This document shows, in pieces, positions 1 through 64,000 of a stretch of 64,000 bases of DNA. Below the pieces are notes generated by a model that was not told where the DNA came from, searched no databases, and saw only the letters and a list, made by a program, of their open reading frames with translations. Every line of letters starts with the position of its first letter. The stretch's first letter is position 1. Source of the DNA: Vreelandella populi (GTDB lineage: Bacteria > Pseudomonadota > Gammaproteobacteria > Pseudomonadales > Halomonadaceae); the NCBI RefSeq assembly GCF_003989825.1, contig NZ_RZHE01000003.1, positions 186,001 through 250,000 on the forward strand, in the 5' to 3' direction. The translations under genes were made by a program, and so were the position numbers.

Positions 1-1309
1 TGCCCAGTGCAATACCCATTTTTTCCTGGTCAGCCTTGGACTTCGGTTCAACGGCTACCGAGATAACCGGATCCGGGAACTCCATGCGCTCGAGAACAAT
101 CTTGTTATCGATATCGCACAGGGTGTCACCTGTGGTGACGTCTTTCAGGCCGATACACGCAGCGATATCGCCGGCGAGTACTTCCTTGATTTCTTCACGT
201 GAGTTGGCGTGCATCTGAACGATACGGCCAACACGCTCTTTCTTCTGCTTAACGGAGTTATAAACACCGTCACCAGATTTCAGAACGCCCGAGTAGACGC
301 GGATAAAGGTCAGCGTACCAACGAAGGGGTCGGTCGCGATCTTGAATGCCAACGCTGCAAACGGAGCATCATCATCTGCTACACGCGTAGCGATGGTGCC
401 GTCTTTATCGTCCAACTCACCTTCGATCGCCTTAACTTCAGTCGGCGAAGGCATGTATTCGATAATGCCATCCAGTACCGCCTGAACGCCTTTGTTTTTA
501 AAGGCAGAACCACAGGTAACCAGAACAATATCGTTAGCCAGAGTACGCGCACGAAGGCCAGCTTTGATCTCTTCGATCGTCAGCTCACCACCTTCCAGGT
601 ACTTCTCCATCAGCTCGTCAGAGCCTTCGGCAGCAGCCTCAACCATTTGCTCGCGATACTTCTCGGCAGTTTCTTGCAGCTCAGCCGGAATATCAACGAG
701 TTCAAAGTTCATACCCAGACTGGCTTCATCCCACAGGATAGCCTTCATCTGGATAAGGTCGACAACGCCCTTAAAGTCTTCTTCTGTGCCCCAGTTAATC
801 TGGATCGGCACAGCATTCGCGCCCAGACGCTCTTTCAACTGGTCAACGACCATGAAGAAGTCAGCGCCGGTACGGTCCATCTTGTTGACGAAGACCATAC
901 GCGGTACTTCGTACTTGTTGGCTTGGCGCCATACGGTCTCGGTCTGCGGCTGAACGCCGGAAGAACCGCACAGTACAACGACCGCACCATCAAGAACACG
1001 TAGAGAACGCTCAACTTCGATAGTGAAGTCAACGTGCCCAGGCGTATCGATGATGTTGATGCGGTGCTCGTCGAACTGCTTGGCCATACCTTGCCAGAAG
1101 GTGGTTACAGCCGCAGAGGTGATAGTAATACCACGCTCTTGCTCCTGCTCCATCCAGTCTGTCGTCGCAGCACCGTCGTGTACTTCACCTACCTTGTGAG
1201 AAAGGCCGGTATAGAACAGGACGCGTTCAGTCGTCGTGGTTTTACCCGCGTCGACGTGCGCTACGATACCAATATTGCGATAACGCTTAAGTGGTGTCTT
1301 GCGTGCCAC
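1..1309 (-). CDS. fusA: Elongation factor G (EF-G), 3' end beyond window
   Basis: Translational GTPase that drives ribosome translocation and, with RRF, ribosome recycling in the cytoplasm. The frame read from a GTG at 1309 begins [20 protein letters not shown]. It continues through the G1 loop AHVDAGKTT and the G3 motif DTPGHVDF, followed by NKMD. Only about 436 of roughly 700 residues are inside the window; the gene runs off the left edge. GTG was chosen because GGGAG lies about 7 nt upstream and the protein start matches the family. It is the last visible gene of the str operon rpsL-rpsG-fusA, and tuf may follow outside the window. Identity is certain; only the missing C-terminus cannot be judged. 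Confidence 0.97.
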
Positions 1310-1460
1310 GGTGAAACTCCCGTTAGTTGGCGATGCTCGTTAATTTAGCAGCGGTGAAAGTGAGCCTTACGCCACCGCCGCCATCACAACATGATAGCGG
1401 CGGGGTGTTGCAACAAAGCGACTCGACTTACCACTTTCAACGACGCCATGCTGAAACAAC

Positions 1461-1550
1461 GTGCATATATAAACGCGAACTCTACAAACACTGCGCTTAC
1501 AAACGCCGTACCTAGAAACGCCGTTCTTAGAAGCGACGCTCTTAGAAACG
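1461..1550 (-). repeat. Six degenerate 15-bp tandem repeats at the rpsG stop codon
   Basis: Read on the minus strand, six consecutive 15-nt units follow one another without spacers: 1550-1536, 1535-1521, 1520-1506, 1505-1491, 1490-1476 and 1475-1461. The first unit is CGTTTCTAAGAGCGT and contains the last two sense codons and the TAA stop of rpsG. The next units are CGCTTCTAAGAACGG, CGTTTCTAGGTACGG, CGTTTGTAAGCGCAG, TGTTTGTAGAGTTCG and CGTTTATATATGCAC. Each of units 1-5 repeats the Arg/Cys-Phe/Leu-stop pattern in the rpsG frame. The array fills much of the rpsG-fusA gap. It looks like tandem duplication of the rpsG 3' end followed by decay; a function is unknown. Confidence 0.8.
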
Positions 1551-2012
1551 ATAGTGCGAGAAAGCTTTGTTGGCTTCGGCCATACGATGCACGTCTTCGC
1601 GCTTCTTAACAGCCGAACCTTTACCTTCTGCCGCATCCAGCATTTCACCAGCCAGACGCTGAACCATCGTTTTTTCACCGCGACGACGTGCCGCGTCTAC
1701 CAGCCAGCGCATAGCGAGCGCTTGACGGCGTGACGGACGAACCTCAACCGGCACCTGATAGGTCGCACCACCTACGCGGCGCGACTTTACTTCGACCATC
1801 GGCTGGATAGTTTCCAGCGCCTTGTCGAAGATTTCCAGCGGCTCTTCTTTACTACGCTCGGCAACCTTGTCCAACGCACCATAAACAATGCGTTCAGCTA
1901 TGGACTTCTTGCCACTGACCATCAGGTGGTTCATGAACTTCGCCAGACGCTCACTTCCGAACTTAGGATCCGGCAGGATTTCGCGTTTAGCTACAACTCT
2001 TCTTCTAGGCAT
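1542..2012 (-). CDS. rpsG: 30S ribosomal protein S7
   Basis: Primary 16S rRNA-binding protein that nucleates assembly of the 30S head and lines the E site. The 156-residue product starts [20 protein letters not shown] and has the typical S7 length and sequence throughout, for example the segments [20 protein letters not shown] and [14 protein letters not shown]. It is the middle gene of the str operon, between rpsL and fusA. In enterobacteria S7 represses its own operon by binding the rpsL-rpsG intercistronic RNA; whether that happens here cannot be seen. Its stop codon lies inside the first unit of a 15-bp tandem repeat array. Confidence 0.98.
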
Positions 2013-2159
2013 GATAAGCCCTCAATTAAGGATCCTTCAGGTAAACCCGGGACTCGCGCTAGGCATTCAATACCTTGCATTGCCCGACCTTACTCTTATC
2101 AGACCGTCATATTCATTTTGAACATTACGCTGCATTACGCAGCGAGACGGCAAGCGGTC

Positions 2160-2534
2160 TTAAGACTTCGGACGCTTGGTACCGTACTTGGAACGACCCT
2201 GCTTACGGTTCTGTACGCCGGAGGTATCAAGGGCGCCACGAACGGTGTGATAACGCACACCTGGCAAATCCTTTACACGGCCGCCGCGAATCAGAACAAC
2301 AGAGTGCTCCTGCAGGTTGTGACCTTCACCACCAATGTAAGAAGAAACTTCGAAACCGTTGGTCAGGCGCACACGGCAAACCTTACGCAGGGCCGAGTTC
2401 GGCTTCTTGGGGGTAGTGGTGTATACGCGCGTACATACGCCGCGTTTTTGCGGACAAGCCTGCAGCGCGGGCACGTCACTTTTAGTAACGGGGCGCTTGC
2501 GCGGCTTACGCACTAGCTGATTAATCGTTGCCAT
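2160..2534 (-). CDS. rpsL: 30S ribosomal protein S12
   Basis: Decoding-centre protein of the small subunit. The start is placed at ATG 2534, giving 124 residues beginning [15 protein letters not shown]; a longer frame upstream is not conserved. The streptomycin-relevant loops [13 protein letters not shown] and [11 protein letters not shown] are wild type, with the key lysines and proline present, so no target-site resistance change is visible. It is the first gene of the str operon, about 100 nt downstream of a good sigma70-like promoter (2612-2641) that follows rpoC. Co-directional with rpsG (147-nt gap) and fusA. Confidence 0.98.
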
Positions 2535-2611
2535 GGTGTTTAGCTGACTCCAATGGTTGCCTGGCCTTCCAGCGGCTGCGGGCGCACCCACCCCACTGTT
2601 AAAGGCTGCGC

Positions 2612-2641
2612 ATTCTAAAGGCTGACCCTAGCCGGCGTCAA
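2612..2641 (-). promoter_or_regulatory. Predicted sigma70 promoter of the str operon
   Basis: On the minus strand TTGACG (2641-2636) and TAGAAT (2617-2612) are separated by 18 nt, between rpoC and rpsL. This would let rpsL-rpsG-fusA be transcribed separately from rpoBC. Predicted from sequence only. Confidence 0.6.
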
Positions 2642-2643
2642 GT

Positions 2644-2667
2644 CTTGCCGGCGGTTTAACCGGCAAG
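2644..2667 (-). terminator. Hairpin downstream of rpoC, no clear U tract
   Basis: Perfect 8-bp inverted repeat CTTGCCGG / CCGGCAAG with an 8-nt loop, located after rpoC and just before the str promoter. There is no T run after it on the minus strand. It may be a weak terminator, a pause or a processing site rather than a strong intrinsic terminator. Confidence 0.35.
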
Positions 2668-2708
2668 ATAGCGTCGTCAGGGCCAGATACTTTTTTTACT
2701 ACTCTATT

Positions 2709-6923
<4,215 letters not shown>

Positions 6924-6933
6924 ATGACGGCTC

Positions 6934-9900
6934 CTAGCTCTCTAACTCGATATCGATGCCCAGCGAGCGGATTTCCTTCACGAGTACGTTGAAGGATTCC
7001 GGCATGCCCGCCTGCATGGTGTGGTCGCCATCCACGATGTTTTTGTACATCTTGGTGCGGCCTTCGACGTCATCCGATTTGACGGTGAGCATCTCCTGCA
7101 GGGTGTAGGCTGCGCCATAAGCTTCCAGCGCCCACACTTCCATCTCACCAAAGCGCTGACCACCGAACTGCGCCTTACCACCCAAGGGCTGCTGGGTAAC
7201 CAGCGAGTAAGAACCGGTAGAACGCGCATGCATCTTGTCGTCTACCAAGTGGTTCAGTTTCAGCATGTACATGTAACCAACGGTTACCGGGCGGTCAAAC
7301 GAATCACCCGTGCGGCCGTCGTACAGCGCCATCTGGCCTGACTCAGGAATGTCAGCAAGCTTCAGCAGGTGTTTGATTTCGTGCTCTTTGGCACCATCAA
7401 ATACCGGCGTGGCCATGGGCACACCACCTTTGAGGTTCTTGGCCAGCGCAATGACTTCTTCATCACTGAGTGAATCCAGATCTTCAGCGCGAGCACCAGG
7501 TGTGTTGTACACCTGACCCAAGAAGTCGCGAATCTCGGCAACCTGCTGGCCGCGTGCGTCGCGCAGCATGGCGTCGATCTTGACGCCCAGACCACGTGCA
7601 GCCATACCCAGGTGGGTTTCCAGAATCTGACCCACGTTCATACGTGACGGTACACCCAGCGGGTTGAGCACGACGTCAACCGGCTCGCCCTTCTCGTCAA
7701 ACGGCATGTCCTCGATCGGCATGATCGCGGAGATAACACCTTTGTTACCGTGACGACCGGCCATCTTGTCACCAGGCTGGATGCGACGCTTGACAGCCAT
7801 GTAGACCTTGACGATTTTCAGCACGCCCGGTGCGAGATCGTCGCCCTGGGTCAGCTTGCGCTTCTTGTCTTCGAAACGCTCATCCATCTCTTTACGGCGG
7901 TTTTCCAGCTGCTCGTCAGCCTGAGCCAGAAGCTCGTTGTAGGACTCATCCTGCATGCGCAGTTTGAACCACTGCTGACGCGGCAGCTCGTCGAGGTACT
8001 CTTCATCGAGCACGTCGCCTTTCTTGAGCTTCGGACCACCATTGACCGCCTGGCCGTCCAGCGTACGCTTGAGACGCTCGAACGTGGCGTCTTCGGCAAT
8101 ACGGTAGGTTTCCTGTAGGTCCTTACGGACTTCATCAAGCTGCATTTGCTCAATGGCAAGCGCACGGGAGTCCTTCTCAACGCCGTCGCGGGTGAAGACC
8201 TGAACGTCGATAACCGTACCTTTCATGCCAGTAGGGGCACGCAGGGAGGTATCTTTGACATCAGACGCCTTCTCACCGAAGATCGCACGCAGCAGCTTCT
8301 CTTCCGGCGTCAGCTGGGTTTCACCCTTCGGCGTTACCTTACCGACCAGAATGTCACCCGGGCCAACTTCGGCACCGATATAGACAACACCCGCCTCATC
8401 CAGCTTGCCCAGTGCCGACTCACCCACGTTGGGAATATCGGACGTGATCTCTTCCGGGCCCAGCTTGGTGTCGCGAGACACACAGGTCAGTTCCTGAATG
8501 TGGATAGTGGTGAAACGGTCTTCTTGAACGACCCGCTCGGAAAGCAGGATGGAGTCCTCGAAGTTGTAACCGTTCCAGGGCATGAACGCGATACGCATGT
8601 TCTGACCCAGTGCCAGATCACCCATATCGACAGACGGGCCGTCGGCGAGAATATCGCCACGCGCTACGTTGTCACCCGGGCGCACGATGGGGCGCTGGTT
8701 CATGCAGGTGTTCTGGTTAGAACGCGTGTACTTGGTCAGGTTGTAGATATCAACGCCGGCTTCACCACCGATGATTTCATCTTCGTTAACCCGCACTACC
8801 ACACGACGCGCATCTACCGAGTCGATCACACCGCCACGACGCGCTACGGCACATACGCCAGAGTCACGCGCAACAAAACGCTCCATACCGGTACCCACGA
8901 GCGGCTTGTCAGCACGCAGGGTGGGAACGGCCTGACGCTGCATGTTCGCACCCATCAGGGCGCGGTTAGCATCATCATGCTCCAGGAACGGGATCAGAGC
9001 AGCAGCTACCGATACGACCTGACGAGGAGAAACGTCCATCAGCGTCACTTGCTCAGGACGCATGAAGGTAGTCTCACCACGGTGACGTACCTGTACCAAG
9101 TCATCGCTCAGCTTGTTGGACTCGTCAACCGCCGCCGATGCCTGGGCGATAACGAAATCACCCTCTTCGATCGCTGACAGGTGAACGATATCGTCAGTCA
9201 CCTGACCCGCATTAACCTTGCGGTACGGCGTCTCAAGGAAGCCGTAGCTGTTAGTGTGACTGTAGGTGGCCAACGAGTTGATCAGACCGATGTTCGGGCC
9301 TTCAGGCGTCTCGATGGGGCAAAGACGGCCGTAGTGCGTGGCGTGTACGTCACGTACTTCAAAGCCGGCACGCTCACGTGTCAGACCACCCGGGCCGAGT
9401 GCAGACACACGACGCTTGTGGGTAACTTCCGAAAGCGGGTTGTTCTGGTCCATGAACTGTGAAAGCTGGCTTGAACCGAAGAACTCTTTCACCGCCGCCG
9501 CAACCGGCTTGGCGTTGATCAGATCCTGCGGCATCAAACCTTCGCTTTCCGCCATGGAGAGACGTTCTTTCACCGCACGCTCAACGCGCACCAGACCTAC
9601 ACGGAACTGGTTTTCGGCCATCTCGCCAACACAGCGAATACGACGGTTGCCCAGGTGATCGATATCGTCAACGTCACCAAAGCCGTTACGGATATTGATC
9701 AGCTCGCGCAGCACATCAAGGATGTCCTTGCGATCGAGCACGCCAGAGCCGGTGTCGGAATCGCGACGCAGGCGGCGGTTGAACTTCATGCGACCCACGC
9801 CCGACAGGTCGTAGCGGTCTTCAGTGAAGAACAGGTTGTGGAACAGCGTTTCGGCTGCTTCCTTGGTGGGCGGCTCGCCAGGACGCATCATGCGGTAAAT

Positions 9901-11010
9901 TTCAACCAGCGCTTCAAGCTGCGAACCTGTGGTATCGAGCTTCAAGGTGTCAGAAATAAACGAACCGCAATCCAGGTCGTTGGTGTAAAGCGTTTCGATC
10001 AGGGTAATACCACCCTGCGCCATACGCTCAAGCACTTCAGGCGTAATTTCGGTGTTGCACGGGCAGATCAGCTCACCAGTTTTGGTATCAATCTGATCTT
10101 TGGCCAGCGTCTTGCCGAACAGGTACTCCATCGGCACTTCCAGACGCTCAAGACCGGCTTTTTCAAGCTGGCGAATGTGCTTCTGGGTAATCCGACGCCC
10201 TTCTTCAACAATGATCTCGCCGTCGCCGCCTTTGATGTCAAAGGTAGCGGTCTCACCGCGCAGGCGTGATGGCACCAGTTCCACGAAGAAGCCGGACTTC
10301 TCGATGTGGAAAACGCTGGTGTCGAAGAATTCATTCAGAATTTCTTCAGCGCTCATGCCCAAGGCACGCATAAGTACCGAAGCCGGAAGTTTACGGCGAC
10401 GGTCGATACGTACAAACACGTTGTCTTTGGGGTCGAACTCGAAGTCCAACCAGGAACCACGGTAAGGAATCACGCGGGCAGAGTAGAGCAACTTGCCTGA
10501 TGAGTGGCTCTTACCTTTGTCGTGATCGAAGAACACACCGGGCGAGCGGTGGAGCTGGGAAACAATAACCCGCTCAGTACCGTTGATGACAAAGGTACCG
10601 TTCTCAGTCATCAGGGGGATTTCCCCCATGTAGACTTCTTGCTCTTTAATATCCTTGATTGCCTTGTTCGAGGAATCGCGATCGTAAATGATCAAGCGAA
10701 CCTTGACGCGCAGCGGGGCGGAATAGGTCACGCCGCGCAGCTGACACTCCTTAACATCGAACGCCGGCGTACCAAAGCGATAGCTGACGTACTCAAGTGC
10801 TGCGTTACCGGAGAAGCTCTCAATCGGGAACACGGACTTGAACGCCGCATGCAGGCCAACTTCGTGACGCTCGTCAGGCGAACGATCTTGCTGGAGAAAG
10901 TCGTAATAGGAATCAAGCTGGATGGCCAGCAAGTAAGGCACATCCATCACTTGGGGCAGTTTGCCGAAATCCTTGCGGATGCGTTTTTTCTCAGTATATG
11001 AGTAAGCCAT
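6934..11010 (-). CDS. rpoB: DNA-directed RNA polymerase subunit beta
   Basis: Second largest RNA polymerase subunit, 1358 residues, starting [17 protein letters not shown]. The rifampicin-binding cluster reads [20 protein letters not shown] with the following [10 protein letters not shown], the wild-type enterobacterial sequence, so rifampicin sensitivity is expected. The C-terminal [12 protein letters not shown] and [20 protein letters not shown] blocks are present. It follows rplL after 257 nt that contain an attenuator-like terminator, the usual device lowering rpoBC expression relative to L10-L12. Confidence 0.99.
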
Positions 11011-11192
11011 CTGTATTCCCCAGCTTGTTCACCATGGGTGACCGATGCGTGGTCATCGCTGCCCTGCGCGGGCGTGTCAGACGCAGACAGCAAGCTCCTA
11101 AATCGGTAGCTCGCCGTCGAAAATCTTGATCGATAACAGTGTTACAACAACGGTATTACTGTGTTCCTGTTGCAACCTTCAGGCTGCAACAG

Positions 11193-11223
11193 AAAAAGGC
11201 CGGCAGCGGGAAGACCCGCCGCC
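11193..11223 (-). terminator. Attenuator between rplL and rpoB
   Basis: On the minus strand a 9-bp stem (GGCGGCGGG / CCCGCTGCC, one G-U pair, TCTT loop) is followed by GGCC and TTTTT (11197-11193). A second imperfect hairpin without a T run follows at 11192-11167. This matches the partial terminator known between rplL and rpoB in other proteobacteria. Termination efficiency is not known. Confidence 0.65.
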
Positions 11224-11267
11224 AGCCGTGGAAGCTTACGCAGCGCGTAAAGCCATCAGCACAAGAA

Positions 11268-11639
11268 TTACTTGAGCTCGACGGTTGCGCCCGCTTCTTC
11301 CAGCTTCGCTTTTGCTGCTTCTGCGTCGTCTTTGGACATGGCTTCTTTGATAGTTGCCGGAGCGCCGTCAACAGCGCCTTTAGCTTCTTTCAGGCCAAGA
11401 CCGGTGATTTCGCGAACGGCTTTGATGACGTTAACTTTCTTGTCACCAGCAGCAGTCAGAACCAGGTCAAATTCAGTCTGCTCTTCTGCAGCAGCTTCGC
11501 CGCCGCCAGCCGGGCCAGCCATAACAGCTGCAGCAGCTGATACGCCGAATTTCTCTTCCATTGCTTCGATCAGCTCAACAACTTCCATTACGGACATGTC
11601 GGCTACAGCATTGATGATATCGTCTTTAGACAGTGCCAT
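11268..11639 (-). CDS. rplL: 50S ribosomal protein L7/L12
   Basis: Stalk protein that recruits translational GTPases; it binds L10 as several dimers. The product is 123 residues, with an N-terminal dimerisation helix ([20 protein letters not shown]), an alanine/glycine-rich hinge at about residues 35-52, and a C-terminal factor-binding domain with [20 protein letters not shown]. It lies 111 nt after rplJ in the L10 operon, upstream of the rpoB attenuator. Confidence 0.99.
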
Positions 11640-11750
11640 TTTTCATTCCTAACTTTGCGGGAGTCTCGGTCGGCCGAGGACTCGGGATTCATTGCTCGGT
11701 TCAGGCAACGCAATCGACATAGCGTTCACGCCGCCTGCAAAAAGGTCTGC

Positions 11751-12254
11751 TTACGCAGCTTCTTCTTGCTTCTGATCGCGCAGAGCGGCCAGGGTACGAA
11801 CCAGCTTGCCAGCGGAGGCTTCTTTCATTACCGACATCAACTTGGCAATTGCTTCGTTGTAAGTCGGTAGGGTTGCCAGACGGTCGATGTCAGCAGCCGG
11901 GATCAGTTCGCCTTCGTAGGCCAACGCCTTCACTTCGAAGTTCTGCTCGGTTTTAGCAAAATCTTTGAACAAGCGAGCGGCAGCGCCCGGATGATCAGTA
12001 GAGAAAGCCAACAGAGTCGGACCAACAAAGCTCTCGTTCAGACACTCCCACTGAGTGCCCTCGAGGGCGCGGCGAGCCAGCGTGTTGCGAACAACGCGCA
12101 GCTCTACACCATTCTCACGTGCCTGCTTACGCAGATCGGTCATTTTACCGACCGTTACACCGCGAGAATCGGCAACTACGACGGAGAGTGCGCCCTTGGC
12201 CGCTTCACTGACCTCGGCAACAATCGCTTTCTTGCCTTCAAGTGCTAGTGGCAC
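11751..12254 (-). CDS. rplJ: 50S ribosomal protein L10
   Basis: Anchors the L7/L12 stalk to 23S rRNA and represses its own operon by binding the leader RNA. The start is set at GTG 12254, giving 167 residues beginning [20 protein letters not shown]. An AAGGAG ribosome site lies 8 nt upstream, and the open frame further upstream is leader sequence with no L10 similarity. The C-terminal helix that carries L7/L12 is present. First gene of the rplJL-rpoBC unit. Confidence 0.97.
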
Positions 12255-12339
12255 AGTGATCACTCCTTCGTGCCGAAACCTTTTCAAGGCTTCGGAGGTT
12301 ACCATCTCTTCCAGGCCTAATATAACGAGCACTGGAAGC

Positions 12340-12415
12340 CTTAGGGGATGGTGCTCACCAGAAAGCGAAGTCGCTAAAAAAGCTACAACCAACTGGCGGC
12401 CACACCATCTGCGCA
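12340..12415 (-). promoter_or_regulatory. Ribosomal protein L10 leader RNA
   Basis: The 305-nt gap between rplA and rplJ carries a structured leader. On the minus strand GATGGTG (12409-12403) can pair with CACCATC (12353-12347). They enclose an apical region with a short TAGCGACTTCGCT hairpin. Position and the closing stem agree with the known L10-binding autoregulatory leader. The boundaries are approximate and the full fold was not computed. Confidence 0.6.
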
Positions 12416-12559
12416 GGCGCTTTAGGCAATTAAGCCGCGTTGAGATGAGAACACCCAGCGCGGCACCTGCGGTCTTTGACGGTGCTCCGGCAGGTTTACC
12501 TAACCAGAGGACCGCAAAGTTCTTGCTCGGTTCTTACTTAAAACCTGTCGACGACCTGC

Positions 12560-13252
12560 TTATACAAGCGCAGAGTGGTCGATAGTCAGACCTGGGCCCA
12601 TGGTAGTGGACAGGGTGACTTTCTTAAAGTAAATACCTTTAGAGGAGCTCGGCTTGAGCCTCTTCAGGTCAGCAACCAGCGCTTCCAGGTTACCCTGAAC
12701 GGATGCCGCATCAAACGTCACTTTACCCAGCGTAGTGTGGATAATGCCGTTTTTGTCAGTACGGAAACGTACCTGGCCGGCTTTGGCGTTCTTGACAGCA
12801 GTCGCCACGTCAGGCGTTACGGTGCCGACTTTCGGGTTCGGCATCAGGCCACGCGGACCCAGAATCTGGCCCAGCTGACCGACAACGCGCATGGCATCCG
12901 GAGAAGCGATAACGACGTCAAAGTCCATCACGCCCTTCTTCACCTGCTCAGCCAGCTCTTCCATACCCACGATGTCAGCGCCTGCTTCTTTAGCAGCATC
13001 GGCGTTAGCACCTTGAGTGAAGACCGCTACGCGTACGTCTTTACCGGTGCCGTTAGGCATTACGGTAGCGCCACGAACAACCTGGTCAGATTTACGCGGA
13101 TCAACGCCAAGGTTGATCGCGACATCAACAGACTCGTTGAATTTGACGGTAGACAGCTCAGAGAGCAGTGCAACCGCTTCTTCCAGAGAGTAAGCCTTGT
13201 TGGCATCTACTTTCTCGCGAATTACCTTCGCGCGCTTAGACAGTTTAGCCAT
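12560..13252 (-). CDS. rplA: 50S ribosomal protein L1
   Basis: Forms the L1 stalk that moves deacylated tRNA out of the E site, and acts as translational repressor of the L11 operon in other bacteria. The product is 230 residues, starting [20 protein letters not shown], with the family segments [17 protein letters not shown] and [14 protein letters not shown]. It begins 2 nt after the rplK stop, so translation is probably coupled. Followed by the L10 leader region. Confidence 0.99.
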
Positions 13253-13254
13253 GA

Positions 13255-13686
13255 TCAGAGACCCTCCACGTTAAGGCCCATGCTACGAGCGCTGCCTGCG
13301 ATAGTACGTACGGCGGCATCGAGATCAGAAGCCGTCAGATCAGGCTCCTTGGTCTTGGCGATCTCTTCAAGCTGCTCGCGAGTCACGGTGCCGACTTTCT
13401 TCTTGTTCGGCTCACCAGAGCCCGACTTGATACCAGCGGCTTTCTTCAGCAGCACGGCAGCAGGCGGAGTCTTGGTAACGAACGTGAAGCTACGGTCGGA
13501 ATAGACAGTGATCACGACAGGCGTCGGCAGGCCGGGCTCAATTTCTTGAGTCGCAGCGTTGAACGCCTTACAGAATTCCATGATGTTCACGCCGTGCTGA
13601 CCCAACGCTGGGCCTACGGGCGGACTTGGATTGGCTTTACCTGCAGCTACCTGCAGTTTGATATAAGCCTGGACTTTCTTGGCCAT
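13255..13686 (-). CDS. rplK: 50S ribosomal protein L11
   Basis: Part of the GTPase-associated centre; binds 23S rRNA and is needed for RelA-dependent stringent signalling. The product is 143 residues. The N-terminal proline-rich segment with [20 protein letters not shown] and the C-terminal rRNA-binding domain ending in [10 protein letters not shown] are both typical. First gene of the L11-L1 pair, with a 104-nt gap after nusG that contains a hairpin. Confidence 0.99.
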
Positions 13687-13737
13687 GGTAGTTACTCCAT
13701 TTGGGTAATAACGCCTTGCGGCTCCCCGGGACTAGCG

Positions 13738-13756
13738 AGACAGCCAACGGCTGCCT
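13738..13756 (-). promoter_or_regulatory. Hairpin in the rplK leader
   Basis: In the nusG-rplK gap the minus strand reads AGGCAGCC GTT GGCTGTCT, an 8-bp stem with one G-U pair and a 3-nt loop. A site for L1 autoregulation is expected in this leader from other bacteria, but the sequence alone does not prove that this hairpin is that site. Confidence 0.3.
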
Positions 13757-13790
13757 CTTACGAATTTATGACGTTTTCTTAACCCGCAGC

Positions 13791-14324
13791 TTACTCTTTC
13801 TCAACCTGAGAAAACTCTAGCTCAACAGGTGTTGCACGCCCAAAGATCAATACGCTGACCTGCAGGCGGCTCTTGTCGTAGTTGACTTCTTCAACTACGC
13901 CATTGAAGTCTGCAAATGGACCATCGATAACGCGCACCGACTGACCTGGCTCAAACATGGTCTTGGGCCGCGGCTTGTCGGTACCGTCCTTCACACGACG
14001 CAGAATCGCATCGGCTTCACGGGAAGTAATCGGCGCTGGCTTTTCTTTGGTACCGCCAATAAAGCCCATGACGCGCGGCGTCTCATTGACGAGATGCCAT
14101 GTTTCGTCGGCCATCTCCATCTCGACCAGTACATAGCCGGGATAGAACTTGCGCTCACTCTTGCGGCGCTTGCCGTCACGCATTTCAACGACTTCTTCGG
14201 TCGGCACCAGAATTTCGCCAAAGCGATCTTCCATACCGTGCATTTTTACGCGCTCAATAAGTGAGCGCATAACATGCTTCTCAAAGCCGGAATAGGCGTG
14301 AACGACGTACCAACGTTTGGACAT
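13791..14324 (-). CDS. nusG: Transcription termination/antitermination protein NusG
   Basis: Elongation factor that bridges the RNA polymerase clamp and couples transcription to ribosomes and Rho. The 177-residue product has the NGN domain ([32 protein letters not shown]) and a C-terminal KOW domain ([19 protein letters not shown]). It starts 8 nt after the secE stop, the universal secE-nusG order. Confidence 0.99.
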
Positions 14325-14332
14325 GAAAGCTC

Positions 14333-14716
14333 CTAACCAATGACGCCGGACATTGCCCAGCCAAGAAGAGTATCAATCAACCACAGCATCAAACCCACCA
14401 CGAGAACAGCCACCAGGACAATCGCGGTGGTTTGAATCGTTTCGGGACGGGTCGGCCATACAACGCGCTGGATCTCTTTCTTGGCGCTAACGGCAAGTTC
14501 TCTCAAATCACGGCCTTTGGTTGTGGTGAGCGCAATTACACCTGCAAGCGCACACAGCACCACCACACCCAGCACGCGGTAGAGCAGACCAATATCGGTG
14601 AAATAGGTATTACCTACAATAGCGACGACAAGCAGCGCTATAACTGCCGCCCACTTGAGCCCGTCATGACGCGCTTGTTGCACCTCAGCGCCATGTTTTA
14701 TAGAACTCGGCTTCAT
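14333..14716 (-). CDS. secE: Preprotein translocase subunit SecE
   Basis: Inner-membrane subunit that clamps SecY in the general secretion channel. The start is placed at ATG 14716, giving 127 residues; GGAG lies 9 nt upstream and any longer frame would run through tRNA-Trp. Three hydrophobic segments at about residues 20-38, 41-60 and 95-120 match the three-helix gammaproteobacterial SecE. The conserved cytoplasmic segment [17 protein letters not shown] precedes the last helix. Probably cotranscribed with tRNA-Trp and nusG. Confidence 0.95.
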
Positions 14717-14787
14717 AAAAACGAGACTCCTCAGGGTACAGCGAGCGACAATGGAATTCTTTAAAGACATACCAACCTGGGGAAGGT

Positions 14788-14863
<76 letters not shown>

Positions 14864-14913
14864 GTATCATCGTTGCCGGACCACTTAGTCAAGCCCAAAC
14901 AACAGCGGGCGCC

Positions 14914-14942
14914 ATGATAGCGGAGAATTAACCGCTTGACAA
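14914..14942 (-). promoter_or_regulatory. Predicted sigma70 promoter for tRNA-Trp-secE-nusG
   Basis: Minus strand TTGTCA (14942-14937), 17-nt spacer, TATCAT (14919-14914). The predicted start is about 45 nt before tRNA-Trp. It lies downstream of the terminator that follows tRNA-Thr, so it should give a separate transcript. Confidence 0.75.
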
Positions 14943-14993
14943 CCCTTTTCAGCATCAAACGCCCATACAAGGCAACGCTTAAATGCAAAGACA

Positions 14994-15020
14994 AAAAAAG
15001 CGAGCTTGGCTCGCTTTTTT
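14994..15020 (-). terminator. Intrinsic terminator after tRNA-Thr
   Basis: GCGAGC / GCTCGC stem with a 3-nt loop, flanked by A7 and T6 so that it can act on either strand. On the minus strand it ends the tRNA-Tyr-Gly-Thr transcript. Confidence 0.85.
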
Positions 15021-15027
15021 CGCAATA

Positions 15028-15102
15028 TGGAGCTCATGGACGGAATTGAACCGTCGACCTCACCCTTACCAAGGGTGTGCTCTACCCCTGAGCTACATGA
15101 GC
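15028..15102 (-). tRNA. tRNA-Thr (GGT)
   Basis: 75-nt cloverleaf on the minus strand with encoded CCA. The anticodon stem is CACCC / GGGTG and the loop is TTGGTAA, giving anticodon GGT. Last member of the Tyr-Gly-Thr cluster. Confidence 0.97.
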
Positions 15103-15116
15103 AATGACACATCAAC

Positions 15117-15190
<74 letters not shown>

Positions 15191-15294
15191 GTAACCGCTG
15201 CCAGGATTACAAGCCGCTGCACGCCGAACGATAGACAATGCCCACTACCGGCTTTCACCCTACAACACCGACAAACATCGCTGTTGCTTAAATC

Positions 15295-15378
<84 letters not shown>

Positions 15379-15392
15379 ATCTTGGGCGGCAC

Positions 15393-15420
15393 ATTATGCC
15401 AGCCTCCAAAACGGTGTCAA
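15393..15420 (-). promoter_or_regulatory. Predicted promoter of the tRNA-Tyr-Gly-Thr cluster
   Basis: Minus strand TTGACA (15420-15415), 16-nt spacer, CATAAT (15398-15393), about 15 nt upstream of the tRNA-Tyr 5' end. Confidence 0.75.
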
Positions 15421-15497
15421 GCTAGATATTTACTTAATTTATCATAGCTTGCGATACTTGCGTATCTGCTACCTGCCTTGGAACGCGCTGCATTCTG

Positions 15498-16337
15498 TCA
15501 AAGCAGCATAGAGAATGCAAGCCCTGCACGAATTTTTTCTAATGACACCGGCTCAGGGACACGCGGCGCGCCGGACATCTTGCCCGCCCGTTCAGCAAAA
15601 GTAAGCGGAAAACTGGCTTCTAACCCACCGTAGACCATATCCGGCCATACGGCGTGAGGCACTTGTACCCCGCGGGACACAACCCGGGCATCGCCACCGG
15701 TCAGCAGCATGGGCAGTGAGATGCCCTGCTGGTCACACACTTCGCTGTAGATGCGGTTGATTGCACTGACGGCTGCCATGTAAATACCGTGATTGACCGC
15801 ATCCACCGTTCGCCGCCCAGGTTCCAGCAAGGCATCTGCCTCGCTTTCCGGGTCGATGGCCACGTTACGCGTACCCAGCTTTAAGCTCTCTTTCATCAGG
15901 CGAAGCCCAGGGATAATAAAGCCCCCTAAATGCACGCCGCCCGGCAGGACAAAATCTATGGTAATCGCACTGCCGCAGTCTACCGCGCAACATCCCCCGG
16001 CCAGCTGATACCCGGCAAGCGCCCCCATCCAGCGATCCACCCCCAGACGGCCAGGCTCCTCATAGCCGTTGACGACACCCAGGGCCTCAGGCTGTGAATG
16101 CGCGACAAATACGTGACGAACCTGACGACGCAGTAGCGTTACCGTTTCATCCAGTACCGCCGCCCGGGCAACGCTTGATATACGCACTGCTTCTACTACG
16201 TCCAGGTCCGGTATATCCGCACCCGGACGCCACTCCTCGCGGGTCCACACTGCTCCACGCGAGCGTATTTCACTACTTTCGGCATCCTTGAGTCGCCACT
16301 TCGACAAGGTGTTGCCGATATCCAGATCCAGAATCAT
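15498..16337 (-). CDS. coaX: Type III pantothenate kinase
   Basis: Phosphorylates pantothenate in the first step of coenzyme A synthesis. The 279-residue product belongs to the ASKHA fold: the phosphate-1 loop is DIGNT (residues 6-10), GVDRW is at 99-103, and the second phosphate loop DCGSAITID is at 120-128. It is somewhat longer than the usual ~250 residues, with the extra length mostly at the C-terminus. It overlaps the end of birA by 4 nt (ATGA), the common birA-coaX pair, so the two are translationally coupled. Confidence 0.95.
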   Translation of the reverse strand: MILDLDIGNTLSKWRLKDAESSEIRSRGAVWTREEWRPGADIPDLDVVEAVRISSVARAAVLDETVTLLRRQVRHVFVAHSQPEALGVVNGYEEPGRLGVDRWMGALAGYQLAGGCCAVDCGSAITIDFVLPGGVHLGGFIIPGLRLMKESLKLGTRNVAIDPESEADALLEPGRRTVDAVNHGIYMAAVSAINRIYSEVCDQQGISLPMLLTGGDARVVSRGVQVPHAVWPDMVYGGLEASFPLTFAERAGKMSGAPRVPEPVSLEKIRAGLAFSMLL

Positions 16338-17317
16338 AAGCGCCTGCGTACGCTGATCTCACCGCCTGCCAAGCGCCGCGAGTGACCGTTTTCAGTAACC
16401 CATAAGTTACCGCTCTCATCCACGTCGCCTGCGATCGCATCGCTGACGTGCTCTCCTTGAATAATACGTACGGGTAAACCCGCATACGCATGACGTGCAT
16501 TCCACTCATCATGCCAGGCGCCAAACCCCACCTGTTCAAAGTCCGCCAGCATGGCCAAAAGCCCGGCGACCATGTCAGAAGCCAGCTGATTACGCGAAAG
16601 CCCGCCATGCACATCAAACAGCGCGGCTACCGGCTGGTCAATGGCGGCGCGCTGGGTATCGTTCAGCGACAGGTTCATACCCATACCTATAACGACCTCA
16701 CAGGGGCCGGCGGCATCACCGGTCACTTCAATCAAGATGCCCGCCAGTTTACCCAGCTCATCATCGGTTTCCGCCAACAGAATATCATTGGGCCATTTAA
16801 GCTTGGGCGCGGCACCGTGCTGTTCGAGCACCTGGGATACCACCACGCCTACCGCCAGGCTCAACCCTTCAAGCGCGGCTACCCCCGCTTCAAAGCGCCA
16901 GCCCAATGACATCATCAGGCTTTGCCCCCAGGGCGTTGTCCATACCCGGCCACGCCGACCACGGCCAGCGGTTTGCAGCTCAACCAAGCAAACTTCACCG
17001 TGCCCGGCGCCCTGATTGAAACGCTGGCGCAGGTACTCGTTGCTTGAGGGCAGTTGGTCTTCAACAAATAACCGCGCCAGCAGATGGCGCGCCTGAGCCG
17101 GTAGGCGCTCTACGATTTTTGCGCCTTCCAGCGGCTCAAGGCGCAGAGACAGTCGGTAGCCCTTGCCTTTCACGGCCACCAGTTCCACTCCCAGCGCGTC
17201 CAATTTTTTTAGCTGTTTCCATACGGCAGCCCGTGAAACGCCTAACGCCTCACCTAATTGCTCACCAGAGTGAACCTCGCCATCGCTCAACAAACGCATC
17301 AGGTTACCGATGGTCAT
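16334..17317 (-). CDS. birA: Biotin-[acetyl-CoA-carboxylase] ligase / biotin repressor BirA
   Basis: Makes biotinyl-AMP and transfers biotin to the carboxyl carrier protein AccB. The 327-residue product has an N-terminal winged helix (HSGEQLGEALGVSRAAVWKQ, residues 16-35), so it is the bifunctional kind that can also repress biotin genes. The catalytic domain has the biotin/AMP loop GRGRRGRVWTTPWGQSL and the KWPNDI motif. The C-terminal SH3-like domain is present. It is followed by coaX with a 4-nt overlap and is divergent from typA. Confidence 0.96.
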   Translation of the reverse strand: MTIGNLMRLLSDGEVHSGEQLGEALGVSRAAVWKQLKKLDALGVELVAVKGKGYRLSLRLEPLEGAKIVERLPAQARHLLARLFVEDQLPSSNEYLRQRFNQGAGHGEVCLVELQTAGRGRRGRVWTTPWGQSLMMSLGWRFEAGVAALEGLSLAVGVVVSQVLEQHGAAPKLKWPNDILLAETDDELGKLAGILIEVTGDAAGPCEVVIGMGMNLSLNDTQRAAIDQPVAALFDVHGGLSRNQLASDMVAGLLAMLADFEQVGFGAWHDEWNARHAYAGLPVRIIQGEHVSDAIAGDVDESGNLWVTENGHSRRLAGGEISVRRRL

Positions 17318-17444
17318 GTGCTTGCCCCAACTGGGAAAACGTCTATCTTAACGGATGCATGAGGGAGGCGAAAACTGCCGCGTTTGGGTTATTGACTTGA
17401 TGCTTTATTTAAGACAGCGCTGGTAGTCGACCGCACCGACACCC

Positions 17445-17450
17445 TATAAT
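17445..17450 (+). promoter_or_regulatory. -10 element of the probable typA promoter
   Basis: A consensus TATAAT lies 30 nt upstream of the typA start in the birA-typA divergent gap. The matching -35 is poor (TGGTAG at 18 nt), so expression may depend on an activator or be moderate. Confidence 0.5.
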
Positions 17451-17480
17451 GCCGCCCTATTTTCCCAGCAGGATCGCGTC

Positions 17481-19307
17481 GTGATCGAGAATCTTCGTAA
17501 CATTGCCATCATCGCCCACGTTGACCACGGCAAAACTACCTTGGTAGACAAGCTGTTAAGTCAATCGGGCACACTAGACCGCAAGGCCGAAGGCCAAGAG
17601 CGGATTATGGACTCTAATGACCAGGAGAAAGAGCGCGGCATTACCATCCTGGCCAAAAATACAGCCATTCAGTGGCAAGATGGCAATGGTACGGGCTACC
17701 ACATCAATATCGTTGACACCCCTGGGCACGCTGACTTCGGTGGTGAAGTAGAGCGCGTCATGTCCATGGTGGACTCGGTTCTGCTGCTGGTGGACGCGGT
17801 TGACGGCCCGATGCCGCAAACCCGTTTTGTTACCCAGAAAGCCTTCTCCCAGGGCCTCAAGCCTATCGTGGTTGTCAACAAGATTGACCGCCCCGGCGCG
17901 CGTCCTGATTGGGTTATCGATCAGATTTTCGATCTGTTCGACAACCTGGGCGCCACCGACGAGCAGCTTGATTTCCCGATCATCTACTGCTCGGCGCTGA
18001 ACGGCATTGCCGGCATGGACCCGGAAGAGCTTGCCGACAACATGGACCCGATGTTCCAGGCCATCGTTGATATCGTTGAGCCGCCGAAAGTCGAAGTTGA
18101 CGGCCCCTTCCAGATGCAAATTTCCGCACTGGACTACAACAGCTACGTAGGCGTTATCGGTCTTGGCCGCATCAAGCGCGGTAGCGTCAAGCCTGGCCAG
18201 CAGATCAGCGTTATCACTAAAGAAGGTGAGACGCGTAAGGGCAAGATCGGCCAGGTCATGACTCACATGGGTCTTGAGCGCGTACAGACCAACGAAGCCA
18301 CTGCAGGCGACATCGTTTGCGTTACCGGCATCGATAAACTGGCGATCTCCGACACGCTGTGTGACGTCAACGCGGTCGAGGCGCTGCCGCCGCTGTCCGT
18401 TGACGAGCCGACCGTTTCGATGACGTTCCAGGTCAATGACTCACCGTTCGCCGGTAAAGACGGCAAGTACGTTACCAGCCGTAATATTAAAGACCGTCTG
18501 GAACAAGAGCTGATCCACAACGTTGCACTGCGCGTTGAAGAAGGTGAAACACCGGAGAAATTCAAGGTTTCCGGACGTGGTGAGCTTCACCTGTCGGTAC
18601 TGATCGAAACCATGCGTCGTGAAGGCTTCGAGCTGGCCGTTGGCCGCCCGGAAGTTATCATCAAAGAAATCGACGGCGTGAAGCAGGAGCCCTACGAAGA
18701 GGTCATCATCGACTGTGAAGAGCAGCACCAAGGCTCTATCATGGAAGAACTTGGCTATCGTAAAGGTGAAATGACCAACATGAACCCGGATGGCAAGGGC
18801 CGTGTTCGTCTGGACTTCATTATTCCTGCGCGTGGTTTGATCGGCTTTCGTGGTCAGTTCCTGACTATGACATCAGGCACCGGTATCCTGACCAGCCGCT
18901 TTGACCACTACGGCCCGCTGAAGCCCGATGCATCTATCGAGCGTCGTAACGGCGTACTGGTTTCCATGGTTGGCGGTAAGGCCCTGGCCTATGCCCTGTA
19001 CGCCCTGCAGGAGCGCGGCAAGCTGATCATCGATCACGCCACTGAAGTCTACGAAGGCATGCTGATCGGTATCAACAACCGTGCCAACGACATGGTGGTC
19101 AACCCGACCAAGGGTAAAAAACTGGATAACATGCGCTCAACGGGTAACGATGAAAACATCGTGTTGACGCCGCCGATCAAGTTCACTCTGGAACAGGCGA
19201 TCGAATTCCTGGACTCCGATGAACTGGTGGAAGTGACCCCGAGCCACATCCGCCTGCGTAAGAAGCACCTGACCGAAAACGAGCGTAAGCGCGCTGGCAA
19301 GAAATAA
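17481..19307 (+). CDS. typA: Translational GTPase TypA/BipA
   Basis: Ribosome-associated GTPase of the EF-G family, involved in large-subunit assembly at low temperature and under stress. The 608-residue product has G1 [16 protein letters not shown]2 RGITI, G3 DTPGHADF and G4 [12 protein letters not shown], then EF-G-like domains II, III and V and the TypA-specific C-terminal domain ([14 protein letters not shown]). Translation starts at GTG with AGGA about 9 nt upstream. It is monocistronic: a perfect terminator follows 30 nt after the stop. Confidence 0.97.
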
Positions 19308-19336
19308 GTCTCAGCCACTCGTCTGATCGCTTCTAG

Positions 19337-19374
19337 ACGCCCCCTTGCAGCTCCGGCTGCAAGGGGGCGTTTTG
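19337..19374 (+). terminator. Intrinsic terminator of typA
   Basis: Perfect 15-bp stem (ACGCCCCCTTGCAGC / GCTGCAAGGGGGCGT) with a TCCG loop, followed by a T-rich end. Confidence 0.9.
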
Positions 19375-19541
19375 CATTTATTAGCTTTTAAAGGAGATAA
19401 AATCGCCGCGTTAACGCAGCCTAAACGGTAGGGTGCTGGAAAGCAGAGGCTTTCTAACGCAAAGTAGGCCTGGTAGTTCGAGACAGACGTACTGCCCTTC
19501 CTCACCCAAGTGCCTGGATTACGCTTCCCAGTCACCCGTAC

Positions 19542-21005
19542 ATGGACACCGATCACATGAGCGGTCATAACGTCTGGACCCACAACGGCACGTTCCTGCT
19601 CGCCGCGGTTGGCTCTGCCGTCGGGCTTGGCAACCTATGGCGCTTCCCTTACCTGATCGGTGAGAACGGCGGCGGGGCGTTCATTCTGGTGTACGCACTG
19701 ACCATCTTTGCCGTCGGCATACCCATTCTGATTGCCGAAACCATGCTGGGCCGTACCAGCCGTCGCAGCCCGATAATGGGCATGCGCCATCTGACCAAGA
19801 CACACCGCACCTTCCGCGTCTGGGAGTCGATCGGCTGGCTGGGCGCTGCCGCCGCTTTTCTGATTCTGAGTTTCTACTCGGTGATTGCCGGCTGGGCAAT
19901 TCACTACACCTGGCTGATGTTTACCGGCTCGCTGCTCGAGGCCGATGCGCAAGCCATCAGCGAGGGTTTTACCACTCTGCTCGCCTCCCCCGCCTTGATG
20001 ACGCTCTATCACACCCTGTTTATCGGTTGCTCGGGCATCGTCGTGGGCATGGGCATTCACAAGGGCATCGAATCAGGGCTGCGCATCATGATGCCCGCCC
20101 TGTTTGCAATCCTGCTGGCGGTACTGGTGTATAGCGTGATCAATGGCGATATCGCGGCGGCGGCAAGCTTTCTGTTTACTTTCAACGTGGCGGATTTAAG
20201 CGTTGAAGGTTGGCTTCAGGCCATGGGGCAGTCGTTTTTCACCCTGAGCCTCGGCATGGGCGCGATCATGGCCTACGGCGCCTATATGACCAGCGAGACA
20301 TCGCTGACCCGCACCGCCATTGCCATCGCCTTTATCGATACTGCCGTTGCCATGGTAGCGGGCCTAGCCATCTTTGCGCTGGTGTTTGGCGCAGGCCTGG
20401 ATATCGCTCAAGGGCCAGGGCTGATGTTTGTCACGCTGCCGCTGGCCTTCGCCGAGATGCCCATGGGCGCCCTGATTGGCGGCGTCTTCTTCATTCTGGT
20501 ACTGGGCGCGGCGCTCAGCTCGTCCATATCGCTGATCGAGCCGGTGGCCGCCTACCTGGTCGAACGCTTTGACATGACCCGCCCTCAGGCGGTCGCCGTC
20601 ATGGTCATTGCGGCCTGGGCGATGGGTTTGCTCACGGTCATCAGCTTCAATATCTGGGCGGAAGGCTCGATCTTCCACATCCTGTTCGAGCGCAGTGCGT
20701 TTGAGCTTATTGAGCTTTTGACCAATGTCTTTATGCCCCTGGGTGGGCTTATGATTGCCCTCTTTGCAGGCTGGGCCTTGACCCAAACGGAAGTCAAAAA
20801 AGAGCTCGGCACCAGCGCCACGTGGTTTGTCACCTGGCGGTTTCTGGTGCGGTTCGTAAGCCCCGCAGCGGTTGCATTCGTGTTCCTGCGTACGCTTCCC
20901 TACGTGGAGGGCTACCTGGTACCGGCAGCAGGCGCGCTGCTTTTAGTCAGCCTTTTTGCGCTGAGCCAGCGATGGTTAGCCAAGCGTCGTCAACTCACAC
21001 AATAA
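19542..21005 (+). CDS. Sodium-dependent transporter, neurotransmitter:sodium symporter family
   Basis: Inner-membrane Na+-coupled symporter of the SNF/NSS (LeuT fold) family, probably taking up an amino acid or related amine. The 487-residue product opens with the TM1 signature GSAVGLGNLWRFPYLIGENG, which carries the sodium- and substrate-binding unwound segment. About 11-12 hydrophobic helices follow. A second in-frame ATG (19557) is also possible; neither has a strong ribosome site. It lies only 45 nt upstream of livG on the same strand, suggesting joint expression with the ABC importer. The substrate cannot be told from sequence. Confidence 0.9.
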   Translation: MDTDHMSGHNVWTHNGTFLLAAVGSAVGLGNLWRFPYLIGENGGGAFILVYALTIFAVGIPILIAETMLGRTSRRSPIMGMRHLTKTHRTFRVWESIGWLGAAAAFLILSFYSVIAGWAIHYTWLMFTGSLLEADAQAISEGFTTLLASPALMTLYHTLFIGCSGIVVGMGIHKGIESGLRIMMPALFAILLAVLVYSVINGDIAAAASFLFTFNVADLSVEGWLQAMGQSFFTLSLGMGAIMAYGAYMTSETSLTRTAIAIAFIDTAVAMVAGLAIFALVFGAGLDIAQGPGLMFVTLPLAFAEMPMGALIGGVFFILVLGAALSSSISLIEPVAAYLVERFDMTRPQAVAVMVIAAWAMGLLTVISFNIWAEGSIFHILFERSAFELIELLTNVFMPLGGLMIALFAGWALTQTEVKKELGTSATWFVTWRFLVRFVSPAAVAFVFLRTLPYVEGYLVPAAGALLLVSLFALSQRWLAKRRQLTQ

Positions 21006-21050
21006 TAGCCATAGTCAAGCCGCTCATGCGGCCCTAAGCACGGGGATGCG

Positions 21051-21821
21051 ATGACACCTCTTATTGAAGTTCAGCACGTTAACAAGGCCTTCGGCGGTCT
21101 GCAGGTTATCAATGACTGCTCGATCAACGTCGAAAAAGGCTCCATTACCGGCATGATAGGCCCTAACGGTGCTGGCAAATCCACGCTGTTCAACCTGATT
21201 GCTGGCGCGCTCACGCCGGATAGCGGCCGCGTCATCCTGGATGGCAAGGATATTACCGCGTTGAGCGCCGACCAGCGGTTTCACAGGGGCCTGCTGCGCA
21301 CGTTTCAGATCGCCCATGAATTCAGCCAGATGAGCGCGCTCGAGAACCTGATGATGGTGCCGCCACAGCAGGCTGGCGAGAGTTTGTTCAGTACCTGGTT
21401 TAAACCGGGCCAGGTGCGTGAGCAGGAGGCCGAGGTACGCAGGCGAGCGCTCGAGGTGATCGATTTCGTCGGGCTGCACCATGTGCGCAACGAGCTGGCC
21501 GGCAATCTTTCCGGCGGGCAGAAGAAGCTTCTGGAGCTTGGCCGCACCATGATGACCGATGCCAAGGTGGTGTTGCTCGATGAAATCGCCGCCGGCGTCA
21601 ACCGTACGCTGCTGGGCGATCTGATCGGCAATATTGAACGCCTAAATCGTGAGATGGGCTACACCTTTCTGGTCATCGAACACGATATGGAGATGATCGC
21701 TCGACTTTGCGACCCGGTGATCGTGCTGGCCCAGGGCAGCGTAATGGTCGAGGGGCATATTCAGGATATCCAGAATAACCCGGACGTCATCGAAGCCTAT
21801 TTCGGCACCGACGCCGCCTAA
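21051..21821 (+). CDS. livG: Branched-chain amino acid-type ABC transporter ATPase (LivG-like)
   Basis: One of two cytoplasmic ATPases of a hydrophobic amino acid uptake (HAAT/LIV) importer. The 256-residue product has Walker A GPNGAGKST (about residues 38-46), the ABC signature LSGGQKKLLELGRTMM, Walker B VVLLDEIAAGV and the switch histidine in IEHDMEMI. The Walker B glutamate and the LivG-type ATPase length are normal. First of four adjacent genes livG-livF-livH-livM encoding a complete membrane complex. The specificity lies in the binding protein and is unknown. Confidence 0.92.
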   Translation: MTPLIEVQHVNKAFGGLQVINDCSINVEKGSITGMIGPNGAGKSTLFNLIAGALTPDSGRVILDGKDITALSADQRFHRGLLRTFQIAHEFSQMSALENLMMVPPQQAGESLFSTWFKPGQVREQEAEVRRRALEVIDFVGLHHVRNELAGNLSGGQKKLLELGRTMMTDAKVVLLDEIAAGVNRTLLGDLIGNIERLNREMGYTFLVIEHDMEMIARLCDPVIVLAQGSVMVEGHIQDIQNNPDVIEAYFGTDAA

Positions 21822-21925
21822 GCGGCGCCCTGTATAAAAACGACAATAAAGAACGACGGCAAAATGCCAAGACCAAAAACTACGACAACATGCCGCGTGA
21901 ACGCGGCGCTGTGAGACACTTTTCT

Positions 21926-22654
21926 ATGTCATTACCGATGTCATCAACGACGCCCTTGCTTGAGGCACGCGACGTGCACGGTGGCTATGGCGGCATGAAC
22001 ATCCTCAACGGGGTGAACATGACGTTAAATGCCAACGAAGTAGGGGTCATCGTCGGGCCTAACGGGGCCGGAAAGTCCACCATGCTGAAAGCTGTATTCG
22101 GGCTTTTAAACGTCACCCAGGGCGAAATTCTACTTAACGGCCAACCGATCCATAACCTGCCGCCCAACAAGCTGGTAGAGCGCGGCATGGGCTTTGTTCC
22201 CCAAGAGAAAAACGTTTTCCCGAGCCTGACGGTCAAGGAGAACCTGGAGATGGGCGCCTACCTCAAACCCCAGAACGTCAAGCGCATGCTGGAGCAGGTG
22301 TACGCCTTTTTCCCTCCGCTGGTCGAAAAACGTCACCAGCCTGCAGGCGAACTTTCCGGCGGCCAGCGCCAGATGGTCGCCATGGGCCGAGCGCTGATGG
22401 CCGAGCCAACTCTGCTGCTTCTAGATGAACCCACCGCCGGGCTTTCGCCACTCTACATGAATGAGATCTTTGACCGGGTCAGACAGATCAACGCCGCCGG
22501 CGTCGGGATTCTGATGGTCGAGCAGAACGCCAAGCAGGCGCTCGCCATTGCCGACAAGGGTTTTGTACTGGCGGCCGGACAGAACCGCTTTACGGATACC
22601 GGGGCGGCGCTTTTAGCTGATCCGGATGTCGCCAAAAGCTTTTTGGGCGGCTAG
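21926..22654 (+). CDS. livF: Branched-chain amino acid-type ABC transporter ATPase (LivF-like)
   Basis: Second ATPase of the LIV-type importer. It has Walker A GPNGAGKST, the Q-loop segment GFVPQEKNVFPSLTVKENLE, the signature LSGGQRQMVAMGRALM and Walker B LLLLDEPTAGLSP. The start is set at ATG 21926 (242 residues); an in-frame ATG at 21890 would add 12 unconserved residues and a third candidate lies at 21938. None has a strong Shine-Dalgarno sequence, so the exact start is uncertain. It lies about 100 nt after livG and 16 nt before livH. Confidence 0.9.
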   Translation: MSLPMSSTTPLLEARDVHGGYGGMNILNGVNMTLNANEVGVIVGPNGAGKSTMLKAVFGLLNVTQGEILLNGQPIHNLPPNKLVERGMGFVPQEKNVFPSLTVKENLEMGAYLKPQNVKRMLEQVYAFFPPLVEKRHQPAGELSGGQRQMVAMGRALMAEPTLLLLDEPTAGLSPLYMNEIFDRVRQINAAGVGILMVEQNAKQALAIADKGFVLAAGQNRFTDTGAALLADPDVAKSFLGG

Positions 22655-22670
22655 CCCGGGGGAGAAACGT

Positions 22671-23675
22671 GTGAACGAACTGGTCTTTTTTATCAACAAC
22701 GTGATTATTGCCGGCAGTGTGACCGGCTCGATTTATGCCATTGGTGCCATCGGCGTGACGCTGATCTTCAGCATCATGCGCTTTGCCCACTTCGCCCACG
22801 CCGACATGATGACCTTCGGTGCCTTCATGGTGCTGTTGCTGACCACGCTGTTTCCCGCCGCCGGCACTAGCATCGGCGTACCCACGGCGCTGGTCATGTT
22901 ACCGCTGGCCATGCTGCTGACTGCCGTACTTGCCGTGGGTATCGACAAGGCTTTCTACAAGCCGCTGCGCGCTCATGGGGTCAAACCCATCGTGCTGGTA
23001 ATTGGTTCGCTGGGCGTGACGCTGATGCTGCAAGGGCTTATTCGCCTGTTTTCCGGCACCGGCGGGCAGAGTCTGTATGTGGATGACCGCAAGGAGATCT
23101 TCCGTCTGGCGCTGCCCTTTGAAGGCGCCCGTGCGCCGATCGTGATTACCGAGCCGCAGCTTTATCTATTTGTGATCACCCTGGTGGCCGTGGTGGCGCT
23201 GCATGTGTTTCTCAACCGCTCGCGACTGGGCAAGGCGATGCGCGCCATGTCGGATAATCCGGAGCTTGCTCAGGCCTCAGGGATCAATACCAACACCATT
23301 GTGGCGGTTACCTGGGTGATTGCCGGGGGCCTGGCTGCCATTGCCGGCACACTGCTTTCCTTGGATGTAACCTTCAAGCCCGATCTGAGCTTCTTCCTGC
23401 TGCTGCCGATTTTTGCCGCGGCGATTGTGGGTGGGGTCGGTCATCCTTATGGTGCTATCGCGGGGGGCTTTGTGGTGGGCTTTGCCGAGACCCTTGCGGT
23501 GTTTAACTGGAACGTACTGCTGCGCCCCTTCCGCGACAGCCTGCCCACCTGGCTGGAGTTGCCCTCCAACCTCGCCTTTGTGGGTACCGAGTACAAGATT
23601 GTGGTGCCATTTTTCATTCTGGTGGCCATTCTGGTGTGGCGTCCTACCGGCCTCTTTAAAGGCAAGGTGATCTAA
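22671..23675 (+). CDS. livH: Branched-chain amino acid-type ABC transporter permease (LivH-like)
   Basis: Inner-membrane permease, 334 residues from GTG 22671, chosen because GGGGGAG lies 6 nt upstream and the protein then begins MNELVFFINNVIIAGSVTGS like its relatives. The longer open frame overlaps livF and is not conserved. About eight hydrophobic helices and the ATPase-contact segment RAMSDNPELAQASGINTN are visible. The stop overlaps the livM start (TAATG), so translation is coupled. Confidence 0.93.
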   Translation: MNELVFFINNVIIAGSVTGSIYAIGAIGVTLIFSIMRFAHFAHADMMTFGAFMVLLLTTLFPAAGTSIGVPTALVMLPLAMLLTAVLAVGIDKAFYKPLRAHGVKPIVLVIGSLGVTLMLQGLIRLFSGTGGQSLYVDDRKEIFRLALPFEGARAPIVITEPQLYLFVITLVAVVALHVFLNRSRLGKAMRAMSDNPELAQASGINTNTIVAVTWVIAGGLAAIAGTLLSLDVTFKPDLSFFLLLPIFAAAIVGGVGHPYGAIAGGFVVGFAETLAVFNWNVLLRPFRDSLPTWLELPSNLAFVGTEYKIVVPFFILVAILVWRPTGLFKGKVI

Positions 23676-25000
23676 TGAGCAATTCAACCGAACCCCGCGA
23701 CCCGACCTATACGCCGCGTGACGCCACGCCAGCAAGGCGCTTTCCCGTACGTGAAATCGTCCTCTTTGGCGCGCTTTTAGCCGCCGTTCTGGCGGTATAC
23801 GCCTTGATGGGCGCAGCCTACAGCACCCGTATGCTGGTAGAAGCCGCCTGCTACGCCATTCTGGCATTAGGTTTGACGATCCAGTGGGGCTACGCCGGGC
23901 AGTTCAATGCCGGGGTGATGGGCTTTGTGGCCTTGGGCGGTTTTTGCGCCATGCTGTTCAGCGTGCCGGTGAACGATGCCTTTTGGGGTACGGAGCTTCC
24001 CGGTGAGCTGGGCCGCGTGCTGCTCTACGGCGTTGCCGCGACCTTCCTGGTGGTAGGCGCTAGCCGGCTTGACCGGCTGGGCGTCCCCGGCAAGCTGCGC
24101 ACTCTGATTACCGTGTTACTGGCGCTCGTGCTGTATCTGGTGGTGATCAGTCAGCTGCGCGAGGTGACCAATCAGATTCAGTCCCAGGCGGGGTTTGTGG
24201 GCGGTTTTGGTTTACCCGCCTGGGTGGGCTGGATAGTGGGTGGGGCGCTGGCCGGCGGTGTAGGCTATCTTATCGGCCACGTCTGCCTGGGCCTACGCAG
24301 TGACTATTTGGCGATTGCCACGCTGGGTATTGCCGAGATCATCAAGGCATTCTTGAAAAACTCTGACTGGCTGACGCGAGGCACCGCCACCGTGTCACCG
24401 CTGCCCTGGCCCACGCCCGGTCCGGCGGAGCTTGGTTTTACCCTTTCGCGAGCGGTGTATCTGTCGATCACAGCGGTGGTGATTGCGGTGATCTTCTTTC
24501 TGCTTCATCGCGCCTATCACGCCCCTTGGGGGCGGATGATCCGGGCAATCCGCGACAATGAAGTGTCCGCGGCGGCCATGGGCAAGGATATCAACAAGCG
24601 GCGGCTGGAAATATTCGTGCTCGGCTGTATTCTGATGGGCCTGGGTGGCGGCATGTTGGGCACCTTCAACAGCCTGTTCGACCCGCAGGGTTATTTGCCG
24701 CTCAACCATACGTTTTTGGTGCTGGTCATGGTGATACTGGGTGGCCCTGGTAATAACCTGGGAACCATTTTCGGGGCCGTGGCGGTATATATCATCTGGA
24801 TCATGTCGGAGCCTTTGGCGCTATTTTTAATGCAACTGGCCGTAAGCTTTGGTGAAGGGGCATTCGGCTGGGACGCGCCGAACAATATGGATAGCCGGGC
24901 ACTTCAGGCCAGAGTGTTGGTCATCGGCATGCTGATCACGCTGGTGCTGCGCTTTGCACCCAAGGGATTATTGCCCGAAAAAATCACCCATCACGGTTAA
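23675..25000 (+). CDS. livM: Branched-chain amino acid-type ABC transporter permease (LivM-like)
   Basis: Second inner-membrane permease, 441 residues. After a polar N-terminal stretch of about 25 residues come around ten hydrophobic helices. The conserved segment GLTIQWGYAGQFNAGVMGFV and the ATPase-contact loop RAIRDNEVSAAAMGKDINKR identify LivM. It overlaps livH by one base and is followed by a bidirectional terminator. Last gene of the transport operon. Confidence 0.93.
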   Translation: MSNSTEPRDPTYTPRDATPARRFPVREIVLFGALLAAVLAVYALMGAAYSTRMLVEAACYAILALGLTIQWGYAGQFNAGVMGFVALGGFCAMLFSVPVNDAFWGTELPGELGRVLLYGVAATFLVVGASRLDRLGVPGKLRTLITVLLALVLYLVVISQLREVTNQIQSQAGFVGGFGLPAWVGWIVGGALAGGVGYLIGHVCLGLRSDYLAIATLGIAEIIKAFLKNSDWLTRGTATVSPLPWPTPGPAELGFTLSRAVYLSITAVVIAVIFFLLHRAYHAPWGRMIRAIRDNEVSAAAMGKDINKRRLEIFVLGCILMGLGGGMLGTFNSLFDPQGYLPLNHTFLVLVMVILGGPGNNLGTIFGAVAVYIIWIMSEPLALFLMQLAVSFGEGAFGWDAPNNMDSRALQARVLVIGMLITLVLRFAPKGLLPEKITHHG

Positions 25001-25015
25001 TACCCCGCGCACTAA

Positions 25016-25042
25016 AAAGCCCCGGTCAAGGACCGGGGCTTT
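25016..25042. terminator. Bidirectional terminator between livM and the binding-protein gene
   Basis: Perfect 12-bp stem AAAGCCCCGGTC / GACCGGGGCTTT with an AAG loop. It has T-rich ends on both strands and sits between two convergent genes. Confidence 0.85.
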
Positions 25043-25078
25043 CTGGTTTAAATAGCGTGTTTCCGCGTCAGGTGCTTC

Positions 25079-26290
25079 TTACAGATCCACTTGCCCTTTA
25101 GTGGTAAAGGTGCCGTTCTCGACCGCCATTTCCACGACCACGCCGGGCACATCGCCATTTTCATCAAAATCGTGAGAACCGGAGGCGCCTTCGTAGTTGA
25201 TCTCGGTGCCGGCGGCAATCAGCTCGACCGCTTTCTCCCACTCGCCGGGCAGAATTACCTCACCCGGGGCGCTGGAGACACTGCGCAGGGCTTCGACCAG
25301 GCCTTCACGCTCGGCGCTGCCGTTCTGCTCGATGGCCAGCGCCAGCAGGAAGGCGGCGTCATACGCCTGGGCGGAAAAGACGGCGCTAGGGTCGAATCCG
25401 GCGGCTTCAGCAGCGTCGTTGAAGATGGGCGTGCCGGGAAGATCCGGGCTGCCCGGACGGGTAGCAATCATGCCATCGAGCACGTCAGCGCCGATCGCCT
25501 CAATCAGGCTGTCGCCCACCATGCCATCCGCCCCCACATACTGGGTGAACATGCCGCTTTCATAGGCCTGGCGCAGTACCGTCTGGCCGGAAGTGTCGGC
25601 ATAGGCCAGCACAACCAGCGTTTCTACGCCGCTTGCCGAGAGCGACCCCAGCTCGGAACGGTAGTCGGCGCGGTTATCCTCATGAGCCAGGTTCTCGGCA
25701 ATCTCGCCACCGCCAGCTTCAAAGGCCGCGCTGAAAGCGTCGGAAAGGCCGCGGCCGTAGTCGTTGTTGACGAAGGTGACAGCTACGGCGTCGATGCCTT
25801 TATCCAGCAACAGCTTAGCAAGGATCTCACCCTGGAAAGCGTCAGAGGGTACGGTGCGGAACACCAAGTCGTTATCGTCAAGCTCGGTCACCGCAGGCGC
25901 CGTGGAAGCGGGCGAGACCATGACCACGCCTCCCGGGATGGCCGCGTTATTGGCCGCGGCAATAGTAGCGCCGGTGCAAAGCGCCCCAACAATCGCGGTC
26001 ACCTGTTCGGAGTTGACCATGCGGTCGGCGGCATTGGAGGCCGCCGAGGCGTCCGAGCAGGTAGTATCGCCAGACGGCATCACCAACGTCTGCCCGCCGA
26101 GTATTCCACCCTGCTCGTTGACTTGCGCAACGGCTAGTTTGGCGCCTTCGAAAATAGGCGGCGTAAGACTTTCAATTCCCCCGGTAAAACCGCCCAGGAA
26201 GCCAATCTTAACATCCTCTGCCTGTGCAATACCCGTCATGACAAGTGAAGAGGCCGCAACGGCGGTGGCTAATGCGCGTTTATTAATCAT
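25079..26290 (-). CDS. LIV-type ABC transporter substrate-binding protein
   Basis: Periplasmic receptor for an amino acid or amide, most likely the partner of the adjacent LivGFHM complex. The start is set at ATG 26290 (403 residues) because GGGAG lies 11 nt upstream and a clean signal peptide follows; cleavage is probable after AQA at residue 24. The mature protein begins EDVKIGFLGGFTGGIESLTP and has the two-lobed type I fold typical of LivJ/LivK. It is on the opposite strand from the permease operon and so has its own promoter, which lets it be made in excess. The ligand is unknown. Confidence 0.9.
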   Translation of the reverse strand: MINKRALATAVAASSLVMTGIAQAEDVKIGFLGGFTGGIESLTPPIFEGAKLAVAQVNEQGGILGGQTLVMPSGDTTCSDASAASNAADRMVNSEQVTAIVGALCTGATIAAANNAAIPGGVVMVSPASTAPAVTELDDNDLVFRTVPSDAFQGEILAKLLLDKGIDAVAVTFVNNDYGRGLSDAFSAAFEAGGGEIAENLAHEDNRADYRSELGSLSASGVETLVVLAYADTSGQTVLRQAYESGMFTQYVGADGMVGDSLIEAIGADVLDGMIATRPGSPDLPGTPIFNDAAEAAGFDPSAVFSAQAYDAAFLLALAIEQNGSAEREGLVEALRSVSSAPGEVILPGEWEKAVELIAAGTEINYEGASGSHDFDENGDVPGVVVEMAVENGTFTTKGQVDL

Positions 26291-26410
26291 ATTGTTCGTC
26301 GCTCCCAGTGAGGTAAACATTCCCACGCCGAGCGTGGAAACTTTCTCTAATCTGAAACCACGGCGCGAAAAACACAAGCAACGCTTTCTAACGTTTCTTT
26401 GATGTTGATG

Positions 26411-27964
26411 TTACAGCCAGCGCTCCAGTCGAAACGTATGACTAAGCCAGGCATTAAAGTGTCGCCAAGTACTCCCCGGCTCGTCACTCAGCACCTGAGG
26501 CTCCCCACGGTGCTCAAATTCCCAGTTCACATTAGCGGCCTCGTCCAACACCACGTGATAGCTGATGGCCGGGTCGCGCCCTACCTCCACCAGTTCATCA
26601 AAGGCTTTCATCAGCGTAGCGCTTTTAACCAACACCCCGACCTCGGTATTCCACAGCACCGAACGCGGATCAACGTTAAAAGAGCCTACGAACAGCTGGT
26701 CATCAAAGCTGATGGCCTTGATATGCAGCGCAGACGCCGAGGCGCCGGGCACGCGCATCTCCTTTTCAGCATCGACCTCGTCCGCCTCCTGCTCGGGGCG
26801 CAACTCATAAAGCGTGACACCATGCTCCAAAAGCGTTTGCCGCCAGGGGGCGTAAGCGCCGTGAACGACCGCGGCGTCAGTGGATTCCAGCGAATTGGTG
26901 ATCACCTCTACCTCAACGCCCTGGTCCGCCAGGTAGGTCAGGCGCTTGACACCGTCTTCGGTAGGCACGAAGTAGGCGGAAATCAGCGTCAGCCGTTCAC
27001 TGACCTGCGTATTGGCCGCCAGATCGCCCAGTAGCGTGGTCTGCCAGTCGGGTGTACCGCTCTGGGCAAGCTTGCCTGGGGCGTCCCATAACGCTTGTCC
27101 TTCGCCCCAGTGCAGCGTTTCCCAGGGCGGTGCCTCGCGCGACTGCTGGCGCAGCTCAGAAAAATAGGTGGAGTCGGCATTATCATTCAGCCACTCATTA
27201 AGCTTGTCCTGCAGCGCCTGCCAGGCGTTTGCCTTCACCTGGTGATAGCGCTCGATGGGCTGGGCCAGACCATGGTTCCAGTAAAGATCGAAGCTACCGG
27301 AGAGTTCCGGTACCACTTCGCCTACGGCGACCAAGTCCAGGTCGGCAAAGTTGCGTGCATCGTTGGCATCAAAATACTCGTCACCCAGATTGCGCCCACC
27401 CACAATCGCCACGCTGTTATCAGCGATCCAGAGCTTGTTATGCATGCGCCGGTGCTGCTGGGTGGGGTTGGTTATTGACGCCAGCACCCGCGTCACCAGA
27501 TGCCCCCGGCCTACCGCCGCCGGATTGTAAACCCGCACATAAATACCCGGGTGACTTGCCAGAGCGGCCAGGCGCTCGCCCTGCCCGACGGCGCCGATAT
27601 CATCCACCAGCAGCCGGACGCGCACACCTTCCTCGGCGGCCTTGAGCAGGCGTGACAGCACCAGATTGGTGGTCTGCCCTTCACCCAGCAGGTAGGTCTG
27701 GATATCCAGCTCGCGCTGAGCCTGCTGAATCAACCCAGCGCGCACGCCAAAGGCTTCCTTGCCGTTGGCCAGCATGCCAAAGCCATCCGGCTCGCTCTGG
27801 GCGGATAGCGCCTGTTCTACCTGCCCCCCCAGCCAGGTCTGCCGGGCCTCGTCCAGGGTAAGGACAGTGTGGTATTCACGCACCACCGTATGAGTGCAGC
27901 TGGCAAGCAATAGACACAACGCCAGCCAGCCAAGCCGGCGCGACCACCCATGGCCACTAGGCAT
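26411..27964 (-). CDS. Phospholipase D-like lipoprotein (cardiolipin synthase/ClsC-like)
   Basis: Envelope protein of the phospholipase D superfamily, probably acting on phospholipids. The 517 residues start with a lipoprotein signal: lipobox LLASC, with lipidation at Cys23. The residue after Cys is Thr, so outer-membrane sorting is expected. Two HxKxxxxD motifs are intact: HNKLWIADNS with GGRN following (about residue 195), and HIKAISFDDQ with GSFN following (about residue 430). The two-motif layout and length resemble the ClsC/YmdC group, but the exact activity is not shown. Its ATG overlaps the upstream small gene by 8 nt, implying translational coupling. Confidence 0.85.
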   Translation of the reverse strand: MPSGHGWSRRLGWLALCLLLASCTHTVVREYHTVLTLDEARQTWLGGQVEQALSAQSEPDGFGMLANGKEAFGVRAGLIQQAQRELDIQTYLLGEGQTTNLVLSRLLKAAEEGVRVRLLVDDIGAVGQGERLAALASHPGIYVRVYNPAAVGRGHLVTRVLASITNPTQQHRRMHNKLWIADNSVAIVGGRNLGDEYFDANDARNFADLDLVAVGEVVPELSGSFDLYWNHGLAQPIERYHQVKANAWQALQDKLNEWLNDNADSTYFSELRQQSREAPPWETLHWGEGQALWDAPGKLAQSGTPDWQTTLLGDLAANTQVSERLTLISAYFVPTEDGVKRLTYLADQGVEVEVITNSLESTDAAVVHGAYAPWRQTLLEHGVTLYELRPEQEADEVDAEKEMRVPGASASALHIKAISFDDQLFVGSFNVDPRSVLWNTEVGVLVKSATLMKAFDELVEVGRDPAISYHVVLDEAANVNWEFEHRGEPQVLSDEPGSTWRHFNAWLSHTFRLERWL

Positions 27965-28193
27965 GGTCGCTATCGCCAAGCCGTTCAGCGCGCTGCTTAC
28001 GCTGTCGGTTACGGCGATACACGCGCACCAGCGCAAGCATCAATGCCGCGGCCAGCATCAGGCCAAGCGTCACCCCTTGCCAGGGTCTTGCGGCATCGCC
28101 CAGCAGGGTCTCCAGGGTGATGATGACGATCAGGCCCAACGCCTGGGAGCCAATGGCCAGCGCACGCAGGACATCAAAGGCGGGTTGAGGCAT
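27957..28193 (-). CDS. Small membrane protein of unknown function
   Basis: A 78-residue product from ATG 28193, with GGAG 7 nt upstream (a TTG at 28199 is possible but less likely). Two hydrophobic segments at about residues 9-28 and 40-57 are followed by a strongly basic, arginine-rich cytoplasmic tail (RVYRRNRQRKQRAER). It is not recognised as a known family. The overlap with the phospholipase D-like lipoprotein gene suggests the two are made together and may act in the same envelope process. Confidence 0.65.
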   Translation of the reverse strand: MPQPAFDVLRALAIGSQALGLIVIITLETLLGDAARPWQGVTLGLMLAAALMLALVRVYRRNRQRKQRAERLGDSDHA

Positions 28194-28259
28194 AGACAAA
28201 CTCCGTAAAAGACAGCTCTCGTGATATGGTCTCTAGTGTACCTGCTTATTGGAAAGACC

Positions 28260-29063
28260 ATGAATGCCATCGCCCTTGGGCCGCTGTTGATTTCACTACC
28301 CAGGCTATACGCCATTGGCTGCGCCCTGGTTGTTTTACTGGCCGCACGCTACCTGCTGCGCCTGCCCCCCGCTACGCTACAGCGCTGGTTTACCGGGCTG
28401 GTTATCGTCTGGCTGATAGGCGCGCGCATCGCGCATATTACGCTTAATTTGGAGAGCTATAGCGCCACGCCCTGGGACGCGCTCAAGCTCTGGCAACCGG
28501 GCTATCATGGTATCGGCGGGCTACTGGCGGGTCTGCTCTGGAGTGCCTTTGCACTGCGCAGACACCTAATCGCCCTGCTTGGCAGTACCGCGCTGCTGCT
28601 TGGCGCATCCGGCGTATGGCTTATCCTGATGACGGTGTCGCCACTGGGCGGCGCCTCTGACATCAGCCGGATACCAGAACTCAGCCTGGAAAATCTGGAG
28701 GGTGAAGAGGTCTATCTGCCCGCCCTTACCGAGGGCAGTGACCGGGTCGTCGTCAACCTATGGGCCACCTGGTGCCCGCCGTGTCGGCGGGAAATGCCAC
28801 TACTCGAAGAGATGGCCGAGCATGAAGGGGTTACCGTTGCCGTGGTCAACCAAGGCGAGGATCTACTGCCCATTGTGCGTTATTTGGACGCAGAAGCGCT
28901 CAGCTTTACCTATGCCCTGCGCGACCCGAACCAGCAGCTGATGGCGCTATTTGAAGCGCCCGGCCTACCCACCACGGTACTTTTTGATGGCCAGGGCAAC
29001 ACTCTGGATATTCATGTGGGCGAACTTACCCGTGCCCACCTTGAACGCTGGCTGGAAGATTGA
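28260..29063 (+). CDS. Lgt-like membrane domain fused to a TlpA-type thioredoxin domain
   Basis: Predicted membrane-anchored periplasmic thiol-disulfide reductase, 267 residues from ATG 28260 (GGAAAG upstream). The first ~130 residues form about four membrane helices that resemble part of prolipoprotein diacylglyceryl transferase, for example GARIAHITLN and LKLWQPGYHGIGG, where Lgt has a similar GGRIG and WxGGMSFHGG. The rest of the Lgt catalytic arginines are missing, so it is probably not a transferase. Residues ~138-267 are a TlpA/ResA-like domain with active site WATWCPPC (Cys172 and Cys175) and a cis-proline in GLPTTVLF. Possible roles are cytochrome c maturation or periplasmic redox. 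Upstream of rapA on the same strand. Confidence 0.85.
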   Translation: MNAIALGPLLISLPRLYAIGCALVVLLAARYLLRLPPATLQRWFTGLVIVWLIGARIAHITLNLESYSATPWDALKLWQPGYHGIGGLLAGLLWSAFALRRHLIALLGSTALLLGASGVWLILMTVSPLGGASDISRIPELSLENLEGEEVYLPALTEGSDRVVVNLWATWCPPCRREMPLLEEMAEHEGVTVAVVNQGEDLLPIVRYLDAEALSFTYALRDPNQQLMALFEAPGLPTTVLFDGQGNTLDIHVGELTRAHLERWLED

Positions 29064-29178
29064 CACCGATACTCCTTAATACCCCGCCGCCTTTGCGTTA
29101 GAATCCCCCGCCCTACTGCTGCCGATGGCGAGCCCTCGGCAGCGTATGACCCGTTTTTGTAGACTTCCCCGAGGCATC

Positions 29179-32124
29179 ATGAGCGATTTTTCTCCCGGCC
29201 AGCGCTGGATTAGCGACGGTGAAGCCGAGCTTGGGCTTGGCACCGTGCTTAACTGCGACGCCCGTAGCGTTACCATCTTGTTCAGTGCCAGCCAGGAAAC
29301 CCGGACGTATAACACCCGCCAGGCGCCCCTCACCCGCGTGATGTTCGGCAGCGGCGACCGGGTGCTGTCTGCCGATGGCTGGCAGATGATCGTTGATGAC
29401 AGTAAAGAGTCCCACGGTTTGATTACCTACATCGGTGAGGACAACGAAGGTACCCTGCGAGAACTCCCCGAAGCCAAGCTCGCCGACACCATGCAGTTTG
29501 ATCAGGCCCGTGACCGCCTGCTGACCGGCCAGGTTGACCGTAACGACTGGTTTGACCTGCGCTTTCGCACCCTGCACCACTTTCAGCGGATCGAACAGCA
29601 TAATGCGCTGGGCTTTTCTGGGCCGCGCATCGACCTGATTCCTCACCAGCTGTATATCGCCGATGAAGTGGCCCACCGCCACGCGCCTCGGGTTCTGCTG
29701 GCCGACGAGGTTGGCCTAGGCAAGACCATCGAAGCGGGGCTGATTCTGCACCGTCTGTTGCTGGCCGGACGCGTCGAACGAGCGCTGATTCTGGTACCCG
29801 ACAGCTTGACCCATCAGTGGCTGGTGGAACTGCTGCGCCGCTTCTCGCTTAGCGTCAGCCTGCTGGATGAGCACCAAAGCCAGGCCCACGGCAGCGCTAA
29901 CCCGTTCGAGAGCGCCCAGCTGGTGCTGGCAAGCCAAGGCTGGCTGTTTGCCAACATTCACCGCCAGGATCAGGCGTTGGCCAGCCGCTTCGATCTATTG
30001 ATTGTCGATGAAGCGCACCACCTGGATTGGAGCAGCGAGGGCAGCGGCCCCGGCTATCGGTGCGTTGAGCAGCTGGCCGCCGAGATTCCCGGCCTGCTGC
30101 TATTAACCGCGACGCCTGAGCAAATGGGGATTGAAAGCCACTTTGCCCGCCTGCGCCTGCTCGACGGCGAGCGCTATCATGACCTGGAGCGCTTCAAGGA
30201 TGAGGAGCACCACTACACTGCCGTGGCTGGCGCCATTGACGCCCTGGATGAGCTGCCCGCCGTGCTGGATGCCCGTGCCCGTGTTGAGGCCGTCGCTGAC
30301 GACCATGACAGTCAAGCACTGCTGGCCACGCTGTGTAACCCGGAAGCCAGTGCCGAGCAGCAGGATGCCGCGCGCATTCAGCTGCGCGATGCCCTGCTTG
30401 ACCGCCACGGTACAGGCCGGGTGATGTTCCGCAACAGCCGCCGCCATGTTGGCGGTTTTCCCGAGCGGCGCTTGCACCTGGCGCCCCTTGAGCTGCCTTC
30501 GGCCTATCGCCGGGTGCTGCGCCGTCTAGAGCGCGATGATGACTATCTCGACGAGCTTCTGATCGAAACCGGCATGGATCATCCGGACGTTCTGATCTAC
30601 CCCGATGCCATGTATCGGGAGCTCAGCAACGATCCGCTCAACGGCGAAGCCTGGTGGCATATCGACCCGCGGGTCAACTGGCTGCTGGATAAACTCAGCG
30701 ACGACAGTGAAACGGGCTTTGCTAATGACAAGGTGCTGGTCATTGCTCACCATCGCGAAACCGCCGAAGGGCTTGCCGAGGGGCTGCGCGTACTGGGCGG
30801 CTACCAGGCGCCGGTCTTCCATGAAGGGTTGTCGCTGGTGGAGCGTGATCGCGCCGCCGCCGCCTTCGCCGATGAGGAGGAAGGCGTTCAGGTACTCGTC
30901 TGCTCAGAAATCGGCTCGGAGGGACGCAACTTCCAGTTCTGCCGCCATCTGGTCATGTTCGACATGCCCCAGCACCCGGATCAGTTGGAGCAGCGCATTG
31001 GCCGCCTGGACCGTATCGGCCAGAAGCACGCCATCGAACTTCACGCCCCGACCTTTACCGGCAGCCCCGGCGAGCGCCTGCTGCGCTGGTATCACGAAGG
31101 CATGGATGCGTTCAGCGCGCCTCACGGTATTGGCAGCGACCTGTTCGAAGCCTTTGGTGACGCCCTTGCAGATGCGCTTTTGGATGATGAAACGCTGGAT
31201 GAAATCATCACTGAAACACGGGAAATGTTTACCGCCAAGCTTGCCGAGCACGATGCCGGACGCAACCGTCTGCTGGAGTTGAATGCCTGCCGCCCGGCCC
31301 GCGCCCAGGAAGTCATCGAGGCGGTGCGCGAGCTTGATGAAGATGCCGCGCTGCCGCGCTATGTCGAGCGCGCCCTGGACGTATTCGGCGTCGACAGTCA
31401 GGAGATCGGCAAGGGGCTTTTCCACCTCCAGCCCAGCCAGCACATGCTTGACGGCCTGCCAGGCCTAGTCAAGGGAGAAGAGGGCTTTACCGCCACTTAC
31501 AGCCGCACTCAGGCGCTTGCCCGGGATGATATTCAACGACTTTCCTGGGAGCACCCGCTGCTGCGTGAAATGATGGGCCGCGTGATTGATGGCACCATGG
31601 GCAATACCGCGCTCGCCCTGCTACGCCATCCTGCCATTCCCAGTGGACGGCTTATGGCCGAGCTTGTCTTCCGCACCCACTGCCCAGCGCCACGCTCACT
31701 GCATCTCAACCGTTTCCTGCCACCCACCGCTGTGCGCGTGCTGCTGGATGAGTCAGGGGCCAACCTGACCAGCAAGATCTCATTCACCGGCCTGGGCAAA
31801 AACCTGCAGAAGGTCAACAAGTCGCTGGCGCGTGATCTGATCAAGAGCCGTCACGATCAGCTGCGTGAATTGCTCACCCAAGGGGAAGGCGAGGCGGAGC
31901 GCGAGTTGCCAAGCATCGTGGAAGCCGCCGAGACGCGCATGCGCAACCAGCTGGACACCGAGCTTGCCCGCCTGACGGCGCTTGCTGAACACAACCCGTC
32001 GGTGCGCGGTGAAGAGCTGGACGCACTCAAGCAGGAGCGCGTGGCGCTAAGCGAAGCGATTGAAAATACCCGCCTGCGCCTGGACTCCGTTCGGGTCATC
32101 ATTACGGTTGACCCGAACGCCTGA
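29179..32124 (+). CDS. rapA: RNA polymerase-associated ATPase RapA (HepA)
   Basis: Swi2/Snf2-family ATPase that binds RNA polymerase and helps recycle it from stalled post-termination complexes. It has 981 residues from ATG 29179 (GAGG upstream); the longer frame adds unconserved residues. N-terminal Tudor-like domains are followed by Walker A DEVGLGKT (176-183) and a DEAH box (LLIVDEAHHLDW). Helicase motifs V-VI lie at SEIGSEGRNFQFCRHLVMFD and QRIGRLDRIGQ, followed by the RapA C-terminal domain. The length matches the E. coli protein (968). Ends 10 nt from a convergent gene. Confidence 0.96.
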   Translation: MSDFSPGQRWISDGEAELGLGTVLNCDARSVTILFSASQETRTYNTRQAPLTRVMFGSGDRVLSADGWQMIVDDSKESHGLITYIGEDNEGTLRELPEAKLADTMQFDQARDRLLTGQVDRNDWFDLRFRTLHHFQRIEQHNALGFSGPRIDLIPHQLYIADEVAHRHAPRVLLADEVGLGKTIEAGLILHRLLLAGRVERALILVPDSLTHQWLVELLRRFSLSVSLLDEHQSQAHGSANPFESAQLVLASQGWLFANIHRQDQALASRFDLLIVDEAHHLDWSSEGSGPGYRCVEQLAAEIPGLLLLTATPEQMGIESHFARLRLLDGERYHDLERFKDEEHHYTAVAGAIDALDELPAVLDARARVEAVADDHDSQALLATLCNPEASAEQQDAARIQLRDALLDRHGTGRVMFRNSRRHVGGFPERRLHLAPLELPSAYRRVLRRLERDDDYLDELLIETGMDHPDVLIYPDAMYRELSNDPLNGEAWWHIDPRVNWLLDKLSDDSETGFANDKVLVIAHHRETAEGLAEGLRVLGGYQAPVFHEGLSLVERDRAAAAFADEEEGVQVLVCSEIGSEGRNFQFCRHLVMFDMPQHPDQLEQRIGRLDRIGQKHAIELHAPTFTGSPGERLLRWYHEGMDAFSAPHGIGSDLFEAFGDALADALLDDETLDEIITETREMFTAKLAEHDAGRNRLLELNACRPARAQEVIEAVRELDEDAALPRYVERALDVFGVDSQEIGKGLFHLQPSQHMLDGLPGLVKGEEGFTATYSRTQALARDDIQRLSWEHPLLREMMGRVIDGTMGNTALALLRHPAIPSGRLMAELVFRTHCPAPRSLHLNRFLPPTAVRVLLDESGANLTSKISFTGLGKNLQKVNKSLARDLIKSRHDQLRELLTQGEGEAERELPSIVEAAETRMRNQLDTELARLTALAEHNPSVRGEELDALKQERVALSEAIENTRLRLDSVRVIITVDPNA

Positions 32125-32134
32125 TGGATCAATC

Positions 32135-33043
32135 CTAGCGTTTTAAAATAGCGCCAAGCGCCTTGTCGAGTGTTGGGTACTGGAACTTAAAACCCGCCTC
32201 TTCAAGGCGCGCAGGCCGCATATCCGCACCGGTTAGCAGCAATCGGGACATCTCTCCCAGGCCTGCTTTTAAGACAAAGGCAGGTACCGGGAAGATGGCC
32301 GGGCGGTGGAGCTTGCGGGCCAAGGTTTTAACAAACTCGGCGTTAGTGACCGGATGCGGCGCGCTGCCATTAAATATCCCGCTTAGTTCATCATCTTCCA
32401 GCAGGAGGATAATCGCCGCTACCAGGTCGTCGCGGTGCACCCAGGGCATATACTGCTCACCACTGCCAAAACGTCCGCCCAACCCCAGCTTGAACGGTGG
32501 CAACATCTTCTCAAGCGTTCCGCCACCAGCGTCCAGCACCAGTCCTGTGCGTAGAATAGCTAAGCGTACACCAAGCGCCTTCACCGGCTCTGCGGCAGTT
32601 TCCCACCGGGCACATAGGCGATGGGCAAATTCATCGTGGGGAACCGTTTTCTCAGTGACCATGCGCTTGCCCTGGTCGCCGTAGTACCCCATGGCGGAGC
32701 CGCTAACCATTACTTTCGGCACGGGCTGGCCGCTGGTTATAAGCTGCTCGCATAGCGTTACAAGCTGGTGCGTAGTCTTAACGCGTGATTCAACCAGCCG
32801 ATTTTTCTGCCCTTCGCTCCAGCGTTTTCCGGCAATGGATTCACCGGCGAGGTTAACGATGGCTTCTGGGGGCGAATCCACAAACCCAAGCGCACTATCT
32901 CGGATATCACACGCTTGGGGTAGTTTTTCACGCACACGATCCGGGTGACGGGACACCACCTGCACGCTATGCCCCTGAGCCAGCAGTTTTTCGCAAAGGC
33001 GTTGACCAACGAAACCGCTGCCTCCGGTTATTAATACACGCAT
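32135..33043 (-). CDS. TIGR01777-type NAD(P)-dependent epimerase (YfcH-like)
   Basis: Short-chain dehydrogenase/epimerase of unknown substrate, 302 residues. The Rossmann loop is GGSGFVGQRL, and the family segments NLAGESIAGKRW, SGSAMGYYGDQG and LRTGLVLDAGGG are present, with a C-terminal extension typical of the YfcH/SULA group. It has a good ribosome site (AGGAGG) before ATG 33043. No functional partner is apparent among the neighbours. In other bacteria its role is poorly defined. Confidence 0.88.
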   Translation of the reverse strand: MRVLITGGSGFVGQRLCEKLLAQGHSVQVVSRHPDRVREKLPQACDIRDSALGFVDSPPEAIVNLAGESIAGKRWSEGQKNRLVESRVKTTHQLVTLCEQLITSGQPVPKVMVSGSAMGYYGDQGKRMVTEKTVPHDEFAHRLCARWETAAEPVKALGVRLAILRTGLVLDAGGGTLEKMLPPFKLGLGGRFGSGEQYMPWVHRDDLVAAIILLLEDDELSGIFNGSAPHPVTNAEFVKTLARKLHRPAIFPVPAFVLKAGLGEMSRLLLTGADMRPARLEEAGFKFQYPTLDKALGAILKR

Positions 33044-33157
33044 GGTGCCCCTCCTGTTGATAACCTGCTGACTCTACCGCGAACAAGGCGCGTCAGGTCA
33101 GCATGCCAGCCGTCATATCAGTGGCTGCATGGGTTTACTGAATGCATTTTCACTAAT

Positions 33158-33176
33158 GTAGTGTCACGTACACTAC
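33158..33176. promoter_or_regulatory. 19-bp palindrome, candidate operator
   Basis: GTAGTGT CACGT ACACTAC: perfect 7-bp arms around a 5-nt centre, about 340 nt upstream of the LitR-like gene. It has no T run, so it is more like a protein-binding site than a terminator. The binding protein is unknown. Confidence 0.4.
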
Positions 33177-33349
33177 CTATACATCAAGCGCTTTACATGT
33201 TCACCCAAAGTAGCTTCAGTAGTATTTGTGTAGAAGTTGCTAGCGTTATAAACATAGATGAAAGGCACTTTCTAAACCAATCGTATTATTAACATCATAG
33301 ACTTAAAAAAATGGTCATATTTTGGCAACAATGTGTTCAAAACCAAAGG

Positions 33350-33378
33350 TTGTACCTAATAGCGACAAGTTGTACAAA
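33350..33378 (+). promoter_or_regulatory. Promoter overlapping two TTGTAC direct repeats
   Basis: TTGTAC occurs at 33350-33355 and again at 33370-33375, 20 nt apart. The first copy also reads as a -35 box, 17 nt from TACAAA (33373-33378), so a protein bound to the repeats would cover the promoter. TGTAC-type repeats are reported operator elements of LitR-family regulators. The predicted start is about 130 nt before the regulator gene. Confidence 0.45.
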
Positions 33379-33514
33379 TAGAGCTACGATAGTCAGCACT
33401 TCTATTCCTTTTATTCAAGCGACACACTATGGATTGTGAATCGACATTGCCGCCGCAAGTTAAGGTAACTCGCGGCACTTTGCGGCTTGAGGCAACCAAG
33501 AGGCAAAGGCACCC

Positions 33515-34435
33515 ATGAGCACCAAGGCGACCCACCCACCCGATACGCCGCTCTATCCGATTCGGGAAGTATCCCGATTAACGGGTGTGAACTCGGTCAC
33601 CCTGCGCGCTTGGGAGCGCCGCTACGGTTTGATTCGCCCCAAACGCACGCCCAAAGGTCATCGCCTGTATGCTCAAGACGATATCGCTCGCATTGAGCGC
33701 ATCCTTCAGTGGCTTAACCGTGGCGTTCCCGTTAGCCAAGTAGTTGATCTGCTTGATCAGCCCGAAACGGTAGAAACCCCGGCGCCGGATGCGGGTGACT
33801 GGGTAAGCCAGCGCCAACAGTTACAGGCGACGATAGAAGCCCTTGATCTACCCAAGCTTGAGGCGCTCTATCATCAAGGCCTTGCGCTCTACCCGCTGAG
33901 TATTGCCGTTAATGAGCTGTGGCAGCCGGTTATTCTGGCACTTGAAACCAAGTGGACCATACAGCCCGATAATCTGGTACGTCGCACGCTGGAAGCCTTT
34001 TTGCGCAGTCAGGTCGGTACGCGCCTTCATTACGCCAATCAGTCAACGCGTGGACCGTTGATTCTACTCAACACCATGCCCGATGACCCGGGCCCTTTAT
34101 GGATGTTGATGGCTGCACTAATGGCCAGTGAGCAGGGTTATCGTGTTCAGATGCTGGATCATCCGCTGCCGCTTGAAGACCTACCCCAGGCGGTGGCCCG
34201 CTTGCATTCATCAATGGTGCTGCTGACAAGTGGCCAGCGGGAAAGCGATCGCTTTATTCATACCGAGCTGCCCAACGCCGCCGAAGCACTCAACGTGCCG
34301 CTTGGCGTATGCGGCGCAGTTGCCCGGCTACGCGACAGTGAGCTGCGTAGTGGCCCGGTACATACCCTGGGAGACGATCTGCCCCAAGCCATCGCACGAT
34401 TACGCCCGCTGCTGCGCGAATCAGGCGTACTATAA
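33515..34435 (+). CDS. MerR-type regulator of the LitR/CarH family lacking B12-ligand motifs (class II LitR-like)
   Basis: Probable light-response repressor, 306 residues. Residues 14-80 form a MerR winged helix (YPIREVSRLTGVNSVTLRAW, ERRYGLIRPKRTPKGHRLY). Residues ~98-300 have the helical-bundle-plus-Rossmann layout of the CarH cobalamin domain, but both ligand motifs are lost. The Wx9EH motif reads W147...R157-T158, and the lower-ligand DxHxxG region reads DDPGPLWM (190-197), without histidine. Such B12-free members are known as class II LitR in pseudomonads, where they work with a separate LOV photoreceptor; none is encoded in this window. It lies 68 nt upstream of phrB and is probably cotranscribed with it. 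Confidence 0.85.
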   Translation: MSTKATHPPDTPLYPIREVSRLTGVNSVTLRAWERRYGLIRPKRTPKGHRLYAQDDIARIERILQWLNRGVPVSQVVDLLDQPETVETPAPDAGDWVSQRQQLQATIEALDLPKLEALYHQGLALYPLSIAVNELWQPVILALETKWTIQPDNLVRRTLEAFLRSQVGTRLHYANQSTRGPLILLNTMPDDPGPLWMLMAALMASEQGYRVQMLDHPLPLEDLPQAVARLHSSMVLLTSGQRESDRFIHTELPNAAEALNVPLGVCGAVARLRDSELRSGPVHTLGDDLPQAIARLRPLLRESGVL

Positions 34436-34503
34436 GAAGCTGCTGCTTGCCAAGGCCGCCGCAACAAACAGCTGCCTTGGGTTTTGATGAAGCCGGAGAG
34501 AAC

Positions 34504-35916
34504 ATGGATGTTCAGCTAGTTTGGTTGCGCAGCGACCTGCGTATTCACGACAACTCGGCTCTGGCCGCCGCAGCGGCAAAGGGCCCGGTGGTTGCGGTGT
34601 TTCTACGCAGTATTGCCCAGTGGCAATCCCACGGTCACGGGGCAAATAAAATCGTTTTTTGGGCACGCGGCGTAGCGGCTGTCAAAGGTGCGCTTAACGG
34701 ACTCAACATTCCTCTTCTGCACCGCGATATTGAAAGCTATGCCGAAGCGCCCAAGGCGCTTTTAGAGATTGCCCGCGAGCACTCCATCAAGCGCCTGCAC
34801 TTTAATTATCAATACCCGCTTAATGAACAACGCCGCGATAGAGCAGTGCTGGATGCCTTTAAGAACGAGGGTATTCCCGCCCATGGCTATCATGACGCCG
34901 TTGCTTTCGCTCCCGGCACACTGTTAACCGGCAAGGGCGGTTATTACGGTGTCTTTACGCCTTTCTCCAAGGCGTGGCATAAGCAGATTAGCGCCGAGCA
35001 GCTAACCCTGCGTGACACGCCTGAACCCCAAAAACGGCTATCGATCAAAAGCGATAAACTGCCTGATCTTCCCAAGCTTGACGACCAACCAGTGAGTAAC
35101 AATGAGTGGCCTGCCGGTGAAGACACAGCTGGCGATCACCTGGCGCGTTTTTTGCGTTTTCGTGGACGCCACTATCGTCAACAACGCGATTTTCCAAACG
35201 TTCGCGGTACCAGCGAACTATCGCCGTACCTAGCGTTAGGCATGATCTCCCATCGCCAGTGTCTGCAAGCTGTCATGAGTGAAAATGGAGGCCATCTGGC
35301 CGACGGCGATGCGGGTCTTACCACCTGGGTGAACGAGCTTATCTGGCGAGAGTTTTATCAACACGTTGCGGTGGGGTTTTCTGAGGTATGCCGCTATCAG
35401 CCGTTTCAGGAACATACCAAGCACCTTGCCTGGCGTGATGACGCTGAAGGCTTCAGGGCCTGGTGCGAGGGGCGCACAGGCTATCCGCTGGTTGACGCGG
35501 CCATGCGCCAAATGGTGGCCACCGGCTGGATGCATAACCGGCTCAGAATGGTGACAGCAATGTTCTTGAGCAAACACCTGCTGATCGATTGGCGGCGGGG
35601 CGAGGCCTTCTTTATGCGCCATCTGGTAGACGGTGAGTTTTGTGCCAATAACGGTGGCTGGCAATGGGCAGCGTCCACCGGCACGGACTCCGCTCCCTAT
35701 TTTCGCATCTTCAATCCAACCACCCAGTCAAAACGCTTCGATCCTGACGGCGAATTCATCGCCAAATGGCTGCCGGCGCTAAGCGAGCTGCCTGCCAAGG
35801 CGCGCCATGCGCCTCCGAGGGATATGCTGACCCAGTTGGATTACCCAGAACCGGTTGTGGACCACAAAGCCGCCCGCCAGCGCGCACTGGACGCGTTTAA
35901 AACGCTCACGAGGTAG
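34504..35916 (+). CDS. phrB: Deoxyribodipyrimidine photolyase
   Basis: Light-driven flavoenzyme that splits cyclobutane pyrimidine dimers. It has 470 residues from ATG 34504, with GGAG 7 nt upstream; the upstream in-frame extension is not conserved. The N-terminal antenna domain begins MDVQLVWLRSDLRIHDNSAL. The FAD-binding half has WVNELIWREFYQHV, the FAD-contact helix with ATGWMHNRLRMV, and NNGGWQWAASTGTDSAPYFR, typical of class I CPD photolyases. The antenna cofactor (folate or deazaflavin) cannot be told. Immediately downstream of the LitR-like regulator, as in known light-regulated photolyase loci. Confidence 0.95.
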   Translation: MDVQLVWLRSDLRIHDNSALAAAAAKGPVVAVFLRSIAQWQSHGHGANKIVFWARGVAAVKGALNGLNIPLLHRDIESYAEAPKALLEIAREHSIKRLHFNYQYPLNEQRRDRAVLDAFKNEGIPAHGYHDAVAFAPGTLLTGKGGYYGVFTPFSKAWHKQISAEQLTLRDTPEPQKRLSIKSDKLPDLPKLDDQPVSNNEWPAGEDTAGDHLARFLRFRGRHYRQQRDFPNVRGTSELSPYLALGMISHRQCLQAVMSENGGHLADGDAGLTTWVNELIWREFYQHVAVGFSEVCRYQPFQEHTKHLAWRDDAEGFRAWCEGRTGYPLVDAAMRQMVATGWMHNRLRMVTAMFLSKHLLIDWRRGEAFFMRHLVDGEFCANNGGWQWAASTGTDSAPYFRIFNPTTQSKRFDPDGEFIAKWLPALSELPAKARHAPPRDMLTQLDYPEPVVDHKAARQRALDAFKTLTR

Positions 35917-35950
35917 TGCTTTAACAAGAAGGCATTTCCTGAAAACGCAC

Positions 35951-37789
35951 CTACAGTGCGCCAGCGGCAATGGGTAGCGGCGCCCAGCGCTGCTCAAGCT
36001 CAGCGGCGGGTAGCGGACGAGCGAAATAGAAACCCTGCACGATGGTGCATCCCGCATCGACCAGAAACAGACACTGCTCCTGGGTTTCCACACCCTCGGC
36101 CACTACATCAAGCCCCATACCTTTGGCCATTTCCAGCACCGCTTTGACAATAGCGGCATCCGCCTGACTATCGGGCAGCTCGCGAATGAACGCGCGATCC
36201 AACTTGATTTTGTCTACCGGCAGCCGCTTGAGATAACCAAGTGACGAATAGCCGGTGCCGAAGTCATCAATGGCAATAGCGTACCCCTGCTCTCTGAGTG
36301 CCTTCAGGCGGGGGCCCATATCGCCGGCCCGCTCATCAATCAGCACCGATTCGGTGAGCTCCAGACCAATCTGGGAAGGTTTCAGCTGATAGCGCTTCAA
36401 GCACGTGTTCAATTGGGATTCCAGATCACCCTGAAAAAGCTGCAGAGCGGAAATATTGATCCAGAGGGTCAGCTTGGGCATGCCACTGTGTTGCCAGTGC
36501 GCCTGCTGCGCGCAGGCTTTTTCAATAACCCAACTGCCAAGCTCCGACATAAGACCGTGGCGCTCAGCCAGCGGAATGAAGTCCGCCGGGGAAATCATGC
36601 CATCCTGGGGATGTCGCCAGCGCAAGAGCGCCTCCATGCCCAAGAGCGCGCCGGTACCGGGATGATGCTGGGTCTGAAAGTGCAACTCAAGCTGATCACC
36701 GGATATCAGTGCAGCTCGCAGGTCACTGACCAGCGCCAGCTGGGGATTATCCTGCTTGTCCAAAGCCGGACGAAATCGCAGGCTATGGTTACGCCGCAGC
36801 CGTTTGGCACTGTACAGGGCGGACTCCAGGCGCTGGAAGAGAACACCTGAATCGCGGCCATCCTCCGGCGCTCGACAGCTACCAATGGTAAGCCCTAGGC
36901 GCAGAACCTGGTCGCTAATTTCAAACGGCCGACACATATGCTCGCGTAGGGTTGCAACCCAAGCTTCGTGGTCATCAAAAGTGGTGGTACGAACCACCAT
37001 GAACTCATCGCCCCCAAGCCGCCCGACCACACTACCCGCCATATAGCTTGCAAGCCGTTGGGCAAAGCGGGCCAGCAGCCGGTCGCCTTGCTCTACCCCT
37101 AGGCTGTCATTGACGGACTTCAAACCATCAATATCGATCAAGGCAATATCCAAACTCTCGCCGGCGCGCAGATGGCGCAGACGTGAGGCCATTAAATCGT
37201 GTAAACGACGACGGTTGGGCAGGCCTGTCAGTGGGTCCTCATAACCGATACGACGCAGATCATGCTCCCGTGCCTTTTGCGCAGAAATATCGGTGAACAA
37301 GCTGATAAAATGACTGATACTGCCGCTTTTATCGTTAATCGCTCTCACTTTTAACCACTCGGGATATTCATCACCATGCTTGCGCCGGTTCCACATCTCG
37401 CCTTCCCAACGTCCTGTGGCCTTTAAAGTGCTCCAGAAGGTTTGAAAAAATGCTTTATCGTGGCGGGGAGCTGCCAGGGTTTCCAGCTTGCGGCTAACAA
37501 TTTCATCGCTGCTGTAACCGGTAATTTCTGTGAAAGCCGGATTAACGACCAGGATTCGATTTTGCGCATCACTGACCACAACCGCATCGTTTGTCAGATT
37601 AATGGCATTTTGCATCAAGCGGCAGCGCAAGCGCTGCTGGCGCACTTGACGCCAGGCATCCCAGAGTCCGAGCATGACAAAACTGACCGCCACCATACGC
37701 AGCATCGCTTCGGGCAACCAAACGCACCCTGGCAGTGCTGCCAGCGCGCCCCAGGCCAAGGGACGATTAAGAGAAATAGGGAGCCACAT
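35951..37789 (-). CDS. Membrane PAS-GGDEF-EAL protein (cyclic-di-GMP turnover)
   Basis: Signalling protein of 612 residues. It has two short N-terminal membrane helices (about 12-26 and 30-46) and a PAS domain (about 57-170, with PAFTEITGYSSDEI). The GGDEF domain motif is intact at residues 259-263 (RLGGDEF), so diguanylate cyclase activity is possible. The EAL domain has EAL at 386-388, plus LTESVLI, DDFGTGYSSL, KLDRAFI and EGVE, so phosphodiesterase activity is also likely. Which activity dominates cannot be predicted. Transcribed convergently to phrB and divergently from fabA. Confidence 0.92.
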   Translation of the reverse strand: MWLPISLNRPLAWGALAALPGCVWLPEAMLRMVAVSFVMLGLWDAWRQVRQQRLRCRLMQNAINLTNDAVVVSDAQNRILVVNPAFTEITGYSSDEIVSRKLETLAAPRHDKAFFQTFWSTLKATGRWEGEMWNRRKHGDEYPEWLKVRAINDKSGSISHFISLFTDISAQKAREHDLRRIGYEDPLTGLPNRRRLHDLMASRLRHLRAGESLDIALIDIDGLKSVNDSLGVEQGDRLLARFAQRLASYMAGSVVGRLGGDEFMVVRTTTFDDHEAWVATLREHMCRPFEISDQVLRLGLTIGSCRAPEDGRDSGVLFQRLESALYSAKRLRRNHSLRFRPALDKQDNPQLALVSDLRAALISGDQLELHFQTQHHPGTGALLGMEALLRWRHPQDGMISPADFIPLAERHGLMSELGSWVIEKACAQQAHWQHSGMPKLTLWINISALQLFQGDLESQLNTCLKRYQLKPSQIGLELTESVLIDERAGDMGPRLKALREQGYAIAIDDFGTGYSSLGYLKRLPVDKIKLDRAFIRELPDSQADAAIVKAVLEMAKGMGLDVVAEGVETQEQCLFLVDAGCTIVQGFYFARPLPAAELEQRWAPLPIAAGAL

Positions 37790-37821
37790 GGCGATTCGCT
37801 ACGTCCTATCCTGAAGAAACT

Positions 37822-37850
37822 GCTATAAAATAAACATAACCGTCAAGCAA
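37822..37850 (-). promoter_or_regulatory. Predicted promoter of the PAS-GGDEF-EAL gene
   Basis: Minus strand TTGCTT (37850-37845), 17-nt spacer, TATAGC (37827-37822), about 33 nt upstream of the start codon. A moderate sigma70 match. Confidence 0.45.
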
Positions 37851-38085
37851 CAGACGCATCATGCCGTGTTACTAAAAGCTTGAATACCGCATATTACGTT
37901 AATAGGTCGTTTAAGTGGATAAATCACTACGACAGATACTATGAAAAAAGCTTATCGTAAATGACTTCGCTTAATAAAAAGCACTAGTTATTGATGATAA
38001 AGGGTGTCTTGCGTGCATTCAGCGGTTTCGGGAAGTAGACTAAGCTAGGCCTTGCGGGCCGTGCCTCGGCGCTAGACTCTCATGC

Positions 38086-38091
38086 TATACT
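38086..38091 (+). promoter_or_regulatory. -10 element of the probable fabA promoter
   Basis: TATACT lies about 70 nt upstream of the fabA GTG. No good -35 is present at 16-18 nt, fitting an activator-dependent promoter. No clear FadR- or FabR-type operator was recognised. The rest of the 370-nt gap between the EAL gene and fabA is AT-rich and shows no gene. Confidence 0.4.
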
Positions 38092-38159
38092 CCGATGCCA
38101 TGCCTCGGCTCTTAATGCCGCACACGGCCAACAACCATCTTGAAACTCGGAACGATTCA

Positions 38160-38675
38160 GTGACCAAGCAACATTCCTTTGATCGCGAAGAACTGCTGGC
38201 CTGCTCGCGCGGCGAGCTATTCGGCCCCGGAAACGCACAGCTTCCGGCTCCTAACATGCTGATGCTTGATCGTATTACGCACATTCATGAAGAAGGCGGT
38301 GAGCATAGCAAAGGCGAGCTGATTGCCGAGCTTGATATCTCTCCTGACCTGTGGTTTTTTGATTGCCACTTTCCGGGCGACCCGGTCATGCCTGGCTGCC
38401 TAGGTCTTGATGCCATGTGGCAGCTTGTAGGTTTCTATCTCGGCTGGCTTGGCCATCCTGGACGGGGTCGTGCGCTTGGCTGCGGTGAGGTCAAATTCAG
38501 CGGGCAAATTATGCCTGATGCAAAAAAAGTGACTTACCGTATTAATATCAAGCGTATTATTACCCGACGACTTATTTTGGGTATCGCCGACGGCACCCTA
38601 GCCGTCGACGGACGCGATATTTATCAGGCTAATGATTTACGCGTTGGCCTATTCACCTCCACTGCGAATTTCTAA
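38160..38675 (+). CDS. fabA: 3-hydroxyacyl-[acyl-carrier-protein] dehydratase/isomerase FabA
   Basis: Dehydrates 3-hydroxydecanoyl-ACP and isomerises trans-2 to cis-3-decenoyl-ACP, the branch point to unsaturated fatty acids. GTG 38160 gives 171 residues. With that start the catalytic residues fall at His70 ([12 protein letters not shown]) and Asp84, as in the E. coli enzyme, which supports it over the upstream in-frame ATG at 38082. The start lacks a strong ribosome site. It lies 12 nt before fabB; the fabA-fabB pair marks the anaerobic-type unsaturated fatty acid pathway. Confidence 0.95.
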
Positions 38676-38687
38676 CAGGAGGCTCCC

Positions 38688-39905
38688 ATGCGACGAGTGG
38701 TAGTCACCGGCCTTGGCATCGTGTCGTGTCTGGGCAACGACCAAGAGCAGGTTCTCGAAGCACTTAAAAGCGGGCGCAGCGGCATCCGTTTTAAGGAAGA
38801 GTACGCCGAGCGCGGCTTCCGTAGCCATGTAGCGGGCAGTATCGACATTGACCTGGACGCGCTGATTGATCGCAAGCTGCGCCGTTTTATGGGCGACGCG
38901 GCGGCTTATGCCTATGTTTCAATGGCCCAGGCCATCGAAGACTCGGGATTGTCGGCTGAACAGATTTCCAACGAGCGCACCGGGCTTATTGCAGGCTCTG
39001 GCGGCGCATCAAGCGCCAACCAGGTAGAAGCCGCCGACGCCATGCGTGAGAAAGGGTTACGCCGCGTCGGCCCTTACCGGGTTACCCGTACCATGGGTAG
39101 TACGGTGTCTGCTTGCCTCGCTACGCCCTTCAAGATAAAGGGCGTGAACTACTCGATTTCGTCTGCCTGTGCTACTTCAGCACACTGTATCGGCAGTGCG
39201 ATGGAGCAGATTCAGCTTGGCAAACAGGACGTGGTCTTTGCCGGGGGCGGTGAAGAAGAGCACTGGACACTTTCTTGCCTGTTCGATGCTATGGGAGCGC
39301 TCTCTACTCAGTATAACGACGCGCCTGAGAAGGCCTCGCGCCCTTATGACCAGGCACGAGACGGCTTCGTCATTGCTGGCGGCGGCGGCATGCTGGTGCT
39401 TGAGGAGCTCGAACACGCCAAGGCACGCGGCGCCAAGATCTACGGCGAGCTTGTCGGTTATGGTGCCACGTCTGACGGCCATGACATGGTGGCACCTTCC
39501 GGTGAAGGCGCGGTACGCTGCATGCACCAGGCGATGGCGACCGTAAAGGGAGACATTGACTATATCAACACCCATGGCACGTCAACGCCGGTAGGCGATA
39601 TGGCTGAGCTTAAAGCCATCCGTGAAGTGTTTGGCGACTCAACGCCCGCGATGAGTTCAACCAAATCCCTCACCGGCCACTCTTTGGGCGCTACGGGTGT
39701 TCAGGAAGCTATCTATTCACTGTTGATGATGCAACATAACTTTGTGGCCGCCTCTGCTAACGTCGAGCATCTCGACGAGCAGGCGGACGGGTTTGACATT
39801 GTGACCCAGCGGCGCGATGGCGTTACCCTTGAGCGTATGTTGTCCAATAGCTTTGGCTTCGGCGGTACCAATGCCTGTCTGGTCTTCCAGCGTTATACCG
39901 ACTAA
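38688..39905 (+). CDS. fabB: Beta-ketoacyl-ACP synthase I
   Basis: Condensing enzyme that elongates cis-3-decenoyl-ACP and other acyl-ACPs. The 405-residue product has the catalytic triad Cys161 ([11 protein letters not shown]), His296 ([12 protein letters not shown]) and His331 ([11 protein letters not shown]). An AGGAGG ribosome site precedes the ATG. Cotranscribed with fabA and closed by a strong bidirectional terminator. Confidence 0.97.
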
Positions 39906-39935
39906 AACCCGGTTGATGGATTGATTAGTGCAATA

Positions 39936-39967
39936 CAAAAACGGCGCCCTTGAAGGCGCCGTTTTTG
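39936..39967. terminator. Bidirectional terminator between fabB and plsC
   Basis: Perfect 13-bp stem CAAAAACGGCGCC / GGCGCCGTTTTTG with a 6-nt loop. A and T runs on the two sides let it serve both convergent genes. Confidence 0.88.
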
Positions 39968-39993
39968 TGGTTCTCGATTTAACTCTTCAGGGA

Positions 39994-40728
39994 CTAGCGG
40001 ACAAGAGGGCGCGGCACCTCGGAAATTTCCTGCAGCTGCCCTTCAATCCAGGCCTCCACCTCGGCCAGCACCTCATCAGGCGTACGTCCCTGAGTCTCGA
40101 TAGGCTTCCCAATACGGACCCGTAAAACCCCAGGCCGCTTCACCCACTGACGCCCGGGCCAGCGTTCGCCAGCGTTATGGGCAACCGGCAGCACCGGCAC
40201 GCCGGCCCGGCAGGCTACAACGCTGCCGCTCTTGTTGTAACGCTTGCGCACGCCGGGATCGACCCGCGTCCCTTCAGGAAAAATCAGCACCGAAAGCCCC
40301 GTTCCTAGCCGCGCGACCCCTTGCGTCAGCACCTGCTTCATGGCGCGGGCAGGCTTGGAGCGGTCCAGGCTGATAGGACGTAACAGGCGCAGCCCCCAAC
40401 CAAAAATCGGAATGCGCAGCAACTCTTGCTTAAGCACAGTGCATACCGGCGGCTTCATCACCTGAAGAAAGACCGTTTCCCACTCGCACTGATGGTTTGC
40501 CTGAATAACACAAGGCCCTTCAGGAATACGCTCACGACCTTGAATATCGTAGCGAACCCCACAGGCAATCCGAAACCAGACCACTAAAAAGTGGTTATAC
40601 AGATTCAGCAGCCGGTAACGGCCTGCCAGGGGTAAAAAAGGGGCGATAGGCAGAAAAAGCACGCCACTAATCAGCATGGCGAAGAAATACCCAGCATAAA
40701 ATACCAGGCTACGAACCACATTGATCAA
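39994..40728 (-). CDS. plsC: 1-acyl-sn-glycerol-3-phosphate acyltransferase
   Basis: Inner-membrane enzyme that acylates lysophosphatidic acid to phosphatidic acid in phospholipid synthesis. The 244-residue product has N-terminal hydrophobic helices, motif I NHQCEWE (a glutamate where most members have aspartate, as in several gammaproteobacterial homologues), and motif III FPEGTR followed by GVPVLPVAHNAG. It overlaps the preceding reductase-like gene by 4 nt. Lysophospholipid acyltransferases are numerous, so the exact acceptor is inferred. Confidence 0.85.
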   Translation of the reverse strand: MINVVRSLVFYAGYFFAMLISGVLFLPIAPFLPLAGRYRLLNLYNHFLVVWFRIACGVRYDIQGRERIPEGPCVIQANHQCEWETVFLQVMKPPVCTVLKQELLRIPIFGWGLRLLRPISLDRSKPARAMKQVLTQGVARLGTGLSVLIFPEGTRVDPGVRKRYNKSGSVVACRAGVPVLPVAHNAGERWPGRQWVKRPGVLRVRIGKPIETQGRTPDEVLAEVEAWIEGQLQEISEVPRPLVR

Positions 40729-41615
40729 ACGGACTCTCCTGTACTGGCATCCTGCTGGTCATCGCGCATAAGGCACCAGGCATCCAACATACGCCCTACT
40801 TCTAGCCGCCAGGGTTTCTGATGCACACCGAAGACATCCAGCACACGGCGGCAGTTTAAAACGCGCCGCAATTTTGCATCATGATGATGATTCAACGCGG
40901 TTACCTCGCCAAGTTCAACCTGTTCGCCACGGCCTTCGAGATGAGTCGCCAACTGAGTACGCACCATGGAAGTGAAGGTAAACGCGCTCACCGGCTCTGT
41001 ACCAGCCAAGTGGTAGGCGCCCCAGGCATTGGCACCGCTCGCCTGTTGCTGAAGCATTCCGACCAGCGCCATGGCCACGGCATCCGTCGAGGTAGGGCAA
41101 CAGACGACATCTTCAGCCGCGCGCACGCTTTGCCCCTCGATCAGACTATCGATAATCTCATTTAACCAGGCATGGCTGCCCTCAAGCGCAAACAGAGGGC
41201 CAAGGCGTACAATCAGATGACGATGGTACTCCGCCCGAATCCGGTCGCCGGTCGCGACTAACCGCCGTAAACACTCATCGCGTGGCGTTGGCACTACATG
41301 CTCGTCGATCGGCTCATCAAAGCCGTCTTCATAGAGCTGGTCTGAGACGCACCATACCAGTGGCACCTCTTGTGCAAGACAAGCATCCAAACAGCGCTCT
41401 ACCGCATCCGCATGCTCACCTACCGACGCTGGCGTCATGTCGAGGGGTTGTGCCAGCGGCGGAATAATCACCGCGTCGGGCGCAATTGCTTGCAGCTGGG
41501 CCGCGGTGATCGTCACCCCCTGCTCAATCACCAGCTCCGTATCCGTGCGGCGGTTCACTTCCCGGGCCAGTGCCAAGCTTAAACAGTGCCCTGCATCCAG
41601 TATCAGCAGCTTCAA
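40725..41615 (-). CDS. Degenerate RmlD-like sugar-nucleotide reductase family protein
   Basis: 296 residues with weak similarity to the dTDP-4-dehydrorhamnose reductase (RmlD) fold: an N-terminal beta strand MKLLILDAG, the SDQLYEDG block where RmlD has STDYVFDG, and RLGPLFALEG. The dinucleotide loop is not a proper GxxGxxG, and the YxxxK catalytic pair is absent where it should follow (PTPRDECLRRLV). It may bind a nucleotide sugar without reducing it, or serve a different role. It overlaps plsC by 4 nt, so the two are coupled, which points to envelope lipid or polysaccharide metabolism. Confidence 0.6.
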   Translation of the reverse strand: MKLLILDAGHCLSLALAREVNRRTDTELVIEQGVTITAAQLQAIAPDAVIIPPLAQPLDMTPASVGEHADAVERCLDACLAQEVPLVWCVSDQLYEDGFDEPIDEHVVPTPRDECLRRLVATGDRIRAEYHRHLIVRLGPLFALEGSHAWLNEIIDSLIEGQSVRAAEDVVCCPTSTDAVAMALVGMLQQQASGANAWGAYHLAGTEPVSAFTFTSMVRTQLATHLEGRGEQVELGEVTALNHHHDAKLRRVLNCRRVLDVFGVHQKPWRLEVGRMLDAWCLMRDDQQDASTGESV

Positions 41616-41676
41616 GACAGCCCCTTTTTATCAACCAAGATAGCCAACCAGCTCAGCGTGACGTGCCCGAGCGCGG

Positions 41677-42321
41677 TCAGAACGGAATTTCGTCGTCGAA
41701 GTCGTCAAAGTTGCCCGGATCCGGCGCGCCGTAGTTGTTGTTCTGCTGGCCCTGTTGAGGCGCTGCATTACCCTGGCGTGCAGGCTGGCCCTGCTGTGGT
41801 GCCGGCTGGGGACGCTGGGCCGGTTGACCACCTTGGTTTTGGCCGCCATAGTTCTGCCCACCAAAGTTATTGCCCTGTGGCGCGCCACCTTGCTGGGGAT
41901 ACCCGCCTTGAGGCGCAGCATCATTACCCTGATTGCTCGGAGCGTAGCTGCCCTGCGGCGCGTTACCGCCTTGGAAATCGCCGCTACGGCCGTCCAGCAT
42001 TTGCATATCGTTGGCAACGATTTCGGTGCTATAACGATCCTGGCCGTTCTGGTCTTGCCACTTACGGGTTTGCAGGCGTCCCTCGATATACACCTTGGAG
42101 CCTTTCTTCAGGTACTGCTGGGCAATTTCAGCCGTTTTATTGAACAGTACGATTCGGTGCCACTCGGTGCGCTCCTGGCGCTGACCACTCTGGCGATCCA
42201 TCCACGTATCGGACGTGGCCAGGTTCAGGTTAGCGACGGCCGTACCGCTTGGGGTAAAGCGCACTTCAGGGTCCTGTCCGAGGTTACCGATCAGAATCAC
42301 TTTATTGATACCGCGAGCCAT
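41677..42321 (-). CDS. ssb: Single-stranded DNA-binding protein
   Basis: Coats single-stranded DNA in replication, repair and recombination, and recruits partners through its tail. It has 214 residues from ATG 42321 (AAGGAG, 6 nt spacing). The OB fold covers about residues 1-110 ([20 protein letters not shown]). A long Gln/Gly/Pro-rich linker (about 115-200) follows, and the acidic tip DDFDDEIPF is intact. The linker is longer than in E. coli SSB (178 residues in all). No clear LexA box was found upstream. Confidence 0.97.
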
Positions 42322-42422
42322 AAGGCGCTCCTTCATTTAACTGACGTATAGATAAACATCTGCAAGCAACTGCCACACATCGCCGATGCCGCTGTCTTGC
42401 AGGCGGCTGACAGGCAGCCGCC

Positions 42423-43799
42423 TTACGATTTCGGGGGAATCAACCGGGTCAGCGCGTCTCTATCAAGCTGCTGACGATTCACCTTTAAATAGACCAACTG
42501 CTCTTCGGGTACCACCATGACGTCCTCAACACCTACCACGTCGGCCAAGCGTTCGAGCAATAAATCCAGCGTATCCGGTGGCGTGTCATTAAGGGCCACG
42601 ACTTCGCTGGAGAGCGGCGGCGGCGATGGCATCTTCCACATTGCAAGCCACCATAGCAGAGCAAGCACCGCACAACCGATAAAAACGGCGTTCAGCCCCC
42701 ACACATTAGCCAAGAGGCCACCCAATGTGCCGCCTAAAAAAGCGCCTAGAAACTGGCTTGTGGAATACACCCCCATCGCAGTGCCTTTGGCGCCAGCAGG
42801 GGCGAGTTTGCTGAGCATTGACGGCAGCGTGGCCTCCAACAGATTGAAGCCGGTGAAGAAAACAAACAGCCCGATGAACAGCCAATGCCCATGAGAGAAC
42901 GGCGATCCAAGCCCTCCTAGGCTCACCGCGATGGCGCCAATGGCCAGCAGGCAAACCACCTTGATCTGCTGTTTTTTCTCACCCACGATCATCAGCGGCA
43001 CCATGGCCACAAACGAAAGCCCCATAATACACAGGTACGCCAACCCGTGATGCGCCAGCGGAATGCCGGCCTCCTGCAACCGAAAGGGCACCGCGACGAA
43101 AATGGCCATCAGCACCAGATGCAGTGTAAAAATTGATATATCCAGACGCCATAGATCGGGCCGTATAATCACGCTCTTAAACTGCTGGCGATCCAGCCCC
43201 ACATCACGGTGGCGCAGCCGCCGGGGGGCGGGTGGTACCCAGCGCCACAGAACCACCAAACCTAAAAGAGTAAGCAGCGCAGTAAACCAGAACACGCCGG
43301 AAAGCCCCGCCCAGGAGGCAAGCCAGGGTCCCACGACCATGGCGATGGCAAACGAGACGCCAATCGATAAACCAATGGTGGCCATCGCCGCCGTGCGCAC
43401 CTGTTCCCGCGTTTGGTCGGCAAGCAGCGCCATGATGGCCGCAGCTACCGCCCCGCTGCCCTGCAAGGCACGCCCGATAATAATCCCGCCGATGGAATCC
43501 GCCATGGCGGCTACAATACTTCCCAGGGCAAAAATGATCAGCCCAAATGCGATAACCCGTTTGCGCCCGATACGGTCTGACAGCAGGCCAAATGGAATCT
43601 GCAGCACGGCCTGGGTAAGCCCGTAGACACCTAGTGCAAAGCCCACCAGCAGCGGAGTCGCCCCCTCAAGCGCGTCGGCATACAGCGCCAGCACCGGCAA
43701 CACCATGAAAAGTCCCAGCATACGAGACGCATAAAGCCCGGCCAAGCCGCTGATTGCACGACGCTCAGTGGCCAGTAGCAGTGCAGAAACCTTGCGCAT
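42423..43799 (-). CDS. MFS transporter of the YajR type
   Basis: Inner-membrane major facilitator, 458 residues from ATG 43799; the frame extending further upstream is unconserved. Twelve hydrophobic helices carry the motif-A sequence GLLSDRIGRKRVIAFG between helices 2 and 3. After helix 12 a soluble domain of about 70 residues (DTLDLLLERLADVVGVEDVM onward) resembles the YAM domain of E. coli YajR, which has the same total length. The substrate is unknown. It is divergent from uvrA, with ssb downstream, a gene order also known in pseudomonads. Confidence 0.85.
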   Translation of the reverse strand: MRKVSALLLATERRAISGLAGLYASRMLGLFMVLPVLALYADALEGATPLLVGFALGVYGLTQAVLQIPFGLLSDRIGRKRVIAFGLIIFALGSIVAAMADSIGGIIIGRALQGSGAVAAAIMALLADQTREQVRTAAMATIGLSIGVSFAIAMVVGPWLASWAGLSGVFWFTALLTLLGLVVLWRWVPPAPRRLRHRDVGLDRQQFKSVIIRPDLWRLDISIFTLHLVLMAIFVAVPFRLQEAGIPLAHHGLAYLCIMGLSFVAMVPLMIVGEKKQQIKVVCLLAIGAIAVSLGGLGSPFSHGHWLFIGLFVFFTGFNLLEATLPSMLSKLAPAGAKGTAMGVYSTSQFLGAFLGGTLGGLLANVWGLNAVFIGCAVLALLWWLAMWKMPSPPPLSSEVVALNDTPPDTLDLLLERLADVVGVEDVMVVPEEQLVYLKVNRQQLDRDALTRLIPPKS

Positions 43800-43910
43800 A
43801 ATGCCCTTGAGTATGGTGGATAGAGCCAAAGCCCTTGGATAACCCCCCATTCTAGCGGTTTGCATCCACGCTGGAAACGCTGTCCTGCGTTAAGCTATAA
43901 CAAAGCGTTT

Positions 43911-43939
43911 TTGCCGGGAGGGGGTGGCAAACGTATAAT
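43911..43939 (+). promoter_or_regulatory. Predicted sigma70 promoter of uvrA
   Basis: TTGCCG (43911-43916), 17-nt spacer, consensus TATAAT (43934-43939), 30 nt upstream of the ATG. No CTGT-N8-ACAG LexA box is visible around it. Confidence 0.75.
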
Positions 43940-43969
43940 TACTCTTTTGCCGCGCGAGTCGAGGTGTTG

Positions 43970-46813
43970 ATGGACAGCATTCTGGTCAGGGGTGCACGCA
44001 CCCACAACCTCAAGCAGATTGATGTAGAACTGCCCCGCGACAAGCTGATTGTGATTACCGGCCTATCGGGCTCAGGTAAATCGTCGCTGGCGTTTGACAC
44101 ACTTTATGCCGAAGGACAGCGTCGCTATGTAGAGTCGCTCTCTACCTATGCGCGTCAGTTCCTGTCGATGATGGAAAAGCCCGATGTGGATCACATCGAG
44201 GGGCTATCGCCTGCAATCTCCATTGAGCAGAAATCCACCTCCCACAACCCACGCTCGACCGTGGGCACCATTACCGAAATATACGACTACCTGCGCCTGC
44301 TGTTTGCCCGGGCCGGCACACCCCGCTGCCCGGAGCACGGCGAGGACCTGGAAGCCCAAACCATCTCTCAGATGGTCGATCAGGTAATGAACCTGGCCGA
44401 GGGCACCAGACTGATGCTTCTGGCCCCTGTGGTAAAAGGACGCAAGGGCGAGCACCTACAGCTGTTGGCTGAGCTACGCGCTCAAGGGTTCGTGCGTGCC
44501 CTCATTGATGGTCAGGTGCTGGAGCTTGATGATATTGCGCCGCTAGATAAGCGCAAGAAGCACGATATCAGCGTGGTGGTCGACCGCTTCAAGGTGCGCG
44601 ACGACATCGCCCAGCGTTTGGCAGAGTCATTCGAGACCGCGCTCAATCTGGCCGACGGCACCGCCATGATCCACTTCATGGATGGCGAGCAGGAAGATAT
44701 GGCCTTCTCGTCACGCTTCGCCTGCCCGGTCTGCGGCTACTCGTTGTCTGAACTTGAGCCGCGCATGTTTTCGTTCAATAACCCAGCGGGCGCTTGTCCA
44801 ACCTGTGATGGCCTGGGCATTCAGCAGTATTTCGACCCCGAGAAGCTGATCAGCCATCCTGAGCTCTCGCTGGCGGAAGGCGTCATCAAGGGCTGGGATC
44901 GGCGCAATATTTACTATTTTACTCAGCTGCAGGCGCTTGCCAAGCACTACGGCTTTGAGCTCGAAACACCGTGGAAAGAGCTCCCCCGCCATGAGCAGGA
45001 GATCATTCTCAACGGTAGCGGCAGTGAAACAATTCCGTTTGCCTATGTTGGCGATCGGGGTCGTAAGGTCACCCGCGAGCACGTTTTTGAGGGCGTACTG
45101 CCTAATATGCAGCGCCGCTATCGGGAAACCGAGTCCAACATGGTGCGCGATGATCTGGCCAAGTATATCGCCATGCAGCCCTGCGCCACGTGTCACGGCA
45201 CGCGCCTTCGCAAGGAGTCGCGCCATGTGTTTGTGGATGATCGCAACATTGCCGACGTGGTGCGCACCCCGATCGGCGAGGCGCAGCGCTACTTTGCAGC
45301 GCTCAAACTGCCGGGCCGTAAAGGTGAGATTGCCGACAAGATCGTCAACGAGATCCACGCCCGGCTCGAGTTTCTGGTCAATGTCGGGCTGGATTACCTG
45401 AACCTTGAACGCAGCGCCGATACGCTTTCAGGTGGTGAAGCCCAGCGGATTCGTCTGGCAAGCCAGATCGGCGCGGGTCTCGTCGGGGTCATGTACATTC
45501 TTGACGAGCCTTCAATCGGCCTGCATCAGCGCGATAATGACCGACTGTTGAAAACCTTGGAGCGCCTGCGCGATTTGGGCAATACGGTGATTGTGGTGGA
45601 GCATGACGAGGATGCCATTCGCGCGGCCGATCACGTGTTGGATATCGGCCCTGGCGCAGGCGTTCACGGCGGCGAAATTGTCGCGCAGGGAACGCCCCAA
45701 GAGGTCATGGATAACCCTAACTCGCTGACCGGCCAGTATCTGACCGGCACTCGTGAGATCAGCGTGCCGCCTTATCGGATTCCCGGTAACCCGGAAAAAC
45801 AGCTGGTATTACGTGGCGCGACCGGCAACAACCTGCAGAACGTGACGCTCAGTCTGCCGCTGGGGCTTTTCATCGCGATTACCGGCGTATCAGGATCAGG
45901 CAAATCGACCCTGATCAATGGCACGCTGATGCCCATTGCCGCACGTGAGCTGAACCGGGCGACGACGCTGACGGCTGCGCCCTACAAGAAGATCGAAGGG
46001 CTCGACCTGCTCGATAAAGTGATTGATATCGACCAGAGCCCGATCGGCCGCACGCCCCGCTCCAACCCGGCCACCTATACCGGCATCTTCACGCCTATCC
46101 GTGAGCTGTTTGCCGGCACCCAGGAGGCGCGCTCGCGCGGTTACAAGCCGGGACGCTTCAGCTTCAACGTCAAGGGCGGGCGCTGCGAGGCGTGTCAGGG
46201 CGAGGGCATGATCAAGGTCGAGATGCACTTTCTGCCCGATATCTATGTGCCGTGTGATGTCTGCAAGGGCAAGCGCTATAACCGAGAGACGCTGGATATT
46301 CACTACAAGGGCAAAACGATCCACGAAGTGCTGGAGATGACGGTTGAGGACGCGCTTGAGTTCTTTAGCCCGGTACCGGCGATTGCACGACGCCTGCAAA
46401 CGCTGATGGATGTAGGGCTTTCCTATATTCGCCTGGGCCAGAGTGCCACTACGCTTTCCGGTGGCGAAGCACAACGGGTCAAGCTTGCCCGCGAGCTTGC
46501 CAAGCGCGACACCGGCAAGACGCTATATATTCTTGATGAACCCACGACCGGGCTTCACTTTGAGGATATCCGACAGTTATTAACCGTACTGCATCGCTTG
46601 CGCGATCACGGCAATACCATCGTGGTGATCGAGCACAACCTGGATGTAATCAAGACCGCGGACTGGATTGTCGATCTAGGCCCGGAAGGGGGCTCCGGCG
46701 GTGGAAAAATTATCGCCGAAGGCACCCCCGAGAAGATCGCCAAACAGAGCGTTTCACATACAGGACGTTTTCTCTCCCCGCTGCTTGAACGCGGCAACCG
46801 CGCCGCTTCGTAA
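43970..46813 (+). CDS. uvrA: UvrABC excinuclease subunit A
   Basis: Damage-recognition ATPase of nucleotide excision repair; a dimer scans DNA and loads UvrB. It has 947 residues from ATG 43970 (GAGG upstream; a GTG six bases earlier is less likely). Two ABC modules are present: Walker [15 protein letters not shown] and [11 protein letters not shown], and signatures [12 protein letters not shown] and [12 protein letters not shown]. Zinc modules lie at [13 protein letters not shown]...CPTCDG and CEACQGEG...CDVCKG. Followed by a terminator. Confidence 0.98.
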
Positions 46814-46823
46814 CCTGCCATTT

Positions 46824-46854
46824 CAGGGTGGGCATTCGTCCACCCTGCTTTTGG
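46824..46854 (+). terminator. Intrinsic terminator of uvrA
   Basis: 8-bp stem CAGGGTGG / CCACCCTG with an 8-nt loop, followed by CTTTTGGTTTT, 11 nt after the uvrA stop. Confidence 0.75.
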
Positions 46855-46930
46855 TTTTATGCCATAATTCGTCTAGTTCAACTTCTGTATCAATGTAGCT
46901 AGGCCGCGCAGCATGCGATTAAATTGCTTA

Positions 46931-46959
46931 TTGTCATTAGCCGAATAACTTGATATTTG
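46931..46959 (+). promoter_or_regulatory. Possible promoter of the Crp/Fnr-family gene
   Basis: TTGTCA (46931-46936), 17-nt spacer, TATTTG (46954-46959), 28 nt upstream of the chosen GTG start. Confidence 0.4.
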
Positions 46960-46986
46960 TTAGGCAATACTCATGGAGTTCAAGAT

Positions 46987-47730
46987 GTGAGCGAAGATCA
47001 AAGCTGCATCATTCATCACTTTAGCCATTACTGCTCGTTGACCAAGGAAGAAAAAGCGCTGTTAGTTTCATTGGAAGAGAATCCTACCGATATCAAGGCA
47101 GGCTCCCTACTATGGGAAGTAGGCGACCCTGCGAAAGAATTTTGTACGCTACATAGTGGCTGGGCCTACTCTTATCGCCACCTTGAGAGCGGAGACCGAC
47201 AGATTCTGGAAATTTACTTACCTGGCGATATTATTGGGCTGCGCGAATTCGCCTTTTCCCAGCGATTAGAAAATGTATGCATGATCACGGATGGTGTTGT
47301 GTGTCATTTTCCGCATAAGCGCCTACTTGAGATATTTCGACAGTCAGTACCACTAACCTCCGTGGTGTTTGCTATTGCCAGCCGTCACCAAGCCTTAGTC
47401 ACCGAACGGTTGGTGACACTTGCCCGGCGAAGCGCCCGGCAAAAAACGGCGCACTTTCTTTATGAGATGTACCTTAGGCTGCGCCAAACTAATGGCGATA
47501 TCGATAGGCAGTTTCGACTCCCTCTTTCCCAGGAGCAGCTTGCCGATATTCTGGGTTTAAGTCCTGTACACGTTAGCCGCACGTTTAGCTTACTTAGCGA
47601 AGAAGGTCTCGTATTTCGTGACCGGCATAACGTCACCATACCCGATCTAAAAGCGCTGGCGGCGGCAGGCGAGTTCGATGACTGCTATCTTCACGATGAC
47701 GTTAGACCACTCTTTGATCTCTCTGCCTAA
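46987..47730 (+). CDS. Crp/Fnr-family transcriptional regulator
   Basis: 247 residues from GTG 46987 (GGAG about 8 nt upstream). The cyclic-nucleotide-like beta barrel covers about residues 20-130, and the C-terminal HTH is LSQEQLADILGLSPVHVSRT (180-199). N-terminal Cys7 and Cys16 are spaced like Cys20 and Cys29 of E. coli FNR. Cys106 (VVCHFPH) sits where FNR has Cys122, but the Cys23 position is His10. It may be an FNR relative with altered or no cluster binding. There is no cAMP-specific signature. The target genes are unknown; the next gene encodes a periplasmic protein. Confidence 0.85.
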   Translation: MSEDQSCIIHHFSHYCSLTKEEKALLVSLEENPTDIKAGSLLWEVGDPAKEFCTLHSGWAYSYRHLESGDRQILEIYLPGDIIGLREFAFSQRLENVCMITDGVVCHFPHKRLLEIFRQSVPLTSVVFAIASRHQALVTERLVTLARRSARQKTAHFLYEMYLRLRQTNGDIDRQFRLPLSQEQLADILGLSPVHVSRTFSLLSEEGLVFRDRHNVTIPDLKALAAAGEFDDCYLHDDVRPLFDLSA

Positions 47731-47809
47731 TTCTGCTGCGTGCGGCTAGCACGCAGCAATGGCTCTCGATAGGCTGTGCGCTTTTCTTATCTAACATTGA
47801 CGACTAACC

Positions 47810-48352
47810 ATGAAACTTTTTTTAACTGCCCTAGCTAGCGCCTTATTGCTTACCGCACCTTTAACACCGGCGGCGAGCTTTAATATGGAGGACGTGCAAA
47901 CACATGGTCAGTGGCAATCAATGACGCTTGCGCTAGGTAATGAGCACCACTTTCGTGCCGTCGAGACCCAAAGCTACTCGGATGCCACCCTTAGTCTGAA
48001 TGCTACACAAGGAGTGTGCGATCTGCCGTGGCTTGAAATGCGCGTTACGCTTGAACAACAGCAGGGTGAGAGCAAAACCGTTAACCTGGTACCCACTCGG
48101 CTGCGCATTGATGAACAGCCCGTGGTGGATACCATGGCCGAATTTATTACCGAGCGTGGCGATGACGGCTTTTACGTACACTTTTATCTTGCCGATATGC
48201 CAGCATTAATCCACCAGATGGGGCAAGGCGAGCAGCTATTCCTGGGCTTTGATCAAGGCGAACAGCCGCCCTGGTACATGACGTTCCAACTTGAGGGTGC
48301 CGGTCGCGCCATTGAGCGCATGCAGAGCCTGTGCGAGACGGCTTCGCGCTAA
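47810..48352 (+). CDS. Predicted periplasmic protein of unknown function
   Basis: 180 residues. It begins with a clear Sec signal peptide (MKLFLTALASALLLTAPLTP), with cleavage probably after AA at residue 22. The mature part is soluble, acidic, and has two cysteines far apart (GVCDLPW and SLCETA), which might form a disulfide. No known domain was recognised. It lies 79 nt after the Crp/Fnr-like regulator on the same strand and may be its target or an independent gene. Confidence 0.7.
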   Translation: MKLFLTALASALLLTAPLTPAASFNMEDVQTHGQWQSMTLALGNEHHFRAVETQSYSDATLSLNATQGVCDLPWLEMRVTLEQQQGESKTVNLVPTRLRIDEQPVVDTMAEFITERGDDGFYVHFYLADMPALIHQMGQGEQLFLGFDQGEQPPWYMTFQLEGAGRAIERMQSLCETASR

Positions 48353-48382
48353 GCCCAAAGCTTCGGTGATCAGGTGCGCCGC

Positions 48383-48508
48383 TTAAGCGGTCGCGCTACC
48401 TACCACTTCAACACGGCTTCGACCGTTGCACTTGGTGCTGGCGGCCTGAATACACAGGATATCGGCGCCCAGTACCAGGCACCAAATGATTGCAGTAAAG
48501 GGTAATGC
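48383..48508 (-). other. Open 41-codon frame without a standard start (possible gene remnant)
   Basis: Between the periplasmic protein and motD the minus strand has a 41-codon open frame that ends at TAA 48385-48383. It encodes a hydrophobic stretch followed by a basic Cys-containing end (ADILCIQAASTKCNGRSRVE). No ATG, GTG or TTG is placed to start it and no ribosome site is seen. It could be a decayed 3' end of a gene or a small gene with a rare start. The remainder of the 187-nt gap shows nothing clear. Confidence 0.25.
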
Positions 48509-48539
48509 TTAGCTACAAACCCAGCCTTTAGTTATCGAT

Positions 48540-49208
48540 TTACCCCTCAGGCTGTTGGCGTAGCAACAGCTCAACACGCCGATTAGCGGCCCGCCCTGCT
48601 GGCGTTGCGTTACTTTCCATGGGTTGGGTGTCGGCATAACCAACGGCCCGCATGCGAGAAATAGCCACTCCTTGACGCTCTAGATGACGCATTACCGCAA
48701 TAGCGCGCCCGGCGGAAAGCTCCCAGTTGGAGGGAAACCGGGGCGTGGCAATCGGAATATTGTCAGTATGCCCTTCAACGGATATTTGCCCATCGAAGGT
48801 CGCCAGCGCGTCAATCAGGCTTTCTACGACATCTTGGCCCTGAGATGTCAGCACTGCCTCACCGCTGGAGAATAAAAGGCTATCGTCAATACGTAGTGTC
48901 ACGCCTTCCTGGCCTTGAGATACGCTAACACCCGGTATATCCAGCGCCGCCATATGTGGCTGCAACCCGCTATGGCGCGGGTATATACCGGTGGCAAGCG
49001 TTGCCAGGGGCAGTAAATCATCCAGGCTGGCGGGCATGCCAGCACTCCCCTGTGCTTCGCTACCGCCCGGGGGCGCCAGGGCCAATAACAGTACAAACAG
49101 GGTAATTAGCAGCGTCAGAACATCCAGATAGCTAGTCAGCCAGCTTTCATCGCTCTCGCCCTGCCCAGATGGCAGTTCCAACGCATGACGCGTGTCACGG
49201 TCCAGCAT
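48540..49208 (-). CDS. motD: Flagellar stator protein, MotB/MotD family
   Basis: Peptidoglycan-anchored half of a flagellar stator, 222 residues, shorter than most MotB/MotD proteins (about 250-310). The single membrane helix (SYLDVLTLLITLFVLLLALA) contains the conserved ion-binding aspartate near its start. The C-terminal OmpA domain has VEGHTDNIPIATPRFPSNWE with LSAGRAIAVMRHLE following, and GRAANRRVELLL. The plug/linker region is compact. It starts 4 nt after the motC stop. Whether protons or sodium drive it cannot be told. Confidence 0.92.
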   Translation of the reverse strand: MLDRDTRHALELPSGQGESDESWLTSYLDVLTLLITLFVLLLALAPPGGSEAQGSAGMPASLDDLLPLATLATGIYPRHSGLQPHMAALDIPGVSVSQGQEGVTLRIDDSLLFSSGEAVLTSQGQDVVESLIDALATFDGQISVEGHTDNIPIATPRFPSNWELSAGRAIAVMRHLERQGVAISRMRAVGYADTQPMESNATPAGRAANRRVELLLRQQPEG

Positions 49209-49212
49209 CGCG

Positions 49213-50031
49213 TTAGCCTTTTACAGGGGCGCTAGCGGCGCCGGGTCGGGGCTTGACACTGGCATCCCGAATTTCATCGTTGTAGTTGGCAATAAACGAG
49301 TTCAGCGTCTCTTCAATAAACGATGGCAGGCGACGTTTGGTAATCAGCGAGATACCTTCCAGCACCATGTTCATGGTGATAAGGCGCTCTTCAGTACGTC
49401 GTTCAAGCTTCACGGCAATCGGCTTGAACACCAGATTGGCAAGCAAGATACCGTAAAATGTGGTGAGTAGTGCCACCGCCATACGCGGACCGATCACATC
49501 CAGGTCACCGGCATCCATCACTTCGAGCATATTGACCAGCCCCACCAGCGTGCCAATCATGCCAAATGCAGGCGCGTAGGTCGCCATGGTACGAAAAATC
49601 TGCGCTTCGGCGTGTTCACGGGCCTTTAAACGGGCAATCCGCCAGCGCAGCATATCGAAGATTTCATCTTCTTTGGTGTTGGCAATAACCAGTTGAATAC
49701 CGGTACGCAAAAACGGGTTACGGGTGTGCTCAAGCTCTTTCTCCACTGCCCGGACATCGCCCTTAAACCATAGCCGAGACATGGCAACCAGCTCGTTGAT
49801 ATCATCACGTACATAGGTATTTTCGCGCCGGAAAACCAGGCCGACCAGACGCACAACGCGCAGCACTTCTTTAAGTGGGTAACTGATAAACGTGGCGGCC
49901 AGGGTCCCGGTCACGACAATGGCCAACCCGGGTAGATTGATAAAGCTTTCAGGGGACTCAGCAGTAAAGAACAGCACGCTTACCAGTAACAAAATACTGG
50001 CGAATATACCTATCAGCGTAGATGGGTTCAT
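49213..50031 (-). CDS. motC: Flagellar stator protein, MotA/MotC family
   Basis: Membrane half of the stator, 272 residues from ATG 50031 (GAGGAG 6 nt upstream; a TTG three bases earlier is unlikely). Four membrane helices are visible: about 7-25, 34-50, and two after residue 145 including TYAPAFGMIGTLVGLVNMLE. A large charged cytoplasmic loop for FliG contact lies between helices 2 and 3. It pairs with motD. Position after fliA matches the motCD locus of pseudomonads rather than motAB next to cheA. Confidence 0.93.
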   Translation of the reverse strand: MNPSTLIGIFASILLLVSVLFFTAESPESFINLPGLAIVVTGTLAATFISYPLKEVLRVVRLVGLVFRRENTYVRDDINELVAMSRLWFKGDVRAVEKELEHTRNPFLRTGIQLVIANTKEDEIFDMLRWRIARLKAREHAEAQIFRTMATYAPAFGMIGTLVGLVNMLEVMDAGDLDVIGPRMAVALLTTFYGILLANLVFKPIAVKLERRTEERLITMNMVLEGISLITKRRLPSFIEETLNSFIANYNDEIRDASVKPRPGAASAPVKG

Positions 50032-50071
50032 CAACGGCTCCTCGCCGGTTAAGGTAGATTAAAATAGCGAC

Positions 50072-50773
50072 TCAGACCGCATCATTAAGGCGAGCGCGCA
50101 GACGGCTGATGGCCTGACTATGCAGTTGGGATACGCGAGATTCCGTTACCCCCAGCACAGCGCCGACTTCCTTCAGGTTCAGCTCTTCCTGGTAATAGAG
50201 CGCCATCAGAAGCTTTTCACGCTCGGGCAGGGCATCAATGGCCGCAATCAGGGTTTGCCGTTGCTGTTCGTCGAGCAACTGGTCAAACGGCAAGTTGCCG
50301 GCATCGAAGCTTACCGGTTCGCCGCCATCAGCCACCAGCTCCTCAAACGGGAGCAGTTGACCGCTATTGGTGTCGTTGAGCAGCTGTTGATACTCGCTAA
50401 GCGGCATCTCAAGCTCACGGGCAATTTCACCTTCTTCCGGCGGGCGACCGAGCTGTTGTTCCAGGCGCCTGACGGTATCGTCCACCGCCCGCGCTGCTCG
50501 CCTGACGCTGCGTGGCAACCAGTCCCGGGTACGCAGCTCATCGAGCATCGCACCACGAATGCGCTGGCTGGCAAACGTCGCAAAGCTTGCGCCTTGCGTT
50601 GCATCAAAGCGGCCTAGCGCCTCTAAAAGCCCCACCGTGCCTGCCTGAACAAGATCGTCAAGTTCAATGCTTGCTGGCAATCTGACCTGCAGCGTTAAGG
50701 CATGACGTCTCACTAGCGGCATGTACTGTGTTAGAAGCTCACGTTGTTGGATCCTGCCTTGTGCTGTGTACAT
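50072..50773 (-). CDS. fliA: Flagellar sigma factor 28
   Basis: Directs RNA polymerase to late flagellar and chemotaxis genes. The 233-residue product has region 2 with AGTVGLLEALGRFDATQGAS, FATFASQRIRGAMLDELR and DWLPRSVRR, and region 4 with LKEVGAVLGVTESRVSQLHS. The length matches FliA (about 240). It is encoded between flhE and motC, on the same strand as the export genes. Confidence 0.96.
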   Translation of the reverse strand: MYTAQGRIQQRELLTQYMPLVRRHALTLQVRLPASIELDDLVQAGTVGLLEALGRFDATQGASFATFASQRIRGAMLDELRTRDWLPRSVRRAARAVDDTVRRLEQQLGRPPEEGEIARELEMPLSEYQQLLNDTNSGQLLPFEELVADGGEPVSFDAGNLPFDQLLDEQQRQTLIAAIDALPEREKLLMALYYQEELNLKEVGAVLGVTESRVSQLHSQAISRLRARLNDAV

Positions 50774-50799
50774 CTTCTTGCCTCGCGGCTATGCAACTT

Positions 50800-51204
50800 T
50801 CACTGATAGTTCACAATGACTTGTAGTCCCTGTACGCGTACTGGGCGCTGACCGGGCCTTAAGTTGAAACGGAAATACAGCGGTTCATTCGCGTGCCTGC
50901 CTGCCAATTGGGTCACGGTACCGCGCATTCCGGACAGCGCAACGCACTGCTCAGGATGACAAAGCCAGGCGTTGACGGCACCGCCTGGCGGTGCGTCCAG
51001 GCGCCAGTGGATACGATCAATTACCCCCTCCTGGGCCAGCACACCGTTGGGCGGTGCGATTGGCTGGCTGCGGCTGTCCCGATCGCTCATGGCCACCATG
51101 ACGCTCTGCACCTGGGCACTCCAGCTACCTGCAGCGTGTGCGGCACCGATAAGCCCCATGGCGAGCCAACAGCTGCCTATCACCTTTACATACCAGCTTA
51201 ACAT
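50800..51204 (-). CDS. flhE: Flagellar protein FlhE
   Basis: Small periplasmic flagellar protein, 134 residues. The signal peptide (MLSWYVKVIGSCWLAMGLIG) is followed by cleavage at AHA at residue 24. Family features are present: IHWRLDAPPGG, the paired cysteines in LCHPEQC, EPLYFRF and the C-terminal VIVNYQ. In enterobacteria FlhE follows flhA and limits proton leakage through the export apparatus. Here it lies after the flhG-like gene and before fliA, 26 nt from the latter. Identification rests on motif recall, not on a search. Confidence 0.8.
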   Translation of the reverse strand: MLSWYVKVIGSCWLAMGLIGAAHAAGSWSAQVQSVMVAMSDRDSRSQPIAPPNGVLAQEGVIDRIHWRLDAPPGGAVNAWLCHPEQCVALSGMRGTVTQLAGRHANEPLYFRFNLRPGQRPVRVQGLQVIVNYQ

Positions 51205-51273
51205 GCTTGATACATCCTCAAGGTTACGGGTCCTACCAAAGTTGTTCTCGCCAGCAGGCTTATAGCTGCCACG

Positions 51274-51834
51274 TTAACGCGCCAGCAACAACAGGTCAGT
51301 CGCCAGATAGTGGGCGGCCGCATCACGTAAATTATTCAATAACCCCTGGCGTGACAAATGAGGCTCATGCAGTGCCAGCAAACGCTGCGGCCCGCCATTT
51401 TCACGCGCCTCCCGCAATACGCGGTACATTTGCGAAAAAGCCTGTGCATCGCTGTTAATCCACAGCGCCCAGCGGGTATGTTGAGCGCTTAACCGGGCAA
51501 GATCAGGACCCGCCACGTTCACCAGGTGGATATCCCAATCATCGGGGCTGCCTGCCCAGGTTCGGCCAAGCTCGGACCACTGCACCAACCGGCTTTTTAC
51601 CCGGCTAACCGCCTGCACGCCGTGCCCCGTGACGCCGATAATAAATAACGGTTTTTTTAGCGCTTGCCGGGCTGGCGCTGGCACCTGGGCCGCAGGCGTC
51701 CACTCAGGTTGAAGGGGCGCAGCGCTGGCTGGCTCGGCGTCCAATAGCCCGGAAGCGTCATCAGCGGTGTATGCGTGTTTCAACCGTTGGGCATCGGCCC
51801 ACTGACGTAGCCCGGCGGCCTGATCCTGACTCAT
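51274..51834 (-). CDS. FlhG/FleN-like protein with DQAxxLR motif but no Walker A
   Basis: 186 residues in the flhG position, overlapping the end of flhF by 4 nt. Residues 4-10 are DQAAGLR, an exact match to the DQAxxLR element with which FlhG stimulates the FlhF GTPase. A proline/alanine linker follows (about 31-58). Then IIGVTGHGVQAVSR (65-78) stands where MinD/FlhG ATPases have VTGGKGGVGKT; the lysines and GKT are gone. The C-terminal half (DDWDIHLVNVAGPDLARLSA onward) can be aligned by eye with the FlhG segment around DxxIVDTAAGIS. About 100 residues of the ATPase core are missing. It is probably a non-catalytic FlhF regulator. Function is inferred. Confidence 0.7.
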   Translation of the reverse strand: MSQDQAAGLRQWADAQRLKHAYTADDASGLLDAEPASAAPLQPEWTPAAQVPAPARQALKKPLFIIGVTGHGVQAVSRVKSRLVQWSELGRTWAGSPDDWDIHLVNVAGPDLARLSAQHTRWALWINSDAQAFSQMYRVLREARENGGPQRLLALHEPHLSRQGLLNNLRDAAAHYLATDLLLLAR

Positions 51835-53996
51835 ACGCCCACCTCTCGGCTGATGCTACCGAGCTGGCGAATCGCATCGCGAGCCATAAAAGCATAGACC
51901 AGCGCATCTAGCATGGCCGTATCACGGCGCTTGCGTCGCGTACCCAGAAGACTTAGCAGATCCGTGCGCAGGGCAAGGGCTGCCTCGTCATCGGCGATAT
52001 CCAGGTGGCCCACGACAGCGGCAACGCCGCTGGCCATGAGTAGGCGCACCTCAGCGCTAAGATCGCCGCTATCACTCTCCTTGAGCTGCTGCCAGGCGCG
52101 CTTGGTTAACGCCGCAAGCCCTTCACTTTGCAACTGTGTTACCAGCAGTGGCAGTGCTTCGACCCCTTGTTGGGCAGGTGTAAGCCAGTAGCGCCGGGTG
52201 ACCACCTTGGCGTTTTCAGGATCACGGACTTCACCGTACCAGGCGATCAGCTTATCGCCGGCGTCGCCATGCACCTCGGCATAGGCAGTCCATAACTGCA
52301 TGGCCTGACCGCGAAAACGCACGTTAACGTGATGGTTAAGCGTGCTTTCATTAAACAGCCAGCGCAGCGTGGAACGCTCGCCGTGGAAGGATACCCGCTG
52401 CGTCGGTGCCACCAGACTGACCCAGGTCAACTGCTGGTCAGTTAGCCATTGCAGGGTGTCCAATGCAGGCAATACGGGAAGTAGATGCGTGCTGGCGCCG
52501 GTCTTTTCATGCTGCGCTTCCAGGCGGGCCTGCCAACCCGCAGGCTGACGATGCTGTAGACCGGGCAGCGCCAGCCAGGCGCCCTGCCCGTCGATGCCTA
52601 TATCCGGCATGGCCCAATCACAGCCCCGCTCATTGCGCCGCGCCGCCCAGGCGATACTCTTGGCAGGTAAAGGCTTGGCCAATAGCTCACTCAGCTGAAC
52701 ATCCTGCAATCCGCCGGGCAGCGCGCCGATATCCCATGCCGCTTCAAGGGCAGCAAAGCCGGCAACCCGCCGGCGCAACCGTATGAGCAGCGATGATAGA
52801 CGCCGCCCTTGGCCCAGCACGTCTCGTGACCAGCGTGGCATGCTGATCGGCGCGGCAAGCGTTGCGTGACCGGTTACCGACGCCTGGGTTTCCAGTGCCT
52901 GATTGATCAACATTTCAGGCACCGCGACACTCATGTCTTCCGGCACCTGCTGGCCATGAGAGCTGAACAGCACACGCATACCATGGCGGATAACGATATC
53001 CAGTACGGGGGCCAGGCGGCCTGCTTCGTCCTGTTTGGTGATGATGCAATCATTAAGCTCAGCGCCTGCGGCGCGTGCGGCCTGGCGATAGCGAAGCACT
53101 ACTTCTTCGAGGGTTTCCGGTTGGCTGGCAGCGTTAAGCAACAGCACTAAGCGCACGGAGGAATGGCCACCCTGAAGGTGTGCAATCTGCTCAATCACAC
53201 GCTGGTCGCGCTGGCTCATGCCTACCGTATCAATCATGACCCACTGCTTGCCCTGCAGACGGTTCAGCAAATCATCCACCGGCTGCTCGGCATCGAGTGC
53301 GTACATGGGCGTATCCAGCAGCCGGGCGTAGATTCTTAACTGCTCGTGGGCGCCGATACGAAAGCTATCAGTGGTGACCAGCGCCACAGGGCGTGTGCCG
53401 TGGCGCATGACAAAACGGGCTGCCAACTTGGCAGTGGTAGTAGTTTTGCCCACGCCGGTAGGGCCAACGAGGGCCACAATGCCGGTTTGATCGAAAAAGC
53501 TGGCTTCGTCATGCAGTACGCTGAGCCGCTCGGTGAGCTGTTGGCGCAGCCAGGCGAGCGGCAGATCGCTTTTTGCATCAAGTGCCTTGAGCGACTCAGG
53601 CAGCCCGGCGAGCACTTCATCGCCAAGCTCAGCGCTGAAGCCAACGCGGCTCAGCAGCTCGCGCAACTGCTCATAAATCCCGGCTGCTGACGGGGCTGGC
53701 CTTACGGAATGCGCGCTCTGCTGACGGGTCAACAGGGCCCGCATATCCTGCATTTCCCGCAGCAATCGCTCGCTCATGGCCTGCAGCGGGTCAGGCTCTC
53801 TAGCCGGCTCAGGCAAAGGAACAACGGGCGCCGAAGTGGCCTCAACAGACGTGAGCGCCTCATCGGCCATGGCCAGAATCTCAACGCCCTCGTCAATGCG
53901 CCGATTGGCTAGAATCAGGGCGTCATCTCCCAGGTTTTCGCGTACCTGGCGCATGACATCGCGACTGTTTGCTCCAACAAAACGCCTAACGCTCAT
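51831..53996 (-). CDS. flhF: Flagellar SRP-like GTPase FlhF with long C-terminal extension
   Basis: SRP-family GTPase that sets the place and number of flagella. The start MSVRRFVGANSRDVMRQVRE and the B domain (1-100) are typical. The NG domain has G1 GPTGVGKTTTTAKLA (178-192), TDSFRIGAHEQL (209-220), G3 DTVGMSQRD (256-264) and G4 TKQDEAG (320-326). The conserved part ends near residue 375. Known FlhF proteins are about 370-500 residues; this one is 721. Its last ~345 residues (376-721) are soluble, tryptophan-rich and unrecognised. They are not a second GTPase and have no membrane helix. Overlaps the flhG-like gene by 4 nt. Confidence 0.92.
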   Translation of the reverse strand: MSVRRFVGANSRDVMRQVRENLGDDALILANRRIDEGVEILAMADEALTSVEATSAPVVPLPEPAREPDPLQAMSERLLREMQDMRALLTRQQSAHSVRPAPSAAGIYEQLRELLSRVGFSAELGDEVLAGLPESLKALDAKSDLPLAWLRQQLTERLSVLHDEASFFDQTGIVALVGPTGVGKTTTTAKLAARFVMRHGTRPVALVTTDSFRIGAHEQLRIYARLLDTPMYALDAEQPVDDLLNRLQGKQWVMIDTVGMSQRDQRVIEQIAHLQGGHSSVRLVLLLNAASQPETLEEVVLRYRQAARAAGAELNDCIITKQDEAGRLAPVLDIVIRHGMRVLFSSHGQQVPEDMSVAVPEMLINQALETQASVTGHATLAAPISMPRWSRDVLGQGRRLSSLLIRLRRRVAGFAALEAAWDIGALPGGLQDVQLSELLAKPLPAKSIAWAARRNERGCDWAMPDIGIDGQGAWLALPGLQHRQPAGWQARLEAQHEKTGASTHLLPVLPALDTLQWLTDQQLTWVSLVAPTQRVSFHGERSTLRWLFNESTLNHHVNVRFRGQAMQLWTAYAEVHGDAGDKLIAWYGEVRDPENAKVVTRRYWLTPAQQGVEALPLLVTQLQSEGLAALTKRAWQQLKESDSGDLSAEVRLLMASGVAAVVGHLDIADDEAALALRTDLLSLLGTRRKRRDTAMLDALVYAFMARDAIRQLGSISREVGV

Positions 53997-54047
53997 GGCT
54001 TACCTTTTGTCTGTCAACATTGCCGGTGCGTTTATGTACAGCGATCA

Positions 54048-56135
54048 TTAGCGCCCTCCCACCGACGTCGTTACGCGCAAGGTGCGGTCATCCGGAATCT
54101 CTGCTTGCGACATCACGACCATATGCCGTAACCGGCGGCGCAAAAAGCGCGACAATACACCCCGCAGGGAGTGTTGAACCACCAGTACCGGTGCTTCACC
54201 GCTACCCTCATGCTGCTCCAGCGCCTGGTGCGCCTGGGTCATCAGGGTGTCCGCCAAACCAGGCTCCATTGCCCCGTTACCGTTCATGGCCTGCATCAGA
54301 ACCTGCTCAAGCTGTGCATCAAGGCCCATGACATTGAGGGTTTCCTGACCGGCAAACCACTGCTGGGTAATGGCGCGGCCAAGCCCGATACGCACCAGGG
54401 CGGTAAGCTCATTGGGATCTTTCTGCTGGCCAGCATATTCGGCCAGAGTATCCAGAATAGTGCGCATATCACGGATGGAGACATCTTCTTCCAGCAGGTT
54501 TTGCAGGATACGCTGGAGAATGGTCAAAGAAATCGCCTTGGGTACCACTTCTTCTACCAGGGATTTCTGATCTTCACCCAATTTATCGAGCAGCTTCTGA
54601 ACCTCCTGGCGGCCGAGCATCTCCGGCGAATGACGGTGCAGCAAGTGGTTGAGGTGGGTAGCAATCACGGTGCTGGCATCGACCACGGTGTAACCATACA
54701 CCTGGGCGTGCTCACGCTGATTGGTATCAATCCAGACGGCCGGCAGGCCAAAGGCAGGGTCCTGGGTGGCGGTGCCCTGCAGCTCGCCAGATACCTGGCC
54801 GGGGTCAATGGCCAGCCACTTGCCTGGAAGCGCTTCCGCTCGCCCGATTTCAGCACCTTTCATGGAGAGTACATAGGTGTTGGGCGGCAGCTCCAGATTA
54901 TCGCGAATATGTACAACAGGCGGCAGAAAACCGACTTCCTGGGCAAACTTTTTGCGCACACTTTTGATCCGCCCCAGAAGCTCCCCCTTCTGGCGCGAAT
55001 CCACCAGAGGAATCAAACGGTGGCCAACTTCCAGCCCAAGTGTATCCACCAGTTGAACGTCTTCCCAACTGGCCTCGGGGGTTTCCTGGGTCACCGATGG
55101 GGCGGCAGAGATTTCTTCCTGTACCTGGGTCTTCTGCTTGTGACGAATCAAGAACCAAGCCAGACCGCCTAAAAGCGCGGTGAAAATCAGGAATACCAGG
55201 TTAGGCATACCCGGCACCATACCTAACAGCCCCATGACCATGGCGGCCAAAATCAGTACCTGAGGGTTAACGAACAATTGGTTGAGCATCTGCTGACCAA
55301 TATCCTCGCCCTGGTCGGTACTCACCCGAGATACCGTGACACCCGCTGCGGTCGAGATCACTAAAGCCGGAATTTGCGCTACCAGGCCATCGCCTATCGC
55401 CAGCAACATGTAGGTCTGGCCAGCAGCGCCAAAGCTCATATCGTGCTGCAGCATGCCAATCATCAAGCCACCGATGATATTGACCACCATAATCACCAAA
55501 CCGGCAATGGCATCACCGCGTACAAACTTACTTGCACCGTCCATCGAACCAAAGAAATCAGCTTCCTGAGCGACTTCTGCGCGGCGCTTTTTGGCATCCT
55601 CTTCGCCAATTAAGCCAGCGTTCAGGTCGGCATCGATGGCCATCTGCTTACCGGGCATTGCATCCAGTGTAAAGCGCGCACCGACCTCGGCAATACGGCC
55701 AGCACCTTTGGTGATAACCATAAAGTTGATGATGACCAAAATCAGGAAGACCACCAGGCCAACAGCGAAATTACCACCGACCAGGAACGCCCCGAACGCC
55801 TCAATAACTTTACCGGCGGAAGCACCGCCTTGGTGGCCTTCCATTAACACCACACGGGTAGAGGCGACGTTAAGCGATAGGCGCAGCAGGGTAGTGAATA
55901 GCAACACTGCAGGGAAAGCCGCAAAGTCCAGCGGCTTCTGCGTAAACATGCTGACCATTAGCACCATAATGGCCAAGGCAATGTTAAAGGTGAAGAGTAA
56001 ATCGAGCGCAAAAGGGGGCAAGGGCACAATCATCATGCCCAAAATCATCAGGATGAGCAGCGGCCCGACCAGCAGTTTCATGCGCACATCGCTCACCCAG
56101 TCACGCTGACCTATTAGCTGACTAAAACCTTTCAT
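54048..56135 (-). CDS. flhA: Flagellar type III export protein FlhA
   Basis: Large inner-membrane subunit of the flagellar export gate, 695 residues. Eight N-terminal helices (starting at about residue 18) include the FHIPEP-family segments FPAVLLFTTLLRLSLNVAST and AEVGARFTLDAMPGKQMAID. The cytoplasmic ring domain (about 340-695) carries the chaperone-docking region. It overlaps flhB by 4 nt, and 51 nt separate it from flhF. Confidence 0.97.
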   Translation of the reverse strand: MKGFSQLIGQRDWVSDVRMKLLVGPLLILMILGMMIVPLPPFALDLLFTFNIALAIMVLMVSMFTQKPLDFAAFPAVLLFTTLLRLSLNVASTRVVLMEGHQGGASAGKVIEAFGAFLVGGNFAVGLVVFLILVIINFMVITKGAGRIAEVGARFTLDAMPGKQMAIDADLNAGLIGEEDAKKRRAEVAQEADFFGSMDGASKFVRGDAIAGLVIMVVNIIGGLMIGMLQHDMSFGAAGQTYMLLAIGDGLVAQIPALVISTAAGVTVSRVSTDQGEDIGQQMLNQLFVNPQVLILAAMVMGLLGMVPGMPNLVFLIFTALLGGLAWFLIRHKQKTQVQEEISAAPSVTQETPEASWEDVQLVDTLGLEVGHRLIPLVDSRQKGELLGRIKSVRKKFAQEVGFLPPVVHIRDNLELPPNTYVLSMKGAEIGRAEALPGKWLAIDPGQVSGELQGTATQDPAFGLPAVWIDTNQREHAQVYGYTVVDASTVIATHLNHLLHRHSPEMLGRQEVQKLLDKLGEDQKSLVEEVVPKAISLTILQRILQNLLEEDVSIRDMRTILDTLAEYAGQQKDPNELTALVRIGLGRAITQQWFAGQETLNVMGLDAQLEQVLMQAMNGNGAMEPGLADTLMTQAHQALEQHEGSGEAPVLVVQHSLRGVLSRFLRRRLRHMVVMSQAEIPDDRTLRVTTSVGGR

Positions 56136-57301
56136 GGTTGTTGCGCCTCATTACCACCGGCGCCATGCCCGGGGGTTTCCAATTCCGGTGGAACCGGCAG
56201 ATTATCGGGGGTTGGGGGCACCTCGCCTCCTTGTTGAGCAACGTGCTTCAAGCGGTAAGCCCAGGCCATGACCTCGGCCACGGCAGTATAAAGCTCAGCG
56301 GGCACCTCAGCCTCAAGATCCACGTGATGATACAGCGCTCGCGCCAGCGGCGCGGCTTCCAGACGAGGAATCCCTGCTTCCAACCCCAGCTCGCGTATTT
56401 TGGCAGCGACAGCATCGGCCCCCTTGGCGACCAGCCGCGGCGCACCCATGCTGCCCTCCTGATACATCAAAGCCACGGCGTAATGGGTGGGGTTGGTAAT
56501 AATAACGTCCGCCTGAGGGACCTTGCTCATCATTCTGCCCCGTGCCATTGCCTGCTGCTGCTGACGAATTCGTCCTTTCACATGAGGATCGCCCTCTGAC
56601 TCCTTATGCTCGCGCTTCACCTCTTCCTTGCTCATGCGGAGTTTTTTGGCGTTGCTCCATAGCTGAAAGGGGACATCCATCAGAATCACCACAATCAGCG
56701 AAAACACCATCAGTCCGGCGGCCTGTGCGGCCATGTTAAGCGCACTGGCCAAGGCTTGCTGAATGGGCTGGTCCATCAACGACAAAAACTTGCCAACGTT
56801 GAAGTACAAAAATGCCGACGCCACGCTGCCTATCAGGACCGATTTGGCAATCGCCTTGGCAAGCTCAATCAGCGCCTGGGATGAAAAAATACGCTTAACC
56901 CCCGCAACAGGGTTCAGCTTGGAAAGCTTGGGCTGCATGGATTTGGCTGACACAATCCAGCCGCCCAGCAACGCAGGTGAAACCAGGGCAACCACCGTAA
57001 GCAGTAAAAACAGCGGTGTCATAGCGATAAGCGTACGCTGTCCCAGATCCAGCGCATTGGTCAACATGGGTATCTCTTCCATGGCCTGGCGGCGCTCGAA
57101 CAGAAACGCCTGCTCCATGACCATACCTAACTGGTCATAGAGCATCATGCCCATGCTCCACAACCCAATGACGCCACCCAGCAGAAGTAAAAACGTGGTC
57201 AGCTCGCGAGAACGCGGCACCTGCCCTTCCTCGCGGGCTTTGTCCCTACGCCTGGGCGTGGCCTCTTCAGTCTTTTCCTGGTCGCTATCGTTATCTGCCA
57301 T
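56132..57301 (-). CDS. flhB: Flagellar export switch protein FlhB
   Basis: Inner-membrane protein that switches export specificity from rod/hook to filament subunits. The 389-residue product has four membrane helices between about residues 35 and 210, a charged linker, and the autocleavage motif NPTH at 270-273. The proline-rich tail after residue ~365 is variable in the family. It opens the flhBA-flhF segment after a hairpin following cheZ. Confidence 0.97.
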   Translation of the reverse strand: MADNDSDQEKTEEATPRRRDKAREEGQVPRSRELTTFLLLLGGVIGLWSMGMMLYDQLGMVMEQAFLFERRQAMEEIPMLTNALDLGQRTLIAMTPLFLLLTVVALVSPALLGGWIVSAKSMQPKLSKLNPVAGVKRIFSSQALIELAKAIAKSVLIGSVASAFLYFNVGKFLSLMDQPIQQALASALNMAAQAAGLMVFSLIVVILMDVPFQLWSNAKKLRMSKEEVKREHKESEGDPHVKGRIRQQQQAMARGRMMSKVPQADVIITNPTHYAVALMYQEGSMGAPRLVAKGADAVAAKIRELGLEAGIPRLEAAPLARALYHHVDLEAEVPAELYTAVAEVMAWAYRLKHVAQQGGEVPPTPDNLPVPPELETPGHGAGGNEAQQP

Positions 57302-57338
57302 GCTGCCACCCGGCCCGCTTTACGCGGCGCACCATAAA

Positions 57339-57364
57339 TTCAGCCGCCCCAGGGGACGGCTGAA
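57339..57364 (-). terminator. Hairpin between cheZ and flhB
   Basis: Minus strand TTCAGCCG ... CGGCTGAA (8-bp perfect arms with an additional CCCC/GGGG inside), followed by TTTAT. It could act as a weak terminator or attenuator separating chemotaxis from export genes. Confidence 0.4.
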
Positions 57365-57418
57365 CAAAGCGCTTATTTTGCCAGAGGCAGATAATTACAA
57401 AGTCTTAATAACGCCGCA

Positions 57419-58114
57419 TTAAAAGCCTAATTCATCCAATAAGTCGTCTACCTGGTCCTGACCTGTGACGATATCGGGTGCATTATCCTTAATTTGCGGG
57501 CCGTTCAAGAGATCTTCATTACGCCGTGCGTTGTCGTTTTTCCACTGATCTTCCGCCTTGCGCTGCATGGTTTCCCGCACTTGAGCGCCCGGGACGTTGT
57601 CGATCAGCACTTGAACAAGCTGATGTTCGATCTCGCGGATCACATCCATCATCTTTTTGATCACCTGGCCAGTCAGGTCCTGAAAGTCCTGGGCCATCAT
57701 GATCTCTAAAAGTTCCTTATTGGTCGCGGCGGTGATAGTCGGCACGTCGCTCAGGTAAGCACGCGTATCCTTAACCAGTACCTTAGCATCTTCTAGATCC
57801 TTGGGTGCTTCAAACCAGTCAGCCCACTGTTTATCAAGCCCTTCGGCACGCTCGGCCAACTGATCCTGAAGCGGCTGTGCCCGATCAATGGCATTCAGTG
57901 CCCGATCTGCCGCCTGCTCAGTCATGGTGGCTACATAGTGAAGCCGATCCCGGGCATCGGGAATAGCTTCCGCCGCTTTTTCGATCTCTTTGTCCAAACC
58001 CAACTCGCGCATATTGTCACGCAGCATGCGGGTAAGCTTACCGATGCGATGAATTAGATCTTCAGCGGCTTCTTCGGACATTTGGGCAGAGTCGGTCTGC
58101 TCATTCTGACTCAT
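57419..58114 (-). CDS. cheZ: CheY-phosphate phosphatase CheZ
   Basis: Removes the phosphoryl group from CheY to reset the motor signal. The 231-residue helical product has the catalytic segment [18 protein letters not shown], containing the acidic residue and glutamine that act on phospho-CheY, and the C-terminal CheY-binding peptide DDLLDELGF. It lies 42 nt after cheY on the same strand. Confidence 0.96.
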
Positions 58115-58156
58115 TACGGTGTCTCCTCGCTGACCGGGCCCTTGGGCCCAGCCGCT

Positions 58157-58546
58157 TTATTTACCCATTTTCTCGAAGATTTTATTCAGCTTCTCTTCCA
58201 GGGTAGCGGCAGTAAACGGCTTAACCACATAGCCGTTCGCGCCCGCCTGGGCGGCCGCAATAATGTTCTCTTTCTTGGCTTCGGCAGTCACCATTAGTAC
58301 GGGCAAATGCTTCAGGGCGTCATCCTGGCGAATTTCCTTGAGCATTTCCAAACCGTCCAGATTGGGCATGTTCCAGTCGGAAACAACAAACTCAAAGTTG
58401 CCTGCCCGCAGCTTGTTCAGCGCATCCTGGCCGTCTTCCGCCTCATCGACATTGGTAAAACCCAACTCTTTCAACAGACTGCGTACAATCCGGCGCATGG
58501 TAGGAAAGTCATCGACTACCAGGAAACTCATATTCTTATCGGCCAT
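58157..58546 (-). CDS. cheY: Chemotaxis response regulator CheY
   Basis: Single-domain receiver that, when phosphorylated by CheA, binds the flagellar switch. The 129-residue product has Asp12, Asp13 and phosphoacceptor Asp57 ([12 protein letters not shown]), the switch threonine in MVTAEA (about residue 87) and Lys109 (VVKPF), all at the E. coli positions. Encoded between an MCP gene and cheZ. Confidence 0.98.
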
Positions 58547-58599
58547 TGGTCATCCTCTATTTAATGCACGTCACCAGGTGACGAGTTACTCAGTCAGGG

Positions 58600-60297
58600 T
58601 TAAAAGGCTTCCCACTCTTCGTGGTCGCTGTGGCTTGGCGCTGAACGTGTTGCCGGGGCAGCCGGTACGGTTTTCTTAACCGTTTTAGGCAATGACGCCG
58701 GCGCTTTCGTGGGTAAGGAAACGTGCTGAGAGCCTTGCGTGCCCAGTAGCTTGAACACGGCAACCGCTTCTTCCAGACGATTGGCCTGCTCTTCCAGCGA
58801 AGAGGCCGCGGCCGATGCTTCTTGTACCAGGGCAGCATTCTGCTGTGTTACTTGGTCCATCTGACCAATAGCGTGGCTCACCTGCTCGATACCATCGCTC
58901 TGCTCCTGGGAAGCTGCTGAAATCTCATCCATGATGTCGGTCACCCGGCGCACGGCTGTGACTACGTCCGCCATGGTGGTTCCCGCCTGCTCGACCAGGG
59001 TAGAGCCTTGCTTGATCTGGTTGACCGAGGCATCAATCAACGTTCTGATCTCTTTGGCAGCATCGGCACTGCGACTGGCCAGGTTACGCACTTCACCGGC
59101 GACCACGGCAAACCCACGCCCCTGCTCACCAGCACGCGCGGCCTCCACGGAGGCGTTCAAGGCAAGAATATTGGTTTGAAATGCAATGGAGTCGATCACG
59201 CTAGTGATATCGGCCACTTTTTGCGAGCTGCTCGATATGCCGTGCATCGTTTGAACCACCTGATCCACCACCTGACCGCCGTGCTCAGCCGTGGTTGAGG
59301 CGTCCGCCGCCAGCGTACTGGCCTGGCGGGCGTTATCGGCATTCTGTTTTACCGTGGCGGTCATCTCTTCCATGCTGGCCGCGGTCTCTTCAATAGAGGC
59401 TGCCTGTTGTTCGGTGCGCGACGAAAGGTCCGCGTTACCGCTGGCAATTTCCCGGGTGCCATAATGAATTTCCGAGCTGCCTTCACGCACCCGCGTCACT
59501 ATAGTAGTCAAGTTTTGCTGCATGACGGCCATCGCGGTAAACAGGCGGCCAACTTCATTATTGCCCGCCTCCGGCAGCGGCTGGGTTAGATCGGCCTCGG
59601 CGATTTTATTCAAGCGCTTGACCGCATCATTGAGCGGTGCCGTCACCGTTTTTCGCAGGCCTATATAAATCAGCAGCGTAATAAGTAGCGCTACTCCCAC
59701 CGCAATAGCGCCGATCAGTGTGAAGAGCCGGCCCTGTTCCTGCGCGTCAAGACGGATGGTATCGGTGCGCGCAAATGCATAATCAGTGAACGCGGTGGTG
59801 CTTTCAGCCAAGTTTGCAAGCGGCTCGACCAAAGCGTCGCGCAAATCGTTGTAGGTATTGATATCCATCTGTTCAAAACTTTCGTGCTGCTGCCTTACCA
59901 GCGCTACCACCTCACGAAAATTGACAATCAGCTCGGCGCCAAGGACCTCGCCTTGAGACGTGCGTGGCGTTGAAGCAAATTTTTCAAAACGCGTTTCGGC
60001 CCGCCCGATTCGGTTCTCCGCGATCGCTAACTGTTCGTTGGTCTGGCGCATCTGGCCGACCATCATATAATTCGATGCGACTTCCATGGCCAGCATGGCC
60101 TGATTAAGCAATGAGTCCGCTCGGTTAATCTCATTAAGCTGGTCGCCACTGATTCGGCTATAAATAGCCAGATTCTCTTGTGCGTTGCGATCCGATACAA
60201 AACCGATACCCGCTGTCACCACAATAAGCGTTGCAAAGCAGGCCAGCGCCGCTATGACAGTTGCATGAATACTCAGATTGCGCAGTAAACGCGTCAT
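58600..60297 (-). CDS. Methyl-accepting chemotaxis protein
   Basis: Transmembrane chemoreceptor, 565 residues. TM1 lies at about 12-32, followed by a periplasmic four-helix-bundle-type sensor of about 155 residues, TM2 at about 190-212, and HAMP. The signalling hairpin has the conserved tip [20 protein letters not shown] and the following [19 protein letters not shown]. The C-terminal pentapeptide EWEAF resembles the NWETF tether used by CheR and CheB. The ligand is unknown. It sits between cheB and cheY. Confidence 0.95.
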
Positions 60298-60338
60298 TAG
60301 ATCATTCCCTCAGCCAAGCATTGTTATAGTAAAAAGGG

Positions 60339-61400
60339 TTATACCCGCTGGGCTCGCCCAGAGGCCGCCACCATGGCCATCAGACGTGCGGGAATATCAT
60401 CAAGAGCCGCAACTTCCACTGCCCCGCCTACCGCAATTGCCTCACGCGGCATGCCGAAAACCACACAAGTGGCTTCATTCTGTGCAATGGTCGGCGCGCC
60501 AGCCTTGCGCATCTCCAGAAGTCCGACAGCGCCATCCTTACCCATGCCGGTCAAGATCACACCGATCGCATTACGCCCGGCATGTTCAGCGGCGGAACGA
60601 AACAACACATCGACGGACGGGCGGTGCCGGTTGACAGGCGGGCCACTATCCAGGCGGGCCACGTAGTTCGCCCCACTGCGCACCAGCTTAAGGTGCTGAT
60701 CACCCGGGGCGATGTAGGCATGCCCGGGCAGTACGCGTTCGCCGTCGGTCGCTTCCTTTACCGTTATGCGACACAGCCGATCCAGCCGCTCAGCAAAGGA
60801 GCGGGTAAAGCCGCCCGGCATATGCTGGGTGATCAAAATAGCCGGCGCGTTGGCAGGCAAGGGTTCAAGCACGGCACGGATCGCTTCGGTACCGCCGGTG
60901 GATGCACCGATAATGATCAGCTTCTCGCTGGAAACCAGCGGGGCTTTTAACTGAGCCGGGGGAGGAGCATTTTTGTGCCGCGCCTGACGCGGACGAGAGC
61001 GCGCAGCCGCACGCAATTTTTCAGCAATTTCGTTGGCGTACTCCATCATCCCATGACGAATACCCAGGCTTGGTTTGGCGACAAAGTCGAGTGCCCCTAG
61101 TTCAAGCGCACGCAGGGTAATTTCCGAGCCGCTCTGGGTCAGCGATGACACCATCAACACCGGCATGGGACGTAAGCGCATCAAACGCTCAAGAAAGTCC
61201 AGGCCGTCCATACGCGGCATTTCAACATCCAGCGTCAGCACGTCGGGATTGTGTTGTTTAATCAAATCCCGGGCAACAAGAGGATCAGGCGCGACAGCAA
61301 CCACTTCCATATCGGGCTGCGAGTTAATAATTTCGGTCAGCAGGTCACGAATAAGTGCCGAATCATCGACACACAACACTTTGATTTTGGCAGCGCTCAA
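60339..61400 (-). CDS. cheB: Chemoreceptor glutamate methylesterase/deamidase CheB
   Basis: Demethylates and deamidates chemoreceptors during adaptation. The 353-residue product starts at TTG 61400, with AGGAGG close upstream; no better start is in frame. The N-terminal receiver has Asp12, Asp13 and Asp58 ([12 protein letters not shown]). The C-terminal esterase has the catalytic serine in [10 protein letters not shown], histidine in [16 protein letters not shown] and aspartate in GMGKDGAVG. It follows cheR after 95 nt. Confidence 0.96.
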
Positions 61401-61495
61401 AGCACGCCTCCTCTTGCAATTAACGCTTGATGTGCAGCTTCATGTGCGCGGGCTACCCCGTCTTGAGCGTATGAACAGCACGACAATGGCTTGAA

Positions 61496-62374
61496 TTAGG
61501 CCCGGGTATATACCGTCTGCCCACGCAGCTTGAATGCATCACTGATGTACGAAAAGTTTTCCGAATGCCCTGCAAACAGCAACCCATCGGGCTTCATCAG
61601 CGGCGCAAATCGTTTAAGAATCTTTGCCTGCGTTTCCTTGTCGAAATAGATCATGATATTGCGACAAAAAATGGCATCAAACGGCCCTTTGACGGACCAC
61701 TGGGGTGCCAGCAGGTTAAGCGACATAAACTCAACCAGTTCAGACACCTCAGGGCGTACCCGGGCAAGCCCTTGGTGCTGCCCGGTGCCTTTCTGGAAAA
61801 AGCGCTTAACACGCGCTTCATCAAGTTTGCGTACCTGCTCTTGCGGGTAAATGCCCGCACGCGCGCGGCTTAACGCATCCGTATCGATATCAGTGGCGAT
61901 AATTCTGGCCTGTGCGGCTTTAGGGCCCAACGTTTCCAAAAGCGTCATGGCCAGCGAGTAAGGCTCTTCGCCGGTTGAGGCTGCCGAACACCAAATGGTT
62001 ACCGGGCCTGGCTTTTGGCGGATATGCTCTGCCAAAAGGGGAAAGTGGTGTGCTTCCCGAAAAAACGCGGTCAGGTTAGTGGTCAGTGCATTAGTGAATG
62101 CCTCCCACTCCTTTGCCTCAGGCTGACGCTCCAGGCGTACAAGGTAATCGGTAAAGCGCGTCATGTTGTGGTGCCTTAGCCGCTTGGCCAGCCGGCTATA
62201 CACCATTTCACGTTTATGCTCTGCCAATACGATGCCTGCACGCTGATAGATCAATTCACGAATACGTGCAAAATCAGCATCTGTGAGTACCAAATCCCGT
62301 TCTATCTGGTTGCCAGACGACCATTGGCTGGCATCGACACCCCGTTCGCGTTGCTCGGTCAAAATGCTTCCCAT
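61496..62374 (-). CDS. cheR: Chemoreceptor methyltransferase CheR
   Basis: Uses S-adenosylmethionine to methylate receptor glutamates. The 292-residue product has the AdoMet-binding segment [20 protein letters not shown], the [12 protein letters not shown] motif (NxTxFFR-type) and [11 protein letters not shown]. The ATG overlaps the end of the upstream MCP gene by 16 nt. AGAGGA lies unusually close to it, so translation may rely on coupling or start a few codons later. Confidence 0.95.
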
Positions 62375-64000
62375 TCCTCTATTGGTGTCACTTGGCGTCT
62401 TTCAGATGGCACGGGTGTTGAGGTGCGCTCTGTAGAACCAGCGAGCTTGGGCGCTTGCTTAGCAGTTGATGTCGTTGCTAAAGCTAAGGGGCGCCCAGAG
62501 CTTTGGTGATTAAGTCTAAATGCCTCGACCGATAGCGCGAGCATGCTTGCCTGATGCTCCAAAGCGACGGCGGCGCGTGCTGTTTCCTGAACCCGAACGG
62601 CATTTTGCTGTGTTGCCTGATCCATATCTGCCACCGCCTGATTAACCTCAGCAATACCACTGCTTTGCTCTTCAGAGGCGGCCGAAATTTCATACATAAT
62701 CTGCGTGACACCGCGCGCTGCTTCAGCCACATCGCTAATCGCAGCTTCGGCTTTTTCGACCAGCCCGGCGCCTACGGCGACTTCCTGATTTGACCCGTCA
62801 ATCAGTCCGCGAATTTCCTGGGCGGCGCCTGCGCTACGGCCAGCCAGATTTCGCACTTCTTCTGCCACGACGGCAAACCCACGACCATGCTCGCCCGCGC
62901 GTGCGGCTTCGACCGAGGCATTCAACGCCAGGATATTGGTTTGAAACGCAATGGAGTCGATAACGTTGATAATATCGGCCATTTTTTGCGAACTTTGTGT
63001 TATGCGCTGCATGTTGTCGACTAGCTGCGTCATTAGCTCGCCCGTTTGCGAAACCCGTGTAGTGTTATTATCGGCAAGGCGGCGCGCTTCTTGAGCATTC
63101 TCGCTATTTTGACGCACCGTTGTGGTCATTTCTTCCATACTGGCGGCGGTCTGCTGCAGTGAAGCGGCCTGCTGATCGGTACGCGAGGAGAGTTCCTCAT
63201 TGCCGCTGGCAATATCCTGAGCGGCGGGGGTAACAATATTGATGCCGCCTTTGACATCACCGATGATGCTGCTCAGGCTTTTACGCATGGCATTGAGCGC
63301 ATCAATAAGCTGGCCCACTTCATCATGGCGACGCTTGGGAGTTACCGCCGCCAAGTTGCCTCCGGCAATTTGTAACGTAAACTGAGAGGCGCTTTTCAAG
63401 GGCCGCACAATGGCCTGCAGGGTAAACATGCCAATTAAAACCAGCAGCAATAAGCCAATACCCAGCACTACTGCCTGGAAGGTAATAATAGTGTTCTGCC
63501 CCTGATGAGCGTCGGCGGCCATTATTTCGGCGGCCTGCTGTTTTTGAGCAATTAGTTGATTCACGCTTTCCGATAATGCCCGCCCTTCATCTGACATGAC
63601 GCTAATCACGGCGTCTAGGCCGATAAAGGCCTCATAGATCTCTTCAGCTTGCAAAATGCTGGCAGCCTGAATCATTCCATCATTTAAAAATGTCTGTAGC
63701 TGGTCATCAAACACATCGGCTAGCGGCGTGGCATTCACCGGGCGTGAGTAATAGGCCTGCCATACGCTTGCGACCTCTTCAACGCGCTGCTCGATCGTTT
63801 GGCCTATATCAAAGCGCTGATTGATCAGTTGCATCCGCTCAGGCTCAATGATTCCCTGGCGCGTATTGGCAATCGTCTGATCGATTTGCTGGAGTCTGAT
63901 AACATCGCGCAGGCCATCGCTATTGAGCTGTTCCAGACGCTCGCTGGACGCCTTCAAACCATAAAGACCCAAACCGCCACTCATTAGCAGTAAGGCACCG
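62359..64000 (-). CDS. Methyl-accepting chemotaxis protein, 5' end beyond window
   Basis: Chemoreceptor whose N-terminus lies outside the window. The frame stays open to the right edge, and ATG 63984 falls inside the first membrane helix ([14 protein letters not shown]), so it is not the start. Visible parts are a periplasmic four-helix-bundle-type sensor, TM2 ([18 protein letters not shown]), HAMP, and the hairpin tip [20 protein letters not shown]. The protein ends in EEWEAF, like the other MCP here. It is the first visible gene of the chemotaxis cluster and overlaps cheR. Confidence 0.95.

Follow-up and report, generated by a model that had tools for sequence, protein, structure and literature searches.

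FlhG, also known as FleN or YlxH, is described as a switch powered by ATP that keeps the number of flagella down and drives the turnover of its partner FlhF, and its C-terminal end carries a membrane-targeting sequence. The flagellar gene order of Escherichia coli that is used here for comparison is flhDC-motAB-che-flhBAE. How does FlhG act on FlhF? According to the portion of PMC12826062 that is available, a helix of FlhG stimulates FlhF through its Gln, and the available portions of PMC12713375 and PMC11236974 also describe the role of the helix and this Gln. The same portion of PMC12826062 has FlhG restraining FlrA/FleQ in monotrichous bacteria and reports that flhF and flhG are absent from many enterobacteria. 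Pseudomonad FleN is without the DQAxxLR motif, as stated in the available part of PMC12713375, and flhF in one Halomonas is mentioned, with no remark on its length, in that of PMC10185862. Among the papers found by searching the literature, represented mainly by titles and abstract openings and by few subscription journals, none was evidently on an ATPase-less FlhG or a transposase-tailed FlhF.

The window described here, a 64,000-nucleotide stretch of a Vreelandella populi contig, carries on its minus strand the order cheR, cheB, MCP, cheZ, flhB, flhA, flhF, a small gene called X below, flhE, fliA, and a MotA/MotB-like pair (Table 1). Outside the window, the same contig has flhD, flhC, motA, motB, cheA, and cheW (motA, motB, and cheW recognized by eye). 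This resembles the enterobacterial cluster, as Pfam identifies flhD, flhC, cheA, cheR, cheB, cheZ, flhB, flhA, and flhE on the contig. The difference is that here flhF and X are inserted between flhA and flhE; enterobacteria are without both flhF and flhG, according to the portion of PMC12826062 cited above. The MotA/MotB-like stator pair after fliA (48540-50034, minus strand) is present besides the motAB near flhDC.

A sequence-only reading of this DNA had proposed that X is an FlhG reduced to its FlhF-activating motif, and its description of the gene holds up. The frame of 186 residues is open, occupies the flhG position, and overlaps the end of flhF by 4 nucleotides at its start. It has DQAAGLR at its N terminus and VTGHGVQAVSR at the place of the FlhG P-loop, and it is indeed about 100 residues short, as FlhG frames measure 270 to 318 residues at the level of the order (22 frames, counted from the start codon) and 292 to 344 at the level of the class (10 frames, stop to stop). 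Like FlhG, FleN, and YlxH, X lies after flhF, bears an N-terminal DQAxxLR, and has colinear similarity over the C-terminal half; unlike them, it is without the Walker A motif, the FlhG middle, and the C-terminal end.

Table 1. Features of the flhF-X locus and its surroundings (positions in the window)
Feature	Position	Strand	Remarks
fliA (sigma-28)	50072..50773	-	
flhE	50800..51204	-	PF06366, 66 bits; NF047946, 59.5 bits, below cut-off of 150
X (FlhG-derived small gene)	51274..51834	-	186 aa, ATG start, without P-loop
X C-terminal stretch, residues 121-186	51277..51474	-	aligns with FlhG DEPxSITDAYALIK to RFLDV
VTGHGVQAVSR, X residues 68-78	51601..51633	-	occupies Walker A place; no GK[ST]
DQAAGLR motif, X residues 4-10	51805..51825	-	inside predicted N-terminal helix, residues 3-21
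flhF, long form, 721 aa	51831..53996	-	
FlhF residues 374-721, tail	51834..52877	-	akin to transposases of IS4 type; no Asp at the aligned catalytic Asp positions
FlhF residues 101-373, GTPase (NG) region	52878..53696	-	
flhA	54048..56135	-	
flhB	56132..57301	-	
cheZ	57419..58114	-	
MCP	58600-60297	-	upstream of cheZ
cheB	60339-61400	-	
cheR	61496-62374	-	
MCP	62359-63984	-	

How widespread is X? Its protein (P0001) matches 148 of 250 family genomes and 13 of 24 genera at E<=0.01, a count in which some matches above 1e-3 are doubtful and look spurious, for example those in two genomes with no FlhF (G037 and G219). The window's genus is represented by 75 genomes. By a tally made by eye, X occurs together with an FlhF match in 66 of them, this match being partial in one (G249); the other nine have no X match, and their weak matches to the FlhF model read as Ffh/FtsY. 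A search for related loci found none on viral contigs and led, on genome contigs, to Vreelandella nanhaiensis, whose X is 87% identical to that of the window. For comparison across the family, 74 rows were assembled from 31 early loci and 43 flhF loci, with some genomes in both sets. Similarity alone yielded 62 of them; the other 12 were picked with the motif and hence are not independent.

In the X of the window, the motif at residues 4 to 10 is followed by a linker that varies among members and, starting near residue 61, by a conserved body. That orthologues keep DQAxxLR, as the sequence-only reading expected, is seen in all 62 rows found by similarity, each of which has DQA[ASQ]GLR (74/74 overall). 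In 44 aligned rows D4, Q5, A6, G8, L9, and R10 are invariant, bearing in mind that 12 of the underlying 74 rows were chosen by motif. KGGxGK occurs in none of the 74 rows, and GKT in two (L027 and L098), both times within the linker. X starts between -11 and +31 nucleotides from the flhF stop in 43/43 fetched pairs, at exactly -4 in 19 of them, when its start is taken as the nearest ATG, GTG, or TTG before the motif.

X is under purifying selection. Pooled pN/pS is 0.18 in the helix and 0.29 in the core, against 0.79 in the linker, where nonsynonymous change is high (16 sequences, with synonymous sites saturated), and between the window and V. nanhaiensis the core has a dN of 0.028 and a dS of 0.34. 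In genera g2, g4, and g15, X is hardly recognizable beyond the helix, and the g4 and g15 rows and one g2 row are among those chosen by motif. In the three loci fetched from g8 (L121, L122, and L123), flhE comes right after the gene for the long FlhF and X is missing from this place, which means that X is not indispensable. Could X then be a relic, eroding because a system with FlhDC has made FlhG dispensable? The g8 loci, the strongly diverged forms in g2, g4, and g15, and the lack of both flhF and flhG in enterobacteria (available portion of PMC12826062) would suit such a history, yet the frames are open in all 74 rows, nonsynonymous change is low in the helix and core and not in the linker, and within the genus each of the 66 genomes that have an FlhF match has kept X. 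Erosion is thus an unlikely account of X.

A complete FlhG encoded elsewhere in the genome would weaken the idea of a replacement, and none was found. In the two order control genomes the FlhG profile reaches 496 and 520 bits, and it finds no full FlhG in any of 38 family genomes (11 with a short FlhF included), where its best match has 88 bits. In the window genome the best match reads as MinD beside MinC. The candidates considered there and set aside read as MinD, ParA, BcsQ-like, ArsA, and Mrp proteins, a 755-residue frame, and a 498-residue frame below the cut-off. The eight loci with a short FlhF, read over 10 kb each, have no P-loop gene of FlhG type and no X. A stray DQAxxLR in one of them (L082) sits in another protein. 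In the five of these loci (L078-L085) that were printed, fliA comes directly after flhF.

Is X descended from FlhG? The P0001 sequence has no match in Pfam or NCBIfam at E<=1, and Pfam run over 44 members gives scattered single-member matches, none consistent. Against PDB sequences, the three best matches of the X body are FleN at E values of 0.17 to 0.19, followed by an unrelated reductase at 0.33. Profile-profile alignment with hhalign gives a P of 0.0049 with the first FlhG set and, with the motif removed and a larger FlhG set, 7e-4 for 44 rows or 0.0038 for the 34 better-conserved rows, with the probability for the body at just 7 to 26%. None of 60 column shuffles reaches the 44-row score. 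The register, which in FlhG runs from DEPxSITDAYALIK to the RFLDV helix, is the same by three routes; the alignment passes over the middle of FlhG and ends at profile position 222 to 224 of 296. By this alignment the C-terminal membrane-targeting part of FlhG is absent from X, and with no Walker A and an alignment stopping at 224 of 296, neither an ATP dimer nor a membrane end is expected. The X core does not match the transposase profile (P 0.34), and an origin of the body itself from a transposase was rejected.

Outside the family, the X profile matches 18 class genomes at E<=1. Ten of these matches are real FlhG proteins with a P-loop and the motif, all ten as DQA[ASE]GLR, and nine of the ten have an flhF signature upstream. 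Nine were reached through the helix and one through the C-terminal part alone (E 0.003). In seven of the 18 genomes, the matched frames show no sign of FlhG. The remaining one, the best match outside the family (E 2.9e-6; L150, and L170 at 7512-8406, plus strand), is a P-loop-less MinD-like protein adjoining a ParA gene in a class-level genome. It is non-flagellar and was rejected as an FlhG, though it fits a MinD-type fold. Structure prediction from two sequences gave X a poor model (pLDDT 46.8) whose strand-helix order fits a Rossmann-like core; Foldseek and VIA-align matched it to generic alpha/beta folds such as KaiC, lumazine synthase, and response regulators, and neither FleN nor MinD is among the best 50 matches of each search.

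The opposite view would be that X is an unrelated small alpha/beta protein that gained a DQAxxLR helix independently. The lack of any family-library match, the weakness of the profile match to FlhG, and the absence of MinD and FleN among the fold matches shown are what one would expect of such a protein. It would, on the other hand, have had to arrive at the same place after flhF, with the same motif including Gly at position 8 and with a C-terminal match in one register by three routes that withstands shuffle and cross controls, and an independent origin is very unlikely. FlhG ancestry of the X body is supported, though weakly at the level of sequence, and X is taken here as FlhG-derived and not as an FlhG ATPase.

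From which FlhG might X derive? Pseudomonad FleN is the FlhG homologue of the same GTDB order, and its body aligns weakly with X, but it is a mirror image, having kept the ATPase with DQAxxLR absent, whereas X keeps DQAxxLR and is without the ATPase. DQAxxLR is likewise missing from each of the 26 FlhG genes with a P-loop that 30 order-level loci yielded, so an FlhG/FleN from this order cannot simply be taken as the ancestor of X. At the class level, none of the FlhG genes is followed by flhE, and a donor of the flhF-X-flhE arrangement was accordingly not found.

The partner of X is itself unusual. The window FlhF scores 224.9 bits against TIGR03499, over the cut-off of 174.15, and belongs to a long form that measures 713 to 873 residues in 46 loci (43 with X and the three g8 loci without) against 422 to 468 in eight loci of the short type; one locus (L118), with flhF broken by the contig end, is excluded from these counts. 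By strict patterns, the GTPase motifs of the 46 long proteins include TKxDE in all 46, GPTGVGKTT in 42, DTxGxxQRD in 41, and the DSFRIGAHEQL type in 27. The additional length is a tail of about 345 residues, and each of the 46 long-type loci encodes a homologous one. NCBIfam already holds a model of this long form, PRK14723 (NF011312, 768 positions), although the window FlhF, at 411 bits, is far below its cut-off of 951 and the model name is silent on any transposase origin; 17 of 32 tails match it.

Where does the tail come from? Its profile, run against 321 class genomes at E<=0.001, finds two family members and three others. The three are all transposase frames, one of them broken, and two match the Pfam family DDE_Tnp_1. 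Plasmid relatives at 37 to 45% identity are annotated as transposase and others at 22 to 26% as IS4 family transposase, and because of these annotations the tail is called IS4-type here. The hhalign comparison of tail and transposase gives a probability of 97% and a P of 5e-11 over 224 columns, with none of 60 shuffles as good; P is 1e-4 against one transposase sequence alone and 5.9e-6 against a broader IS4 profile. The tail has no match to the FlhG profile. In the reverse direction, a transposase HMM run over 2562 locus frames gives 56 matches at E<=1, all of them FlhF: 26 of 47 complete long proteins and 30 cut by locus ends. It has no match in the short-type loci. Its best E value is 3.5e-5, with the window's own locus at just 0.05, and the 18 matched segments that were printed, from 11 complete FlhF proteins, all lie inside the tail.

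Other searches with the tail returned little. Pfam gives the 32 tails alone no transposase family, just scattered weak matches; PDB sequences give one weak unrelated match; the structure model from two sequences has a pLDDT of 32.6; and the window genome has no second match to the tail profile. Could the tail still act as a transposase? It is part of FlhF and no mobile element, and its catalytic Asp positions are changed. At the aligned catalytic positions of 32 tails, neither Asp is found in any (0/32 at each) and Glu is found in 20, and the Trp after the first catalytic Asp is kept in 32/32; the position of this first Asp lies in a forced extension, outside the confident alignment. With Asp at neither position, the tail, though related to transposases of IS4 type by the profile comparisons, is not expected to have transposase activity. 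In a tree of the GTPase region (80 rows, with long branches and a usable stretch from 7 of 8 short-type, 19 of 30 order-level, and 7 of 12 class-level loci), 47 long FlhF proteins, the 46 and that of the window, fall on one side of a 99/99 branch, and the short ones lie among the order-level FlhFs.

What, then, would X do beside this FlhF? The best explanation, to which a probability of roughly 0.65 is given, is that X is an FlhG-derived, nucleotide-free activator of FlhF. It would be a shrunken FlhG descendant that keeps the DQAxxLR helix, known from the species studied to raise the GTP hydrolysis of FlhF, joined by the variable linker to a remnant of the MinD-like domain without nucleotide site, middle region, or C-terminal end. 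Most likely X would serve as a standing, ATP-independent activator of the FlhF GTPase, presumably produced alongside FlhF through coupled translation. Folding or docking is the probable role of the remnant domain, with the transposase-derived tail as a possible docking surface, and the tail in turn may bind the remnant or replace the positioning role of FlhG.

An alternative gives the body the main part, as an adaptor to the FlhF tail, the C-ring, or a regulator, with the helix merely an anchor for binding FlhF. The core shows selection of its own, and X is found only beside the long, tailed FlhF, at 43 of 46 such loci against 0 of 8 loci with a short FlhF. Yet X has kept the very residues, the Gln included, that are linked with stimulation in FlhG (available portion of PMC12826062), and some genera keep the motif with the core hardly recognizable, though several such rows were chosen by motif; an adaptor of this kind seems quite improbable. 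For the tail, one speculation goes beyond the activator reading: the placement switch may have been rebuilt, with the dead-transposase C-terminal domain of FlhF taking over the dimerizing or positioning role of the MinD-type ATPase, FlhG reduced to a remnant fold bearing a helix that activates the GTPase, and g8 dropping even the helix. This is tentative and more doubtful than not. The fusion of a transposase-derived domain to an SRP-type GTPase of the flagellum would make an unusual case in which cell architecture has taken in the protein of a mobile element.

The flagellar regulators of these bacteria may bear on the loss of the ATPase. FlhC is found in all 34 genomes tested that have the long FlhF and in none of 11 relatives with the short one; it is absent from both order controls and present in two of four family genomes without FlhF. 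A flhE match is found in 34 of 46 long-type loci, and in the 12 where none was seen (in g4, in g15, and in L107) the gene may be absent or diverged. Together with the tree, this context places X and the long FlhF in a flagellar system that has FlhDC and, in most cases, flhE. As FlhG/FleN elsewhere restrains FlrA/FleQ, the ATPase could have been lost because the system has FlhDC rather than, or besides, these regulators. The sequence-only reading had concluded that this lineage turned FlhG into a non-ATPase FlhF regulator. Of that conclusion, the FlhG origin, the lineage-wide loss of the P-loop, selection against decay, and the lack of a full FlhG in 38/38 family genomes are supported, whereas continued stimulation of the FlhF GTPase by the helix and an uncoupling of flagellar number control from ATP are putative further steps; with the transposase-like tail of FlhF and FlhDC also differing, it is only part of the story. 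In the Halomonas family, a well-known flagellar control switch may thus run on different parts. The lineage resembles an intermediate between bacteria that possess flhF and flhG and the enterobacteria, which have neither, and one that keeps just the FlhF-facing helix lets one ask which part of FlhG serves what. In one genome (G075, contig C1, 211783-213982), the FlhC match is divided into two parts separated by about 1.6 kb, which may mark an interrupted gene.
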